Shown: positions 1 to 58,592 of the stretch, one piece after another
How the letters are laid out: each line of letters starts with the position of its first letter
Numbering within the stretch: the stretch's first letter is position 1
Assembly (NCBI GenBank): GCA_025360005.1
Contig: JANYDA010000024.1
Location: 1-58,592 of the forward strand
DNA length: 58,592 bases
From: Fibrobacteria bacterium
Lineage (GTDB): Bacteria > Fibrobacterota > Fibrobacteria > UBA11236
Direction of reading: 5' to 3'
The notes under the pieces: model-generated
Seen by the model: only the letters and a program-made list of their open reading frames with translations
What the model was told of the DNA's origin: nothing
Database searches by the model: none
Translations under genes and position numbers: made by a program

Positions 1-603
1 CTTGCGGATCTGCAGGTCGTCGAACTCGTAAAAGTCCCCGGCTCCGCCAGTGACCCCGTCGTTGGTGCTCTGCACCAGGTGGAAATACAGGTACTGCGCA
101 TCCGGCGCCGTCGTGAAGCTGAAGCTGTACGGCGTCCAATCCGACGCCCCGCCCGGGAACGCTTCCACATAAGACTGGCCCTGGGCGCAGCCGATGAAGC
201 TCTTGTCCGCCCGCAGCCAGCATGCCACCGGCGCGCTCGAGGCGATGCGCTCCGTCCAATAGATACGCATGTGGACCGAGAAGGTATAAGCCGTGGAGGG
301 TTCGACCGGAAGCGCCCGCGAGATCTGGCTGATCGCGTACGGCTGCGTCGCCGGATTGCCCTCGTTCTTCGCCAGCACCGTCAGCATGTAGTTGCCCGAG
401 CGCGCGTCGTCCCGGCGCTCATGGCAGGTCGTGTAGGTCCCGCCCCAACCGGGTTGATCCCCTTGGCAGATCTCCGTCGACTCGTTCTCGAAGCTCCAGT
501 TCGAGACTAGGTTGCCCCCCTGGAAGCTCCATTGATCCGACTCCTGGTAGTCGGCGGGGCTGAGCCCAGCGAGCAGCATGGGCAACACCAGACACAACTT
601 CAT
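1..603 (-). CDS. Secreted protein with carbohydrate-binding-like module (3' end outside the window)
   Basis: Partial gene running off the left edge; 201 codons are visible. The chosen ATG at 603 gives a short signal peptide (MKLCLVLPMLLAGLSPA). An in-frame ATG at 630 overlaps the stop of the upstream gene and would add nine residues. After the signal comes a sequence of the type GNLVSNWSFENES followed by alternating beta-strand text, two Cys-containing segments and a terminal FYEFDDLQIRK. This resembles the jelly-roll carbohydrate-binding modules (CBM4/9-like) found on secreted proteins. It is the last visible gene of a four-gene minus-strand operon with overlapping ends, so it probably shares expression and export with the three repeat proteins upstream. 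Function and full length are unknown. Confidence 0.6.
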   Translation of the reverse strand, partial: MKLCLVLPMLLAGLSPADYQESDQWSFQGGNLVSNWSFENESTEICQGDQPGWGGTYTTCHERRDDARSGNYMLTVLAKNEGNPATQPYAISQISRALPVEPSTAYTFSVHMRIYWTERIASSAPVACWLRADKSFIGCAQGQSYVEAFPGGASDWTPYSFSFTTAPDAQYLYFHLVQSTNDGVTGGAGDFYEFDDLQIRK

Positions 604-622
604 GCCCGAGTATCCGTGCGCG

Positions 623-3600
623 CTATTCATACAGAAGCTTCACCGCGGAGTTGGACCCGACCATGCCATTCTTGTTGCGGGAGCCGACCGGCGTTCGCCA
701 GGCATCGTACTCGATCATGGTCGGTTCATTCTTGGAATCCAATTCCGAAGTGACCAAGCCGGTACCATCGAAGTTACGGGAAGAGAAAGATGCGTCGGCG
801 GGGTAAAGCCGCACGTCATCCACATAGACAGGATTCGTAGTCGTAGACGACCCTTTCCCCACCCAAATCCTGAGGTAATCGGTGTTGGGGGTGGTGCCGA
901 AAAGCCCCTTTCCCGAAAGCTCCTCGTAGGGAATTAAGCGTTCCAGCTTGACCCAGCGTCCCACCGGGAAGGCACCTTTGGCGGTGATATATTCCTGGGC
1001 GACATTGATGGCGTACACAGGAGCAGCGCCGGAACTCGGCCGGAACTCGACGTAGAAAGCCGGATCCGAATTCGCGGTGGCCAAGACCCAAGCCGATACC
1101 ATGAATCCTTTTTTCCTATCCATGAAGCCCCCGGTTTCGCGGAGCTTCAGGTTAATCGTAGGTCCATAGATGGTCGTTGCTTTCACCGCGTAGTTACCCG
1201 TGTGGACGACCTGGGTTTGCAATACCGATCCGGCAGCGTCCCACCTTCCGAAAGCACCCATGCAGGAAGCCCCGCCGGCGCAGTTCCCGGTGAGGATTTC
1301 TTCTTCTCCGGTGAGTAGCGCCGCCGTCCCCAAGGCCGAATTGGATACGGTTCCGAGTACATTGCAATCCGGACCACCAATGAAATTGGTGGTATATACC
1401 CCCATGTCCTCGCCTTCAGTGACCATGTCGCTCTTGCATTGAGCAACGGAGTGATCCTGCCACCGTGTATTTGTATGCACCTTGACCCACTTCCAACCCG
1501 TTCCCGTCGCGGTTGGATCCCCGTTCAAGGGAGGATAAACCGATCCCAAGGCATCGGGGCGCCATTGGTACACCTCTTTCATCCGGAAAAGGTTGTCGTA
1601 GGTCATGATGGAGGATGAAAGGATTTTGGACATCTGGGCCGTAGTGAACCAATTCGCATCCATGTTCGCGCATGGATCGCCGGCCCCGACGGTGCGCGCG
1701 CACGGATCGGTATCGAACTGGAACATCGAGCGCTGGCGGATCATGTCGAAGGGGCCGGTGAAGGAGCCGTCCAGATCCTGTTGGTATTGATCATAGGTGA
1801 CCCGGAATTTTCCAGCCACCTTCGCCACGGTAATCTTCGGTTTTCCATTCTTGGCGTCGAAGTAGGTGGCGTTACTCTGCGACTGGCGATAGGCGCTATG
1901 GAAGTAGGTGCGAGAGTTTTGCTGTACGGGTTGCACGGCGACCGCCTTCAAAGGTTGGCCGGGGACCATTGCGGTAACCGCCATGGAAGAGTTCGTGCCG
2001 CCACCGGGTTTCTTATAAGAAGCCTTATCGGGCAAGGTCCAGAAATTGACATGCGATCCGATCAAGGCGCTATTCTGCGAAGACACCTTGTTGCCCAACT
2101 CATCCCGGAGGAACTCGTTTACTTGCGCGCCCTCCGTGTAGTCCCTACGGACGTATTTGAAATTCGGAACGCCGGTTTGGTAGTTCTTGAGTATCGCCCC
2201 TGTCGCGCCATCGGGCGAAGTGGTCGGATAGGAAAGGTTCACCGCTTGCACGTTGTTCCCGGTGGATCCATATCCTGCCGTCTTCACCGAGACCGAGGTT
2301 ACGACGATCGAGCCCGGCACCAAATAGCCGGGATTGGCGGCACTCGGCACCAAATCGAATTCGTCGGGATAAAACCTTAACCCCGTCAGGGTTTCCAGGG
2401 TGGAATTCTTGTTGAAGGTCGTCGTAATGAGCCCTCCCGAAACCAACCGGGAACTTTGGTACCGATCGGTTCCGGAAACGGCGCTGGGAATCAAGGTCCC
2501 GAACCAATTCGTGGTTCCATTCGGATCCGGGTTCCTCCGCCAGCATTGGTAGCGCGAGGTCAAGACCTTGTTCGCGGTCCCGATGGCGTAATTGGGATAG
2601 GTATCCACGCCGAGGATCCGGTCCCCCATCGCCTGGAAATTCGAAGTGTTGATGAAATAGGATGTCGCGGCCCGGGTGAACTCGCTGGAGATATCCACCG
2701 GAATCCGGTTCCCGTCCAGTTTGAAAACGTAGCTGGAATTCAGGGAGGGATAGAAGATGCCGCCGACATCCGAGTTACCGGTGTTGGCGCCCTCGGAAAC
2801 CAAAGCCGGGGTGTAGGCCGCCGCCACGGTTTGATTCTTCATCTTTTCGATGAAGAAATAATCGCCGTACGGCTTAATCACCCAGTCTTCGTCGCTGACC
2901 GTAGCCATATTCGCAACGGAGAGCTTGGTAGCGGGCGGAAATGCGTTCGCGGTCGGCGGGACGATGGCCCAAGCCTTGAGGTCAACCTTATAGTAGAAGA
3001 ATCCTTTGCGCGTACCGGCGCCCGAGTATTGGTTTTTGATGATGAAATAATCCGGGCCGACCGCGAAATCCATGGCATCGGCGCCATCCGAGCCGCCGAT
3101 ATCGACAAGCAGGGGTTCATCGTAGAGGTATCGGAGCTGGTTCCCATCCCAACCGAATACGTAAAGGTATCGCCAATCCGATTTTCCCGTTTCATACTCG
3201 ACCAGGATCAGATTCTCGGAAACCCCGACGCGGGTGAATTGTTTCTCTCCGTTGTTGTCGTACCGGACGCCGGAAGTCGTCCGCCGGAACCACGGTCGGG
3301 CCAACGGAGATAGCGCCCCGTCTCCCACTTGAGCGGGGGTGAAGTTCGGAAGCGGGGGCACGGTCGATTCCAAGCCCTTCACGTAATCCTTGATCCCTCC
3401 GTCGTTGGCGAAGACATGGAGGATTCCCAGCTCCACGTTATTCACCACGAGGTAATTGGGGCCCGGGGTGATGTTGAGGGTATAGCCGAAGGTCAGGCAG
3501 GAACCGGCCACAACGCCTTCATTCTCCCCCGAATAGTTATTCGATCGCGGGGACAGCGTCCCGGGCGCCGCATAAGTAGAAGGCGCGATGGCCGATGGGC

Positions 3601-5461
3601 AGGCGTTGGTCCAATTCCCGCTGGCATTCTTGGTGTAGAACGTAAGGTTTTTCGCGAAGGCGCGGTTATAGACCGCGAACCAATCCGCATAAGCGTAAAG
3701 TTCCGTGCTGTAGGATTCCCCGCTAGGCGTGGGGTAATCGAAGGTCGTGACCGGGGGCACCTGGTCATCCGTCGTCAGGTCATTGATCGAGATCTTGGTC
3801 GTGCCCGCGCCATAGGACGTCGCCCATACGAAGTATTTCCCATCGGGGGATAGGAAGAAGTCGGTGGCGGTGGGGCAAGCCAGATAGGGCGAATGAATGA
3901 TGCGCTTCAGGGCCCAATAGGTGCCGTTGAACTCGTATTCGTAGAGATGCTCCCGATTGATTTCGGTCAGGGCATCGGTGCACCCGGTACTCCAATTCTC
4001 AATCTCCAGATAGAACTTGTTCCCCACCTGACGTGCCATCGCGATATGGGTATTGGGGTAAGGGAACGCAATCCCTGAGCTGGGATTGGGATCGGGGAAA
4101 TCCATCACTTGGTAGTAGGGGCTGTTGGAGCCGCCATTGATGGAGCCGGCTTCAACCGTACCGTAGTTGAAAGCCACGATCCGTTGTTGGGCGTCTTGGA
4201 TGGTGGAGATCCGCGTAGCATTGGGCAAGTAGCTGATGTACATGAAATTCTTGATGGTACTGAAGTCCGGAATATGAATGTTGATGGTCTCGAGGACCAT
4301 GCGGCCTTGCGCGGTCAGGTAATCGAAAGAAAGCGAATTGATAAGGATCCCGCGCTCATAGTAGGAGATCCCGGTCAGCTTGCGGTTGTCATAAAAGGCG
4401 GCAGGATTCGATGCGAGCGAAGTGATGGTCGGCTCTTCCGTTTTGGCGGCGGTGGCGAAAGTGATCTTGCTGGTCTGATAATCCCCGATCGAAGTCCCGT
4501 TGGTGGAATAGATTTCCTTCAGGTATACGGCGCGATCCAACGTGGTCGAATAGGTCGGCGTGGTGTTCACGGAATTGCAGCTCCCGATCACATTTTCCTG
4601 CACCTTGTCATAGCGGAACCAGATGGCGGATTTACCTTGCCGATCCTTTATACGCGACAAGAAGAAGGTCACTGCCGATTTCCCGTTCTGCTCCAGGGTG
4701 TAGAAGGGTTTGTACATGGGATTGTTGCCGACGATGGGTTGGCACATTTCAAATTCCGAGGCGTCGCAATCGCCGGTCTCGCCGCCGAAGAGGTATTGCG
4801 TTCCGTTCGGCAAATCCACTGTCCAATAGGAAATGTACGGCGTGCTGAAGGTGAACAATTGGTTTGCTTGATTCGGGCAACGGTCCCGGAGCACGCTATT
4901 GCGCGTGGAACTGACTCGGTGGATCCGGGTGTACGGATCGTTCTTGAGGGTGAAATAATCCGCGGTACTCTGGGGGATCATCTCTTGCTGAGATACGCCG
5001 TCCAGGGACAAGTAATACTTCTGTCTGGAGAACGAAAGATCCTCGCCGGCCACCTGGATGAACGGAGGCTTCAAGGTAAACCCGGCGCCCACCCAACCGC
5101 CCGGGGAATACTGGGGGTTCGCCTTGGCGAAAGCGTCCATATTCCCTCCGTAATAAGACATATTCAAGCCATAGGAAAGCCCATTTTGTGCGGTGATCGC
5201 GCCCATGCTTACATTGAAAGCCGGCTGTCCGGTGAAATCATTTACCATCGCGCCGCTATTGCTCTTGCTCATGAGTTCGCTAATCCCGCCGATGCCCCCG
5301 CTACCGCCGCCGATGCCGCCCATGGTGGAGCCGCCCAAACTTGCCGAGTACGACAATTCCGTTTGCGCCGGATCATCGACCGCAAGAACAGGGTGCGAAC
5401 CTAAGGCGAGGATGAACAATAGAGATGGAAAATGTCTTGGATACACGCGTGAGGTTTTCAC
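623..5461 (-). CDS. Large secreted RHS/SpvB-like protein ending at a YD-type motif
   Basis: About 1612 residues from a GTG at 5461, or 1633 from an ATG at 5524 that overlaps the upstream stop by 11 bases. I prefer the GTG: it follows GAAGGCGG and starts directly with a classic signal peptide ending HPVLA. A Gly-rich linker is followed by text such as NGLSYGLNMSYYGG and GGWVGAGFTL, which resembles the N-terminal region of SpvB/RHS-type proteins. The middle is long, Tyr/Asn/Gly-rich and probably beta-propeller-like. Near the C-terminus a jelly-roll-like stretch ends in YVDDVRLYPADASF, followed by IEYDAWRTP, which looks like the entry into the YD-repeat region of RHS proteins. The protein stops about 20 residues later, so no RHS core or toxin tip is present. 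Role inferred: a surface or secreted adhesion/structural protein. Confidence 0.75.
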   Translation of the reverse strand: MKTSRVYPRHFPSLLFILALGSHPVLAVDDPAQTELSYSASLGGSTMGGIGGGSGGIGGISELMSKSNSGAMVNDFTGQPAFNVSMGAITAQNGLSYGLNMSYYGGNMDAFAKANPQYSPGGWVGAGFTLKPPFIQVAGEDLSFSRQKYYLSLDGVSQQEMIPQSTADYFTLKNDPYTRIHRVSSTRNSVLRDRCPNQANQLFTFSTPYISYWTVDLPNGTQYLFGGETGDCDASEFEMCQPIVGNNPMYKPFYTLEQNGKSAVTFFLSRIKDRQGKSAIWFRYDKVQENVIGSCNSVNTTPTYSTTLDRAVYLKEIYSTNGTSIGDYQTSKITFATAAKTEEPTITSLASNPAAFYDNRKLTGISYYERGILINSLSFDYLTAQGRMVLETINIHIPDFSTIKNFMYISYLPNATRISTIQDAQQRIVAFNYGTVEAGSINGGSNSPYYQVMDFPDPNPSSGIAFPYPNTHIAMARQVGNKFYLEIENWSTGCTDALTEINREHLYEYEFNGTYWALKRIIHSPYLACPTATDFFLSPDGKYFVWATSYGAGTTKISINDLTTDDQVPPVTTFDYPTPSGESYSTELYAYADWFAVYNRAFAKNLTFYTKNASGNWTNACPSAIAPSTYAAPGTLSPRSNNYSGENEGVVAGSCLTFGYTLNITPGPNYLVVNNVELGILHVFANDGGIKDYVKGLESTVPPLPNFTPAQVGDGALSPLARPWFRRTTSGVRYDNNGEKQFTRVGVSENLILVEYETGKSDWRYLYVFGWDGNQLRYLYDEPLLVDIGGSDGADAMDFAVGPDYFIIKNQYSGAGTRKGFFYYKVDLKAWAIVPPTANAFPPATKLSVANMATVSDEDWVIKPYGDYFFIEKMKNQTVAAAYTPALVSEGANTGNSDVGGIFYPSLNSSYVFKLDGNRIPVDISSEFTRAATSYFINTSNFQAMGDRILGVDTYPNYAIGTANKVLTSRYQCWRRNPDPNGTTNWFGTLIPSAVSGTDRYQSSRLVSGGLITTTFNKNSTLETLTGLRFYPDEFDLVPSAANPGYLVPGSIVVTSVSVKTAGYGSTGNNVQAVNLSYPTTSPDGATGAILKNYQTGVPNFKYVRRDYTEGAQVNEFLRDELGNKVSSQNSALIGSHVNFWTLPDKASYKKPGGGTNSSMAVTAMVPGQPLKAVAVQPVQQNSRTYFHSAYRQSQSNATYFDAKNGKPKITVAKVAGKFRVTYDQYQQDLDGSFTGPFDMIRQRSMFQFDTDPCARTVGAGDPCANMDANWFTTAQMSKILSSSIMTYDNLFRMKEVYQWRPDALGSVYPPLNGDPTATGTGWKWVKVHTNTRWQDHSVAQCKSDMVTEGEDMGVYTTNFIGGPDCNVLGTVSNSALGTAALLTGEEEILTGNCAGGASCMGAFGRWDAAGSVLQTQVVHTGNYAVKATTIYGPTINLKLRETGGFMDRKKGFMVSAWVLATANSDPAFYVEFRPSSGAAPVYAINVAQEYITAKGAFPVGRWVKLERLIPYEELSGKGLFGTTPNTDYLRIWVGKGSSTTTNPVYVDDVRLYPADASFSSRNFDGTGLVTSELDSKNEPTMIEYDAWRTPVGSRNKNGMVGSNSAVKLLYE

Positions 5462-5513
5462 TGTTCCGCCTTCGATCGAATCGGGTGAAAGATGGTCGGG
5501 CTTGGAAGCCATT

Positions 5514-7799
5514 TTACTTTTCATGCTGCATGCGGGAAATCGTTTGTTTCAGGGTCGCCACTTCCTTCGAAGTCTGGGCATTAAGCTTCTCTTGTTGGAT
5601 GGCGTACAAGGTCAACTCCTCAACCTTCTTCAACAGCTTCAAATTCATCTCCGCCAAATCCATCCCCTTTTCCTTCATCTCCTTCGCGCTCGGCATCTCC
5701 GGCAAATGCTTGTTTTTGTCCAGGTAATTCTCCACATGTTCAAGGGGCGCCAGCTTATAATCCTTTTCAAACACATAATCCGGCGCGATCGACCACACCT
5801 TCGTAGTGATGGAACCGGCGCTCAACGTCGCCGCCACTGCGACGGTCCCGTTCTGATCGATGGACATCCGCTCTTCTTGCGCCCCGGAACCGTTGCGAGT
5901 ATAGAACTTCAGCTTGGCGAAGGATCCTTCGCCCACGATGCGCGCGGTTTCCGTCGAGGTTTGCGCGGCGCCATCCTTGCGGCCATAAAATGAAAGCGCG
6001 GAACCATATCCGTTGGATGTCGGATTTTCAAGTATCAGACCGTCGGTGGTCATGCCTGAATTGAGCCGCATTATGTGCAACCCGGCTTGAGGGCTGGTAG
6101 TGCCGATACCCACCTGACCCGAGGTGTTCATGGTCATCACTTCCGATCCCTGCAGGTTGAAACCGACACGACCGCTAGCCGGCCAGCCGATGCGCAGATT
6201 GTTGGTGCCACCTGAACTTGTGGCGGCGGCATCCACTCCATCGGCTTCGAAATAGCCGTTCGATATGCGCACAGCGCCGCCTTCCACGGCGTTTCCGTTC
6301 ACTTCGAAAGCCGAGACTGGCACGCCTCCATGCAGGTTGGAGATGTTTACACCGATGTTTCCGTTCGTCATCATGGTGAAGCGCTCAGTACCTTGGAGAT
6401 TGAATCCCAGTTTGCCGCTGGTGGCAAATCCCAGTCGGAAGTTGTTGGTACCGCCATTCATGGAAGCGGAAGGATTGAGGCCGTCGATTTCCAAAAATCC
6501 CTGCGACGCCCGGATGGCCCCGTTCAGTGCCCCCCCTCCGGCCATTTCAAATTTCGCCGCAGGGGTGGAAGTCCCCACGCCTACGTTGCCTTTCCTATCG
6601 ACCACCATCCGAACCGAAGCGGTTTGCATGGCGCTGGGAGAAGTCGAAGAGGGAGCCAAATCGCTGGTCAGAAAACGGAGTTGGGAGCCTCCATTCCAGA
6701 AGTCGGCGAAATCTCGCGCCCCTATATCGAAGCTGTGCACGTTGGATCCATTCACCCCATCCTGATCGGTGTAGATGAGAAAGCCGCCTTCAGCGGTGTT
6801 GGCGGCCGTAGTCGAGGTTGCGAAGGGAACACCGTTCCAAAGGGTGATACCGGCGCCGCCTGGATGCAGGCCGCCCAATTTAAGCGTCCAACTGCCGCTC
6901 GGAGCCCCCACATGAAGAGTGGCTTGCGGTGCGATATTAGCGATACCGACGTTACCCGATGTCAACATGGACATCCGCTCGACCCCTTGGAGGTTGTATC
7001 CCAACCGTCCTGAGGCCGGGAAACCTAGCCTGAAATTATTCGTGCCTCCCGCGCTGGACGCGGCCGCATCCACCCCATCGGCCTCGAAGTAGCCGTTCGA
7101 TATGCGCATCGCCCCGCCTTCCACGGAGTTTCCGTTCACTTCGAAAGCCGAGGCGGGAATGCCGCCATGCAGATTGGAAATGTTGACGCCCACGTTGCCA
7201 TTCGTGAGCATGGTGAACCGTTCGATGCCTTGGAGGTTGAACCCCAGCTTGCCGCTTACCGCGAAACCCAGGCGGAAATTGTTAGTCCCGCCATTCACGG
7301 CGGCCGACGCATTCAACCCGTCGATTTCCATAAACCCCTGCGAGGTCCGGATGGCTCCGCTGGACAGACCGCCGCCTGCAACTTCCAATAGGGTCAAAGG
7401 CGCCGCCGTGCCGATACCCACCTGCCCTGATCGCTTCACCACGAAGCGAGGCGTGATCAAATTATTGTCGTCCCACACCTGGAACCCGAAACTATCGTGA
7501 TTGGTGATCACATCCAGGGACGCCTTTTGGGGGATGGTTCCCGTGCCGACCCTCATTTCATAGATGCCGGTACCGGTTCCGGCAACTTGCAGCATCGCAC
7601 TCGGACTCGTAGCCGAGGTAATTCCGATGCCGACTTTCGTGGTTGTCAGCGTGGGGTAAATGTATTGGCTTGAGCCGGAGCCGGTGGTGTTCCAAGGCTG
7701 GGCATAGGCGGCATTCAAACAAGCCATGATCATTCCGACCGTGAAGACGGATTTGAGTTTCAACCCCGATAGGGTTCCGATTCCAACCTTATTCAACAT
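5514..7799 (-). CDS. Secreted fibre-like repeat protein with C-terminal coiled coil
   Basis: 761 residues from the ATG at 7799, which has GGGAG seven bases upstream; a TTG at 7817 is a weaker alternative. The signal peptide ends NAAYA before QPWN. The body carries repeated VGIGT-P-LEV motifs, as in bacterial tail-fibre-like surface proteins, and two long copies of a unit containing GGTNNFRLGF, SGKLGFNLQG, ERFTML and ISNGYFEADGVDAA, about 280 residues apart. The C-terminal roughly 90 residues (WSIAPDYVFEKDYKL, NKHLPEMPSAKEM, LAEMNLKLLKKVEELT) form a helical, coiled-coil tail that is very common in Bacteroidota/Fibrobacterota secreted repeat proteins and is shared with the gene upstream. Start and stop overlap both neighbours by about 11 bases, suggesting translational coupling. 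No enzymatic motif is visible; function is unknown. Confidence 0.8.
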   Translation of the reverse strand: MLNKVGIGTLSGLKLKSVFTVGMIMACLNAAYAQPWNTTGSGSSQYIYPTLTTTKVGIGITSATSPSAMLQVAGTGTGIYEMRVGTGTIPQKASLDVITNHDSFGFQVWDDNNLITPRFVVKRSGQVGIGTAAPLTLLEVAGGGLSSGAIRTSQGFMEIDGLNASAAVNGGTNNFRLGFAVSGKLGFNLQGIERFTMLTNGNVGVNISNLHGGIPASAFEVNGNSVEGGAMRISNGYFEADGVDAAASSAGGTNNFRLGFPASGRLGYNLQGVERMSMLTSGNVGIANIAPQATLHVGAPSGSWTLKLGGLHPGGAGITLWNGVPFATSTTAANTAEGGFLIYTDQDGVNGSNVHSFDIGARDFADFWNGGSQLRFLTSDLAPSSTSPSAMQTASVRMVVDRKGNVGVGTSTPAAKFEMAGGGALNGAIRASQGFLEIDGLNPSASMNGGTNNFRLGFATSGKLGFNLQGTERFTMMTNGNIGVNISNLHGGVPVSAFEVNGNAVEGGAVRISNGYFEADGVDAAATSSGGTNNLRIGWPASGRVGFNLQGSEVMTMNTSGQVGIGTTSPQAGLHIMRLNSGMTTDGLILENPTSNGYGSALSFYGRKDGAAQTSTETARIVGEGSFAKLKFYTRNGSGAQEERMSIDQNGTVAVAATLSAGSITTKVWSIAPDYVFEKDYKLAPLEHVENYLDKNKHLPEMPSAKEMKEKGMDLAEMNLKLLKKVEELTLYAIQQEKLNAQTSKEVATLKQTISRMQHEK

Positions 7800-9627
7800 G
7801 ACCGACTCCCTTTTCAAACCTATTAAGCCGTTGCCTTATGGCATTCATTTCTTTTTCTTGTCTGATTGCGTGAAGGGTCAACTCTTCCACCTTCTTCAAC
7901 AGCTTCAGATTCATCTCCGCCAAATCCATTCCCTGTGTCTTCATATCCTTGGCGCTCGGAATCTCGGGCAAATGCTTGTTTTGCTCAAGGTATTTTGCCA
8001 CGTGTTCCAGAGACGCCAATTTGTACTCCTTATCGAATACGTAGTCGGGAGCGATGGACCAGACTGCCGTTTTGACACTCGCGACGGTAATCGCTCCTGC
8101 AATATTCACGTTGCCACCATTATCGATGGTAACTTTGGAGCTACCTCCGCTGCGAAAATCTGCGATAGCGCCGGATGTTTGCGCCTGGGTCACAATAAGT
8201 GCTTCTTGCCCATTGGTATTACCTGTTATGATCGTCTGATTGGCCAAGTTGGTCGTACCTTGCACATCCAAGGTGGCTGACGGAGCGTCAATGCCGATTC
8301 CCACTCTTCCACCTTGGAACACGGCCGCGATGGCTTTGCCTGGCGTAGGATGGGACACACTCACCTTCAATCCGGTGACGGAACCAGTGCTGGTTGCGCC
8401 ATAACTGGCTGCGATAGTGTTTGCGGTATAGGATCCGGATACGCCGGTCCCATAGTTCAAGTTGGAATTGAATATTGTATTCAAATTGCCACTTACATCT
8501 TGCAAATCGAGTTTGGCGGTCGGTACATCGATTCCAATGCCCACTCGGCCGCCCTGGAAAATAGCTGCGTTCGATTGGCCCGTTCCGGCGTTGGACACAC
8601 TCACCTTCAATCCGGTGACGGAACCAGTGCTGGTTGCGCCATAACTGGCTGCGATAGTGTTTGCGGTAAAGGATCCGGATACGCCGGTCCCATAGTTCAA
8701 GTTGGAATTGAATATGGTATTCAAATTGCCACTCACATCCTGCAAATCGAGTTTCGCGATTGGGGCCACAATCCCGATCCCAAAGAAGCCCCTATTGTCA
8801 ATGATCGCCTTGGACACATTCCCTTGGCGGAAATTGACAATGGCGCCCGTCGCCTGGGCTTGATTCACTACCAGCGCTTCTTGGTTTGCGGTATTGCCCG
8901 TGATCGCAACCTGATCCGCCAAGTTGGTGGTGCCTCGCACGTCCAGGGTCGTGATGGGCAAGTTGATCCCGATTCCCACTCTTCCGCCCTGAAATACGGC
9001 CGCGATGGCATTGGCGGCTGTGGGATGGGATACCGTCACTTTCAAACCTGTGAGCGTACCACCGCCCGACCCATAGGTGGCCGTGAAATTATTCGCCACA
9101 TTCGAGCTGCTTACTCCGGTCCCGTAATTAAGATTGGAATTGAAAAGGGTATTCAGATTTCCGCTTGCATTCTGCAGGTCAAGACCTGCGGTGGGCGTTG
9201 CGGTTCCTATTCCTACTCTACCACCCGTAAATACAGCGGCGTAATTCCCGCCCAGTCCGGTTCCCAAGGCATCGACCTGAAGCACCGTCAGATTCTTCCC
9301 GCTCGCCGTGGTTCCACTCGCTCCCATGTAATGGGCAACCACGGAGCCCGTAAGAGTTCCGAAACCCCAATTCGAGTTCAAAAGCTGAGCGGAACCATTT
9401 CCTTTGATCATGAGCATCGACCCGGTACCTGGGTTCGTAGTCATCCCAATCCCGATTTTAGTCGCCGCCGTTGAAGGCACGATATATCCGGTATTCGCAG
9501 TGCTCCAACTATCCGCCTTGACGTTTGTCTCGGACAGGATGACGCATAGGACCGAAAAGATGATCAAACCCTGACATGGAAGTGAACGGACGATACGATA
9601 TGCTTGAGTCCAAGAAGTCTTTTTCAT
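7789..9627 (-). CDS. Secreted fibre-like repeat protein, first gene of the four-gene operon
   Basis: 612 residues from the ATG at 9627 (MKKTSWTQAYR), preceded by AAGGAAAAGACGGC; frames further upstream look spurious. The signal peptide ends around NVKADSW. The N-terminal part carries IGIGMTT, the middle holds three to four copies of an 80-residue unit (LDLQ, GNLNT-FNSNLNYGTGVS, TGLKVSVS, AAVFQGGRVGIGI), and the C-terminus carries the same WSIAPDYVF...NKHLPEIPSAKDM...MNLKLLKKVEELT coiled-coil tail as the next gene. Two adjacent units are nearly identical at DNA level. No catalytic motif is visible, and the serine/lysine of S74 chaperone peptidases cannot be recognised. A surface or matrix protein is the likely reading. 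Its stop overlaps the next start by 11 bases. Confidence 0.8.
   Translation of the reverse strand: MKKTSWTQAYRIVRSLPCQGLIIFSVLCVILSETNVKADSWSTANTGYIVPSTAATKIGIGMTTNPGTGSMLMIKGNGSAQLLNSNWGFGTLTGSVVAHYMGASGTTASGKNLTVLQVDALGTGLGGNYAAVFTGGRVGIGTATPTAGLDLQNASGNLNTLFNSNLNYGTGVSSSNVANNFTATYGSGGGTLTGLKVTVSHPTAANAIAAVFQGGRVGIGINLPITTLDVRGTTNLADQVAITGNTANQEALVVNQAQATGAIVNFRQGNVSKAIIDNRGFFGIGIVAPIAKLDLQDVSGNLNTIFNSNLNYGTGVSGSFTANTIAASYGATSTGSVTGLKVSVSNAGTGQSNAAIFQGGRVGIGIDVPTAKLDLQDVSGNLNTIFNSNLNYGTGVSGSYTANTIAASYGATSTGSVTGLKVSVSHPTPGKAIAAVFQGGRVGIGIDAPSATLDVQGTTNLANQTIITGNTNGQEALIVTQAQTSGAIADFRSGGSSKVTIDNGGNVNIAGAITVASVKTAVWSIAPDYVFDKEYKLASLEHVAKYLEQNKHLPEIPSAKDMKTQGMDLAEMNLKLLKKVEELTLHAIRQEKEMNAIRQRLNRFEKGVGHVE
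8281..8760. repeat. Tandem 240-bp coding repeat
   Basis: Two adjacent 240-base units (8281-8520 and 8521-8760) are nearly identical over most of their length; for example 8353-8490 matches 8593-8730 with only a few substitutions. They encode 80-residue units of the fibre-like protein. A more diverged copy covers roughly 8940-9190. The high DNA identity points to recent duplication or gene conversion. Confidence 0.85.
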
Positions 9628-9829
9628 GCCGTCTTTTCCTTCTTGTTTGCCCAATCAAATGAGCGACCGTTGCCCAAACGATTCATGGACTTTAAAGACA
9701 TGTCTGAGTGCGAATACCTCTGCAAAGTTACATCCCGCTGGAATTTCCTCAACTCTTTTTCCCGTCAATCAACAGGTTTTATGTTTCACTATTTGTGACA
9801 ACAATTACCATTGGGCTCGATTGTTTTTG

Positions 9830-9841
9830 AAATCGCGATTT
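9830..9841. promoter_or_regulatory. Palindrome AAATCGCGATTT upstream of the secreted-protein operon
   Basis: A perfect 12-bp palindrome about 200 bases upstream of the first gene of the operon, in AT-rich non-coding DNA. It could be a regulator site. No regulator is encoded next to it, and the position is the only support. Confidence 0.25.
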
Positions 9842-10084
9842 GCAAGCGGGTAGCCTAACTTCTTGGTTCATCGGAGCTTAAGGATACGGTCGTTTGAAAA
9901 TTTTCCTTTAAAGCCTTTGCTCTACAGAAAAAGAAACCCGAACTGGAAGCCGATTTTATATCAGCAATGAAAGTCGGATTCATCAATTGATAGCCTATTC
10001 CGGTGATCATTTTTGCCTACTCTCTGCAACTCATTAATAGGTACCAATAGTAAGCAAGCTACACCGCCCCACTATATTTAGTCG

Positions 10085-10236
10085 ATGCGTTCCACTCAAG
10101 AAACTTATTCTTCTTTGCGAAATCCCGAAACACCATTTCCAGTGGTGCTTGATACCGAGTGGTGAAAGCCTATCACGACATCGAAGCCCTGCAAGTGCTT
10201 AATGAATGGGGCGGCGATATCCAACTGGCACTATGA
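10085..10236 (+). pseudogene. Possible remnant of a small gene broken by a frameshift
   Basis: A 26-codon frame starts at 10085 (MRSTQETYSSLRNPE) and ends at a TGA at 10163-10165. A second frame, one base out of phase, continues as VVKAYHDIEALQVLNEWG and stops at 10234-10236. Joined by a single frameshift they would give about 50 residues of plausible protein. No family is recognised and no ribosome site is visible, so this may be chance. Confidence 0.2.
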
Positions 10237-10418
10237 TCGGCGGGGTTGCCGGACATGATCGGCTCCAAATGGGAGCCGTGACGCTTTCACACAAGAGGCG
10301 AGATCTCCCCCGGCTAAGAATGACACCCTTCCGCAGTTGCGTTTTCCTTGACTCGCTTTGACCTGCTTTTTGAGGGACTTGCACTCTCAAGGTGTAGCCC
10401 CCATGCCGGGCGCACAAG

Positions 10419-10449
10419 AAAAAAGGCCGCATCCGGATTGGATGCAGCC
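10419..10449 (-). terminator. Rho-independent terminator of rpsA
   Basis: Read on the minus strand, a 10-bp stem (GGCTGCATCC / GGATGCGGCC, one G-U pair) with a 5-base loop is followed directly by six Ts. It lies about 85 bases downstream of the rpsA stop codon, in the right orientation. Confidence 0.9.
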
Positions 10450-10532
10450 TGGGATTGGGGAACAAAAGGTCGAAACGGCAGAGCCGGCGCGGCCGAGAAA
10501 ACCCGCGCCGCGCGGCATGCCTTATCGGTTTA

Positions 10533-12266
10533 TTACTCGCCTTCCAGCTTGGGCATCACGTCGCCCAAGGTGGCCGGCTGCGGCTTATGGGCGGCCAGGT
10601 AGGCTTTCCATTCCGCATCTTCCTTGTTCTTAAAGTAGTCCACCACGCTCAGCGTGAGCTTGCGCGAGGCGGCTTCGACTTCGATGACGGCGGCCGGAAC
10701 CTCGTCCCCGGCCTTGAAAGCCTCGGCGGGGCTGCGGATCGATTCGGTCGTCAGCTTGGAAGTGGGGATGAACCCTTCGATGCCGCCGGGCAATTCCGCA
10801 ATCACGCCGCGCTCCAGGAGGCGGGTGATCTTGGCATGGACTTCCGTCCCGACCGGGAACTTCTCGGCGAGGGTATCCCAGGGATCCTCTTCCAGATGCT
10901 TCATGGACAAGCTGATGCGGCGCTTCTCCTTGTCGATGGCCATGACGATGCATTCCACGCGGTCGCCCTTTTTCAGGACTTCCGAGGGGTGGTTGATCTT
11001 CTTGGTCCAGGACATGTCGGAAACGTGGATGAGACCGTCCACGCCTTCCTTGATTTCGATGAACGCGCCGAAAGCGGCCAGGTTGCGGATTTCGCCGGTA
11101 ACCTTGGAGCCCACGGGGATTTCATCCTCGATGTTCTGCCAGGGATCGGGAGTCGCCTGCTTGAGTCCGAGCGAGATCTTCTCGTTCTCCGCGTCCAACT
11201 TAAGCACCACCGCTTCCACTTCGTCGCCCTGGTTGAGGAGCTGCGAGGGATGCTTGATGTGCTGGGTCCAGGACATTTCGGAAATGTGGATGAGGCCTTC
11301 CACGCCCTGGTCCAGTTCCACGAACACGCCGTAATCCGTGATGGATACGACCTTGCCCTTGACCTTGGTGCCCTCGGGGTACTTGGCGGCCACGTCTTCC
11401 CAAGGATGCTTGGTCAGCTGCTTCATGCCGAGCGAGATGCGCTCTTTCTTCTCGTTGAAATCCAGCACCACCACCTTGACCCGGTCGCCCAGGGAAACCA
11501 CCTCGGAAGGATGGTTCACGCGGCCCCAGGACATGTCGGTGATATGGAGCAAACCGTCCACGCCGCCCAAGTCGATGAAGGCGCCGAAATCGGTGATGTT
11601 CTTGACCACGCCTTCGCGGATCTGGCCCTTCTCCAAAGTGTCGATGATTTCATCGCGCATCTTGGAACGCTCTTGCTCCAGGACCACGCGGCGCGAGACC
11701 ACGATGTTGCGGCGGATTTTATTGACCTTGATGACCTTGAAGTCCATCTTCTGGTTGATGAGCGCATCCAGATCGGGGACCTGGCGCAAATCGATCTGGG
11801 AACCGGGCAGGAAGGCTTCGATGCCGAACAGGTCGACCACGACGCCGCCCTTGATGCGGCGGGTGATGGTGCCGGTGACGATTTCTTCCTTCTCGAAGGC
11901 TTCGCGGATGCGTTCCCATACGCGCATGAAGTCCGCGCGCTGCTTGGAAAGGATGATTTGGCCGTCGGCGTTTTCCACCTGTTCCAGGTACACGTCGATG
12001 ACCTTGCCCACTACCAGCTCGGTGTCATCCTTGAATTCCATCTTGTTGATGATGCCTTCGGATTTGAAACGGATGTCGACGAAGACGTCCGTGTCCGAAA
12101 TGCGTACCACCGTGCCCTTAACGATGCTGCCTTCCTGATAGCCGGTGAGGGACATATCATAAAGCGCCAGGACATCCTGCTTGACTTGGCCGGGAGTCTT
12201 TGCGTCGACTTCCTCGCCGAAATCCTTCAAATCTTCTTCAGTGCCGTAAAGCATTTTCGTAGCCAT
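10533..12266 (-). CDS. rpsA: 30S ribosomal protein S1
   Basis: 577 residues, close to the 557 of Escherichia coli S1. Six S1/OB-fold repeats can be followed at about residues 45-110, 125-190, 210-280, 297-367, 384-454 and 470-540. Repeats 3-6 show the usual strings GAFIDLGGVDGLLHITDMSW, VFVELDQGVEGLIHISEMSW and similar. Repeats 1-2 are diverged, as expected for the ribosome-binding half. S1 binds mRNA on the 30S subunit and helps initiation on messages with weak Shine-Dalgarno sites. The start is supported by AAGGAG ten bases upstream. The gene lies downstream of cmk on the same strand, the common cmk-rpsA arrangement, with a 200-base gap containing hairpins, and is closed by its own terminator. 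Confidence 0.97.
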   Translation of the reverse strand: MATKMLYGTEEDLKDFGEEVDAKTPGQVKQDVLALYDMSLTGYQEGSIVKGTVVRISDTDVFVDIRFKSEGIINKMEFKDDTELVVGKVIDVYLEQVENADGQIILSKQRADFMRVWERIREAFEKEEIVTGTITRRIKGGVVVDLFGIEAFLPGSQIDLRQVPDLDALINQKMDFKVIKVNKIRRNIVVSRRVVLEQERSKMRDEIIDTLEKGQIREGVVKNITDFGAFIDLGGVDGLLHITDMSWGRVNHPSEVVSLGDRVKVVVLDFNEKKERISLGMKQLTKHPWEDVAAKYPEGTKVKGKVVSITDYGVFVELDQGVEGLIHISEMSWTQHIKHPSQLLNQGDEVEAVVLKLDAENEKISLGLKQATPDPWQNIEDEIPVGSKVTGEIRNLAAFGAFIEIKEGVDGLIHVSDMSWTKKINHPSEVLKKGDRVECIVMAIDKEKRRISLSMKHLEEDPWDTLAEKFPVGTEVHAKITRLLERGVIAELPGGIEGFIPTSKLTTESIRSPAEAFKAGDEVPAAVIEVEAASRKLTLSVVDYFKNKEDAEWKAYLAAHKPQPATLGDVMPKLEGE

Positions 12267-12348
12267 GTGATTGATTCTCCTTAAGCCTTAGCCGGGGATG
12301 GGATTGCTCCTTTCCGGGCGGTAGGCCTTGCCTGCGCAGTCGGGTTGA

Positions 12349-12365
12349 ATTCCGGACCCCGGAAT
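12349..12365 (-). promoter_or_regulatory. Inverted repeat in the rpsA leader
   Basis: ATTCCGG-ACC-CCGGAAT forms a perfect 7-bp inverted repeat about 85 bases upstream of the rpsA start. A second hairpin (TTCAGC/GCTGAA around a GAAA loop on the minus strand) lies at 12438-12453. S1 is often autoregulated through leader structure, so these are candidates; no specific family is recognised. Confidence 0.3.
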
Positions 12366-12467
12366 AGGCTGACGGCGCGGCCTTCACGATAACGCCTTGG
12401 GATTAAGACCGCGAGGGTCCGCACCGCCCAAGCCTTTTTCAGCTTTCGCTGAAGGGGCCGGAAAACC

Positions 12468-13145
12468 TTATGCCAGGTTTTTCAAGACGTGGGTGACAAT
12501 GATAGCAACTTGTCCATCGAATGTTAACCCGCTGGTATCGATCTCGATGGCATCCGCAGCGATGGAAAGGGGACTGTGTTCCCGGCCGGAATCCTTGCTG
12601 TCACGTTCGGACAGGTTGGCCAGAACCTGGGCATAGTCCCCGGGCAAGCCCATTGAATGCAACTCCATAACCCGCCTCCGGGCACGAACTTCCGGACTGG
12701 CGGACATGAAGAACTTGAAGCGCGCGTCCGGAAAGACAACGGTGGCCATGTCCCGGCCTTCCACCACGGCGGACTGCCGCATGCCGATGGCCCGTTGCAC
12801 CGGGACCAGGGAATGCCGCACCTCCGGTATGCGGGCGAAATCGGAAACGGCGGCGGTAACCCGATCGGTGCGGATCTCCCGGCTCAAATCGCGGCCATCA
12901 ACGGTAAGTTTTCCTTGGCTGTCCGCATCCCAATGCAGCGCCTCCACCATGGTTTCGATTTCCCGGATCTGACCGGGCTGCAAGCGCTTTTCCAAAGCCA
13001 GCAAGGTGACGGCACGATACATGGCGCCGGTATCCAAATGCAGGATCCCCAATTGTTTGGCCACGGTTTTGGCGGTGCTGCTTTTACCGGAACCGCTCAC
13101 GCCATCGATGGCCAGGATAAAATGGGGGCGGGAAGGGGAATCCAT
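12468..13145 (-). CDS. cmk: Cytidylate kinase
   Basis: 225 residues from the ATG at 13145; longer in-frame starts would precede the conserved N-terminus. It phosphorylates CMP and dCMP with ATP in pyrimidine nucleotide supply. The P-loop GVSGSGKSS is at residues 15-23, followed by the typical LHLDTGAMYRAVTLLAL, the CMP-binding GRDLSREIRTDRV and VVEGRDMATVVFPDA segments, and the R-rich lid (ARRRVMEL). Length matches the bacterial family. No clear Shine-Dalgarno site precedes the start. It is divergent from the exported-protein gene at 13227, with about 80 bases between them, and probably leads into rpsA. Confidence 0.96.
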   Translation of the reverse strand: MDSPSRPHFILAIDGVSGSGKSSTAKTVAKQLGILHLDTGAMYRAVTLLALEKRLQPGQIREIETMVEALHWDADSQGKLTVDGRDLSREIRTDRVTAAVSDFARIPEVRHSLVPVQRAIGMRQSAVVEGRDMATVVFPDARFKFFMSASPEVRARRRVMELHSMGLPGDYAQVLANLSERDSKDSGREHSPLSIAADAIEIDTSGLTFDGQVAIIVTHVLKNLA

Positions 13146-13181
13146 GGTCCGGTGAAAATAAGCTAGGAAATTGACCCGGCT

Positions 13182-13211
13182 GTGGCATCGATTCCCGCGA
13201 AGGGATATAAT
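13182..13211 (+). promoter_or_regulatory. Sigma-70-type promoter of the exported-protein/C25 protease operon
   Basis: GTGGCA at 13182-13187 and a perfect TATAAT at 13206-13211 are separated by 18 bases. The start codon at 13227 lies 15 bases beyond the -10 box, so the leader would be very short. Confidence 0.55.
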
Positions 13212-13226
13212 CGACAAAAACCAAAG

Positions 13227-14027
13227 ATGCAGCTTCCCTCCCTACCCCATCCAGCCTCCCTGAGCAAGCGCGCCCTGAGCCTGCGAGGGTGCGGCATTCT
13301 TGCGGCGGCCCTGGTGTCCCAAGGCTTTTATTGCTCGCAGAAAAGCGATCCCCCCAGCCTGGCCACCGTCCGCCTGGTGGACATCCACTTGAAAATGGAT
13401 GACCCCGGCCGGGGATCCCCGGGAGTGTTCCTGGCATGGGAGTACCCGGTCGGCGGAGAAGTTTCCTATTTCGAGATCTACCAATCCTCGCACAAGGATT
13501 CCCTTTTGCAGTCCGTGCGCGCCCAGGCGGGTTCGGATTCTTTCCGCACGGTATTGCCGCTTCCCGATTCATCCCGGCCTTTCACCTTGTATTATGCCGT
13601 GCGCGCGATATTGGTCCAGCCTACCGGGCAAAAAATCTACAGCGATACCTTGCCGGTGGACTCCCTCACCATCGCCCCTTCCTTGAACATCCTGCAGCCG
13701 GAAGCCGGATCCTATCAGGACTCCCGCACCCTGAACATGCAAGTGCAGACCGCCAGCGATAACGGCGTAGTGATCAGGCTGAGCTACTTCGAGAAATCCG
13801 CCGTCGCCTGGTATGCCAAGCAGGATACCTGCCTTCCCACCGACGGCTGCGGCAAACCCATCTTCGGCAACTCCGTACAACGCGACTCGCTGATATTGGA
13901 GCAACGCGAAAGCGGCGATACCGCCCAAGCCTTGTTCTGCGTGGTGGGAACGGAAAGTTTCCAAGGCCAGGCCACCGGCTTGGTGCAGTCCCTTGGCTGC
14001 ACCCGCTTTTACCGGATCGGCCCATGA
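13227..14027 (+). CDS. Exported protein of unknown function, paired with the C25 protease
   Basis: 266 residues from the ATG at 13227. A positively charged N-terminus and hydrophobic stretch (CGILAAALVSQGFYC) suggest a signal sequence. A Cys at its end could be a lipid anchor, but GFYC is not a good lipobox. Residues 45-145 contain WEYPVGGEVSYFEIYQSS and YYAVRAIL, typical of a fibronectin type III-like fold. A second beta-rich half follows, with two Cys-containing loops (DTCLPTDGCG) and a C-terminal CTRFYRIGP. The stop overlaps the start of the C25 protease gene (ATGA at 14024-14027), so the two are translationally coupled and probably work together at the cell surface. No family name is recognised. 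Confidence 0.75.
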   Translation: MQLPSLPHPASLSKRALSLRGCGILAAALVSQGFYCSQKSDPPSLATVRLVDIHLKMDDPGRGSPGVFLAWEYPVGGEVSYFEIYQSSHKDSLLQSVRAQAGSDSFRTVLPLPDSSRPFTLYYAVRAILVQPTGQKIYSDTLPVDSLTIAPSLNILQPEAGSYQDSRTLNMQVQTASDNGVVIRLSYFEKSAVAWYAKQDTCLPTDGCGKPIFGNSVQRDSLILEQRESGDTAQALFCVVGTESFQGQATGLVQSLGCTRFYRIGP

Positions 14028-17000
14028 AAACCGGATTCATCCTTACCCGCGGACGGTGTGGGAACGTACCCCGATATGGCCACTACGGCCGCTATGGCCG
14101 ATACGGGAACCTCTTCACTGCCCGGTTGGCTTGCCTGGCGATATTCGGTTTGGCCGCCGCGCCTCTGGCCCGCGCCAACGCTCCCCTTCCTTTCGATCCC
14201 GAATGGACGATTGAATCCGCCGACGCCTCCGGACTGCGCCTTACCTGGAAAACCGCATCGCCCGGAAATGCGCTGATGGGCCGTGCGCGCAGTATCGCCA
14301 TCGCGGTGCCGCCGGGCTCCACCGCCGACGCGGCGCTGGAGTCCTCACTGCCTGCGGGCGGCGCCGTCGCCGTCTCCGCGCCTTCCCGTTTCCGCGACGT
14401 CCTGATCGCGGCCGTTTCCTTCACCCCCGGCGGCAATACCACCACCGCCGTCATCCGCATCGGCTTCCATAAATCAAGCCGCACCGCGCTTTCCCGTCCC
14501 GCCTTCGCGCCCGCGGAAACCGCGCCCGCAGAACGCCATCTGCAAGGTTGGCTCGCCAACTATGCGCAGTCGCGCGGCTTCCGCAGCGCGCCGCCTGCGA
14601 CGCCGCTGGCCAAAGCGGCCGCGGATGGCCCCTCCCCCGGAGCCTCGCTGGCCAAGCAACGGCTGCTCATCAAAACCGCGAACGAGAACATCCAAGTGGT
14701 GGACTACGATGCCATGTTGCGCGCGGGCGTGCCGCTCGCAAGCATCGACCCGCGCCGGATGCGCCTATACCAGGACGGCCGGGAAATCGCCATGTACATC
14801 AACGGCGAAGGGGACGGGCATTGGAACCACGGCGACTACATCGAGTTCATCGGCAAGCGCCCGTCCGGACAGAACAGTTACAACTCACTGTACACGGCCA
14901 CGTCCGTATTCATCCTGGTCTGGGACGGCGGATCCATGGGATTGCGGGCGCCGGCCGTGCCGGTGGCTTCCCGCAGCGGCGGTTCCGTCCCCAACTTCCC
15001 CGCGGACGCCAAGGCGTCCCTGCCCTACCATGCCAGCGTCCATCTGGAAGACGACGTGGACATCCTGCGCATCGGCAGCACTTCCGCGGAGGAAATCATC
15101 GATCTGGGATCGCGCGTACAGGAAAGCGAACTCACCGATTTCTGGGTTTGGAAACGCATCGGCGCCGAGAAGGATTTGGCGGAGCTGCCTTTCGATCTCC
15201 CCTATACCCCTTCCGTGCAGGCGAAAGGCAGCGGCGGCGGCAGCGGCCCGGGCGGCAACGGCGACCTCACCGTCACCATCAACCTCAAGGGCATCACCAA
15301 TAATCCCAACGCCAATCCCGATCACCATCTGAAATTCATCCTCAATGGAACCGACATCTCGCTGGTGGGCGGAGTGAACCATGACGCCATCTGGGAAGGG
15401 CAGGAATCCTATACCTGGGTCTCACCCCCGTTGAATCCCGCCGCGCTGAAAGCGGGTAGAAACGTGTTGGTACTCCAAAAGGTGAACGACTTGAAGACCG
15501 CGGACGGAAAAGCCGTGGAAACCCAGGACGCCTACCTGAACTATATCGAACTGGAATTCCCCGCCACCTACCAAGCCGGGAACGACAAGTTGGCGTTCAA
15601 CAACCGGTTCGCGGACAGTACGGGCTTGAAGCTGTTTACGTTATCCGGTTTTTCCAGCGAGGACGTAAGCCTATGGGACAAGCAGGGGCGCAAGCTCACC
15701 AACTTCCACACCTTGCGCCGCGCGGACGGATTTGAAATCAGTTTTCTGGACACCCTCTCCGGCAAGACGGACTACCTGGCATGCACGGCCGCCAAACGCG
15801 ATGTTCCTCTCATTTCATTGGACACGCTCGATGACCTGACCGATATCCGCCAGGGCGCGGACTATATCGTCATCACCAATAAGTCCCTGCTCGGGGAAGG
15901 GTTGGATTCGCTGGTGCATTTCCGCGCCAAACAGGGATTGCGCACGCGCGTGGTGATGGCCAGCCACATTTACCAGGCTTTCGGGGACGGAAGCATGGAC
16001 CCTTCCGCCATCCGGCGTTTCGTTTCCTATGCCTATAGGAATTGGGCGCGCCCCGCGCCCGCCTACCTGGCGCTGGTCGGCGATGCCGCGCAAGGCTTTG
16101 AAAAGTTCGGCGAGCTGGCCCAGGTTCCGTTCCATCCCATCAATATCCGGGGTTGGGGCGTGGCTGCGAACGACGATTATTACGGAAAGGTGTCCGGCGA
16201 CGACGACCTATCGGACCTGTTCGTGGGGCGCATCCCCGCGAACAACAAGCAGGAACTCTCCAACGTCGTCCATAAGACCCTGCTGCTGGAAATGGCGCGC
16301 CCTCAGGGGCATTGGAGCAACAAGGCCTTGCTGATCTCCGGCTTTGAGTCCTCCTTTACCGCCGAGAATTACGTGCTCCAGGGCGTGGCCGCGGCCAATG
16401 ACCGGCAATACTCCCGCATCGATTTGTTCCCGGGTTCGCCTTATTACAAGAGCGCGGCGCAGCGAACGGATTTCTACGACCAGCTCGACTCCGGTTTCAA
16501 CCTGGTCAGCTTCGTGGGCCACGGCGGCGGCGCGGTATGGTCGGATGCCGGCGTGCTCACCTTGAAGGCCATCGATGAGGGCAGGCTGCGCGGGGAGTAC
16601 CCCATCAACCTGGTGGCTTCGGTCACCTGCCTGACGGGTTTTTTCGAAGATGCCAACGCGCGTTCGCTGGGGGAAGAGATGGTGCGGCTCAACAAGGGCG
16701 GAGCCGCGGCCTTCTACGGGGCCGCCGGTTATATCTCCAATCTGGCGGGAGAAGCCCTGTCCACGGAAATCATCAAGGCGGCCACCAGTAACGCCTACGC
16801 TACTACGGGGGAGATCGTCGCCCAGGCGGAGACCATGGTCAAGCTTCGCACCGGGGACGCCTTCCTACCCATCCTGGCGGAATTCAACCTCCTGGGGGAT
16901 CCGGCCCTGGGCCTGCGGTTTCCCGGCCAGGGGGGCCGTTTGGATCTGGTCCCGCAAGCCACGTCGGGCGGCGCCGATCTGGCCGCTCAGGGAACCGGTC

Positions 17001-18910
17001 TCGCCGTGGCGGATGGCGAGGCGGTGGCCACGGTGCTGCTGGGGGACTCCATCGAAAGCAACACCGGCGTGAAGGTGTCCGGCAACGGGTTGAGCCTGAA
17101 GCATACCTTTCCCGTGGTTCCGGTTGCGGTGCAGAACGGCAAGGTGCTTGTGCATTATTGGAATGAAAAGGATTCCCGGGTCGTGTCCGCCCCGTTCTCT
17201 TCCCTGGACTGGCTCATCGATTCGGTAACGATGGAACCGGCGATCGCGGCCCCAGGGGACTCGGTGCGCATCCGCTTCAAGCTGAACACCGCTTACCCCA
17301 ACACCGCATTCTCGGGCGGCGTGGTCTCCTTCGCGGTAGGCGGGGAAAAGGCTCCGCTTTTTCCGGGCGATAACCAGGCCGGCCTGCAATCCGATGACGG
17401 CGTCCACGTGAGTTCCGTCGCTAAAATCCCGCTCGCGATCCCGGCTACGGATCTGGCGGGGCCCCGCCTCTACCTGGCTTTCCGCATGAACGTGCAGGTG
17501 GTGGATGGCCACGGCAATCCCGTGCAACCCATCCCCAATCTCAGTTCGCGCGTTTACTCGCTGCCGCTGGTGGAAATGCCCCGCTTGGAACTCCCGCCAC
17601 GCGCCATGCACCTGCCCATCCAGGAAAAACTGGGGTTGTGGGTGCTTTTCCACAACAAAGGCCTGGGGTCCGCCCAAGGGCTGAAGGTTTCCTTGAGCCG
17701 GGACGTGGAGAACGCCTCGCCCGTGATCGATACCGCCGACTATCCGGGCAAACTTTCCGTGGGCGGCCTGGACTCCGTATTCTTCGCCCTGGAAGACAGC
17801 ATGTTGGCGGGGAAACGCCTGCGCGCCGTCCTGATCGCCGATCGGGAGGGTGACCTGGCGGCTACCGGTACCTCACAGGATACCGTATTCCGGATGGCGA
17901 CGCGGCGGATCGCCGGCGCCGGGGATACCCTGCGGTTGGATTCCTCCGGGGCTTTCCTGACCTTGGCGGGTTCCGGCGGCAAGGCGACCCGTGTCTTCGC
18001 GGAGAAAATCCTGGTGGGGAGCCTTCCTCCGCATTTGGGCCCGGCTTCGGGCGGCCTTCCCTTTACGGCATACCGCATCCAGGCCGACGCATTCGCCGCG
18101 GGCGGGCTGTGGCTGGGCCGCAGCGGGCCCGTCCTGGCCTTGCCCAAAACCTCCGCGGCGGAAAAACCCGCCTGGCATTTCCGCGATGCGGACGGACAAA
18201 CCTGGATCAAGCTGGACACGCTGCCCGGCAAGGAGCCGGCCGCCGCCGGATTCCGATCGGGCCTGTACGCCCTGCTCTTCAACAAGGACTTATCCCCCCC
18301 TCTGATCCAAATAAGCAGCCGGGGACAAGTCCTGCTGCCCGATGACTATGTTCCCTTGAATACCCCGATCGACATTGTCATCCGCGACGGAGAAGGGGTG
18401 GACCTGGCCCTGCACCCGCCCATATTGGCCAGCTCCAGCCAAACCCTGGACTCCGCCAACCACGCGCAGGAACCGGCGAGCCTATTCCCCACCTTGGCGC
18501 GCATCAATTTCCTTCCGGTCCGAAAATCCGATCGGGATTCCATCACCGTTACGGCGCGGGACATATCCGGAAACCGGTCCACGCGCACCTTGGTGTATCG
18601 GCTGGGCGATGATTTGAGAATCCGGGACCTGGGAAGTTATCCCAATCCGTTCGCGGACACGGCCACCTTCGTGTACAGCCTGACGGATTATTGCGACAAG
18701 GTGGAGCTTAAGATCTACTCGCGCTCCGGAAGGGTGGTGCGGACCTTGGCGCAAAGGAACGTGGTGGGATACCAGGAAACGGTTTGGGACGGGCTGGCGG
18801 AATCCGGCGCCAATGTGGCCAACGGATTATATTTCCTGAAAGTTACGGCGACGGCCGGAGCCAAGGAAACCTCCAGAATATTCAAGCTTTTTAAGAAACA
18901 GCGAAAATAA
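14024..18910 (+). CDS. Gingipain-like C25 family cysteine protease, PorU-like, with C-terminal sorting-type domain
   Basis: 1628 residues. The signal segment comes from residues 30-50 (LACLAIFGLAAAPLARA). Residues 200-300 (LLIKTANENIQVVDYDAM, MRLYQDGREIAMYING) resemble the N-terminal part of PorU-type proteases. The C25 catalytic domain spans about 600-970: YIVITNKSLL, YLALVGDAA, DDYYGKV, LFVGRIPA, the catalytic His833 in FVGHGGG and Cys869 in SVTCLTGFF. Several beta-sandwich stretches follow, and the last 90 residues (GSYPNPFADTATFVYSL ... GLYFLKVTA) form a FlgD-like/type IX sorting-type module. PorU is the sortase of type IX secretion, while other C25 proteins are secreted cargo; this one could be either. 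The short overlap with the exported protein upstream suggests one unit. Confidence 0.85.
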   Translation: MKTGFILTRGRCGNVPRYGHYGRYGRYGNLFTARLACLAIFGLAAAPLARANAPLPFDPEWTIESADASGLRLTWKTASPGNALMGRARSIAIAVPPGSTADAALESSLPAGGAVAVSAPSRFRDVLIAAVSFTPGGNTTTAVIRIGFHKSSRTALSRPAFAPAETAPAERHLQGWLANYAQSRGFRSAPPATPLAKAAADGPSPGASLAKQRLLIKTANENIQVVDYDAMLRAGVPLASIDPRRMRLYQDGREIAMYINGEGDGHWNHGDYIEFIGKRPSGQNSYNSLYTATSVFILVWDGGSMGLRAPAVPVASRSGGSVPNFPADAKASLPYHASVHLEDDVDILRIGSTSAEEIIDLGSRVQESELTDFWVWKRIGAEKDLAELPFDLPYTPSVQAKGSGGGSGPGGNGDLTVTINLKGITNNPNANPDHHLKFILNGTDISLVGGVNHDAIWEGQESYTWVSPPLNPAALKAGRNVLVLQKVNDLKTADGKAVETQDAYLNYIELEFPATYQAGNDKLAFNNRFADSTGLKLFTLSGFSSEDVSLWDKQGRKLTNFHTLRRADGFEISFLDTLSGKTDYLACTAAKRDVPLISLDTLDDLTDIRQGADYIVITNKSLLGEGLDSLVHFRAKQGLRTRVVMASHIYQAFGDGSMDPSAIRRFVSYAYRNWARPAPAYLALVGDAAQGFEKFGELAQVPFHPINIRGWGVAANDDYYGKVSGDDDLSDLFVGRIPANNKQELSNVVHKTLLLEMARPQGHWSNKALLISGFESSFTAENYVLQGVAAANDRQYSRIDLFPGSPYYKSAAQRTDFYDQLDSGFNLVSFVGHGGGAVWSDAGVLTLKAIDEGRLRGEYPINLVASVTCLTGFFEDANARSLGEEMVRLNKGGAAAFYGAAGYISNLAGEALSTEIIKAATSNAYATTGEIVAQAETMVKLRTGDAFLPILAEFNLLGDPALGLRFPGQGGRLDLVPQATSGGADLAAQGTGLAVADGEAVATVLLGDSIESNTGVKVSGNGLSLKHTFPVVPVAVQNGKVLVHYWNEKDSRVVSAPFSSLDWLIDSVTMEPAIAAPGDSVRIRFKLNTAYPNTAFSGGVVSFAVGGEKAPLFPGDNQAGLQSDDGVHVSSVAKIPLAIPATDLAGPRLYLAFRMNVQVVDGHGNPVQPIPNLSSRVYSLPLVEMPRLELPPRAMHLPIQEKLGLWVLFHNKGLGSAQGLKVSLSRDVENASPVIDTADYPGKLSVGGLDSVFFALEDSMLAGKRLRAVLIADREGDLAATGTSQDTVFRMATRRIAGAGDTLRLDSSGAFLTLAGSGGKATRVFAEKILVGSLPPHLGPASGGLPFTAYRIQADAFAAGGLWLGRSGPVLALPKTSAAEKPAWHFRDADGQTWIKLDTLPGKEPAAAGFRSGLYALLFNKDLSPPLIQISSRGQVLLPDDYVPLNTPIDIVIRDGEGVDLALHPPILASSSQTLDSANHAQEPASLFPTLARINFLPVRKSDRDSITVTARDISGNRSTRTLVYRLGDDLRIRDLGSYPNPFADTATFVYSLTDYCDKVELKIYSRSGRVVRTLAQRNVVGYQETVWDGLAESGANVANGLYFLKVTATAGAKETSRIFKLFKKQRK

Positions 18911-18958
18911 TTCCAGCCCTGTCATGCCCAACGCCGGCGCAAGCTGACTCAGACCATC

Positions 18959-18987
18959 CTCACAAACGGGGCGCGTTCTAGTATCTT
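18959..18987 (+). promoter_or_regulatory. Candidate promoter of rsmI, leaderless spacing
   Basis: CTCACA at 18959-18964 and TATCTT at 18982-18987 are separated by 17 bases. The ATG follows only 8 bases after the -10 box and has no Shine-Dalgarno site. Transcription would start at or next to the A of the start codon. Confidence 0.35.
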
Positions 18988-18995
18988 TCGCGTGC

Positions 18996-19853
18996 ATGTC
19001 CCCTAATCCTCCTCCCAACGGCGCTCCGGCAAACCCGGATCTCGAATCCGAACTCGACGGCGGGTCCGCAACGGAAAGATCCGAACCGTCCTACCCTGAA
19101 GAAGAGGCGGAGGAGCGGACCTACGACGCATTGGATCCTTTCTCAGCCCCCGCGCCCGGGCTGTATCTGGTGGCCACGCCCATCGGCAATCTGGAGGACA
19201 TGACCTACCGCGCGGTGCGCATCCTGAAGGCTTCCGATCTGATCCTGGCCGAAGACACGCGCCATTCCCGCGTGCTGCTGGGGCATTACGGCATCGCGCG
19301 ACCCAGCGAGAGTTACAATGATTTTAACAAAGAAAGGCGCACCCCCGGCTATGTGGAACGCCTCAAGGACGGCGGGCGCATCTCCCTGATTTGCGATGCG
19401 GGCACTCCCGGCATCGCGGATCCCGCCTTCAACCTGGTCAAGGCCGCGCTGGCCGCGGGCGTCAAGGTCTACCCCATCCCCGGCCCATGCGCCATGGTGG
19501 CGGCGGTGACCGCATCAGGGCTTCCCACCGATCGGTTCTCCTTCGAGAATTTCCCGCCCAAGAAATCCGCCCAGCGCCTGCGCAAATTGGAATCATTGAA
19601 GCAACGGTGGGGCGATGAGGAACAGCACGCGCCCACCTTGATCTTCTATGTCTCGCCGCATCAGATCCGCCAGTTCCTGGAAGAGATAGCGGAAGTGTTT
19701 GGAGCGGATATGCATGTGGTTTTGGCGCGGGAGTTGACCAAGAAATTCGAAGAGTTCCTCTCCGACGGCGCGGCCAAGCTCCGCGAATATTATCGCGAGC
19801 GCACTCCCCGGGGCGAATACGTGCTCCTGCTCCACCCCCAGAACAAACGCTGA
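18996..19853 (+). CDS. rsmI: 16S rRNA (cytidine-1402-2'-O)-methyltransferase
   Basis: 285 residues. RsmI methylates the ribose of C1402 in the ribosomal P site using S-adenosylmethionine. The tetrapyrrole-methylase-type fold is clear: GLYLVATPIGNLEDMTYRAV, LAEDTRHSRVLLGHYGI, the loop SLICDAGTPGIADPAF, and VYPIPGPCAMVAAVTASGLPT. The first 45 residues are an unusual acidic, Pro-rich extension not typical of the family. No internal ATG lies before the conserved core, so the extension appears real unless a GTG or other start is used. The stop overlaps the lnt start by one base (TGATG). Confidence 0.95.
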   Translation: MSPNPPPNGAPANPDLESELDGGSATERSEPSYPEEEAEERTYDALDPFSAPAPGLYLVATPIGNLEDMTYRAVRILKASDLILAEDTRHSRVLLGHYGIARPSESYNDFNKERRTPGYVERLKDGGRISLICDAGTPGIADPAFNLVKAALAAGVKVYPIPGPCAMVAAVTASGLPTDRFSFENFPPKKSAQRLRKLESLKQRWGDEEQHAPTLIFYVSPHQIRQFLEEIAEVFGADMHVVLARELTKKFEEFLSDGAAKLREYYRERTPRGEYVLLLHPQNKR

Positions 19854-21445
19854 TGCCATCGCTCCCGGGTTTCCTCCGCGGCCTCCGCCCCCGCGCCCCG
19901 CATTGGCCGACGCTGGGATGGATCACCCTGTCCGCCGTCGCCTGGGCCTTGTGCTATCCGCCCTTCCCTTTCGGCCCCTTGGCCTTCGTCGTGCTGGTAC
20001 CGTCCTTCATCGCAACCTTGCGCCTCACCACCGGGCAGGCCTTCCGTTACCACTTCGCCGCCGGCATCGGCTACAACGTGGTCATGTACTGGTGGATTTA
20101 CAACGTCATGAAGGTAGGCCCCGCTTTCATCATCGGCGCGGGCCTGGTGCTGCTCGTCCTGTTCCTTTCCCTCTTCAATGCGCTGCTGGGCTGGCTGTTC
20201 CGCGTCCTGGCGCAAAAGCCATTTGCTTTGATCGCCTACCCGTTTTTGTGGGGCGGATTGGAAGTGCTTCGCACCCGGGGGGAAATGTCCTTCCCCTGGA
20301 ACGATATGGGATACGCGTTGGGCCATTGGACGGGGATGATCCAATCGGTTTCCTGGCTAGGCATCTTCGGCCTGTCCATGGCGGTCATCGCTTGCAATTG
20401 CCTCGCCTTCACCTGTTGGCGCTCCCGCGGCCCCCGGCGTTGGGCCGCCGGCGCAGTAGCGGCCGCGATACCCCTGGCGCTCGCGCTGCAGGGCGCGTAC
20501 TCCCTGGCGCAGCCAGATCCCGCCGATCCGCGCACCATCGACATCAGCCTGGTGCAGCCCTCCATCCCCCAGACCAAGAAATGGGACGAGGATTATTTCC
20601 GCGAAGTGATCCAGAAGACCTGGGATACCATGGAAGAGGGGCCCAAGGGCAATCCGGTCACCAAGGGTACGGACCTGATCGTGTTCGCGGAAACCGCGGT
20701 GCCGGACTTCCTGCGCAGCCGGGCGGATCTCTATGATCGCTTCCGCATGAAGGCCAAAGAGAGCGGATCCGATCTGCTGGTGGGAGCGCTGGATTATGTG
20801 CCCGATGCCCAGCCCTACCACACCTACCTGTTCTACAATTCGGCTTATCTCTTCCCCGCCGGAGCGGGCGATCAGGGCGTCCATCAGTATTCGAAATTGA
20901 GGCTGGTGCCTTTCAGCGAGCGGCTGCCCTTCGACGACGTCTTCCCCATCATCAACTACGTGAACCTGGGAGAAGGCGATTTCTCCGCCGGCAAGGACTA
21001 CGAGATCTGGAACCGCCGCGTTCCGTACGCCCCCTCTATATGCTACGAGATCATCTATCCGGATTTCGTGCGCGGGGCCAGGCACAGGGGCGCGCAACTG
21101 CTGGTCAATATCACCAACGACGGTTGGTTCGGCTACAGCAATGCGCCCTTCATGCATGCCAACATCGCCCGGTTCCGCGCCATCGAAGCGGGCGTGCCCA
21201 TCGCGCGCTGCTCCAACGCCGGCATCAGCCTCTTCTACGATTATAAGGGCCGCGTGCTCGGCAAAACGCGCTTGGCGGAAGTCACGGTATTGCGGCGCAA
21301 AGTACCCTTGCTGTGCCGGGACACATGGTACCTGCGCCATGGGGATGCGGTGGAAAACGTGCTGGCTTGGGGATTCCTTCCCGGCTTCCTGGCCTGCGGG
21401 TTCCTGGCTGGGCGGGAAAAACGACGGGGCGGCGGGCCGCATTAG
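19853..21445 (+). CDS. lnt: Apolipoprotein N-acyltransferase
   Basis: 530 residues. Lnt transfers a fatty acid to the N-terminal Cys of lipoproteins in the inner membrane, the last maturation step; its presence implies an outer membrane. The N-terminal half holds six or so hydrophobic segments (for example ALCYPPFPFGPLAFVVLVPSF and VLLVLFLSLFNALLGWLF). The C-terminal half is the nitrilase-like domain with Glu280 (FAETAVPDF), Lys348 (QYSKLRLVPF) and the nucleophile Cys397 (APSICYEIIYPD), followed by NITNDGWFG. Length fits the family. The gene is joined to rsmI by a one-base overlap and is followed by the convergent panB cluster. Confidence 0.96.
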   Translation: MPSLPGFLRGLRPRAPHWPTLGWITLSAVAWALCYPPFPFGPLAFVVLVPSFIATLRLTTGQAFRYHFAAGIGYNVVMYWWIYNVMKVGPAFIIGAGLVLLVLFLSLFNALLGWLFRVLAQKPFALIAYPFLWGGLEVLRTRGEMSFPWNDMGYALGHWTGMIQSVSWLGIFGLSMAVIACNCLAFTCWRSRGPRRWAAGAVAAAIPLALALQGAYSLAQPDPADPRTIDISLVQPSIPQTKKWDEDYFREVIQKTWDTMEEGPKGNPVTKGTDLIVFAETAVPDFLRSRADLYDRFRMKAKESGSDLLVGALDYVPDAQPYHTYLFYNSAYLFPAGAGDQGVHQYSKLRLVPFSERLPFDDVFPIINYVNLGEGDFSAGKDYEIWNRRVPYAPSICYEIIYPDFVRGARHRGAQLLVNITNDGWFGYSNAPFMHANIARFRAIEAGVPIARCSNAGISLFYDYKGRVLGKTRLAEVTVLRRKVPLLCRDTWYLRHGDAVENVLAWGFLPGFLACGFLAGREKRRGGGPH

Positions 21446-21451
21446 CCGGCG

Positions 21452-21859
21452 CTAAAAGCCTTGCGGGACGTCCAGGTGCAGGCCGGTACGGACTTCTTTC
21501 CAATAGCGGATCATCTTCTCCCTGATCACGTCCCCGGCCAGGCCTTTCAAGGCTTCCTGCATCGGTCCCACTTCCACCAAGCGGTTGTTTACGCCGCCGC
21601 ATTCCACCAAACCTACCGGGCCGCCCGAATAGATCAAGTTGCAGAAGTTGAAGGAACAACGGATGAAATGCCTCCCGGAAATCGAAACGTTCTCGGAAAG
21701 GAATTCCCGGCCTTGCACCTGTTCCAAAGCCGGTTCCGGGCGCAGGCTTTCTTCCGTCGATGGGGATTCGCCCGCTTCCCCCGCGTCTCCGTTCTCTTCT
21801 TGGTCGTCCATCTTCGCTTCCGCCTTGTCGCTATCGGTGGGTGGGTTTTCCGGATTCAT
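21452..21859 (-). CDS. Acidic protein of unknown function downstream of panB
   Basis: 135 residues. The first 50 are low-complexity and acidic (Glu/Asp/Ser/Pro). The rest is a compact domain with SISGRHFIRCSFNFCNLIYSG, suggestive of a single beta-helix or pentapeptide-like turn, and an amphipathic C-terminal helix (REKMIRYWKEVR). There is no signal peptide or membrane segment, so it is probably cytosolic. Its start overlaps the panB stop (ATGA at 21856-21859), which supports real translation in the same operon. No family is recognised; a role in pantothenate synthesis cannot be concluded from position alone. Confidence 0.6.
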   Translation of the reverse strand: MNPENPPTDSDKAEAKMDDQEENGDAGEAGESPSTEESLRPEPALEQVQGREFLSENVSISGRHFIRCSFNFCNLIYSGGPVGLVECGGVNNRLVEVGPMQEALKGLAGDVIREKMIRYWKEVRTGLHLDVPQGF

Positions 21860-22608
21860 TGGGCGGGGAAAAGGCGCTCACGCACGGCCCGGCAATACGC
21901 GGTAGCGCCCGCCAAAGCCGCCCCGTGCAGATCCGCGAAGGCCTTGGCGAACGGCGGGAAAGGCGCCGGATGCATTCCCAGAAAATCGTGCAGGACCAGC
22001 ACCTGTCCGTCCACTTCCCGGCCCGCTCCAATGCCGATGGTGGGCACCGGTACCGCGCGCGTTACCAGGGAGGCCGTATCGAAGGCCATATGCTCCAGCA
22101 CCATGGCGATGGCCCCGGCCTTGACCAGCGCCTCCGCCGATCGCAGCAGTTCATCCCGCTCGGCGGGATCGCGGCCTACCTGCTTGAAGGATTTGGCCGT
22201 CTGCGGGAGCAGCCCCAAATGCCCCACCACCGGGATCCCCTCCGAAGTCATGGCCTTGATGGCCTCCAGCTTGGCGCCCTCCAGTTTTACCGAGGCGGCC
22301 CCCAATTGCAGGAACCGCTTGCCGCCGGCCACCGCTTTGGCCGGATCGGTATCCGATCCGAAGGGCATGTCCGCCATGATATGCGTATTGCCCGCCCCGC
22401 GCACCGCGGCAGCCACGAACAGCGCCATGATATCCATGTCCACTCCGCGCGTGGAATCCAATCCCAGCACCACGTTGGCCAACGAATCCCCCACCAGAAT
22501 CGCGTCCACGCCGGCTTCTTCCAGGATGCGCGCGAAGGGAAAGTCGTAACCCGTGGCGACCACCATGGGAGTCCGTTTGAAGCGGCCGAATTCGGATGCC
22601 TTGATCAT
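21856..22608 (-). CDS. panB: 3-methyl-2-oxobutanoate hydroxymethyltransferase
   Basis: 250 residues, a TIM-barrel enzyme adding a hydroxymethyl group from 5,10-methylene-tetrahydrofolate to alpha-ketoisovalerate, the first committed step of pantothenate and coenzyme A synthesis. The N-terminal FGRFKRTPMVVATGYDFPFARILEEAGVDAILVGDSLANVVLG contains the Mg-binding Asp of GDS. ADMPFGSD, VKLEGA, VVGHLGLLPQ and IGIGAGREVDGQVLVLHDFLGM follow in the family order. The segment after GLLPQ is somewhat diverged. No panC or panD is in the window. It is in a minus-strand run with gluQ and recO upstream. Confidence 0.95.
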   Translation of the reverse strand: MIKASEFGRFKRTPMVVATGYDFPFARILEEAGVDAILVGDSLANVVLGLDSTRGVDMDIMALFVAAAVRGAGNTHIMADMPFGSDTDPAKAVAGGKRFLQLGAASVKLEGAKLEAIKAMTSEGIPVVGHLGLLPQTAKSFKQVGRDPAERDELLRSAEALVKAGAIAMVLEHMAFDTASLVTRAVPVPTIGIGAGREVDGQVLVLHDFLGMHPAPFPPFAKAFADLHGAALAGATAYCRAVRERLFPAQ

Positions 22609-22676
22609 GCCCTTAAAAATAGTTTATCGGCGGCGGTAAGCAGATGCCGGGGATGCCGCGGGGAGCGGCGCAGCGA

Positions 22677-23663
22677 TCATGGCGGGCCGATGGCGCGGCA
22701 GAAATCCGCCCATGCCAATGGCGAAGCGGGAATCCGATTGGGCGTGAAACCCGCCAGCAGTTCGGAGGCGGTGGCCGGATGCCGGCAGGGAAGCCCCAGC
22801 CGACGCGCGAAGAAGGCCAGCAGCGGGCCCGGGCCCGCGTGTTTTTCCCGCAAGGCCCGCAGGGAAACCGCCCCTTCCGATTTGGAAAGCTTGCCGCCCT
22901 CCGCATCCAGCAGCAAAGCATGGTGGAGGAAGCGCGCGGCCCGGAAATTCCGGCAACCCAACCGCTCCGCCAGCCACATTTGCGCCCCGGTTGAAGGGAG
23001 TAAGTCCTGGCCCCTGACGATGCAGTCCATCGCGAATTCCTCGTCATCCACCAGCGAGGCCAATTGGTAGGCGGGCTCCCCGTTCCGCTGCCAGACCACG
23101 AAGTCCCCCATATCCCGGCCCGGGAAAAGCGTTTCCGTCCCTTCCCGCATGCCCTCTATGGTAACCTGTGCGTTACCTGGGACGCGTATGCGCAAAGGAA
23201 AGGATTCCTGGGCGGGGTGCGGATGATCGAAGCCCGCCCGCCAAGGGATTTTCGAGTCCCGGCAGGTGCCCGCGTAAACGCCCGGCCGCCCCGCCAGCCG
23301 CGCATCGCGTTTCACGGTTCCCCGGCTACAGGCGCAGGCATACAACAACGGCTCTTCCCCGTTCTTCCCGGCCGCAAGTTTTTCCAGGGCCGCGCGATAG
23401 GTATCCAGGCGCAAGCGCTGGCTGTAGCGGGCGTTCACCTCCGCCAGCGTGCGCGGGCCGGTATCCCAATCCAATCCCAGCCATTGCAAAGAGGCGAAAA
23501 TGTCCTCGACATACTCTTCCCGTAAACGCGCCGTGTCCAGATCGTCGATGCGCAAATGCACCGTTCCGCCCTGCGTGCGGGCCAACAGCCAGGTAAGCAG
23601 GAATGACCAGGCATTGCCCGCGTGCAGTAAACCGCTGGGAGTGGGCGCGATGCGGGTCTTCAT
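22677..23663 (-). CDS. gluQ: Glutamyl-Q tRNA(Asp) synthetase
   Basis: 328 residues, similar to a glutamyl-tRNA synthetase catalytic core without the anticodon-binding domain. GluQ-RS attaches glutamate to the queuosine base of tRNA(Asp). Visible are the HIGH-type motif PTPSGLLHAG at residues 8-17, the family's HLRIDDLDTAR, the zinc-binding Cys cluster (YACACSR ... YAGTC) and the KLSKSEGA signature. The start overlaps the recO stop by four bases (ATGA). Full-length glutamyl-tRNA synthetase is the main alternative, but it would be about 470 residues or more. Confidence 0.92.
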   Translation of the reverse strand: MKTRIAPTPSGLLHAGNAWSFLLTWLLARTQGGTVHLRIDDLDTARLREEYVEDIFASLQWLGLDWDTGPRTLAEVNARYSQRLRLDTYRAALEKLAAGKNGEEPLLYACACSRGTVKRDARLAGRPGVYAGTCRDSKIPWRAGFDHPHPAQESFPLRIRVPGNAQVTIEGMREGTETLFPGRDMGDFVVWQRNGEPAYQLASLVDDEEFAMDCIVRGQDLLPSTGAQMWLAERLGCRNFRAARFLHHALLLDAEGGKLSKSEGAVSLRALREKHAGPGPLLAFFARRLGLPCRHPATASELLAGFTPNRIPASPLAWADFCRAIGPP

Positions 23664-24451
23664 AGCGGCGGATCCGCTCTCATGTCAATCGAGCCCAGCA
23701 TTTCACGGTAGAAGTCCAGCGTTTTCAGGGGCCTGGCTCCGCCTGCATGCTTCCCCAAGAAGGACAACAGGAAAGCCTCCGCGAGCGATTCCTCTTCGCG
23801 CGGAAGGCGACCCGCGCGCGCGCCCATTTCCTGTACGCGCCCCAGCCATTTCAAGAGCCGGCCCGGAAAGGCCATGCCGCCTGCGCCCGTTCCCGCGCAG
23901 GCCGCGCACACCGGCCCGCCAAAATCCGGATCCATGCGGATGCGGAAACCCTTGGCCGGGCGCCCGCATTGCACGCATTCGGTGAACTGCGGGCTGAAAC
24001 CGGACACGGCGCACAGCCCCAGCAGGAAATCGCAAAGGTGCAGGACCGGATCGAAAATGCCTTCGCCGGACTCGTCGATCTGCTCCAGGCGTTCCAGCAA
24101 CATTTCATAATGGGGATGCGATTGCGCGGGCTCGGCCACGTATTTGAGATACAGCTCCATGAAGACATGGCCCAGGGATTGGCGCACCGGATCCGCTTTC
24201 AAACGCGGGAACTCCCGGATCAGGCCTGCATCCAGCAGCACGTGGATTTCCGATTTGGATTTCTCCGGATAGATGAATTGATCCAGCGTGAAGAAATCCA
24301 GCAGTCCGTGATACTTGGATTTGGGACGCTTGGCGCCCTTGGCCAGCAAGGTGATGAGGCCGGACTCGCGCGTGAAAACCTTGAGGATGAGGCTGGTATC
24401 CGAAAAAGGGATCTTCTTCAGGATCAAGCCGGGCGATTTCACCGCTGCCAT
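23660..24451 (-). CDS. recO: DNA repair protein RecO
   Basis: 263 residues. RecO works with RecR to load RecA on single-stranded DNA in the RecF recombination pathway. The N-terminal OB fold reads LILKKIPFSDTSLILKVFTRESGLITLLAKGAKRPKSKYHGLLDFFT. A helical domain follows. A zinc-binding site with two Cys pairs (CVQCGR and VCAACAG) lies in the C-terminal third, as in many RecO proteins. Length is normal. The stop codon overlaps the gluQ start. Confidence 0.93.
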   Translation of the reverse strand: MAAVKSPGLILKKIPFSDTSLILKVFTRESGLITLLAKGAKRPKSKYHGLLDFFTLDQFIYPEKSKSEIHVLLDAGLIREFPRLKADPVRQSLGHVFMELYLKYVAEPAQSHPHYEMLLERLEQIDESGEGIFDPVLHLCDFLLGLCAVSGFSPQFTECVQCGRPAKGFRIRMDPDFGGPVCAACAGTGAGGMAFPGRLLKWLGRVQEMGARAGRLPREEESLAEAFLLSFLGKHAGGARPLKTLDFYREMLGSIDMRADPPL

Positions 24452-24487
24452 CGGACCGGTATTCCCTTCACTGCCCTGGCGCGCGGA

Positions 24488-25348
24488 TCAGAATCCGTAC
24501 CGGATGGACCACTCCGTCTGGTTTCCCGGATGCAGCACCGTATGGTAATAGGGTTCAAAGGAGAAGGTATTCGCATTGGCCCACAAGGGCATCCACGCCA
24601 CCGGGAATTTGCATTCCACCTTCACCTGGCCCAGGCCCGGATGGTTGACCATGATGTCCGCCGGCGCGCCGAAAGGCAGATTCAAAAGCTGGAAGCAGCC
24701 CGCCTTCCAATCATGCTCGGGGTTGCGCTCCAGCGCTCCCGCCGCCGTGAACCGGAATCCGCCCGCCACGGGAACATAGGACGGAAAAGCGCAATCCACC
24801 GAGAGCTTGCCGCAGGCGAAGCCCGCATGCGGAAAAAAGGGATGCGCGAACCAGCGGATGGGCGCCTCCGCCTTGCCCTGGTTCTTGATCGAGGTGGCGG
24901 AGATCAAGGTGCGGCCCTTGAGCACGATGCGCTTTTCCAATTGCAGATCCCAATCGCGGAAGGTTTGCCTCGAAGTCATAGTCAGCATGGCGCCCGCCTG
25001 CACGGTTTTCCAGGAAGCCAAATCCAGGATGGTGGGATTGTCGCGGACATGGAACGGTTTCACCGCGCTCTCGCGCTTGACCTTGCCTACGCCAATCACG
25101 TAAACGCTTTCGCCCGCTTTGGCATCCGCCGCGCCCAGGGCTATCTCGAATGCTTCCGGAAGCCCTTGCCCGTCGAAAGGGCGCGGATCCGGATCGGGGA
25201 ATTGCGGTCCGGACAGCAGCGGTCCCTTGGAGTTGTCCGTCACCTGCCAGATGGAGCCGCCCGCGCAATAACGCGAACCGATATGCTTCCTGTCCGCGAT
25301 GGGATCGAGGATGGAAACGCGCAAGCCCGCGGATTCGAGTTGGTGCAT
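24488..25348 (-). CDS. Galactose mutarotase-like (aldose 1-epimerase superfamily) protein
   Basis: 286 residues. The sequence RYCAGGSIWQVTD near residue 30, FEIALG, RIVLKGRTLISATSIKNQGKAEAPIRWFAHPFFPH in the middle and NANTFSFEPYYHTVLHPGNQTEWSIRYGF at the end are the order seen in the beta-sandwich mutarotase superfamily, with the His of AHPFFPH as a likely active-site residue. It would act on an unidentified sugar in the cytoplasm, as no signal peptide is present. It lies between trmJ and recO with gaps of about 30-40 bases, so it is co-transcribed with housekeeping genes but has no obvious pathway link to them. Confidence 0.75.
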   Translation of the reverse strand: MHQLESAGLRVSILDPIADRKHIGSRYCAGGSIWQVTDNSKGPLLSGPQFPDPDPRPFDGQGLPEAFEIALGAADAKAGESVYVIGVGKVKRESAVKPFHVRDNPTILDLASWKTVQAGAMLTMTSRQTFRDWDLQLEKRIVLKGRTLISATSIKNQGKAEAPIRWFAHPFFPHAGFACGKLSVDCAFPSYVPVAGGFRFTAAGALERNPEHDWKAGCFQLLNLPFGAPADIMVNHPGLGQVKVECKFPVAWMPLWANANTFSFEPYYHTVLHPGNQTEWSIRYGF

Positions 25349-25378
25349 GGATGAAAGTTAGGAAATGCGGGGCTGGTT

Positions 25379-26179
25379 TTAAGATCCGGTTTTGAGGCTT
25401 CGCAGCAGGCCGGCCAGGAAATCGAACTCCCGGCGGTTGGGATTCATGCGCTGCCAGAGCAGGCGCACGTATTCCTTCTGAGCCTCTTGCTTGCCGCCTT
25501 TGAAAAAACCGCCCGCCTCCAACGCTGACAGCATTCCCTCCAGCATCTGGGCGGTTTCCCCGCGGGTAGGCAATCCCGCCGTCGCGGTCGAGGTCGCGAT
25601 TTCCGCTGCAGTCCCGGTCGCGTCCGGCGCGGCAAAAGCTTGCTCATTCGCCGTGGGGAATTGCGGCCCTGGATCGTGATCCGGATCCGTTTCCGATTTG
25701 CCCAGGAAGGCGTAAAGGCCGATGGCCAAGGCGTGGGACAGATTCAAGCTGAGCGTTTCCGCGGGCAAGGGAATCCGCACCAGATCGGTCAGCAGCAAGG
25801 TCTCCTCCCGGAATAATCCCTGCGACTCGCGCCCGAAAACCAAGGCCGTGGGCGATGCGGACGCCGCTGATGACTTCCATCGTTCGGCGGCCGGCCGAAG
25901 GTCCGCTATCCGCTGGGACGGATCCCTGGTTCTGCGCGTGAATCCGAAGGCATGGCCGCAATCCATAAGCGCTGCGCTTAAGGAGGCGAAGTATCGCGCC
26001 TGATCGAGGAGCGGGATCACCGCCTTGCCGGTTTTCCTGGCGGCCCCGTCCGCGGCGATGCCGGGACTGCCGACGATGCGGAGATCGGCGATTTGGTAGC
26101 AGGCCATGGTGCGCGCGGCGAAGCCGACATTGGCCGCCTGCTCGGGACCGACCAGGATCACGCATACGGGAGGAGTCAT
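25379..26179 (-). CDS. trmJ: TrmJ-like tRNA 2'-O-methyltransferase
   Basis: 266 residues from the ATG at 26179; a TTG three codons earlier is less likely. SPOUT-fold RNA methyltransferase: the N-terminus VCVILVGPEQAANVGFAARTM and the knot motifs ALVFGRESQGLF and IPLPAETLSLNLSHALAIGLYAFL place it in the TrmJ/TrmH group, which methylates the ribose at position 32 of tRNAs. An Ala/Thr-rich variable linker (about 190-220) separates the core from a C-terminal helical part that ends NRREFDFLAGLLRSL. It follows ispG by 28 bases. The exact target nucleotide is inferred from the family. Confidence 0.85.
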   Translation of the reverse strand: MTPPVCVILVGPEQAANVGFAARTMACYQIADLRIVGSPGIAADGAARKTGKAVIPLLDQARYFASLSAALMDCGHAFGFTRRTRDPSQRIADLRPAAERWKSSAASASPTALVFGRESQGLFREETLLLTDLVRIPLPAETLSLNLSHALAIGLYAFLGKSETDPDHDPGPQFPTANEQAFAAPDATGTAAEIATSTATAGLPTRGETAQMLEGMLSALEAGGFFKGGKQEAQKEYVRLLWQRMNPNRREFDFLAGLLRSLKTGS

Positions 26180-26207
26180 GGCGGACAAAGGCGGCGTGAA
26201 GCGGGGA

Positions 26208-28106
26208 TCAGGTTTCCGGTTCCGACCAGCGCCCGTGTTCCTTGATCAGGATCACCAGGGCCTCAGGCGCTTCCGCCTCGGGAATGTTCTTCTTGACCAC
26301 GTCCCGCCCCACGTACAGGTTGACCTTGTTGGGGGCGCCGCCCACATAACCGAAATCGGCGTCCGCCATCTCCCCGGGACCGTTCACGATGCAGCCCATG
26401 ATGGCGATGGAGATATTCTTGAGATGGGCCGTGCGCTGACGGATCTTCTGGGTGGTGGTCTGCAGGTCGAACAGGGTGCGGCCGCAGCTGGGACAGGCCA
26501 CGTATTCCGGTTTGGTGCGGCGCACGCCCGCGGCCTGGAGGATATCGTAGCCCAAATGCATGCAGGCCTTGGCGCCGGCGGGGCCGGACACGTGGATCAG
26601 ATCGCCGATGCCGTCCACCAGCAGGGATCCGAAGCGGGCCGCCAAAAGCATATTGCCTTCCGGGGTACCATCGCTGTTACCCCGGAGGATGATGGGATCG
26701 GGCCGGCCCTTGCCTGCCAGCCAGGCGGCCAGATAGCGGTAATGGGCGATGGGGTTGGCACCCGTGGGCCCGGAGGCCGCAGAGGTGCAGGACCAAAACA
26801 GGTGCGGAAGATTCAGGACATCGTCGGGCAATTTATCCAAGTGGACCGGATCCTGGACTTGGATTTCCAGGTTGCCGGGAAGATCGCTCAATCCCGAAAG
26901 CAGCCGCGAACTGGTCAAGGCCACCAATTGATGCTTGGTAGCGATCGCGAACTCCACGGTGCGCGGTTCCCAGACGGTGGGGAAATCCGGCCGCGTGGCA
27001 TGGGAATCGTAGGTGCCGGCCCATTCGATGCGGCGTTCCCCCTTGGGCAGGGCTTCCGAAGCCGGATCGGGCGTGCCCACGGCGATTTTCTCGCGCGCGC
27101 CGATGGCCAGACCGCCCAGATGCAGGATCGGCACCTCGCGGCGATGAAAAGCGTAAAAGTCCAAGGCCTCGGGCAGCGCCGGGCATGCGTCGATGCGGGA
27201 CAGGTCGCAGAGTTTCACCAGGGCCTTGGCCACGGGGATCTCATGCACCGGATCCTCGGTCAGGGAAACGCGGATGGTATCGCCGATTCCGTCCAACAAC
27301 AGGGCGCCGATGCCGACCGAGGATTTGAGGCGGCCGTCTTCGCCGTCGCCGGCTTCGGTCACGCCCACATGGAAGGGATACGGTTTGTGATCCTTTTCCA
27401 AACGCGCCGCCAACAGCCGGTAGGCCTGCACCACCACGCGGGGATTGGACGATTTCATGCTGAAGACGATTTGATCGAAGTTCTCCGCTTCGCATACGCG
27501 CAGGTATTCCAGCGCGGACTCGACCATGCCCTCGATGGTGTCGCCGTATTTCCACATAATGCGATCGGAAAGGGACCCATGGTTGGTGCCTATCCGCAAG
27601 CACACGCCGCGATCCTTGGCCATGCGCACTAGAGGGGCGAAAGCATCGAAAACTTTCTGCACGCCCGCGGAGAAACCTGCGTCGTCATAATCGCGCGGCG
27701 TTGCGGACTTGGAATCCACGAAGTTGCCGGGATTGATGCGCACCTTCTCCACCCACTTGACCGCTTCCATGGCGGCGCGCGGCTGGAAATGGATGTCCGC
27801 GGAAACGGGCACGTCGCAGCCCGCGGCGCGCACCTTGCGCATGATCTCCTCCAGGCACTCGGAATCCTTCTGGGTGGGCGTGGTGATGCGCACCAGCTCG
27901 CAACCGGCCCTGGCCAATTCCAGGGTCTGGAAAACGGTGGCGTCGATGTCCTTGGTGTTGGTGGTGGTCATGGACTGGACCAGGATGGGTTCATCGCCTC
28001 CGATCCATCGGTTGCCTACGCGGACCTTGAGGGTGGGACGGCGCTTGGGGGCGAAGCGATTGGAGGTGTAAAGGAGCGGATGAGTATCGGCGGATTGGCT
28101 TTGCAT
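26208..28106 (-). CDS. ispG: 4-hydroxy-3-methylbut-2-enyl diphosphate synthase, long form
   Basis: 632 residues from the ATG at 28106. It converts MEcPP to HMBPP in the non-mevalonate isoprenoid pathway. The N-terminal TIM barrel starts TLKVRVGNRWIGGDEPILVQSMTTTNTKD and contains VRINPGN. The insertion domain of about 200 residues distinguishes the long form (plants, Chlamydia, FCB bacteria) from the roughly 370-residue proteobacterial form. The [4Fe-4S] residues are seen in CPSCGRTLFD and MGCIVNGPGEMADADFGYVGG. An in-frame extension to 28334 is open but is Arg-rich, unlike the family, and crosses the divergent promoter region. It heads a run of minus-strand genes. Confidence 0.95.
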   Translation of the reverse strand: MQSQSADTHPLLYTSNRFAPKRRPTLKVRVGNRWIGGDEPILVQSMTTTNTKDIDATVFQTLELARAGCELVRITTPTQKDSECLEEIMRKVRAAGCDVPVSADIHFQPRAAMEAVKWVEKVRINPGNFVDSKSATPRDYDDAGFSAGVQKVFDAFAPLVRMAKDRGVCLRIGTNHGSLSDRIMWKYGDTIEGMVESALEYLRVCEAENFDQIVFSMKSSNPRVVVQAYRLLAARLEKDHKPYPFHVGVTEAGDGEDGRLKSSVGIGALLLDGIGDTIRVSLTEDPVHEIPVAKALVKLCDLSRIDACPALPEALDFYAFHRREVPILHLGGLAIGAREKIAVGTPDPASEALPKGERRIEWAGTYDSHATRPDFPTVWEPRTVEFAIATKHQLVALTSSRLLSGLSDLPGNLEIQVQDPVHLDKLPDDVLNLPHLFWSCTSAASGPTGANPIAHYRYLAAWLAGKGRPDPIILRGNSDGTPEGNMLLAARFGSLLVDGIGDLIHVSGPAGAKACMHLGYDILQAAGVRRTKPEYVACPSCGRTLFDLQTTTQKIRQRTAHLKNISIAIMGCIVNGPGEMADADFGYVGGAPNKVNLYVGRDVVKKNIPEAEAPEALVILIKEHGRWSEPET

Positions 28107-28119
28107 ATGGATGCAGGGA

Positions 28120-28148
28120 AAAATAGCCGATTTCACGGCCTTTGTCCC
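28120..28148 (-). promoter_or_regulatory. Candidate ispG promoter
   Basis: On the minus strand GGGACA (28148-28143) and TATTTT (28125-28120) are separated by 17 bases, and the ATG lies 13 bases after the -10 box. The -35 box matches consensus only in its second half. Confidence 0.4.
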
Positions 28149-28327
28149 GGGCCCGGTGGTAATCCCGCCATTTTTCCGGAAATCACCACGCCAAAGCGCC
28201 CAGTTGGCGCCGGTCCGGACGGCTACGGACGAAAACCGTGGGACTCGGCAAGAGGTCGGGACGTGGAAACGCGGAATCCCTCCCATTGCCCAAATGCTCC
28301 TGAGCCCAAACCGGTTTTTCTTTTCCC

Positions 28328-28356
28328 TTGCCAAATCCCGGCCCGGAAAATATTCT
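28328..28356 (+). promoter_or_regulatory. Promoter of the tetR/export operon
   Basis: TTGCCA at 28328-28333 and TATTCT at 28351-28356 are separated by exactly 17 bases. The predicted start of transcription falls at 28362-28364, on or next to the A of the tetR ATG at 28364, implying a leaderless message. Confidence 0.6.
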
Positions 28357-28371
28357 TAACCATATGGTTAA
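28356..28371. promoter_or_regulatory. Palindromic operator over the tetR start
   Basis: TTAACCATATGGTTAA is a perfect 16-bp palindrome that begins in the last base of the -10 box and includes the start codon. Position and symmetry fit an autoregulatory site for the TetR-family dimer encoded directly downstream, which would block polymerase when bound. Confidence 0.65.
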
Positions 28372-29137
28372 ACCAATCAGTTTATCCGATAGGACAAAAA
28401 AGCGGGCCAAAGGCGCCTCCGCCCCATCCATCCCCGCCGTTGCGCGCACCGCCAAGGGCGGCCATAAACGCCGGACGGCCACTCCCACAGCCCAGCCGGA
28501 TCCGGCCGCGGGAGAAACCGAAAAGCGTATTCTGGTGGCGGCCCGCAAGGAGTTCATCTCCAAGGGTCTGGACGGCGCGCGCATGCAAGCGGTGGCGACC
28601 CAGGCGGGCGTGAACAAAGCCTTGCTCCACTATTATTTCCGTAGCAAGGAAAAGCTTTACCAGAAGGTCCTGGAAGACACTTTGGAAACGATATGGGGGA
28701 AATTGGCGAAGGAATTCCGCGCTCAACCCCGCCAAGCGGGCCTGGAACCGCTGCTGCGCACCGTGGTGGCCACCTATGTGCATACCCTGGCCGCCAATCC
28801 GGACTTCCCGCTCTTCATGTTCCGCGAGATGGCCAACGGCAGCGCCTCCTTCCGGGACGGCATCCCGGAAATCCTCCGCCGGTTCCAGGATTTGCCCGCC
28901 ACCATCGCCGGCGCATTGGCCGCGGAAATCAAGGCGGGCAAGATCAAACCCATCCAGCCTATCCATTTCTTCATGAATATGCTGGGCATGACGGTCGCCA
29001 CCTTCCTGCTCATGCCCATGATCCAGAAACTGGGGTCCGCCTTCGGCGTCAAATCCGATTTCGGCGGCAGCTTCATGGATGAACGCATCCATTCCGTCAC
29101 CGACACCTTGCTCAACGGCATCCGGATCAAGAGGTAA
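28364..29137 (+). CDS. TetR-family transcriptional regulator of the export operon
   Basis: 257 residues from the ATG at 28364. About 45 N-terminal residues are basic and Ala/Pro-rich. The TetR DNA-binding domain follows: TEKRILVAARKEFISKGLDGARMQAVATQAGVNKALLHYYFRSKEKLYQKVLED. The C-terminal half is the variable ligand-binding domain, similar in style to CecR/YbiH-like regulators (FPLFMFREMANGS). The stop is two bases from the tolC-like start, so it is the first gene of the export operon. It probably represses itself and the operon through the palindrome over its own start and is relieved by an exported compound. The ligand is unknown. Confidence 0.88.
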   Translation: MVKPISLSDRTKKRAKGASAPSIPAVARTAKGGHKRRTATPTAQPDPAAGETEKRILVAARKEFISKGLDGARMQAVATQAGVNKALLHYYFRSKEKLYQKVLEDTLETIWGKLAKEFRAQPRQAGLEPLLRTVVATYVHTLAANPDFPLFMFREMANGSASFRDGIPEILRRFQDLPATIAGALAAEIKAGKIKPIQPIHFFMNMLGMTVATFLLMPMIQKLGSAFGVKSDFGGSFMDERIHSVTDTLLNGIRIKR

Positions 29138-29139
29138 AC

Positions 29140-30468
29140 ATGCATCCGTCCCGCGCGAAATCCTTCCTATTGTTTACCATAGCGCTGGCCGCGCGGCCGG
29201 GACATGCCCTTTCCCTGCGCGAAGCCCAGGAAATCCTCTTTCGCGACAATCCCGATCTATCCATCATGCAAATGGAGATCGAGCGTTCCCAGGATCAATT
29301 GGCGGAAGCCAAAGCCGCCTGGCTGCCGTCCGTGGACGCCTTAGGCAACTACTCCTACACCACGGAAACCAGCCATCTCAAACTCACTCTCCCCTTCCCG
29401 CCCCCCAACGGCACCAATCTCGATAAGGCCATCGGCGATCACGATAAGGTGGAGTTCGGCGTGGATGCCAGCTATGCGATCTTCACCGGATTCGCGCGCG
29501 GACGCAACGTGGATGCCAAACGCGCGGGCATGAAAGCCAAGGAGGCCCAATGGCGCGGGACCCGCAACCAGATGTCCATGCGTCTGGCCGGACTCTATTA
29601 TGCCTGGCAATTGGCGGGTACGCAGGCGGCCTACCAGGAAAAGGTATTGCAGTACTCGCGCGATCTGGAAAAGCAGTTGCAGGATTTCGTGCGCGCCGGA
29701 ACCGCGGTACGCAGCCGCGCCCTGGCGGTGGAGGCCAAGGAAAAGTCTTCCGAGGTGGAATTGCTCGCCTTCCAGAATACGCGCGACTCGCTGGCCTATG
29801 AAGTCCTCGATTTCCTGGGCGGAAGGGAATCCCAATCCGCGCAGTCCCCGGACGTCTTGGCCCGGGACACGGCGGAGCTTCCCGAACCGGATTGGTCGCA
29901 GGCGGATTCCCCGCAAAGCAGCCGCCCGGAAACGGAAGCCCTGGAACAATCCATCGCGCAGGCCCGCTATGGCAGCCAAGCCCTGTTCGGACAGAAGTTG
30001 CCCCAGCTCTACGGCCTGGCCGGCGTGCGGTACGCGAACCCGGGATTGGACCTGGCCGGCGATACCTTCATGCCCTACGGATTGCTGGGCCTGCAATTGA
30101 AATGGAATCTCTTCGACGGCGCCAGGAACGGCGCGCAGCGGAAGCAATTGGAGGTGCAGACGCGCGAGCTGCGGGAACAGGAACGCAAGCTGGAGCATGA
30201 ATGGAACAAGGCCATGCTCACGGCCAGGCTGCAGTACTCGCGCTGGGCCGCCCAGTTCGAAGCGGCCAAGTCCTCGCGGGATGCCGCGCAGGCGGCCGCA
30301 GCGGATCTGAAAAGGCAATTCGAGGCCGGCGTCGCCACCGGATTGGACTGGCTGGAATCGGAGAATAACCAAGCGAGGGCGGAAATGATGATGGAACAGG
30401 CGAGGACCATGCAGCGGCTGGCATTGCTGCAATGGCGATTCGCATCCGGAAAGGAGCTTCGATTCTGA
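29140..30468 (+). CDS. TolC-family outer-membrane efflux protein
   Basis: 442 residues; AGAGGT precedes the ATG. The signal peptide ends around PGHALS. The mature protein starts LREAQEILFRDNPDLSIMQMEIERSQDQLAEAKAAWLPSVDALGNYSY, the usual first helix of TolC/OEP proteins. A second helical repeat follows with the paired motif GLQLKWNLFDGARNGAQRKQLEVQ, and a long C-terminal coiled coil ends AGVATGLDWLESENNQARAE. It forms the outer-membrane duct for the ABC exporter encoded downstream. The stop overlaps the start of the HlyD gene by one base (TGATG). Confidence 0.9.
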   Translation: MHPSRAKSFLLFTIALAARPGHALSLREAQEILFRDNPDLSIMQMEIERSQDQLAEAKAAWLPSVDALGNYSYTTETSHLKLTLPFPPPNGTNLDKAIGDHDKVEFGVDASYAIFTGFARGRNVDAKRAGMKAKEAQWRGTRNQMSMRLAGLYYAWQLAGTQAAYQEKVLQYSRDLEKQLQDFVRAGTAVRSRALAVEAKEKSSEVELLAFQNTRDSLAYEVLDFLGGRESQSAQSPDVLARDTAELPEPDWSQADSPQSSRPETEALEQSIAQARYGSQALFGQKLPQLYGLAGVRYANPGLDLAGDTFMPYGLLGLQLKWNLFDGARNGAQRKQLEVQTRELREQERKLEHEWNKAMLTARLQYSRWAAQFEAAKSSRDAAQAAAADLKRQFEAGVATGLDWLESENNQARAEMMMEQARTMQRLALLQWRFASGKELRF

Positions 30469-31445
30469 TGGGTAACACGAAAGGTACGATACATTTCTCG
30501 GGTGCGATCACGCGGGGGAGCGCAGGCCGCGCAATCGTCGCGGGACGCGCTTTCGCCGCCAGGCGCGCGATGGCCGCGGCCGCAACCGCATTCCTGCTGG
30601 GATGCTCAGGACGCACGGATCCCGCTTTCATAGGATCCGCCGTGGTGGAAGCGCAGACTTACCAGGTTTCCGCCCAAGTGCAGGGCAAGCTGGTGGGCCT
30701 GTACAAACAGGAAGGCCAGGACGTGGCCGCGGGCGAATTGGTGGCCGTCATAGACAGCGTCCCGTTTTTCCTGCAACTGCAGGAAGCGCAAGCCGGGCTG
30801 GCCGAATTGACATCCGGCATCCGCTCGCGCGGCAACGAAATCAAAGCCTCGCAAGCGGAAATCCGCGGCCTGGAAAAGGACTATGCGCGCATCGCCCCCC
30901 TGGTCAAGGAAGGCTCGCTGCCGCCCCAACAGGAAGACAAGCTTTCCTCCGCCTTGGATGCGGCGCGCCTGAAACTCGCGGCCGGCAGGGACATGCTGCA
31001 AAGCCTGGGCGGCAAGCAGCAAGGCATCGAAGCGCGCATGGCCCAGATCCGCGAGCAGTTGCACCGCTGCTACCTGCGCGCGCCCGCGCCCGGACGCATC
31101 CTCACCCGCTATAAGAATCCGGAGGAGGTGGCCGCGCCCGGCCAACCCGTCTATGAGATAGGCCAGGAGGATACCTTGCGGGTGGACTTCTTCGTCCCCG
31201 AGACCTGGTTGTCCGGCCTCAAATACGGACAGGCTGTGCGGCTGCGCCTGGACTCCCCCGGAGGGGATAAGCAGGCAATCTTTCTGCCGGCCACCATCAG
31301 CTGGATAGGCCATGAGGCCGAGTTCTCGCCCAAGAACATCCAGACCCGGGAAAGCCGCAATGAGTTGGTCTTCCGCGTGCGTGCGCTGGCGCCCAATAAA
31401 GACGGCATGCTCAAGCGGGGGTTGCCGGTGGAAGTCTGGAAATGA
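30468..31445 (+). CDS. HlyD/YbhG-type membrane fusion lipoprotein
   Basis: 325 residues from the ATG at 30468, overlapping the tolC-like stop by one base. A long basic N-terminus and hydrophobic stretch end in the lipobox FLLGC, so the mature protein is probably lipid-anchored. The biotinyl-lipoyl half-motifs YQVSAQVQGKLVGLYKQEGQDVAAGELVAVID and LRAPAPGRILTRYKNPEEVAAPGQPVYEI flank a coiled-coil hairpin (about 105-190). The beta-barrel region LRVDFFVPETWLSGLKYGQ follows. It bridges the inner-membrane ABC transporter and the TolC duct, like YbhG. An AT-rich inverted repeat begins directly after the stop codon. Confidence 0.9.
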   Translation: MGNTKGTIHFSGAITRGSAGRAIVAGRAFAARRAMAAAATAFLLGCSGRTDPAFIGSAVVEAQTYQVSAQVQGKLVGLYKQEGQDVAAGELVAVIDSVPFFLQLQEAQAGLAELTSGIRSRGNEIKASQAEIRGLEKDYARIAPLVKEGSLPPQQEDKLSSALDAARLKLAAGRDMLQSLGGKQQGIEARMAQIREQLHRCYLRAPAPGRILTRYKNPEEVAAPGQPVYEIGQEDTLRVDFFVPETWLSGLKYGQAVRLRLDSPGGDKQAIFLPATISWIGHEAEFSPKNIQTRESRNELVFRVRALAPNKDGMLKRGLPVEVWK

Positions 31446-31602
31446 AGAGAGAATTCAAAGTGGAAAATGCAAAGTGCCAAAATTCAAGAAGGGAAGCGCC
31501 TGGCATGACTGCGGCGCGCAACGAGGACTTGAGGCGCCTTCTTCCGAATTCTCTTCCTCTTCATTTTTCACTTTGCATTTTGCACTTTGATTTTTGCCTT
31601 TC
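31446..31602. repeat. AT-rich imperfect inverted repeat inside the export operon
   Basis: The arms contain CAAAGTGGAAAATGCAAAGTG (31456-31476) and, inverted, CACTTTGCATTTTGCACTTTG (31569-31589). GAATTC and a GGCGCC-containing inner stem are also mirrored. The whole can fold into a long hairpin with the centre near 31515. It fills most of the 172-base gap between the HlyD gene and the first ATPase, in contrast to the overlaps elsewhere in the operon. Related AT-rich text lies at 53687-53735. It looks like a small dispersed repeat. Confidence 0.75.
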
Positions 31603-31617
31603 CTCCCCTGGAGCGGT

Positions 31618-32673
31618 ATGGAACCGGCGGTAAGGATCGCGTCCCTCGCCAAGGATCACGCCGGTGAACGCGCTTTGCGCGGCATCAGCCTGGACATTCC
31701 CGATCCCTGCCTGTTCGGCATCATCGGCGCGGACGGCGCGGGCAAATCCACTTTGATGAACATCCTGGCCACGCTTACGGACGCGGACTCCGGCAGCGTG
31801 CGCGCGCTGGGACGCGACCTGGCCGAGGAATTCCCCGCTATCCGCAAGGACATCGGCTATATGCCCCAGCGCTTCTCCCTCTACCAGGATCTCTCCGTGG
31901 GCGAAAACCTAGATTTCTTCGCGGACATATTCGGGATATCGGGAAAAGCGAAAGCCGATCGCATGGATCATCTGCTGGCGTTCGCGGGATTGCAGACCTT
32001 CAAGAACCGCCGCGCCGGATTGCTCTCCGGCGGCATGAAACAGAAACTGGCGTTGGCCTGCACTTTGATCCACCATCCCAAACTGCTTCTCCTCGATGAA
32101 CCCACCGTGGGCGTGGATCCGGTGGCGCGGCGCGATTTCTGGAGCATGCTGAAATCCCTGCGCGCGGACGGCATCACCTTGGTGGTTTCCACACCCTACA
32201 TGGACGAGGCCTCGCTCTGCGATTCCCTGGTGTTGCTGCACGAAGGGGGGATCCTGGCGCAGGGCCCGCCTGCGCAATTGGTGGCGGCCTATCCCTTCGA
32301 TTTATTCAGGGTGGAAGCCTCGCCGGAGGCGCGCGTGACCACCTTGAACTATCCCGGCAGCCAGGAGCCGCCTCCCGGCTTCGCGCTGGTTTACCCTTCG
32401 GGGGGATCCTTGCATGCGGCCGAGTCGCTTACCGCCTCCCGGCGGGACGGCGCCGCAGTAACCGCTGAGGCAACCTCGGAGATCCCGGGGGTACAATCCG
32501 AAGACCGCTTCCGCCGGTTGCGATCGGCGATTCCGCAAGCCCATACCGTTACCCGCATCGAGCCGGCCCTGGAAGATTGTTTCTTCGCCCTCTTGTCGGG
32601 CAGGATGCGCATGGGGCCGAAATTGCCGCCGGATCCAGCCCCGGCGGAGGCGCCCCCGGGAGGGGAGTCCTGA
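31618..32673 (+). CDS. ABC transporter ATP-binding protein (first YbhF half)
   Basis: 351 residues from the ATG at 31618, with GGAG six bases upstream. Walker A is GADGAGKST at about residue 37, the Q-loop region is IGYMPQRFSLYQDLSVGEN, the signature LSGGMKQK, Walker B LLLLDEPTVGVDP and the switch region VVSTPYMDEASLC. The usual switch His is replaced (VVSTPY instead of a TSH-like string), as seen in the N-terminal half of YbhF-like ATPases. About 130 C-terminal residues follow the ATPase. It powers drug-type export together with the next gene. In Escherichia coli YbhF these two ATPases are one fused chain; here they are separate, with a one-base overlap. Confidence 0.92.
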   Translation: MEPAVRIASLAKDHAGERALRGISLDIPDPCLFGIIGADGAGKSTLMNILATLTDADSGSVRALGRDLAEEFPAIRKDIGYMPQRFSLYQDLSVGENLDFFADIFGISGKAKADRMDHLLAFAGLQTFKNRRAGLLSGGMKQKLALACTLIHHPKLLLLDEPTVGVDPVARRDFWSMLKSLRADGITLVVSTPYMDEASLCDSLVLLHEGGILAQGPPAQLVAAYPFDLFRVEASPEARVTTLNYPGSQEPPPGFALVYPSGGSLHAAESLTASRRDGAAVTAEATSEIPGVQSEDRFRRLRSAIPQAHTVTRIEPALEDCFFALLSGRMRMGPKLPPDPAPAEAPPGGES

Positions 32674-33416
32674 TGGAATATTCCATCCGCACCGAACATC
32701 TTACCAAGAGCTTCGGGAGCTTTCTCGCGGTGGATCATATCGACGTCTCGGTGGCCAAGGGCGAGGTATTCGGATTCCTGGGCGCCAACGGCGCAGGCAA
32801 GACCACGGCCATCCGCATGCTGTGCGGCCTATTGGCGCCCACCTCCGGGCGCGGAACGGTGGCCGGCTTCGACATCATCAGGGAGAGCGAGAAGATCCGC
32901 ACCCGCATCGGCTATATGTCGCAGAAATTCTCCCTGTATCCGGATCTGAGCGTGGGCCAGAACCTGCGCCTGTACGGGCGCCTGTACGGATTGGGGAGCA
33001 AGGATCTGGAAGCGCGCATCCGCGAGATGGCCGCTTTCCTGGGACTTGAGGAATTGCTGAAAAGGGTAACCGGTTCGTTACCTTGGGGCTGGCAGCAACG
33101 CCTTAGCCTGGCCTGCGCCAACCTGCACAGGCCGGAAATCCTGTTCCTGGACGAGCCTACCGGCTCCGTCGATCCCGTGAGCCGGCGCAATTTCTGGGAT
33201 CTGATCCACCGCCTGTCGGAACAGGGAACCACCATTTTCATCACCTCCCATTACATGGACGAAGTGGAATATTGCCATCGCTTGTCCATCATGATCGACG
33301 GCCGCGTGGCGGCCATGGGCACGCCGCGGGAATTGAAGCGGGATAGCGGCTGCGCCACCATCCATGAACTGTTCCTGAAACTGGTGGAAAAGAAACCGGC
33401 GGGAGCAGCGGCATGA
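32673..33416 (+). CDS. ABC transporter ATP-binding protein (second YbhF half)
   Basis: 247 residues from the ATG at 32673, which shares one base with the stop of the first ATPase. Walker A is GANGAGKTT, the Q-loop region GYMSQKFSLYPDLSVGQN, Walker B ILFLDEPTGSVDP, and the switch His is present in FITSHYMDEVEYC. The signature is altered to SLPWGWQQRLSLA, with no LSGGQ. The same position reads LPLG-like in the C-terminal half of YbhF proteins, so this is a family trait rather than damage. It presumably pairs with the first ATPase, giving composite sites with unequal activity. The stop overlaps the permease start (ATGA). Confidence 0.92.
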   Translation: MEYSIRTEHLTKSFGSFLAVDHIDVSVAKGEVFGFLGANGAGKTTAIRMLCGLLAPTSGRGTVAGFDIIRESEKIRTRIGYMSQKFSLYPDLSVGQNLRLYGRLYGLGSKDLEARIREMAAFLGLEELLKRVTGSLPWGWQQRLSLACANLHRPEILFLDEPTGSVDPVSRRNFWDLIHRLSEQGTTIFITSHYMDEVEYCHRLSIMIDGRVAAMGTPRELKRDSGCATIHELFLKLVEKKPAGAAA

Positions 33417-34522
33417 TAGCCCGCGGCCGCCTAATCAGCATCGCCCGCAAGGAAATGCGGCATATCTTCCGCGACTGGCAGACCTTGGTGGTGGTGCTGG
33501 TGATGCCGGTGATGATGATGTTCCTCTACGGCTATGCCTTGAATGCGGACGCGAAGGAAATCCCCGTCCTCATCGAGATGCCTTCCCCCGATCCGGAAAC
33601 CCGGGCCGTGGCCGATAAGATCGATGCCAGCCAATTGTTCGCCGTCCGGGGCGTGGTCGCAACCGCCGCCGATCCGGCCGAGCTTTTCAAGCTCCACAAT
33701 ATCAAGGCCCTGATCCGGTTCCCGCCGGGCTTCGCGCGCGATCTGCGCCGGCCGGGCGGGACGCGCGTCCAAGTGCTCATCGATGGGTCCGATCCCAACC
33801 TGGGCACCATCATCCGTAACGCAGCCGAACCCTTGCTGCTGGGCGCCACCCTGCAAGTGTTGGGCGTGGAGCAGCCCAAGGTCCTGGACTTGCGCACCTT
33901 GGTCCTCTACAACCCTGAGCAAAGCAGCGCCCTGTTTTTCGTGCCCGGATTGATGGCCGTGATACTGCTGATGATTTCCGCGCTGCTCACCTCCGTGGCC
34001 ATTGCGCGCGAAAAGGAATTGGGCACCATGGGGCAATTGCTGGTCTCCCCGTTGCGGCCCCTGGAAATCATCGTGGGCAAAATCATACCCTACGTGTTCC
34101 TTGCCGCCGTGGACGGCCTCTTGATCATGACGGTGGGCCGACTGGCCTTCGGGGTGAAGATCGCCGGCAATCCCTGGCTGCTGGCCACGTGCAGCCTGGT
34201 CTATATCTTCACCGCGCTCAGCATAGGCCTGCTCATCAGCACCTTGGTCAAGCGCCAGCAGCATGCCATGTTCGCCGCCCTGGGCGCCACCATGATGCCT
34301 ACCGTGCTGCTTTCGGGATTCATCTTCCCGGTGGCCAGCATGCCCCTGCAACTGCAAATCGTTTCCCATCTCATCCCCGCCACCTACTTCCTGGAAATAG
34401 TCCGGGGCATCATCCTCAAGGGCGTGGGCATCCATGAGCTGTGGCGGCCGCTGCTTATCCTATCGTTCGAAGGCATGCTGCTGATGGCCATCGCCATCAG
34501 GAAGTTCAAGGTGAAGCTATGA
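33413..34522 (+). CDS. ABC-2 type permease (YbhS-like)
   Basis: 369 residues. The first membrane helix is at about 20-42 (TLVVVLVMPVMMMFLYGYAL). A large periplasmic domain covers about 45-175, and five hydrophobic segments follow from about 180 on (PGLMAVILLMISALLTSVAI onwards), with the coupling-type motif REKELGTMGQLLVSPLRPLEIIVGKIIPY. The C-terminal helix ends IAIRKFKVKL. This is the usual architecture of YbhS/YbhR/YadH-type exporters. Start and stop overlap both neighbours by four bases. It probably forms a heterodimer with the next gene. Confidence 0.92.
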   Translation: MIARGRLISIARKEMRHIFRDWQTLVVVLVMPVMMMFLYGYALNADAKEIPVLIEMPSPDPETRAVADKIDASQLFAVRGVVATAADPAELFKLHNIKALIRFPPGFARDLRRPGGTRVQVLIDGSDPNLGTIIRNAAEPLLLGATLQVLGVEQPKVLDLRTLVLYNPEQSSALFFVPGLMAVILLMISALLTSVAIAREKELGTMGQLLVSPLRPLEIIVGKIIPYVFLAAVDGLLIMTVGRLAFGVKIAGNPWLLATCSLVYIFTALSIGLLISTLVKRQQHAMFAALGATMMPTVLLSGFIFPVASMPLQLQIVSHLIPATYFLEIVRGIILKGVGIHELWRPLLILSFEGMLLMAIAIRKFKVKL

Positions 34523-35703
34523 ACCTGTTCCGCGTCATCGTACTCAAGGAATTCCAGCAACTGGCGCGTGACAGGACCAGCCTGCGCCTGATGATCATGA
34601 TGCCCATGGTGCAGATGATGGTGCTGGGTTACGCGCTCACCACGGAAGTGAAGCATACGCCCGTGGCCGTGGTCGATCATGACGGCGGCCCAGTGGGCCG
34701 ATCCCTGATCCAGGCCATATCCAACAACGCGCTCTTCACCTACAAGGGCAATGTGAACTCGGAGGGCGAGCTGCGGGAAAGGCTCGATCGCGGCGAAGTG
34801 AAATTGGGCCTGATCATCCCGGGTGATTTTTCCCGGCAGTTGGAACTGGCCACGCGTCTCACCCCAGGCGCCTCCGGCGCGGCGGCACTGGGAGCGGGAA
34901 GCAAGGGCTCCGGCGCGCAAATCCAATTGTGGGTGGATGGCCAGGATGCCAATTCCGCCGGCGTGGCGCGCGGCTACCTTTCCGCCGTGCTCAACCAATG
35001 GGCCACGCGCAATCTGAGCACGCGCCTGGAAGCGGCCGGCATCCGCATGGATCAGCTCATCCCCATCGTCACCGACGCCAGCGTGCTTTTCAATCCGCTC
35101 CTGAAATCCACCTGGTATATGATACCGGGCATCGCCGTCATCCTGGTCACCATGGTCACGGCTCTGCTCACCGGCTTTTCCATCGTGCGGGAAAAGGAGT
35201 CGGGCACGCTGGAGCAATTGATGGTCACGCCGCTCAAACCCATCCACGTGGTGGTGGGCAAGGCCGTGCCGTTCTTCTTCATCGGCGTAGCGGAACTGAT
35301 GATCGCTTTGGGCATAGCCCAGATCTGGTTCCGGGTCCCTTTCCGCGGCAACTACCTCACCTTGATCGCTTTCACGGGGATTTACATGCTGTCCTCGCTG
35401 GGCATAGGCATCTTCACTTCCACGGTGGCGCGCACGCAACAGCAGGCCCTGTTCATCATCTGGTTCTTCCTCCTCTTCTTCATGCTGCTGTCCGGTTTCT
35501 TCCTGCCGGTGGAGAACATGCCCCATTGGGTGCAAATCGTGACGCTGGGCAATCCCGTGCGTTGGTTCATGCATGTGCTGCGGGAGATGTTCCTGAAGGG
35601 ATCCGGTTTTCCGGAATTGTGGCGGGAAGCCCTGGCCATGCTCGCCATCGGCTTCACGGTATTCACCTTTTCGGTGCTGAAGTTCAACCGCAAGGCGGGC
35701 TGA
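34519..35703 (+). CDS. ABC-2 type permease (YbhR-like)
   Basis: 394 residues from the ATG at 34519, four bases into the previous stop. It has the same plan as the preceding permease: N-terminal helix (LRLMIMMPMVQMMVLGYAL), periplasmic domain to about 195, then helices starting WYMIPGIAVILVTMVTALL with the motif REKESGTLEQLMVTPLKPIHVVVGKAVPFF. It contains a Gly/Ala/Ser-rich insert near residue 115-135. It is the last gene of the export operon and nearly touches the convergent TPR-like lipoprotein gene. The substrate is unknown; related systems export cations or hydrophobic drugs. Confidence 0.92.
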   Translation: MNLFRVIVLKEFQQLARDRTSLRLMIMMPMVQMMVLGYALTTEVKHTPVAVVDHDGGPVGRSLIQAISNNALFTYKGNVNSEGELRERLDRGEVKLGLIIPGDFSRQLELATRLTPGASGAAALGAGSKGSGAQIQLWVDGQDANSAGVARGYLSAVLNQWATRNLSTRLEAAGIRMDQLIPIVTDASVLFNPLLKSTWYMIPGIAVILVTMVTALLTGFSIVREKESGTLEQLMVTPLKPIHVVVGKAVPFFFIGVAELMIALGIAQIWFRVPFRGNYLTLIAFTGIYMLSSLGIGIFTSTVARTQQQALFIIWFFLLFFMLLSGFFLPVENMPHWVQIVTLGNPVRWFMHVLREMFLKGSGFPELWREALAMLAIGFTVFTFSVLKFNRKAG

Positions 35704-35707
35704 ACGG

Positions 35708-36799
35708 CTAATCGTCGTCGCGCCGGGGATAGCGAAGCGCGGAGGCCTTCTTCCAAAGCGGCCAGGCGCGCGCCTTGCCTGCGGCCACGGCCAGGCTCAT
35801 GGCCGGATGGGACTTCATCAAATCGCTCCATCGGTCCAGGTAACCCGTCAAGGTGGAGTCCCGCCAGGGCTGGGAGGCCATGAACGCCTCGTATTCCTTT
35901 TGCGCGTCCACCATCTCGTTAAAGGCGAGGGCGGTGCCGGCGGTATCCTCGAAGGTACGGTAGAACAAGGTGAGGAACTCGGTGGCCTTGAGCTGGAACA
36001 TGAAGCCCAGGGACTGCTGCTCATAGCCGTTGGACAGGATGCGGGGGCCCCCGTAGGATTGCACCCGCAGCTTGCGCCCCAATTGGAACAGGCCATTGGC
36101 CGCATCGCGCCCGCGGATGCGGATATCGTACGGATGTTCCTTGAGCGGGGACAGGAAAACCGAATACAGGATATCGATCCATTTCTCGAAAGGCGGGAAG
36201 GGGATGCGGCGATAGATCTCCACCGCTTCCGTAAGGGTATAGGGATTGAGATCCAGGCTGTGGCTGAACAAACCCAGTAAAGCTTCCTCCAGGCGCGGAT
36301 AGTAGAAGTCCCCTCCCGGCAGCCGGCGCGGATCGAGGAACAGGGCCCGGGCCTGGCCCAGGCGGTTTTCCCGCAGCAGCAGGTAGGCTTCCATAACGCG
36401 CAGCACGCCGTTGTCCGGATCGGCGGCCAAGGCTTTGTCCAGCCAAGGACGCGCCATTTTCTCTTCCGCTACCGAATCGCTTTCCAGGTAGGCCGAGCAA
36501 AGCTCATACGCGACCACGGGTTCGCCGGGATGCAGGCTGTCGGCAACGCGCAATTCCGCGATCCGCCCTTCCCGGGATGAATCCGTAAGGGCCCGGAAAA
36601 GCCTCAGCCGCCAATCATGGGGATACCATTCGCCGATATGGTCCAGCGCTTCCGGGGGCTGGAACCTTTCCAGGGTCGCTTCCTTTTGCGAATCCGGCAG
36701 GGGCGACTCCCGCACCCGGCGCTTGCCGTCGCAGCCCAGCAGGCAAAACCCGATCAGGAATGTACCGGCCCGGAAAATACGCACGACCCCGTTTTGCAT
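35708..36799 (-). CDS. Lipoprotein of unknown function with TPR-like helices
   Basis: 363 residues from the ATG at 36799. The signal peptide ends in a good lipobox (LIGFCLLGC, Cys21 or so), so the protein is probably membrane-anchored. The body is helical: ELRVADSLHPGEPVVAYELCSAYLES and WLDKALAADPDNGVLRVMEAYLLL have the look of tetratricopeptide-like pairs. The C-terminal half is less repetitive (YEQQSLGFMFQLKATEFLTLFYRTF). It is divergent from the MCE/MlaD gene, with 88 bases between the two starts, which may mean shared control and a link to the envelope. No named family is recognised. Confidence 0.7.
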   Translation of the reverse strand: MQNGVVRIFRAGTFLIGFCLLGCDGKRRVRESPLPDSQKEATLERFQPPEALDHIGEWYPHDWRLRLFRALTDSSREGRIAELRVADSLHPGEPVVAYELCSAYLESDSVAEEKMARPWLDKALAADPDNGVLRVMEAYLLLRENRLGQARALFLDPRRLPGGDFYYPRLEEALLGLFSHSLDLNPYTLTEAVEIYRRIPFPPFEKWIDILYSVFLSPLKEHPYDIRIRGRDAANGLFQLGRKLRVQSYGGPRILSNGYEQQSLGFMFQLKATEFLTLFYRTFEDTAGTALAFNEMVDAQKEYEAFMASQPWRDSTLTGYLDRWSDLMKSHPAMSLAVAAGKARAWPLWKKASALRYPRRDDD

Positions 36800-36887
36800 G
36801 GGAGAAATGTACAAACTGGCCCCGCGGGGGAGCCCGGCGCGGCGGGCCCGCTGCATCCACGCGGCAATATTCGTATCATTGTGTGTC

Positions 36888-37823
36888 ATGGAAAGATATT
36901 CCCGGGTGGCGGGCTATTCGGTGGCGCTCATCCTGCTCGCGGGCCTGTTGTGGATGGTCTCCATGCTGCGCGAAGGATTGCTGTTTCCGCACAACCGGGT
37001 CACCGTCGCCTTCCCCGCCATCGGCACCTTGATGGAAGATGATCCTGTCAAGCTCCAAGGCGTTCAGGTAGGCCGGGTGGCGAGCATCGAGACGATGCAG
37101 GGCCGCGCCGTGGCGGTACTGGAATTCTTCCACCGCACCCCTATCGCCAAAGGCTCCCGCTTCATCAATTACAACTACAGCCTGTTCGGCGCGCGCATGG
37201 TCATCCTGGTCCCGGGAGAATCCCGCGAGGCCATCGATCCGGATCAAATCCAGACGGGCGATTTCAGTACGGGCGTGGCCGAAACCATCCATAAGGTGGA
37301 GGATCTCCTCGTTACCGTAACGGAGTACCGGAAGTTGGGATCCCGCCTGGAGAAGGGAACCGACTCCACGCTATCCATCCAGCAATTGCTCGCCACCAAA
37401 GTCTATCCCGTGCTCGCGGAGTTCGGAACCTTCACTCATGATCTGGAAACACTCCAGAATCAGGCCGGCGCGCAACTGGATCAACTGGCCGCGGCCAGCG
37501 GCCACGTCGACGGTTTCGGCCGGACGCTGGCATCGCAAAGCGACACCTTGGTGGTGCGCGCCAACCGGACCTTGGCGCAGTTGACCACCCTGACGGCCCA
37601 GTCCACGGTCATCCTCAAAAGCCTGGAGGAGATTGTCATCGCTTGCCAGGATACCACCAAAGGGACCAGCCGCTTCCTGGTGCAACGGGACATGTATGAC
37701 CGTGCCCTAAGCATGACCCACGCCCTCCAGGATCTGCTTAAGGTGGCCAAGGCGGAAGGTATCACCGATGCGATCCACTTTTGGCGCAACGTCCATTTCA
37801 ATTTGCGGAAGCCCCGGGACTGA
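36888..37823 (+). CDS. MCE/MlaD family protein
   Basis: 311 residues from the ATG at 36888. One N-terminal membrane helix (GYSVALILLAGLLWMVSML) is followed by the MCE domain at about 40-125 (RVTVAFPAIGTLMEDDPVKLQGVQVGRVASI ... RMVILVPG). A long helical tail of about 170 residues carries heptad-like Leu/Gln repeats. MlaD-type proteins bind phospholipids in the periplasm and work with an MlaFE ABC transporter; neither mlaE nor mlaF is in this window, so this copy is isolated. No Shine-Dalgarno site precedes the ATG. A TATCAT hexamer ends eight bases upstream, which suggests a leaderless start, but its -35 box is poor. Confidence 0.85.
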   Translation: MERYSRVAGYSVALILLAGLLWMVSMLREGLLFPHNRVTVAFPAIGTLMEDDPVKLQGVQVGRVASIETMQGRAVAVLEFFHRTPIAKGSRFINYNYSLFGARMVILVPGESREAIDPDQIQTGDFSTGVAETIHKVEDLLVTVTEYRKLGSRLEKGTDSTLSIQQLLATKVYPVLAEFGTFTHDLETLQNQAGAQLDQLAAASGHVDGFGRTLASQSDTLVVRANRTLAQLTTLTAQSTVILKSLEEIVIACQDTTKGTSRFLVQRDMYDRALSMTHALQDLLKVAKAEGITDAIHFWRNVHFNLRKPRD

Positions 37824-38057
37824 ATCCAGCCTTTGCCGGCAAGCGCGTGGCATGGGAAAAGAGCGGTATTCGGAGCAATATCGCGACTGAGTCCGACGCA
37901 GGCCTCGGTCCGCGGAGCCGATCGACGCCCGCGCGGACTTTTTCAAAACCTGTTAAAGGAGCGATGTCGCAGGCGGCGCGGGCACGGGGACTGAAAATTG
38001 GTTAAATTGCATACTGCTGCCTGATAGCCAACCGTCATGCGTTACCGAGGAGTTTTC

Positions 38058-39359
38058 ATGTTCGCGCCCGCCTTCTTGCTTCGCGCCCCCGCGAAGCCGG
38101 CCCGGGTCCATTCCAAGCCGGGGTTGGCCTGCTTGCTGGTAGCGTCCCTGGCATTTGCGGACGGAGCGCTAGGGCAAACCGCTTTGGAACCGGATGAGGG
38201 CGGAGTCGATTTCAAAATCCAAGGCGAATATGCGGGGATGGTCAGCGGGGCCGGCGCGATGGGGGCGCAAGTGATCGCTTTGGGTTCGGGAAAATTCAAA
38301 GCCGTCTTTTTTCCAGGCGGTCTGCCGGGCTCGCTCACGGGCCCATCCTGGAACGGTAAAGACAGGATCGAAGCCCTGGGAACCTTGTCGGACACGATAA
38401 CCGTTTTTTCCGGCGGCGGTTTTTCCGCAACCCTCGGCGCGAGCGGGACCAAATTCACCGGTAAGACCGCCAAGGCGGAAAGCTTCAGCTTGGATAAAGT
38501 GATGCGGACCAGCCCCACCGCGGGCGCCCCGCCTACCGCCGGAGCCACCGTGCTGTTCGATGGCAAAAACGTATCCGCCTGGAAAGACGGAACCGCCAGC
38601 ATGGATGCCCGCGGTTTGTTCAAAGCGGAAGGCACCACGGAGGCGTCCGGGGCCATCACCAAGACTGCCTACCAAAGTTTCCACATGCACCTGGAATTCC
38701 GCGTCCCTTTCATGCCGACCGTGAGCGGCCAAGGACGGGGCAACAGCGGCATCTATTTGCAAGGCCGCGATGAGCTGCAAATCCTGGACTCCTTCGGCAA
38801 TACGCTGGAGAACGGCGCGGATACCATGGCGGCCAAGCGCGAATGCGGCGCCTTCTGGGAATACTTCCGTCCGTTGGTGAACGCGGCCTATCCCCCGCTT
38901 TCCTGGCAAACCTACGATATCGATTTTACCGCGGCCCAGTACGATGCTGCCGGAAAGACCCAGCTGGCGCCGGCCACGGCGGTAGTCCTTTGGAACGGCG
39001 TCCTGGTTGAGGACAAACCGGCTCTGGTCAACGCCACTTTGTTGGGGACCGCGGCCGGCCCCGCGCCGGGCCCCATACGCGTTCAGGCTTACACTCCCGT
39101 CTTCTACCGCAACATCTGGATCTCCGAAGGGACGGCGGCGGTGCGCCCGCATCGTCCCCAACCCCTGTCCGCAGGCGCGCGCGCGCAAGCCCTCAAAGAC
39201 CTGCGTTTAAGCCTCATCAGCGGCCGGCAAGTGCTTCCCGGCAAGCGGACGGCCTTCTCGCCGTACGTGGTCTCCCAAGATCCGCGTTCCGATTCACGCC
39301 CGGTCTCCGGGCTTCAACCATTCTCCGGCGCAAACCGCGCCGGGGCTATTTCGTATTAG
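38058..39359 (+). CDS. Secreted DUF1080 (3-keto-disaccharide hydrolase-like) protein
   Basis: 433 residues from the ATG at 38058, with GAGGAG six bases before it; an earlier ATG at 38037 has no such site. The signal peptide ends around DGALGQ. The first domain (about 40-150) is a short beta-rich region with GGGFSATLGASGTKFTGKT. The DUF1080 domain follows (about 160-370): TVLFDGKNVSAWK, LEFRVPFMP, RGNSGIYLQGRDELQILDSFGN and FYRNIWISEG. Proteins of this family are concanavalin-like folds that act on glycosides, including 3-keto-disaccharides; the substrate here cannot be told. The last 65 residues are a low-complexity Arg/Pro/Ser tail without a recognisable sorting domain. Confidence 0.85.
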   Translation: MFAPAFLLRAPAKPARVHSKPGLACLLVASLAFADGALGQTALEPDEGGVDFKIQGEYAGMVSGAGAMGAQVIALGSGKFKAVFFPGGLPGSLTGPSWNGKDRIEALGTLSDTITVFSGGGFSATLGASGTKFTGKTAKAESFSLDKVMRTSPTAGAPPTAGATVLFDGKNVSAWKDGTASMDARGLFKAEGTTEASGAITKTAYQSFHMHLEFRVPFMPTVSGQGRGNSGIYLQGRDELQILDSFGNTLENGADTMAAKRECGAFWEYFRPLVNAAYPPLSWQTYDIDFTAAQYDAAGKTQLAPATAVVLWNGVLVEDKPALVNATLLGTAAGPAPGPIRVQAYTPVFYRNIWISEGTAAVRPHRPQPLSAGARAQALKDLRLSLISGRQVLPGKRTAFSPYVVSQDPRSDSRPVSGLQPFSGANRAGAISY

Positions 39360-39372
39360 AGGGGTGTTTATC

Positions 39373-39933
39373 ATGAATTCTGGATCCAAATCATTGCGTT
39401 CGAGCCTGGGGGCCGCGGGAACCTTGCTTTTGCTGGCCCTGGCATTCCAAGCCCGCCCGGCCCGGGCGGAAGATCCTCTGCTTGGGCAGATCAAGGTCAT
39501 CAAATGCGTCGGCTGCGATCCGGGCGCCGTGAACCTGGTGGTCCATGATCCCATCGATGTGCGCGACTTTGAAGTGCAGATCAAGGAAGCCGATTACCAG
39601 AAAATCGTTACGCCTCTGGCCGGCAAAACCGTTTACGATAAGGAAGGTTGCTTCTATTGGATGGACCTGCCGAAAGGATCCAAGCCGCGGACCGTCAAGG
39701 AAGGAGCGAAGGATACGGAAAAAGCCAAGGACTCGGAAAAGAAATCCGCCAAGAAGGCCGTGAAAAAGGACACTTCCGCCGGTTCCGATTCGGCCCAATC
39801 CGGAGGCGGCATGGTGGAAACCTCCGCGCCCGCCGCCGGCCCGGAACCGGAAGGCGTACCATCCCGTTGCATCCCTTATGTGCGCATTGAGCCCAAGCCT
39901 TCCAACCCCAAAGGCAAGAAGAGCGAAAACTAG
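39373..39933 (+). CDS. Small secreted protein of unknown function, Lys-rich
   Basis: 186 residues from the ATG at 39373; GAGGGGTG lies upstream. The signal peptide is clear (LLLLALAFQARPARA). A small globular part contains a Cys pair (KCVGCDPG) and YDKEGCFYWMDLPKG. A highly charged Lys/Glu/Ser linker of about 40 residues (near residues 110-140) leads to a Pro-rich end with a fourth Cys (PSRCIPYVRIEPKP). It is presumably periplasmic or surface-associated. It sits 13 bases after the DUF1080 gene and 8 before the next unknown, so an operon is likely. No family is recognised. Confidence 0.65.
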   Translation: MNSGSKSLRSSLGAAGTLLLLALAFQARPARAEDPLLGQIKVIKCVGCDPGAVNLVVHDPIDVRDFEVQIKEADYQKIVTPLAGKTVYDKEGCFYWMDLPKGSKPRTVKEGAKDTEKAKDSEKKSAKKAVKKDTSAGSDSAQSGGGMVETSAPAAGPEPEGVPSRCIPYVRIEPKPSNPKGKKSEN

Positions 39934-39941
39934 GCGCAGGC

Positions 39942-40403
39942 ATGGCAGGACCCGCTGAAACGCTTTCATTCGTGGCCAGGCGCTTGATCCAATTCGAGCA
40001 GCGCTTCGCGCAGGCGGACGCCTCCCGCAAACGCGCGGCTGCATCCCTGTTCTCCCGGATCTCCCAGAGCATTCAAATCCTGGTCTCCGATCTGAATCGG
40101 GATCAATTGCCCCATGAAGCTTGCCGGGACTTGATCTTCTTTTCCACCAAACTCAAGGAATGCGCGGAAGAAGAACTGGGCGGCACGGAATCCGATCGTT
40201 TGTCCCAGGCCCTGCGGGAAGCCTGCGACAAGGAAAAGATCTTCCTGGAGTACCGCTCTTCGGAGCAGAAGAAATACCTGGGCGAGGAGTTGGAAAAGGC
40301 CGCCATCCTCATCCAAGCGCTTGCCAACGGCATTTACATGGGCCCTCCGGACGCCGGGCCGGCAGCGGCGGAATCCCCTCCCGACAGCGCCCAGGGAACC
40401 TGA
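39942..40403 (+). CDS. Helical cytosolic protein of unknown function
   Basis: 153 residues, almost entirely helical, with charged amphipathic stretches (LSFVARRLIQFEQRFAQAD, ACRDLIFFSTKLKECAEEEL, YLGEELEKAAILIQALANG) and a disordered Pro/Ala-rich end. No signal peptide or membrane segment is present. It lies eight bases after the secreted Lys-rich protein gene, and its GC-rich composition and codon use match the neighbours. No family is recognised. Confidence 0.6.
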   Translation: MAGPAETLSFVARRLIQFEQRFAQADASRKRAAASLFSRISQSIQILVSDLNRDQLPHEACRDLIFFSTKLKECAEEELGGTESDRLSQALREACDKEKIFLEYRSSEQKKYLGEELEKAAILIQALANGIYMGPPDAGPAAAESPPDSAQGT

Positions 40404-40499
40404 AGGACGGCTTCAAAAAGAAGGCGCGCTTGCCTCCCCCAAATCCGGCTTGGATTTCGCCCTGCTCCATGATAAGATTGAAGGGAAAGGGATAGGAAA

Positions 40500-40910
40500 A
40501 TGAAGCACCCGTTCACAGGTGAATACCTGAAAATGGCCTCCGGAGCCTATGAAGTACAGGTGGCCCGCATGGCCGGCAAGGTTTTCCAATCCGGGGACTT
40601 CGTCATCTTCGAATCCGCCTTCACGCCCGCCGGCATGGTTTCCATGATCGACGAGCACTCCCACAATATCCCCCAGGACAACGCGCAGGTATGGCTTCCG
40701 CAATTGCGCCAACTGATGGACATGTTCGGGGACTTCACCGCCTCCCTGGAAGCCTTCCGATCCGGATTGGGCAACCCCGCCTCGGGAGCCCCTCCCGGGT
40801 ATTTCGAAAAGTTCAAGAGCTGGGAAGAATGCACCCTGGCGGTGTTGATGCTGAAAAGAACCGGCAAGATATGGAACGGCCAGACCTGGACGGCGATAGC
40901 CAGATCCTGA
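40500..40910 (+). CDS. Small protein of unknown function
   Basis: 136 residues; GGATAGGAAA precedes the ATG. Soluble, without a signal peptide. Conserved-looking strings are GDFVIFESAFTPAGMVSMIDEHSHNI and SWEECTLAVLMLKRTGKIWNGQTW; the latter looks like a short helix plus a terminal strand. It is convergent with pckG, with 64 bases between the stops. No family is recognised. Confidence 0.6.
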   Translation: MKHPFTGEYLKMASGAYEVQVARMAGKVFQSGDFVIFESAFTPAGMVSMIDEHSHNIPQDNAQVWLPQLRQLMDMFGDFTASLEAFRSGLGNPASGAPPGYFEKFKSWEECTLAVLMLKRTGKIWNGQTWTAIARS

Positions 40911-40974
40911 CCCGCCGTTCCGGCCCTCCCCCGCGCCCGCCCTTCGCGCAGAACCACGTCGGCGGTATCCCTTG

Positions 40975-42756
<1,782 letters not shown>

Positions 42757-42776
42757 GCGTCCTCCCGACGAATCCG

Positions 42777-42805
42777 ATTATATCCTTTCACCCACCGGCA
42801 GTCAT
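42777..42805 (-). promoter_or_regulatory. pckG promoter
   Basis: On the minus strand ATGACT (42805-42800) and a perfect TATAAT (42782-42777) are separated by 17 bases. The start codon at 42756 follows after a short leader containing GGGAGG. Confidence 0.7.
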
Positions 42806-42897
42806 CCGGCCAGGGCCCAAGCGGATAGGGGGATTCGCAGTCCGCTAAAATAAACTAATTGATCGCGCGCATGGTAGCCTCCCCGGGCCACCCCTTC

Positions 42898-42926
42898 CTG
42901 GCAGCCGGCCCCGGAAAGGTTATATT
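42898..42926 (+). promoter_or_regulatory. Candidate promoter of the GAF-domain gene
   Basis: CTGGCA at 42898-42903 and TATATT at 42921-42926 are separated by 17 bases. The ATG with its GGAGG site follows at 42982. Confidence 0.45.
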
Positions 42927-42981
42927 ATGGATCTTGGCCGGACCGCTAGGGGGCGGCACGGGCCATTGGGGAGGACGTAAC

Positions 42982-43470
42982 ATGCCGAATACCATTTCCA
43001 GGGAAACGCTCTTGGTTGAGATCCGATCCATTCTCGAAAAGGGCGGCAATGCCGATCCGGCGATGGATCTGGTGCTGGGGAAATTGCTCGCCGCTTTTGA
43101 ATGCCCCGTCGGCACCATCCATACCTTGGATGGATCCACCGGTATGCTGAAGCTCCGCGCCCGGCGCGGGATACCGGATTCCATCCTCGACAAGGTAAAG
43201 ATGATCCCCATCGGCAAGGGCATGGCCGGCATCGCGGCCGAACGCAAGCAGGCCGTGCAGGTTTGCAACCTGCAGACGGATTCGTCCGGAGTGGCCAAGC
43301 CCTCCGCGCGCGATACCAAGATGGAAGGATCCATTTCCGCGCCTATGTTATTGGGCGGAAAGCTCTACGGCACCTTGGGGGTGGCCAAGCCCATCCCGTA
43401 TGAATTCTCGGATGAGGAAAGCGGCGCCTTGATGGACGCGGGAGCCTTGATAGCATCCTTCGTCAAATGA
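42982..43470 (+). CDS. GAF-domain protein
   Basis: 162 residues from the ATG at 42982, preceded by GGGGAGGACGTAAC. The whole chain is one GAF domain: about 35 N-terminal helical residues, then LLAAFECPVGTIHTLDGSTGMLKLRARRGIPDSIL, IPIGKGMAGIAAERKQAVQVCNL, SISAPMLLGGKLYGTLGVAKP and a closing helix. The order fits small-molecule-binding GAF domains. No output domain is attached, so it may be a stand-alone sensor or a free methionine sulfoxide reductase-like protein, but the Cys pattern for the latter is not clear. It is divergent from pckG. Confidence 0.85.
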   Translation: MPNTISRETLLVEIRSILEKGGNADPAMDLVLGKLLAAFECPVGTIHTLDGSTGMLKLRARRGIPDSILDKVKMIPIGKGMAGIAAERKQAVQVCNLQTDSSGVAKPSARDTKMEGSISAPMLLGGKLYGTLGVAKPIPYEFSDEESGALMDAGALIASFVK

Positions 43471-43483
43471 CCGTGCCGGAAGG

Positions 43484-43497
43484 CCCCGGACCCGGGG
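43484..43497. other. GC-rich hairpin between convergent genes
   Basis: CCCCGGACCCGGGG forms a short perfect stem next to the stop codon of the small membrane protein and 14 bases after the GAF gene. It has no T-run on either side, so it is at best a weak bidirectional end signal. Confidence 0.3.
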
Positions 43498-43689
43498 TTA
43501 CTTCGACCGCATCCCCTGCATGAGCCAGGCTACGCAAAAGTAGCATACCCAAACCGACAGCATGGCGAGCAGCGCCGGGGACCAAAGCGTAGTGCTCTGC
43601 GCCGGCTGAGTCATTGAAGCCCAATAGCCGTTGGCGACCGAAACCCCCATCGCCCCCATCCGCAAATATTTTTTCAGGTTCTTATCCAT
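43498..43689 (-). CDS. Small membrane protein
   Basis: 63 residues from the ATG at 43689 (MDKNLKKYLRMGAMG). A single strong hydrophobic segment (LWSPALLAMLSVWVCYFCVAWLM) makes it an inner-membrane peptide with a short amphipathic N-terminus. The frame stays open upstream for a further 140 codons, but that stretch is a low-complexity Arg/Pro translation of GC-rich DNA and unlikely to be coding. No good Shine-Dalgarno site is visible. Function unknown. Confidence 0.5.
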   Translation of the reverse strand: MDKNLKKYLRMGAMGVSVANGYWASMTQPAQSTTLWSPALLAMLSVWVCYFCVAWLMQGMRSK

Positions 43690-44056
43690 GTCGATCCGAT
43701 CCGGATGCCGGCGGTCATGCTTGACCCGCCCGGAACCGGATGCCTCCGTTCTGGTTTCATTGTAGGGCATGGCAGGGCGGAAGAGGGGGAAATGCGCGGC
43801 GGGATCCGCCCCTTGCCCGGACAGATTGTAATGGGTAACCTGGCCGGGACTCGGGGGTAACGGGGATGGGACGGGGGGGTAGCGGCGGCGGGACGGGTGC
43901 CGGCGGACGGATTCATGGCCCGGAGCGGGCCGGGACCGGGAAGCCTCAGGGTCCGCGGGCCAACCTAGTAAAAGCGGCAAGTCCAGACGGGGCTTCGGGT
44001 TGCGAGGTCCGCCGGCCGGGCAAAAAGGGGGAGGATCTTGGGAACGTAGGCGGCGG
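43690..44056. other. GC-rich non-coding stretch
   Basis: About 370 bases between the small membrane gene and the TlpA-like gene. It contains a G-quadruplex-forming run (43846-43879). I compared it with cyclic-di-GMP, TPP and cobalamin riboswitch signatures and see none. No gene is supported. Confidence 0.5.
43846..43879 (+). other. G-quadruplex-forming motif
   Basis: Five runs of three or more G (43846-43848, 43853-43857, 43862-43865, 43868-43870, 43873-43879) are separated by two to four bases, which fits the standard G3+N1-7 pattern. It lies in the non-coding stretch upstream of the small membrane protein. Confidence 0.6.
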
Positions 44057-45388
44057 CTAGAAAGCCCTTTGTCCCAAAACCACATCCCGCTTTTCCAAGA
44101 TCCCTTGCTCATTGATTTTCACATTGAGGGGTAACGGGCGCGAGGCGTAATACCGGCGCGCCTCCGGCCCGGCCATCCCCACCATCCAGTCCATGTGGTA
44201 TTTCATCACGGCTTGCTGGACCTGGGGCAAATCCGTATCCGTGGTGATGCTGATGATTTCCCAATTCTTGGCGGCGAAAGCTTTATGGAAGTCCCGGACC
44301 GCGGCGATATGATCCAGGCAGGGTTTGCAAAGGGTGGACCAGAATTGGATCATGATTTTCTTGCCGCGGAAATCCGAAAGCCGGAGCGTATCCCCGTCCA
44401 TATTCACGAAGCGGATATCCGGGGCTTTACGTCCTTCCACGGCTTTGAATGAAGCCGCCCCGGGATCGAAAGCGCTCAGGCGGCGCAATTCCATCCAACC
44501 GCCCTTGTCGTCCCAGGAAAGGATTTCAAAGGTGGCCGAGTCCAGGGAAAACCGGAAGCCTCCTTCTGCGCCATCGGACCCCGTTCCCCCCATGGCGACG
44601 CCGTCCGCTTCCAATGATTTCTCTACCGATCCATCCCCATCCCAATCCACCACCAGGCGATCCGCCGTGCCGGAAAGGATTTTACCGTCCCCGTCCGCAT
44701 CGCAGAATCCGATCTGCCTGGAGATGCCGCCCAGGCTCAAGGTCCCCAGGGTCAGATCGAGCACGCGCACGCGATAGGGCGGCTCCTCGCAAAGCGCCCA
44801 GGTCAGCGTAGACTTGAGGCTTTCGCATTTCGCTTGCCATGTTTTGGCGTGGGAGCCGGCCCGGCACAGGGAAACCGGCGCCATCCCGCCGCCGACGCGT
44901 TCCAAGGTAACGCAGGAGTCACCCTGGGGCCAGAAACGCGGCGGGCCATCGTTGCCTAGATCCTCGTCGTTGTTCAGGTCCGCGAACACGGAGTCCCCGC
45001 CCGCGACCGGGAAGAGGGCCAAGCTGAGCGCGGGATCCCCCGACTGGACGCGGATGCCGCGCAGGGAAAGGAAGCGCAGCGATTCCAGCGCCTTGTTGCG
45101 GGGCAGAACGATTTTCTCATCCGCCATCACGCGCGGGAATGCGATCGCCTGGCATACCTTTTTTCCTTCCGGGCAATCCAACCAGTCCGCCTTGGCCGGC
45201 TCACGCGGATCCGCAGCGCGATGATCCAGCATCACCCGGAACGGGGCGAAGGATCCGTCCGACGCGTACGTATTGGCCAGGGCGGCCCCGGCGAGGATGG
45301 CCGCAAGCAGCATGCAGGGTCGCAACCGGGAACCAAGCGATAAAGCGTTTGCCGGGGTCGGAAAAAAACGTATCGGTGTCATGTGCAT
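44057..45388 (-). CDS. Exported TlpA-like thioredoxin-fold protein with Ca-binding-like loops
   Basis: 443 residues. The signal peptide is CMLLAAILAGAALANTYA. An N-terminal domain of about 280 residues contains Asp-rich loops of the EF-hand/dockerin type (FADLNNDEDLGND and DADGDGKILS, then VVDWDGDGSVEKSL) and several Cys. From about residue 315 comes a TlpA/AhpC-type redoxin: GRKAPDIRFVNMDGDTLRLSDFRGKKIMIQFWSTLCKPCL, with the CKPC redox pair, then WEIISITTDTD and a final LPLNVKINEQGILEKRDVV. It probably reduces or repairs extracytoplasmic disulfides. The joining of a Ca-loop domain to the redoxin is uncommon in my reading. A second ATG at 45382 is equally possible as start. Confidence 0.8.
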   Translation of the reverse strand: MHMTPIRFFPTPANALSLGSRLRPCMLLAAILAGAALANTYASDGSFAPFRVMLDHRAADPREPAKADWLDCPEGKKVCQAIAFPRVMADEKIVLPRNKALESLRFLSLRGIRVQSGDPALSLALFPVAGGDSVFADLNNDEDLGNDGPPRFWPQGDSCVTLERVGGGMAPVSLCRAGSHAKTWQAKCESLKSTLTWALCEEPPYRVRVLDLTLGTLSLGGISRQIGFCDADGDGKILSGTADRLVVDWDGDGSVEKSLEADGVAMGGTGSDGAEGGFRFSLDSATFEILSWDDKGGWMELRRLSAFDPGAASFKAVEGRKAPDIRFVNMDGDTLRLSDFRGKKIMIQFWSTLCKPCLDHIAAVRDFHKAFAAKNWEIISITTDTDLPQVQQAVMKYHMDWMVGMAGPEARRYYASRPLPLNVKINEQGILEKRDVVLGQRAF

Positions 45389-45537
45389 TGATGATAGGTT
45401 GAGCGTGGATTTTCCGTCAAGGGAACTTGTGTTCCGGCCGGCCGCTTAGTGGGAAAATCGCTCCCTGCCGAAGTAAAATCAGGGTCAAGGCGCTTATGCC
45501 TGGCTGGACGCGGATTGGGCGGGAAAGGTTAGCCGCG

Positions 45538-46488
45538 CTAAGCCCGGACGGCGTTGGCCGCGGCGCCGGTGGCCCGGAATGCGATGATAATACGGACGGC
45601 CTCTTCCGCCACCGCCAGCGCGGCCTGCTCGGTGGAAGCGCCCAGATGGGGCGTGCATACCGTCAGGGCGGCCAACTCCGCGTCGGCGAAAGCCGCTTCG
45701 GCCGCCTTGGGCTCGCCGGCGAACACATCCAATCCCACCCGCAGGCCCCGCGCGCGGATGGCGGCGGAAAGGGCGGCCGCTTCCACCACCTCGCCCCGGG
45801 ACGTATTCACGAAGAGAGTCCCCGGCTTGAGGGATGCGAAAAATGGGGTAGCAAGCAAGTTACGGGTGGCGCCGGTCGAAGCCACGTGTACGCTTACCGC
45901 ATCGCATGCCCGGGCCAGGTCTTCCAATCCCGCCGCGAATGCCACGCCGGCCTGCGCGGCCGCTTCCGGAGTGAGACTGCGCGACCACGCCATCACGTCC
46001 ATATCCAATCCCCGCGCTTTGCGGGCCATGGCGCGGCCTACCGCCCCGAATCCCACCAGTCCAAGCCGGCGGCCCTTTAGACCCATCCCCTGCCCCAGCG
46101 CCCCTTTGTTCCATTTTCCTTGCCGCAGGGCGAAGGTGCCCTCCGCTATCTTCCGGTCCGCCGCCAGCAGCAGGCCCAATGCCAGTTCGGCGACCGCATC
46201 CGCGTTCATGCCGGGGGTATTGCTGACCTGGATGCCGCGCTCCGCCGCGGCCGCAACATCGATGGTATCCGTACCTGCGCCCGCGCGCAGGATCAATTTC
46301 AAGGCGGGCAGATGGGACAGGGTTTCCCGGGTGACCAGGGTGGATCGGACGATCAGGATGTCCGCCGCGGCCGCATGGGTGGGCAATGCGGAAACGGCCA
46401 AGCCATTGCAGACGGTAACGGTAAAGCCCGCCGCTTCCAGGCCCATCCGGGCGGACGCATCCAAGGTATCCGCCGCAAGTACCATCAT
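45538..46488 (-). CDS. D-2-hydroxyacid dehydrogenase (phosphoglycerate dehydrogenase-like)
   Basis: 316 residues. The Rossmann motif GLVGFGAVGRAMARKARG is at about 142-159. The active-site Arg is in FVNTSRGEVVEAAAL, Glu in VFAGEPK and His in TPHLGAST. LRAGAGTDTIDVAAAAERGIQVSNTPGMNADAVAELALGLLLA is typical of 3-phosphoglycerate dehydrogenases. The C-terminal ACT/ASB regulatory domains of SerA are missing, so it may be a short-type SerA (serine pathway) or a related 2-hydroxyacid enzyme. No serine genes are nearby. The Ala-rich composition is high for the window. Confidence 0.85.
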   Translation of the reverse strand: MMVLAADTLDASARMGLEAAGFTVTVCNGLAVSALPTHAAAADILIVRSTLVTRETLSHLPALKLILRAGAGTDTIDVAAAAERGIQVSNTPGMNADAVAELALGLLLAADRKIAEGTFALRQGKWNKGALGQGMGLKGRRLGLVGFGAVGRAMARKARGLDMDVMAWSRSLTPEAAAQAGVAFAAGLEDLARACDAVSVHVASTGATRNLLATPFFASLKPGTLFVNTSRGEVVEAAALSAAIRARGLRVGLDVFAGEPKAAEAAFADAELAALTVCTPHLGASTEQAALAVAEEAVRIIIAFRATGAAANAVRA

Positions 46489-46546
46489 GATCGACCCCCT
46501 GGATCAGTATACCATCCTCTGGAGCGGATCGAAAGGACCGGGAGTC

Positions 46547-47176
46547 TCAGCGGGCCGAATGGAAAATCAGGAAGTTCACGGCCGCCTGGACAACGCCGAT
46601 GAGCACCCCCAGAGCCAATCCCACCAGGGCGATCTCGTTGAACTCCTTATAGCCGATCTCTTCGATGATCTTGTTCAGGCGCTGCACGTCGAAGGCGAGG
46701 ATGTTGCGGCGGATGGTATCGCGCAAATCGATTTTGGATTCCAGGCTTTGCACCAGCAACTCGGTATACTTCTCCGCTTCGGTGGAAAAGATATCCGCGA
46801 TTTTATCCCGGATCTTATCCAATTTGTCGGAGGAAACGAACATGCTCAGGAAGGGCATGGTGGCCAGGAACTCCCCAACCTTCTCTTCCCATTTATCCAG
46901 GATCAATTGCCGCATGGCCTTGGCCGGATCGACTTTTTTCAGGAAGCCCATGATGTCCTCTTCCTTGAGGAACTCACGGGAAATGGCTTCGGAAATCCGC
47001 TCGGCCAGATCCGCTTGACGGCGAGGCAGCAGTCCCTGGATTTTGAAACCCAGGACATTGATGGGATGGACGGGCTTGAGCAACAGCTTGACCGCCAACC
47101 AATTTGTAAACCAACCGTGCAATCCGGCCAGCAGGATGGGAAGCAGGAGCAATGTGAAGATTTGGGCTAACGGCAT
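46547..47176 (-). CDS. DUF445 family membrane protein
   Basis: 209 residues from the ATG at 47176; an in-frame ATG at 47239 would add 21 residues that lie close to the divergent tRNA gene. The N-terminal membrane segment is IFTLLLLPILLAGLHGWFTNWLAVKLLLKPVHPINVLGFKIQGLLPRRQADLAE, which is diagnostic of DUF445. A long helical middle follows, and a C-terminal membrane helix (IALVGLALGVLIGVVQAAVNFLI) closes it. The function of the family is not established; some members have been linked to envelope or sporulation processes. Confidence 0.88.
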   Translation of the reverse strand: MPLAQIFTLLLLPILLAGLHGWFTNWLAVKLLLKPVHPINVLGFKIQGLLPRRQADLAERISEAISREFLKEEDIMGFLKKVDPAKAMRQLILDKWEEKVGEFLATMPFLSMFVSSDKLDKIRDKIADIFSTEAEKYTELLVQSLESKIDLRDTIRRNILAFDVQRLNKIIEEIGYKEFNEIALVGLALGVLIGVVQAAVNFLIFHSAR

Positions 47177-47278
47177 CAGGTAAAGGTAATCAATCGTTTT
47201 TTTGAAGGTTGAGGAACAAAAAATCGCATGGGAGGCCATAGACGCGGGTTTGGAAATTGACTACTTTGGCCTCCGTAT

Positions 47279-47353
47279 TGGTCAGTAGCTCAGTGGTAGA
47301 GCCCTCGGCTGTTAACCGAGTTGTCGTAGGTTCGACCCCTACCTGACCAGCCA
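47279..47353 (+). tRNA. tRNA-Asn (anticodon GTT)
   Basis: 75 bases that fold into a full cloverleaf. The acceptor stem is TGGTCAG/CTGACCA, the D arm GCTC-AGTGGTA-GAGC, the anticodon stem CTCGG/CCGAG around the loop CTGTTAA with anticodon GTT, and the T arm GTAGG-TTCGACC-CCTAC. The discriminator base is G and CCA is encoded. It is a single tRNA, not in a cluster. Confidence 0.97.
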
Positions 47354-47529
47354 ATTTTCCCCTTCTGCAGTCCCTATCCCATTCCGCTTCCGCTTAAGCC
47401 TCGCTCTCATGCCTGCCTACTTCGAGTCTGTAGACCCTGGAGTGAATGGACTTCCTTGCGGACCCTTTCCAATACGGTGAGATTCATCCCTATCCCCTGG
47501 GAATCCAGATGCCGCCCCGCCTGTTTGGG

Positions 47530-48312
47530 CTAACTGCCGGCGATCAATCGCCCGTAGGTGCGGTAAAAGAAATACAAGGTCATTGCGGATGCCATCGCGG
47601 CAATGAAGCGCCGCAGCTTGGCGGAATCGACCTTCTGGGAAAGGCTCCCCGCCGAATAGCCGCCGATGATGCAGCCTACCGTCATAACCAGGCAGCGCGG
47701 CCATTCCACCTTGCCCACGGAGATGAAGATGACCACCCCTACGCCGTTGATGACCGTGACCAGGAGCGATTTGAGCGCATTCATCTCATGGATGTTCCGC
47801 ATGCCGATCAAGGTCAGCACGGCCAGGGTCATGATGCCCATGCCTCCGCCGAAATAGCCTCCGTAGATGGCGATCAGGAAAAGCAGGAACCAGACCACCG
47901 GACGGGGAAATGGCTCCCCGCCACCCCGCATCGCAACCAGCCTGTCCGTGATGCGTTTACCGAAAATGAAAAGCAGGGTGGCGAATAAAAGCAGCCAGGG
48001 CAGCAAGGCCATGAAAAATGAGTTGGTGGAGACTAGGAGCAGCGCGGCGCCGATGGAGCTGCCCACCACGCCCATGCCCATGTACAGCTTAAGGGGATGT
48101 TTATGGCCTTGCAGGTTGCGGCGGAACGCGAACAAGGTGGCGAGCAACCCCGGCCATACGGCGATGGTCCCGCCGATATTGGCCAGAATGGGCGCGGAGC
48201 CGCTCCATAGCAGGGCCGGCAAAGTGATGAATCCCCCGCCGCCCGCCATGGCATTCAAGCCTCCGGCCAGCATCCCGGCGATGAAAAGAACGGCTGCTTG
48301 GGAAAGGGTCAT
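47530..48312 (-). CDS. TauE/SafE (TSUP) family membrane transporter
   Basis: 260 residues with about eight hydrophobic segments. The family motif GGLNAMAGGGGFITLPALLW follows the first helix, and the second half repeats it as IAIYGGYFGGGMGIMTLAVLTL. TSUP proteins move anions such as sulfite, sulfonates or organic acids. It starts 51 bases after the allophanate hydrolase stop on the same strand, so the two are probably one transcript, which suggests a role in nitrogen-compound metabolism here. The substrate is unknown. Confidence 0.88.
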   Translation of the reverse strand: MTLSQAAVLFIAGMLAGGLNAMAGGGGFITLPALLWSGSAPILANIGGTIAVWPGLLATLFAFRRNLQGHKHPLKLYMGMGVVGSSIGAALLLVSTNSFFMALLPWLLLFATLLFIFGKRITDRLVAMRGGGEPFPRPVVWFLLFLIAIYGGYFGGGMGIMTLAVLTLIGMRNIHEMNALKSLLVTVINGVGVVIFISVGKVEWPRCLVMTVGCIIGGYSAGSLSQKVDSAKLRRFIAAMASAMTLYFFYRTYGRLIAGS

Positions 48313-48363
48313 GGAACAACGTTACTCTCCCCGTCCGCGCTTTTAAAGAGGCCATTCCGGTGG

Positions 48364-50355
48364 CTAAGTCTCCGCGAGGTATGCCTTCCAACCGCCGTAG
48401 CGGGTAATCTCCTGCGCGCCGATGATGCCGGAAGGCTCGCACAGAAAGCCTTTTACTTTTTCGCCGCCTTCCAGTTCCACCGTGCCTATGGACAAAGGCT
48501 CTTTCACGTTTTCCAGGAACGCGCCCAGGGCCGCCAAAGCCAGTTCCCATACTTCCAATTCCACCGCGGCGCCCGCTTGGGTTTGGCGGATCATCCCTGG
48601 GAATTTGCGGCCCGGACGCTCCAGAGCGTAGAGACGGTAAGCGGGAACGGTTCTGAAAACCCCGGCCAGGCTCGCGCCCAGGTCGAGCAATTGGTGGTTG
48701 AGCGGTTGGCCGGACAAATGCAATCCCGCTACGGCCAAGCGCGTCAGCGGGGCGGCCGCGGACAAACCCCTGGGAGCCTGTTGCCAAGGCGCTTGTTGCG
48801 ATGAGGGCAGGACGTCCCGCGTCGGTACAAATCGAGAATGCGGCGGCGATGCTTGCGGCACCGGAACGCTTCCCGTTCCCAAAGAAAGTCCCGTAGCCGC
48901 ATGGAAGCGCGCTCCCATGTCGGCCAGTCCGGCCTCGGCGAATGCGGGCGCGATCAAGGTGACGCCGAAGGGAAGGCCGTTTTCCTTCCGGGCGGCAGGC
49001 ACCGCCAACGCGCTCAGGTCCAGAAGGTTGACGAAGTTGGTGTAATACCCAAGGCGCGTGTTCAGATTAACCGGATCCGCCGCCACCTCGCTTAGGCGGT
49101 ATTGCGTAGGCGCGGTGGGAGTCAAGAGGAAATCCATCCCCTTAAACAATGCTTCGATCCCGGCTCTCAGTTCGCGCAAACGGTAATACCCCCGGAAGCC
49201 GTCCACGGCCGTCAAGGCTCCGGCCCGGCCCATCACCTCCCGTATCACCGGTAATACCTCCCCCGGGTTGGCGGCCAGGAAATCCCCGTACGCGGCCATG
49301 CGTTCCGCCAGCCATGGCCCTTGATACAAAAGGCGCGCAGCCTCGGCGAAGGGCGCGAACGGGATCTCCAAGCTCACCCCGCCCAAGGTCCGCAACCTCT
49401 CCACGGCTTCCCGGAAGAGTTTCTCGGATTCAACGTCCCCGAAGAATTCCAGATGCTTCGCTTCCGGGATGCCGAAATGGAAAACGCCCCGCCCGGCCGC
49501 CGCCGTTGCGGGCCCGGTTTGCGCGCGTTCCACGGGGGCCGATCGGGAAAAGGCGTCCAACGAATCCGCCCCCCGGCATTGTTCCAAGACCGAGGATGCG
49601 TCGGCGACGGTAAGCGCGAAAACGGAAATGCAATCCAACGATCGGCAAGCGGGTACCACACCCCTGGCGCTGATCAATCCGCGCGTCGGTTTCAGGCCCA
49701 CCACGTTGTTGAATCCGGCGGGCACCCGTCCCGAACCGGCCGTGTCCGTTCCCAATGCGAACGATACCAATCCGGCCGCTACCGCCACGGCCGATCCGGA
49801 GCTCGATCCTCCCGGGATGTATTCGGAAAGGAAGGGATTCCGCACCGTACCATACGGGGACCGGGTCCCCACCAATCCGGTGGCGAACTGATCCATATTG
49901 GTTTTTCCGATCACGATCGCCCCCGCATCCCGCAACCTGGCTACGGCGGCGGAATCGGCCTTGGCCCGATAAGCGAAAGCCGGGCAGGCCGCGGTGGTAT
50001 CCATTCCCTCCACGTCGATGTTGTCCTTGACGGCGAATGGGATGCCATACAACGGGTAGCGTAAGAACCCGCCGCCGGCTTCCCCGAATGATTTTTCCAA
50101 AGCGCGCGCCCGCTCCAGCACGCGATCCCAGGCTACCCGGGATATCCATAAAGCGGGATCGGGATGATCATCGATTTTCCGCCTTAAGCTTTCCAAGACC
50201 AGGAACAACTTGCCAGGATCGGCGGCGAAGTGTTTGTGCAGGACGGCGATCTCCAGACCTTCCACGTTGACGATAGCGTTCAATGGCACACTCCCGGATG
50301 ACTCCCGATATAAGGAGCCGCCCGTATCCGAAGCAAGTTTCCGACCATGTTCCAC
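48364..50355 (-). CDS. atzF: Allophanate hydrolase
   Basis: 663 residues. It hydrolyses allophanate to ammonia and CO2, the last step after urea or guanidine carboxylation. The amidase-signature domain (about 60-470) has Lys in VKDNIDVEGMDTTAACPAF, Ser in IPGGSSSGSAVAVAAG and GTDTAGSGRVPAGFNN, which is allophanate hydrolase-like. The C-terminal roughly 125 residues (LAVAGLHLSGQPLNHQLLDLGA ... VLPSS-separated linker before; YALERPGRKFPGM, ALAALGAFL) are the second domain typical of AtzF. The start is a GTG at 50355 with AAGGA directly before it, too close to be ideal; a later GTG is possible. It is divergent from the ABC importer and points to the same regulatory region. Confidence 0.93.
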   Translation of the reverse strand: MEHGRKLASDTGGSLYRESSGSVPLNAIVNVEGLEIAVLHKHFAADPGKLFLVLESLRRKIDDHPDPALWISRVAWDRVLERARALEKSFGEAGGGFLRYPLYGIPFAVKDNIDVEGMDTTAACPAFAYRAKADSAAVARLRDAGAIVIGKTNMDQFATGLVGTRSPYGTVRNPFLSEYIPGGSSSGSAVAVAAGLVSFALGTDTAGSGRVPAGFNNVVGLKPTRGLISARGVVPACRSLDCISVFALTVADASSVLEQCRGADSLDAFSRSAPVERAQTGPATAAAGRGVFHFGIPEAKHLEFFGDVESEKLFREAVERLRTLGGVSLEIPFAPFAEAARLLYQGPWLAERMAAYGDFLAANPGEVLPVIREVMGRAGALTAVDGFRGYYRLRELRAGIEALFKGMDFLLTPTAPTQYRLSEVAADPVNLNTRLGYYTNFVNLLDLSALAVPAARKENGLPFGVTLIAPAFAEAGLADMGARFHAATGLSLGTGSVPVPQASPPHSRFVPTRDVLPSSQQAPWQQAPRGLSAAAPLTRLAVAGLHLSGQPLNHQLLDLGASLAGVFRTVPAYRLYALERPGRKFPGMIRQTQAGAAVELEVWELALAALGAFLENVKEPLSIGTVELEGGEKVKGFLCEPSGIIGAQEITRYGGWKAYLAET

Positions 50356-50483
50356 TCCTTGCCAATCGCAAGCGGATCAACGGACAATCGAAGACAATTC
50401 TCAATAATCCAAGGAACATCGCCGGATTCGCCATCCCATTTTTTAGCATTTGATGCCATTTACTGATCCAACTGCGACGAATA

Positions 50484-50514
50484 TTGACATTTGCTAGTGT
50501 CAAGGAGTAGCAAA
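50484..50514 (+). promoter_or_regulatory. Interleaved double inverted repeat upstream of the nitrogen operon
   Basis: TTGACA (50484-50489) pairs with TGTCAA (50498-50503), and TTTGCTA (50490-50496) pairs with TAGCAAA (50508-50514). The two inverted repeats interleave as in an H-type RNA pseudoknot, or they may be binding half-sites for an activator. The element lies roughly 50-80 bases upstream of the start predicted from the sigma-54 promoter. It does not match a known guanidine riboswitch. Confidence 0.6.
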
Positions 50515-50536
50515 CGCTTATTCCACTGTAATCCAA

Positions 50537-50553
50537 TTGGTACGGGGATTGCG
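50537..50553 (+). promoter_or_regulatory. Sigma-54 (RpoN) promoter of the urea/guanidine operon
   Basis: TTGGTACGGGGATTGCG matches the -24/-12 consensus (TTGGCACG-N4-TTGC) except for one T for C and the final base. The invariant GG (50539-50540) and GC (50551-50552) are exactly ten bases apart. Transcription would begin near 50563, leaving a leader of about 24 bases with GGGAGG before the ATG at 50587. Nitrogen-scavenging operons are frequently RpoN-dependent. Confidence 0.75.
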
Positions 50554-50586
50554 TTCCTTCCCTGAAACTCTATGGGAGGCCGCATC

Positions 50587-51594
50587 ATGTCCGATTTCTC
50601 AACCGATCGCATCAAGGATCAATTCATTGCCTTTTTGAAATTCCTGGCCATCCTGGTCCTGGTGCTGTTCGGTTTGCAGATGACGGCCCATGGGGCCACG
50701 CCCCTGAAGGTGGCTTACAGCGATTGGCCGGGCTGGGTGGCCTGGGACATCGCCGTGCAGAAAGGCTGGTTCAAGGAAGCCGGCGTGGATGTGGATTTCG
50801 TTTGGTTTGAATACGTCCCTTCCATGGACGCATACTCGGCCGGAAAAGTGGACGGAGTTTGCATGACCAATGGCGACGCCCTGGTGACCGGCGCCAACGG
50901 CAAGGTCTCCAAAGGCATTCTGCTCAATGATTTCAGCGACGGGAATGACATGGTGGTGGCCAAGGCCGGCATCAAGTCCATCAAGGATCTTAAAGGGATG
51001 AAAGTCGGCGTGGAAGTCGGCTTCGTGGATCATCTGCTGCTGCTGAAGGGGCTGGAAGCGGCCGGATTGCAGGAGAAGGACATTACCTTGGTCAACATGC
51101 CCACCAACCAGACGGCTCAGGCGCTGGCTTCCGGTTCCGTCGCCGCCATCGCCGCCTGGCAACCCAATTCCGGGCAAGCTCTGAAAGAGGCTCCCGGATC
51201 TTCCGCCATCTTCACCAGCGCCAACGCCCCCGGCCTCATCTATGACCTGCTCTATGTAAGCCCGGAAAGCCTGGCCAAACGCAAGGAAGATTGGAAAAAA
51301 GTGGTGAAGGTCTGGTTCCGCGTGGTGGACTTCATCAAGGACGACAAGAACAAGGCCGAATACCTGAAGATCATGAGCGCGCGCGTGGGCCTGAAGCCGG
51401 AACAATACGAACCGCTGATGAAGGGCACGCATTTACTGGACCTGGCGGAAAACAAAAAGCATTTCAAGGCCGGCAAAGATCTATCCTCGGTGGCGGGCTC
51501 CTCCAAGATCGTGGACGACTTCAATATGAAGAACGCCGTCTATAAGAAGGCCCAGGACGTGTCCTCCTATCTGGACGCGAGCCTAATCAAATAA
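50587..51594 (+). CDS. ABC transporter substrate-binding protein, NitT/TauT type, urea carboxylase region
   Basis: 335 residues from the ATG at 50587, with GGGAGG seven bases upstream. A signal or anchor helix ([18 protein letters not shown]) precedes the mature binding protein. [37 protein letters not shown] is the NitT/TauT-type opening, and [23 protein letters not shown] and [22 protein letters not shown] are the second-lobe motifs. This class accompanies urea-carboxylase operons in many bacteria. It presumably captures guanidine, urea or a related compound in the periplasm. A stable hairpin follows the stop. Confidence 0.9.
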
Positions 51595-51604
51595 TCTGAT
51601 CCGC

Positions 51605-51628
51605 GGCCGGGGACAATAGTTCCCGGCC
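51605..51628 (+). other. Stable stem-loop after the binding-protein gene
   Basis: GGCCGGGGA (51605-51613) and TTCCCGGCC (51620-51628) form a 9-bp stem, one G-U, around CAATAG. No T-run follows. Such structures commonly protect the binding-protein message and lower expression of the downstream permease. Confidence 0.5.
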
Positions 51629-51667
51629 ATCCACCTGACGACCGTCGCAACCGGAGGCCATACGACA

Positions 51668-52753
51668 TTGATCCAAAGGCGCCCGACGGAACCGGATCGG
51701 GTAGGAACCGCCGCCATGCTTCCGCCTTTGTATCCACCTACCGGCCCCAGTACCGGACCGCAAAGCCGGCGGGTTCCACCCAACAAGCCCGCGGGGATGC
51801 CTTTGCCCGCATTCCAGATCCGCAAGCCCCTGGCCCGTCGCGCCAACCTCTGGCTGACGCAGGCGGCTTTCCTGCTACCCCTGCTGCTTTGGTGCGCCAT
51901 CAGTTATCTCCCATTCGTATGGCATCCGAAAGTGGATATCCTCGATCCCGGATCGGTGGATTATTTCCAGAAGGGTATGCAGGTCGATCGGTCCGAATTC
52001 CGGGAAGAGAACGCCAAGCAAGCGGCGGCGGGCGGGCATCCCGCCACCGGCACGCGCGCCAATCCGGTTTATCTGCCCGCGCCCCATCTGGTGGCCAAGG
52101 CGCTGTTCACGGCTTTCCGGACCCCGCCGTTGCGGGACGGGGAACCATGGCTGCACCAGAGCCTGGGCCATAGCATCCGCATCATCGTCCTGGGATTCCT
52201 GCTCTCCGCCCTGTTCGGTGTGCCGCTGGGCATCCTGTGCGGCACATTCGCGCTGGTCTCGCGCCTCTCGGAACCCTTCGTGGATTTCATCCGTTACATG
52301 CCCGCTCCCGTTTTCGGCGCCCTCTCCGTGGCCATCCTGGGGATCGACGACGCGCCCAAAGTGGCCATCATCTTCATCGGCACCTTCTTCCAGATGGTGC
52401 TGGTGCTGGCCAATACCACGCGCTCGCTTCCCGCCGCCCTACTCGAAGCCGCCCAGACCCTGGGCGCCAGGCGGAGGCAGCTTCTCCTCAACGTGGTGGT
52501 GCCGGGAGTGCTTCCCTTGCTTTACCGGGACATGCGCATCCTGCTGGGCTGGGCCTGGACCTACCTGATAGTCGCGGAACTGATCGGCGCCAGCTCCGGC
52601 ATCAGCTTCTTCATCTACCAGCAGGCCAAGTACCGCAATTACGACAACGTCTATGCCGCCATCATCATCATAGGCTTGATAGGGCTGGGGACCGATATGG
52701 CGCTCAAAGGCCTGGGCCGCCTGTTCTTCCCCTGGGAAAAGGCGGATACGTAA
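51668..52753 (+). CDS. ABC transporter permease, NitT/TauT type
   Basis: 361 residues from a TTG at 51668, which has GGAGG ten bases upstream; an ATG at 51716 is the alternative. The N-terminal 55 residues are Pro-rich. One membrane segment follows (FLLPLLLWCAISYLPFVW), then a periplasmic region of about 80 residues. From about 165 comes the BPD_transp_1 core with the SIRIIVLGFLLSALFGVPLGILCG helix and the EAA-type loop AALLEAAQTLGARRRQLLLNVVVPGVLP. The last hydrophobic segments end ALKGLGRLFFPWE. It pairs with the ATPase encoded one base after its stop. Confidence 0.9.
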   Translation: MIQRRPTEPDRVGTAAMLPPLYPPTGPSTGPQSRRVPPNKPAGMPLPAFQIRKPLARRANLWLTQAAFLLPLLLWCAISYLPFVWHPKVDILDPGSVDYFQKGMQVDRSEFREENAKQAAAGGHPATGTRANPVYLPAPHLVAKALFTAFRTPPLRDGEPWLHQSLGHSIRIIVLGFLLSALFGVPLGILCGTFALVSRLSEPFVDFIRYMPAPVFGALSVAILGIDDAPKVAIIFIGTFFQMVLVLANTTRSLPAALLEAAQTLGARRRQLLLNVVVPGVLPLLYRDMRILLGWAWTYLIVAELIGASSGISFFIYQQAKYRNYDNVYAAIIIIGLIGLGTDMALKGLGRLFFPWEKADT

Positions 52754-52754
52754 C

Positions 52755-53678
52755 ATGGGAGATACCCTGGCCCTGCCGGATTACCGCGATCTCTCCCCGG
52801 ACCTGGTCAAACGCTTCCAGGCCATCGGAGCCCGGGAAACCATCCTGGAGATCGAGCATTTGCGCAAGGACTTCACCGGCCGCAACGGTGACGGCGCGGG
52901 TATGCCGCCGGTATTGGGCGACGTTTCCTTCCAGGTCAAGCGCAGGGAGTTCATCTGCGTTATCGGCGCGTCCGGCTGCGGCAAGTCCACCATGCTGCGC
53001 ATCCTGGGCGGGCTGGAGCCGCGTACCGGAGGCGAGGTGCGCATGAACGGCCATTCCGTTTCGGGTCCCGGCGCCGACCGCGGCATGGTCTTCCAGGAAT
53101 ACACTTTGTTCCCCTGGCTCACGGTCAAGAAGAACGTCATGTTCGGCCCCAAGATGGCCGGTCAAGGCAAGGACGCGTCGGAAGCGGAAGCCTTGCAATG
53201 GCTGGATATGGTGGGACTCTCGGAACGGGCAAACGCGTATCCCCACCAGCTTTCCGGCGGCATGAAACAACGCGTGGCCATCGCCCGGGCCTTGGCCAAT
53301 TACCCCGCCATCCTCCTGATGGACGAACCCTTCGGGGCCTTGGACGCGCAGACGCGCTGCCAGATGCAGAAGCATCTTTTGCAGATTTGGAAAAACGTGG
53401 ACATCACGGTACTTTTCGTCACGCATGATTTGGACGAAGCCATCTTCCTGGCCGATCGCATCGTGGTGCTGGGCGCGCGCCCGGGCCGCATCCTGGAAAT
53501 CATCCAGGTACCGGTGGATCGCCCCCGCCACCAGGGGCAATTGCTGTCGCCGCATTTCCTGGCCGTCAAGAACCGGTTGGAGCAATTGATCCATCCCGAG
53601 GAGACGCCCGATCCGGAAGAGATGAAGGATTTGCCCTTGGTCAGGATGACCCAGGTGGGCGATGAGGCGGAACCTTAG
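52755..53678 (+). CDS. ABC transporter ATP-binding protein, NitT/TauT type
   Basis: 307 residues. Walker A is GASGCGKST at about residue 75, the Q-loop region is VFQEYTLFPWLTV, the signature LSGGMKQR, Walker B ILLMDEPFGALD and the switch His FVTHDLDEA. All residues needed for ATP hydrolysis are present. About 35 N-terminal residues precede the ATPase core and a 40-residue acidic tail follows it. It energises uptake with the preceding permease and binding protein. An AT-rich repeat-like gap of about 100 bases separates it from the DUF1989 genes. Confidence 0.93.
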   Translation: MGDTLALPDYRDLSPDLVKRFQAIGARETILEIEHLRKDFTGRNGDGAGMPPVLGDVSFQVKRREFICVIGASGCGKSTMLRILGGLEPRTGGEVRMNGHSVSGPGADRGMVFQEYTLFPWLTVKKNVMFGPKMAGQGKDASEAEALQWLDMVGLSERANAYPHQLSGGMKQRVAIARALANYPAILLMDEPFGALDAQTRCQMQKHLLQIWKNVDITVLFVTHDLDEAIFLADRIVVLGARPGRILEIIQVPVDRPRHQGQLLSPHFLAVKNRLEQLIHPEETPDPEEMKDLPLVRMTQVGDEAEP

Positions 53679-53686
53679 GGGGAAGT

Positions 53687-53735
53687 CGAAATTCAAAATG
53701 AAAAATAAAAACAAGAATGAAGAGTGAAGAATGAG
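53687..53735. repeat. AT-rich repeat-like tract in the nitrogen operon
   Basis: GAAATTCAAAATGAAAAATA followed by variants of AAGAATGAAGAGTGAAGAATG is AT-rich and built from short near-repeats around ATGAA. It resembles the arms of the inverted repeat at 31446-31602 (AATTCAAAGTGGAAAATGC). It occupies about half of the gap between the ATPase and the first DUF1989 gene. Confidence 0.45.
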
Positions 53736-53780
53736 GATGGGGATGGGGAGGGTTTATGGTTGAGGGGACGGGAAGGCGCG

Positions 53781-54497
53781 ATGGATGACGAAAAGGCGAT
53801 TCTCTCGGAAACCTTGCGGGGCGGGGCCATGTGGTCTTGGACGCTTAAGCGCGGTACTTCGCTGCGTTTGATCGACAGCGAAGGCGGGGCGAACGTTTCC
53901 GCCCTGTTCCTGAACGCGGACGCGCCCCTGGAACGCTACAATATGCCGGACACGCTCAAAGCGCAATTCATCGCCTACTTGTCCAAGGGCAATGCGCTGC
54001 ATTCGGACATGGGGCGGATCCTCGTCTCCATCGTGGAAGACACCTGCGGATGGCACGATACCCTCTGCGGGCCCACCGATGCCAGGCTCACGGAAGCCAA
54101 ATACGGCGCGTCCAGCTACCAGCGGCACCGCAATGAACGCAACCGCAATGGGCGCGACAATTTCCTGGTGGAGCTGGGAAAATACGGCTTGGGGAAAAAG
54201 GATATGCCGGTCCCGATCAATTTCTTCAGCAAGGTAACCGTGGATGAGGACGGCAACCTGCGCTGGCAGCCCGGGCATTCCAGGCCCGGAGCCATGGTGG
54301 TATTGCGGGCGGAGATGAACGTGCTGGTGGTCCTGTCCAATACGCCCCATCCCCTGGATCCGGCGTCCGCCTATTCTCCCAAACCCGTCCGTGTGGAGAT
54401 CCGCCGCATCCAAGCGCCTGGTCCCGATGACGCTTGCCGCATCTCCCGCCCGGAAAACGGCCGCGGATTCCAGAACACCGAAGCCCAGTTCGTTTAG
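53781..54497 (+). CDS. Urea carboxylase-associated protein 1 (DUF1989), probable carboxyguanidine deiminase subunit
   Basis: 238 residues from the ATG at 53781, with GGAAGG nine bases upstream. The DUF1989 domain spans most of the chain: [62 protein letters not shown] (with the conserved Cys and His), and [14 protein letters not shown] ... [18 protein letters not shown]. In bacteria studied for guanidine use, the two DUF1989 proteins form a deiminase acting on carboxyguanidine, giving allophanate and ammonia. The assignment here is by family and context, not by tested activity. Confidence 0.88.
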
Positions 54498-54513
54498 GCG
54501 GAAAAGGAATCCC

Positions 54514-55179
54514 ATGCCCACCTTGGTCTATACGGAGAGCGGCTTGCACCCCTCGGACGCCGTGCGCGATGAAATCCTTCCCGCCGGCAAGGGCTGGCTG
54601 CATATCATCAAGGCCGGCCAGCATTTCCGCATCCTCGATCTGGAAGGCAACCAGGCCGTGGATACCCTATTCTACAACGCCTCCGATCCGGCGGATCGTT
54701 ACGATGCCGTCGCCACCATCCGCGCCCAGGGAAACATCTTCCTTACCACCGGCACGCGCCTCATGTCCAGCGAGGGCAACGTGCTGCTCACCATCACCGC
54801 CGATACGTGCGGCCGCCATGACACCTTGGGCGGGGCCTGTTCCGCGGAAAGCAATTCGGTACGCTATGCCTTGGATAAAAAGCATATGCACAATTGCCGG
54901 GACAGCTTCCTCATCGAGTTGGCGAACTCGCCGCAAGGCCTCACCAAAAGGGATCTGGCCGGCAACATCAACTTCTTCATGAACGTGCCGGTCACCCCGG
55001 AAGGGGGATTGACCTTCGCGGACGGCGTCTCCGCGGCGGGCAAATACGTCGAGATGCGCGCCGATATGGATGTGCTGGCCCTGATTTCCAATTGCCCCCA
55101 ACTCAACAATCCCTGCAATGCCTATAACCCCACCCCCGTGCGCCTGCTGATCTGGGATCCGCCCGCGGGCGCGGCCTGA
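54514..55179 (+). CDS. Urea carboxylase-associated protein 2 (DUF1989), probable carboxyguanidine deiminase subunit
   Basis: 221 residues from the ATG at 54514, with AAAGGA upstream. The same DUF1989 fold as the preceding gene, sharing [25 protein letters not shown], the [16 protein letters not shown] strand pair and [26 protein letters not shown]. It is paralogous to the previous protein but clearly diverged, consistent with a heteromeric enzyme. It is 16 bases after that gene and 18 before the carboxylase gene, so all three are probably co-translated. Confidence 0.88.
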
Positions 55180-55197
55180 ACGAGGGAATCTAAAACC

Positions 55198-58100
55198 ATG
55201 TTCCGCAAAGTCCTCATCGCCAACCGCGGCGAAATCGCATGCCGCATCGCGCGCACGCTGCGCAAAATGGGGATAGCTTCCGTGGCGGTCTACTCGGAAG
55301 CGGATGCGGGATCCCTGCATGTCGCCGCTTGCGACGAAGCCCATTGCATCGGACCGGCGCAGCCGGCCGCCTCCTATCTGGACGCGGAAAAGATCCTGGC
55401 CGCCGCCCGCGCCTCGGGAGCGGAGGCCATCCATCCCGGCTACGGGTTCCTGAGCGAGAACGCCGCCTTCGCCGAGGCCTGCGCCGAGGCCGACATCGTT
55501 TTCATAGGCCCTACTCCCGCGCACATGCGCGGCTTTGGGCTCAAGCATACCGCGCGCGCGCTGGCGGAAAAAAGCGGGGTGCCGCTCCTGCCCGGCACCG
55601 GCCTCCTGGCGGACGCGGGCGAAGCCGCGGCCCAGGGGGAACGCATAGGTTACCCCGTGATGCTGAAGAGCACGGCCGGAGGCGGCGGCATCGGCATGCA
55701 AGTGGTCAAGGATGGGAGGGAGTTGGCCGCCGCCTGGGAATCGGTAAGCCGTTTGAGCCAAAGCAACTTCAAGCATGGCGGCATCTACCTGGAGAAGTAC
55801 GTGGGCAGGGCCCGCCACGTAGAGGTGCAAATCTTCGGAGACGGCCGCGGCAAGGTGCTGGCCCTGGGCGAGCGCGATTGTTCGGCGCAACGCCGCAACC
55901 AGAAGGTGTTGGAAGAGACCCCAGCGCCCGGCTTGGCCCCCGCCTTGCGGCAAGCCCTGCATGCGGCGGCCGTGCGGCTGGGGGAAACCGCGGCCTACCA
56001 AAGCGCCGGCACGGTGGAATTCGTCTTGGACGCGGATGCGGTTGCGGCCATCGCGGTGAATGCGGATCCGGACGCGGCTTTGGCCGGTTATTATTTCCTG
56101 GAAGTCAACACGCGCTTGCAAGTGGAGCATGGCGTCACCGAAGCGGTTTGCGGCATCGATCTGGTGGAATGGATGATCCGGCAGGCGGCAGGCGAATTGG
56201 CCGGATTGGAATCGCTTCGGCCCAAGGCCCAAGGCCATTCCATCCAAGCCCGCGTGTATGCGGAAAACCCGCGCCTGGATTTCCGTCCCAGCGCCGGCCT
56301 ATTGACCGAGGTTGCCTTCCCGGCCGGCATCCGCGTCGACACCTGGGTGGGGCGCGGTAGCGAAGTCTCCCCTTTCTACGATCCCTTGCTCGCGAAAATC
56401 ATCGTCACGGGCGCGGACCGCAAGCAGGCCTTGGCCGCCATGGAAAAGGCCCTGGTGGCCACGCGTTTGTACGGCATCGAGACCAATCTGGAATTCCTCC
56501 GCGCGGTCACGGCCTCGCCCGTCTTCGCCCAAGGCCGCATGACCACGCGGGAACTCGCCGGTTTCAACTATGCTTCCGCTACCGTGGATGTCCTGGCTCC
56601 GGGCCCGCAAACCACCCTCCAGGATTATCCCGGCCGCATCGGTTTTTGGAACGTGGGCGTACCGCCTTCCGGCCCCTTCGACTCCCTATCCTTCCGGCTG
56701 GGAAATCGCCTGTTGGAAAATCCCGAGGATGCGGCCGGATTGGAAATCACGGTTGCGGGGCCTTCCCTGCGCTTCAACCGCGCATGCTCCGCCGTCCTCA
56801 CCGGCGCCGCCCTCAAGGCGGAATTGACCGGGCCCCAGGGTAACCGGGAGGTTTCCCCCTGGATCCCTTTCCTCATTCCCGCCGGCGGCTTGCTCAAGCT
56901 TGGCGCGATTGCGGGCGCGGGCATGCGCGCCTATCTTTGCGTGCAGGGAGGCTTCGACGCTCCATTGTACATGGGCAGCCGATCCACTTTCACCTTGGGG
57001 AATTTCGGCGGCCACGCGGGCCGGACGTTGCGGGCCGGGGATGTGCTCCATCTGCATGCGAACACGCCCGATATGGCTACGCTTGGCGCCTCGTCCCCCC
57101 AACCCGCCCAACTGGCTGCCTCCCTGCGCCCGGCCTTTACCAGCGCCTGGGAAATCGGCGTGCTCTACGGCCCGCACGGCGCGCCCGATTATTTCGCCCC
57201 GGGCGACATCGAAATGTTCTTCGCCATGGCCTGGGAAGTCCACTACAACTCCAACCGCACCGGGATCCGCCTGATGGGCCCTAAGCCCGCTTGGGCCAGG
57301 CCTGATGGGGGCGAGGCCGGTTTGCATCCCTCCAACATCCATGACAATGCCTACGCCATCGGCGCCGTGGACTTCACCGGGGATATGCCCATTCTGCTGG
57401 GTCCCGACGGTCCCAGTCTGGGCGGGTTCGTCTGCCCCGCCACCATCGCGCAGGCCGAACTCTGGAAAATGGGGCAGCTCAAGCCGGGCGATACCATCCG
57501 CTTCCGGAAATTGTCCCTCGATCAGGCGCGGACTGCGGAGCAGGCCCAGGAACACCTGATCCGCCATTTACGGAACGCCTCCGCGGCCCATCCGCTGCGC
57601 GCCGAACCCCATTCCGGCAGCACGGGCGGCGGCGAGAGCGCCGATCGCGGCGAAAACTCCGGCTACCGGGATCCCTTCGGTCCGGATCGCAACGTTCTTC
57701 ACCATATTCCCGCGCGCAATGGCAACCTGGAAGTCCGCTACCGCCGTTCCGGCGATCGCAACATCCTGGTCGAATACGGGCCTACCGTTCTCGATCTCAA
57801 TCTGCGCTTCCGCGCCCATGCTTTGATGGTGTACCTGCAAACGCTTCGGCTTCCCGGCGTGCTCGATCTCACCCCCGGCATCCGATCCCTGCAAATCCAT
57901 TTCGACGGGCGCGTGCTCGCCATGGAGAAACTGCTCCGTACCCTGATCGAAGCGGAAAGCCGATTGCCCGCCATCGACGATATGGAACTGGACACCCGCA
58001 TCGTGTACATGCCGTTGTCCTGGGATGACGAAGCCATCCACGCGGTGATACGGAAGTACATGCAGTCCGTGCGCGCCGACGCGCCCTGGTGCCCCAGCAA

Positions 58101-58592
58101 TATCGAGTTCATCCGCCGCATCAACGGGTTGGATTCCATCGCCGACGTTTACAAGACCGTGTTTGAAGCCGATTACCTGGTGATGGGCCTGGGGGACGTC
58201 TATCTGGGCGCGCCCGTGGCCACCCCCCTGGATCCGCGCCACCGCCTGGTCACCACCAAGTACAACCCCGCCCGCACCTGGACCGTGGACAACGTGGTAG
58301 GCATCGGCGGCGCCTATATGTGCATTTACGGAATGGAGGGCCCGGGCGGCTATCAGCTCTTCGGCCGCACCGCGCAGGTATGGAACACCTACCGGCAAAC
58401 CGCCGAGTTCCGCGACGGCAAGCCGTGGCTGCTGCGCTTCTTCGATCAAACCCGTTTCTTCCCCGTTAGCGGCAAAGAATTGCAGGAGTTCCGTTCCGCT
58501 TTCATCCGCGGGGAGGCCTCCCTGAAAATAGAGCCGCATGTTTTCCGGCTCAGGGATTATAACCGCTTCCTGCGCGACAATGCCGGGGATAT
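55198..58592 (+). CDS. uca: Urea carboxylase / guanidine carboxylase-type biotin enzyme (3' end outside the window)
   Basis: 1131 codons are visible from the ATG at 55198. The biotin carboxylase part starts VLIANRGEIACRIARTLRKMGI, with HPGYGFLSENAAFAEAC, the Gly-rich loop KSTAGGGGIGMQVVKD and FLEVNTRLQVEHGVTE. From about residue 465 the KipA-like domain begins (VLAPGPQTTLQDYPGRIGFWNVGVPPSGPFDSLSFRLGN). The KipI-like domain (VEYGPTVLDLNLRFRAHAL) follows at about 855, then RHRLVTTKYNPARTW. The C-terminal biotin carrier domain with its MKM lysine would lie outside. The domain order is that of urea carboxylase (about 1200 residues). With the DUF1989 genes next to it, guanidine carboxylase activity is possible; substrate-specificity residues were not compared. 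Confidence 0.93.
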   Translation, partial: MFRKVLIANRGEIACRIARTLRKMGIASVAVYSEADAGSLHVAACDEAHCIGPAQPAASYLDAEKILAAARASGAEAIHPGYGFLSENAAFAEACAEADIVFIGPTPAHMRGFGLKHTARALAEKSGVPLLPGTGLLADAGEAAAQGERIGYPVMLKSTAGGGGIGMQVVKDGRELAAAWESVSRLSQSNFKHGGIYLEKYVGRARHVEVQIFGDGRGKVLALGERDCSAQRRNQKVLEETPAPGLAPALRQALHAAAVRLGETAAYQSAGTVEFVLDADAVAAIAVNADPDAALAGYYFLEVNTRLQVEHGVTEAVCGIDLVEWMIRQAAGELAGLESLRPKAQGHSIQARVYAENPRLDFRPSAGLLTEVAFPAGIRVDTWVGRGSEVSPFYDPLLAKIIVTGADRKQALAAMEKALVATRLYGIETNLEFLRAVTASPVFAQGRMTTRELAGFNYASATVDVLAPGPQTTLQDYPGRIGFWNVGVPPSGPFDSLSFRLGNRLLENPEDAAGLEITVAGPSLRFNRACSAVLTGAALKAELTGPQGNREVSPWIPFLIPAGGLLKLGAIAGAGMRAYLCVQGGFDAPLYMGSRSTFTLGNFGGHAGRTLRAGDVLHLHANTPDMATLGASSPQPAQLAASLRPAFTSAWEIGVLYGPHGAPDYFAPGDIEMFFAMAWEVHYNSNRTGIRLMGPKPAWARPDGGEAGLHPSNIHDNAYAIGAVDFTGDMPILLGPDGPSLGGFVCPATIAQAELWKMGQLKPGDTIRFRKLSLDQARTAEQAQEHLIRHLRNASAAHPLRAEPHSGSTGGGESADRGENSGYRDPFGPDRNVLHHIPARNGNLEVRYRRSGDRNILVEYGPTVLDLNLRFRAHALMVYLQTLRLPGVLDLTPGIRSLQIHFDGRVLAMEKLLRTLIEAESRLPAIDDMELDTRIVYMPLSWDDEAIHAVIRKYMQSVRADAPWCPSNIEFIRRINGLDSIADVYKTVFEADYLVMGLGDVYLGAPVATPLDPRHRLVTTKYNPARTWTVDNVVGIGGAYMCIYGMEGPGGYQLFGRTAQVWNTYRQTAEFRDGKPWLLRFFDQTRFFPVSGKELQEFRSAFIRGEASLKIEPHVFRLRDYNRFLRDNAGD

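Follow-up and report, generated by a model that had tools for sequence, protein, structure and literature searches.

The segment at positions 28328-28384 of the window (the whole 58,592-nt stretch of Fibrobacteria DNA that was analysed) very probably acts as both promoter and operator for an autorepressed exporter operon, whose transcript starts without a leader at the ATG of the first gene, tetR, and whose RutR-like repressor is released by a ligand. A sigma-70-type polymerase would start transcription at, or at most 1 base from, the tetR ATG and thereby produce a leaderless mRNA. Without ligand, a dimer of the RutR-like TetR protein would occupy TTAACCATATGGTTAA, spanning about -8 to +8, and a second dimer would probably sit on an overlapping site 13 bp downstream, over codons 2-7. 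By covering -8 to about +20, the repressor would keep RNA polymerase from binding to or opening the only promoter found. Judging from the protein family, a ligand, presumably an export substrate, would then free the operator of repressor.

A preliminary description of this DNA proposed that one site blocks both the polymerase and initiation. Our analysis retains the occlusion of the polymerase and drops a separate translation block, as a DNA-bound dimer would not stop ribosomes. What a DNA-bound TetR dimer obstructs is RNA polymerase alone, and thus 'polymerase and initiation' would be a single event. With transcription starting at the ATG, the mRNA would contain just half of the palindrome.

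The sequence elements were found exactly as previously described, with TTGCCA and TATTCT separated by a 17-nt spacer (28328-28356), followed by the palindrome and the ATG (Table 1). The last T of TATTCT also belongs to the palindrome, and the tetR ATG is at its centre. As seven bases separate the -10 element from the ATG, transcription is predicted to start (+1) at the A of this codon. The proposed start at the tetR ATG is a prediction backed by a promoter spacing that is kept across Fibrobacterota loci, and a leaderless, autorepressed tetR transcript is well supported, with its 5' end predicted from that spacing. No Shine-Dalgarno sequence is present at the usual distance before the ATG, the nearest candidate, GGAAAA, ending 13 nt upstream. 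We considered the TTG at 28328 as the true tetR start and rejected it, because the reading frame upstream of 28364 shows no conservation among orthologues and this TTG belongs to the -35 element.

Table 1. Features of the tetR promoter-operator region and of the downstream export operon (window coordinates).
Feature	Position	Strand	Basis or remarks
-35 element TTGCCA	28328..28333	+	Sequence; TTG 36-39 nt 5' of ATG in aligned Fibrobacterota loci L003-L007, L010, L011, L014
-10 element TATTCT	28351..28356	+	Promoter scan; predicted +1 = 28364
Core operator TTAACCATATGGTTAA	28356..28371	.	TTRACCA-N2-TGGTYAA conserved in 42/47 representatives <50% identity
tetR start codon, predicted mRNA 5' end	28364..28366	+	Within operator core; MVKP N-terminus and codons kept in orthologues
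Second overlapping site TAAACCA-AT-CAGTTTA	28369..28384	.	13 bp downstream, codons 2-7; information profile
Distal half-site	28378..28384	.	5/7 to consensus in window; TAGTTTA, 6/7, in sister species
tetR-family repressor, 257 aa	28364..29137	+	Residues 1-45 predicted disordered; rest predicted TetR fold nearest RutR
Outer-membrane efflux protein (TolC-like)	29140..30468	+	PF02321
HlyD/YbhG-like periplasmic adaptor, exact start uncertain	30432..31445	+	PF13437; NCBIfam NF002939 99 bits, below cut-off
ABC ATPase A, exact start uncertain	31594..32673	+	PF00005
ABC ATPase B	32670..33416	+	PF00005
ABC-2 permease 1	33413..34522	+	PF12698
ABC-2 permease 2	34519..35703	+	PF12698

Taken separately, neither the promoter nor the palindrome is significant, because both are near chance level. 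Scanning 9 kb yielded 2 such promoter sites, compared with 2.3 in shuffled sequences. Perfect 16-bp palindromes occur four times in the window and ten times in 239 kb of genome (~1 per 24 kb), where 3.6 are expected at 4^-8. We thus discarded both scores as stand-alone evidence. It is the comparison with homologues, described below, that makes the predicted pairing of promoter and palindrome solid. In the same 239 kb, with crude gene calls, leaderless-type promoter starts are enriched (4 observed, 0.25 expected), and Shine-Dalgarno runs are modestly above control. Two other candidate leaderless starts, with promoter elements 8 nt before an ATG, are found on the minus strand of the window (TTGACG-N18-TATCAT, position 13211 on the reverse complement) and on the minus strand of L129 (TTGTCC-N17-TATACT, position 11438 on the reverse complement).

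The palindrome occurs only once in the 4.98-Mb genome, where one-mismatch copies are absent and 2-mismatch matches are fewer than those of a reversed-pattern control. A wider regulon for the TetR regulator was thus rejected on the basis of this genome-wide site search.

Orthologous tetR loci of the genus, the order and the class share the same layout. Their -35 elements lie ~36-39 nt before the ATG, their -10 elements end 6-9 nt before it (L003-L007, L010, L012 and L014; 10 nt in L137), and TTRACCA-N2-TGGTTAA is centred on the ATG. Ten Fibrobacterota loci have the ATG within the palindrome, and in nine of them the predicted +1 is at most 2 nt from it (L003-L007, L010, L012, L014 and L136), the distance being at most 3 nt in L137. 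The promoter-operator of L010 reads TTGACA-N17-TATTAT-TTGACCATATGGTTAA, the -10 element and operator of L012 read TATAAT-TTGACTATATGGTTAA, and L007 also has TATAAT. Two sister species have an imperfect left arm, which reads TTACCCA in L004 and TTTACCA in L005. In a sister genus, called g2 here, an altered palindrome keeps its position after the -10 element, and the ATG is farther downstream in L008 and L009, from which leaders of 16-26 nt are predicted.

When 168 Fibrobacterota genomes were scanned directly for the motif, exact TTRACCANATGGTTAAA was detected in 11 of them, with 0 control matches. The scan revealed two further tetR genes, in other Fibrobacterota families, that start with MVKP at the site; some of the remaining matches do not adjoin such a tetR gene. 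In L138 (positions 1200-1240), from another Fibrobacterota family, the core ATG starts a six-codon mini-ORF, MVKLKG-stop, that precedes tetR, and the tetR gene has its own ATG within a later ATGGTTAA half-site. The L014 regulator has a similar HTH and a quite different C-terminal part; its promoter is TTGACA-N18-TATGAT, with TTAACTAAATGGTTAA over the ATG. Lastly, the order-level orthologue L036 keeps the leaderless operator, and a search of the 3.5 kb downstream detected no relative of the window exporter genes, so the target of its regulator may differ.

Searching 85,000 genomes at the protein level, we collected 80 additional loci, mostly from Bacteroidota. With the family loci added, the set was thinned to 47 representatives at <50% identity from Fibrobacterota, Bacteroidota and other phyla, two of which came from the motif scan itself. 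TTRACCA-N2-TGGTYAA was found near the start, with at least 12 of 14 positions matching, in 42 of these 47 representatives, where shuffled sequences gave an expectation of 0.14. The site is absent from all 19 of the more distant TetR genes compared, whose motif scores reach 10/14 at most. This comparison supports both the operator identity and the autoregulatory geometry put forward in the preliminary description. In other phyla the operator also follows the promoter, with the ATG 13, 26 or more bases farther down. Based on these alignments, the operator itself is conserved across several phyla, and the start codon inside its core is a lineage variant.

The predicted operator reaches past the core palindrome into tetR codons 5-7, a feature missed by the earlier account, as were the constancy of codons 2-8 and the RutR-like nature of both regulator and site. 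Of 79 loci, 53 (24 of 42 after thinning) have a TRGTTAA half-site, matching at least 6 of 7 positions, whose offset is exactly +22; nine have one at +35, and every other offset is represented by at most two. The half-site step is therefore 13 bp, with TTAA common to two overlapping palindromes. QacR, CprB and other TetR proteins that occupy their operators as pairs of dimers have sites of 22-32 bp (PMC4150764). The 29-bp extended operator of the window matches this length, which makes two dimers plausible, a number suggested by the half-site spacing in the sequence.

The regulator belongs to the TetR family according to its match to PF00440, the N-terminal TetR HTH (52.9 bits, cut-off 24), and its structure model has an all-helical TetR fold (pLDDT 86). 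Its closest match is RutR, whether judged by profile, by PDB sequence or by fold (top seven Foldseek rows). Nevertheless, a score of 65.1 bits against the RutR profile TIGR03613 (cut-off 368) places it outside RutR membership. Orthology with CecR, suggested by the likeness of the operons, was also rejected (CecR profile, 23.3 bits; cut-off 365). The RutR-like features of the locus are the palindromic box TTRACCA-N2-TGGTYAA and Lys85, which occupies the position of RutR Lys52. The consensus of the RutR box is TTGACCAnnTGGTCAA. Escherichia coli RutR is thus like the window regulator in its DNA-reading Lys and in a roughly 16-bp palindrome, and the E. coli rutA-rutR intergenic region harbours TGGACTAAACGGTCAA, an 11/14 match to the window motif. 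In contrast, RutR is a multi-target pyrimidine regulator that binds uracil and controls pyrimidine catabolism, whereas the window site is single-copy at an exporter operon. A guanine contact has been suggested for RutR Lys52 (PMC10891134). Lys85 is replaced by His in three loci of g2, and the g2 operators have TTAACAA/TTGTTAA-like arms instead of TTAACCA/TGGTTAA, which alters the GG/CC step. No locus with His at position 85 has the usual site, and no locus with Lys85 has an altered GG/CC step. These observations are suggestive of Lys85 being the DNA-reading residue matched to the GG/CC step, and only suggestive, as the Lys/His swap represents one evolutionary event.

Because the operator is also the gene start, operator DNA would fix the initial codons of tetR and with them the MVKPxS peptide. 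When codon constancy was compared across five species of the genus, the synonymous codon was unchanged in 94% of same-residue comparisons for codons 2-8, versus 57% for the remainder of the gene; these codons include some that are rare in the genome, such as AGT (4.8% of Ser) and TTA (2.3% of Leu). Loci with the ATG in the core have MVKP, down to 33% protein identity (L012), and L008, L009 and L011, all of which have a changed site, lack it. Given this synonymous constancy, the MVKP N-terminus appears to be largely a by-product of operator DNA. The AT-rich conserved first codons could also partly serve the translation of a leaderless mRNA.

Among ~82 loci, 11 have their first in-frame ATG at +8, 18 at +21 and five at +34, although some of these calls are uncertain, as in L069, where a later ATG is preceded by AAGGAGG. 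These offsets match the 13-bp register, and the context of the ATG is often ATGGTTAA. A consensus distal half-site would place an in-frame TAA stop at +26. Of 23 loci in which the core ATG is present without being the first in-frame start, 14 have a stop codon at +26. Of the 11 loci that start at the core ATG, eight have TTA or CAA at this position; the absence of a stop in these 11 is required by definition, and the informative part is the preservation of most of the half-site by the replacement codons. We thus somewhat favour a broader model, in which a cross-phylum subfamily of RutR-like TetR proteins would control YbhFSR-type exporters through an operator with a 13-bp register, the tetR start having moved between half-sites and the operator dictating the N-terminal peptide.

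The exporter operon that had been described 3' of tetR was recovered by Pfam domains, with genes for a channel, an adaptor, two ABC ATPases and two ABC-2 permeases. Two bases separate tetR from the outer-membrane channel gene, and an adaptor-like gene is found downstream of tetR in 66 of the 80 homologous loci. Between the adaptor and ATPase A genes, an element at positions 31445-31600 of the window contains inverted repeats with 37-nt arms (81% complementary; RNA fold z = -3.8). Related arms occur at more than 20 genomic locations, which suggests a REP/MITE-type element. With this inverted repeat inside the operon, one transcript for the whole operon, and hence common control of all six exporter genes, is likely rather than certain. 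On the other side of tetR, the divergent ispG gene (long GcpE form, 26208-28103) is a conserved neighbour in the family loci; ispG was not found beside tetR in the homologous loci examined from other phyla.

An unlikely alternative is that the operator is genuine and the tetR mRNA nevertheless has a leader, the true promoter lying farther upstream and the match at 28328-28356 being fortuitous. The chance-level score of the promoter by itself is consistent with this explanation, as are L008 and L009 of g2, where the ATG lies beyond the same operator and the leader is predicted to measure 16-26 nt. However, the spacing of the -35 element, the -10 element and the ATG is kept despite quite different spacer sequences, and near-consensus elements are present in orthologues (TTGACA-N17-TATTAT in L010, TATAAT in L007 and L012). 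The operator also stays just after the -10 element even where the ATG moves. These observations argue for the leaderless promoter-operator.

Two other explanations appear very improbable, to a similar degree. The palindrome might be kept only for the MVKPxSL peptide or for an AT-rich mRNA start, with no binding of a repressor, and indeed the conserved bases from 28364 on are coding. Yet the upstream half is conserved although non-coding, the same 16 bp precede ATGs in other phyla, where they are non-coding, and MVKP is lost in L008, L009 and L011, where the site changed. Alternatively, another regulator might bind the site, or the site might mainly control ispG, as its divergent position in the family loci would allow. 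However, other phyla keep the site with tetR and no ispG nearby, the ispG start is ~250 bp distant, and the single-copy site changes along with the DNA-reading residue of the regulator. Binding by the RutR-like TetR protein itself thus remains our preferred interpretation.

There are precedents for leaderless, autorepressed tetR operons that have their operator at the promoter. In the acuR-acuI-dddL operon of Rhodobacter sphaeroides, the transcript was mapped experimentally to start exactly at the AUG (PMC3017554). AcuR is similarly a TetR-family autorepressor encoded first in its operon, without a Shine-Dalgarno sequence, with an inverted-repeat operator and with conservation in other taxa (PMC3017554); likewise, no Shine-Dalgarno sequence precedes the regulator gene at 28364. 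Nevertheless, the AcuR operator, TAATAGAC-n6-GTCTATTA, overlaps the promoter, whereas that of the window lies across +1, is centred on the ATG and extends into codons 2-7. Neither the AcuR operator nor an acuI neighbour occurs in the window, where the palindrome is different, the operon encodes an exporter and the regulator belongs to a different subfamily. A leaderless tet repressor mRNA is also cited for Tn1721 tetR (Klock and Hillen 1986, cited in PMC3017554), and, as far as that citation goes, its operator and operon differ from those of the window. E. coli CecR (YbiH) and ybhGFSR resemble the window in the succession of genes for a TetR regulator, an adaptor, an ABC ATPase and two ABC-2 permeases (PMC7190983). 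In contrast with ybiH-ybhGFSR, the window operon adds a channel gene, has its ATPases as two genes and encodes a regulator that is no CecR orthologue.

Non-exhaustive literature searches yielded nothing relevant on the motif or on Fibrobacter transcription starts. What appears to be new is the cross-phylum operator of this subfamily, its 13-bp half-site register and the presence of the start codon in different half-sites. The locus would thus represent a compact and testable autoregulatory switch in a little-studied phylum, and an example of regulatory DNA fixing the first residues of a protein. It would also illustrate a route to a leaderless start, by a shift of the start codon within an operator. 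As this operator is recognizable across phyla, it may enable target prediction for a large, uncharacterized TetR subfamily.
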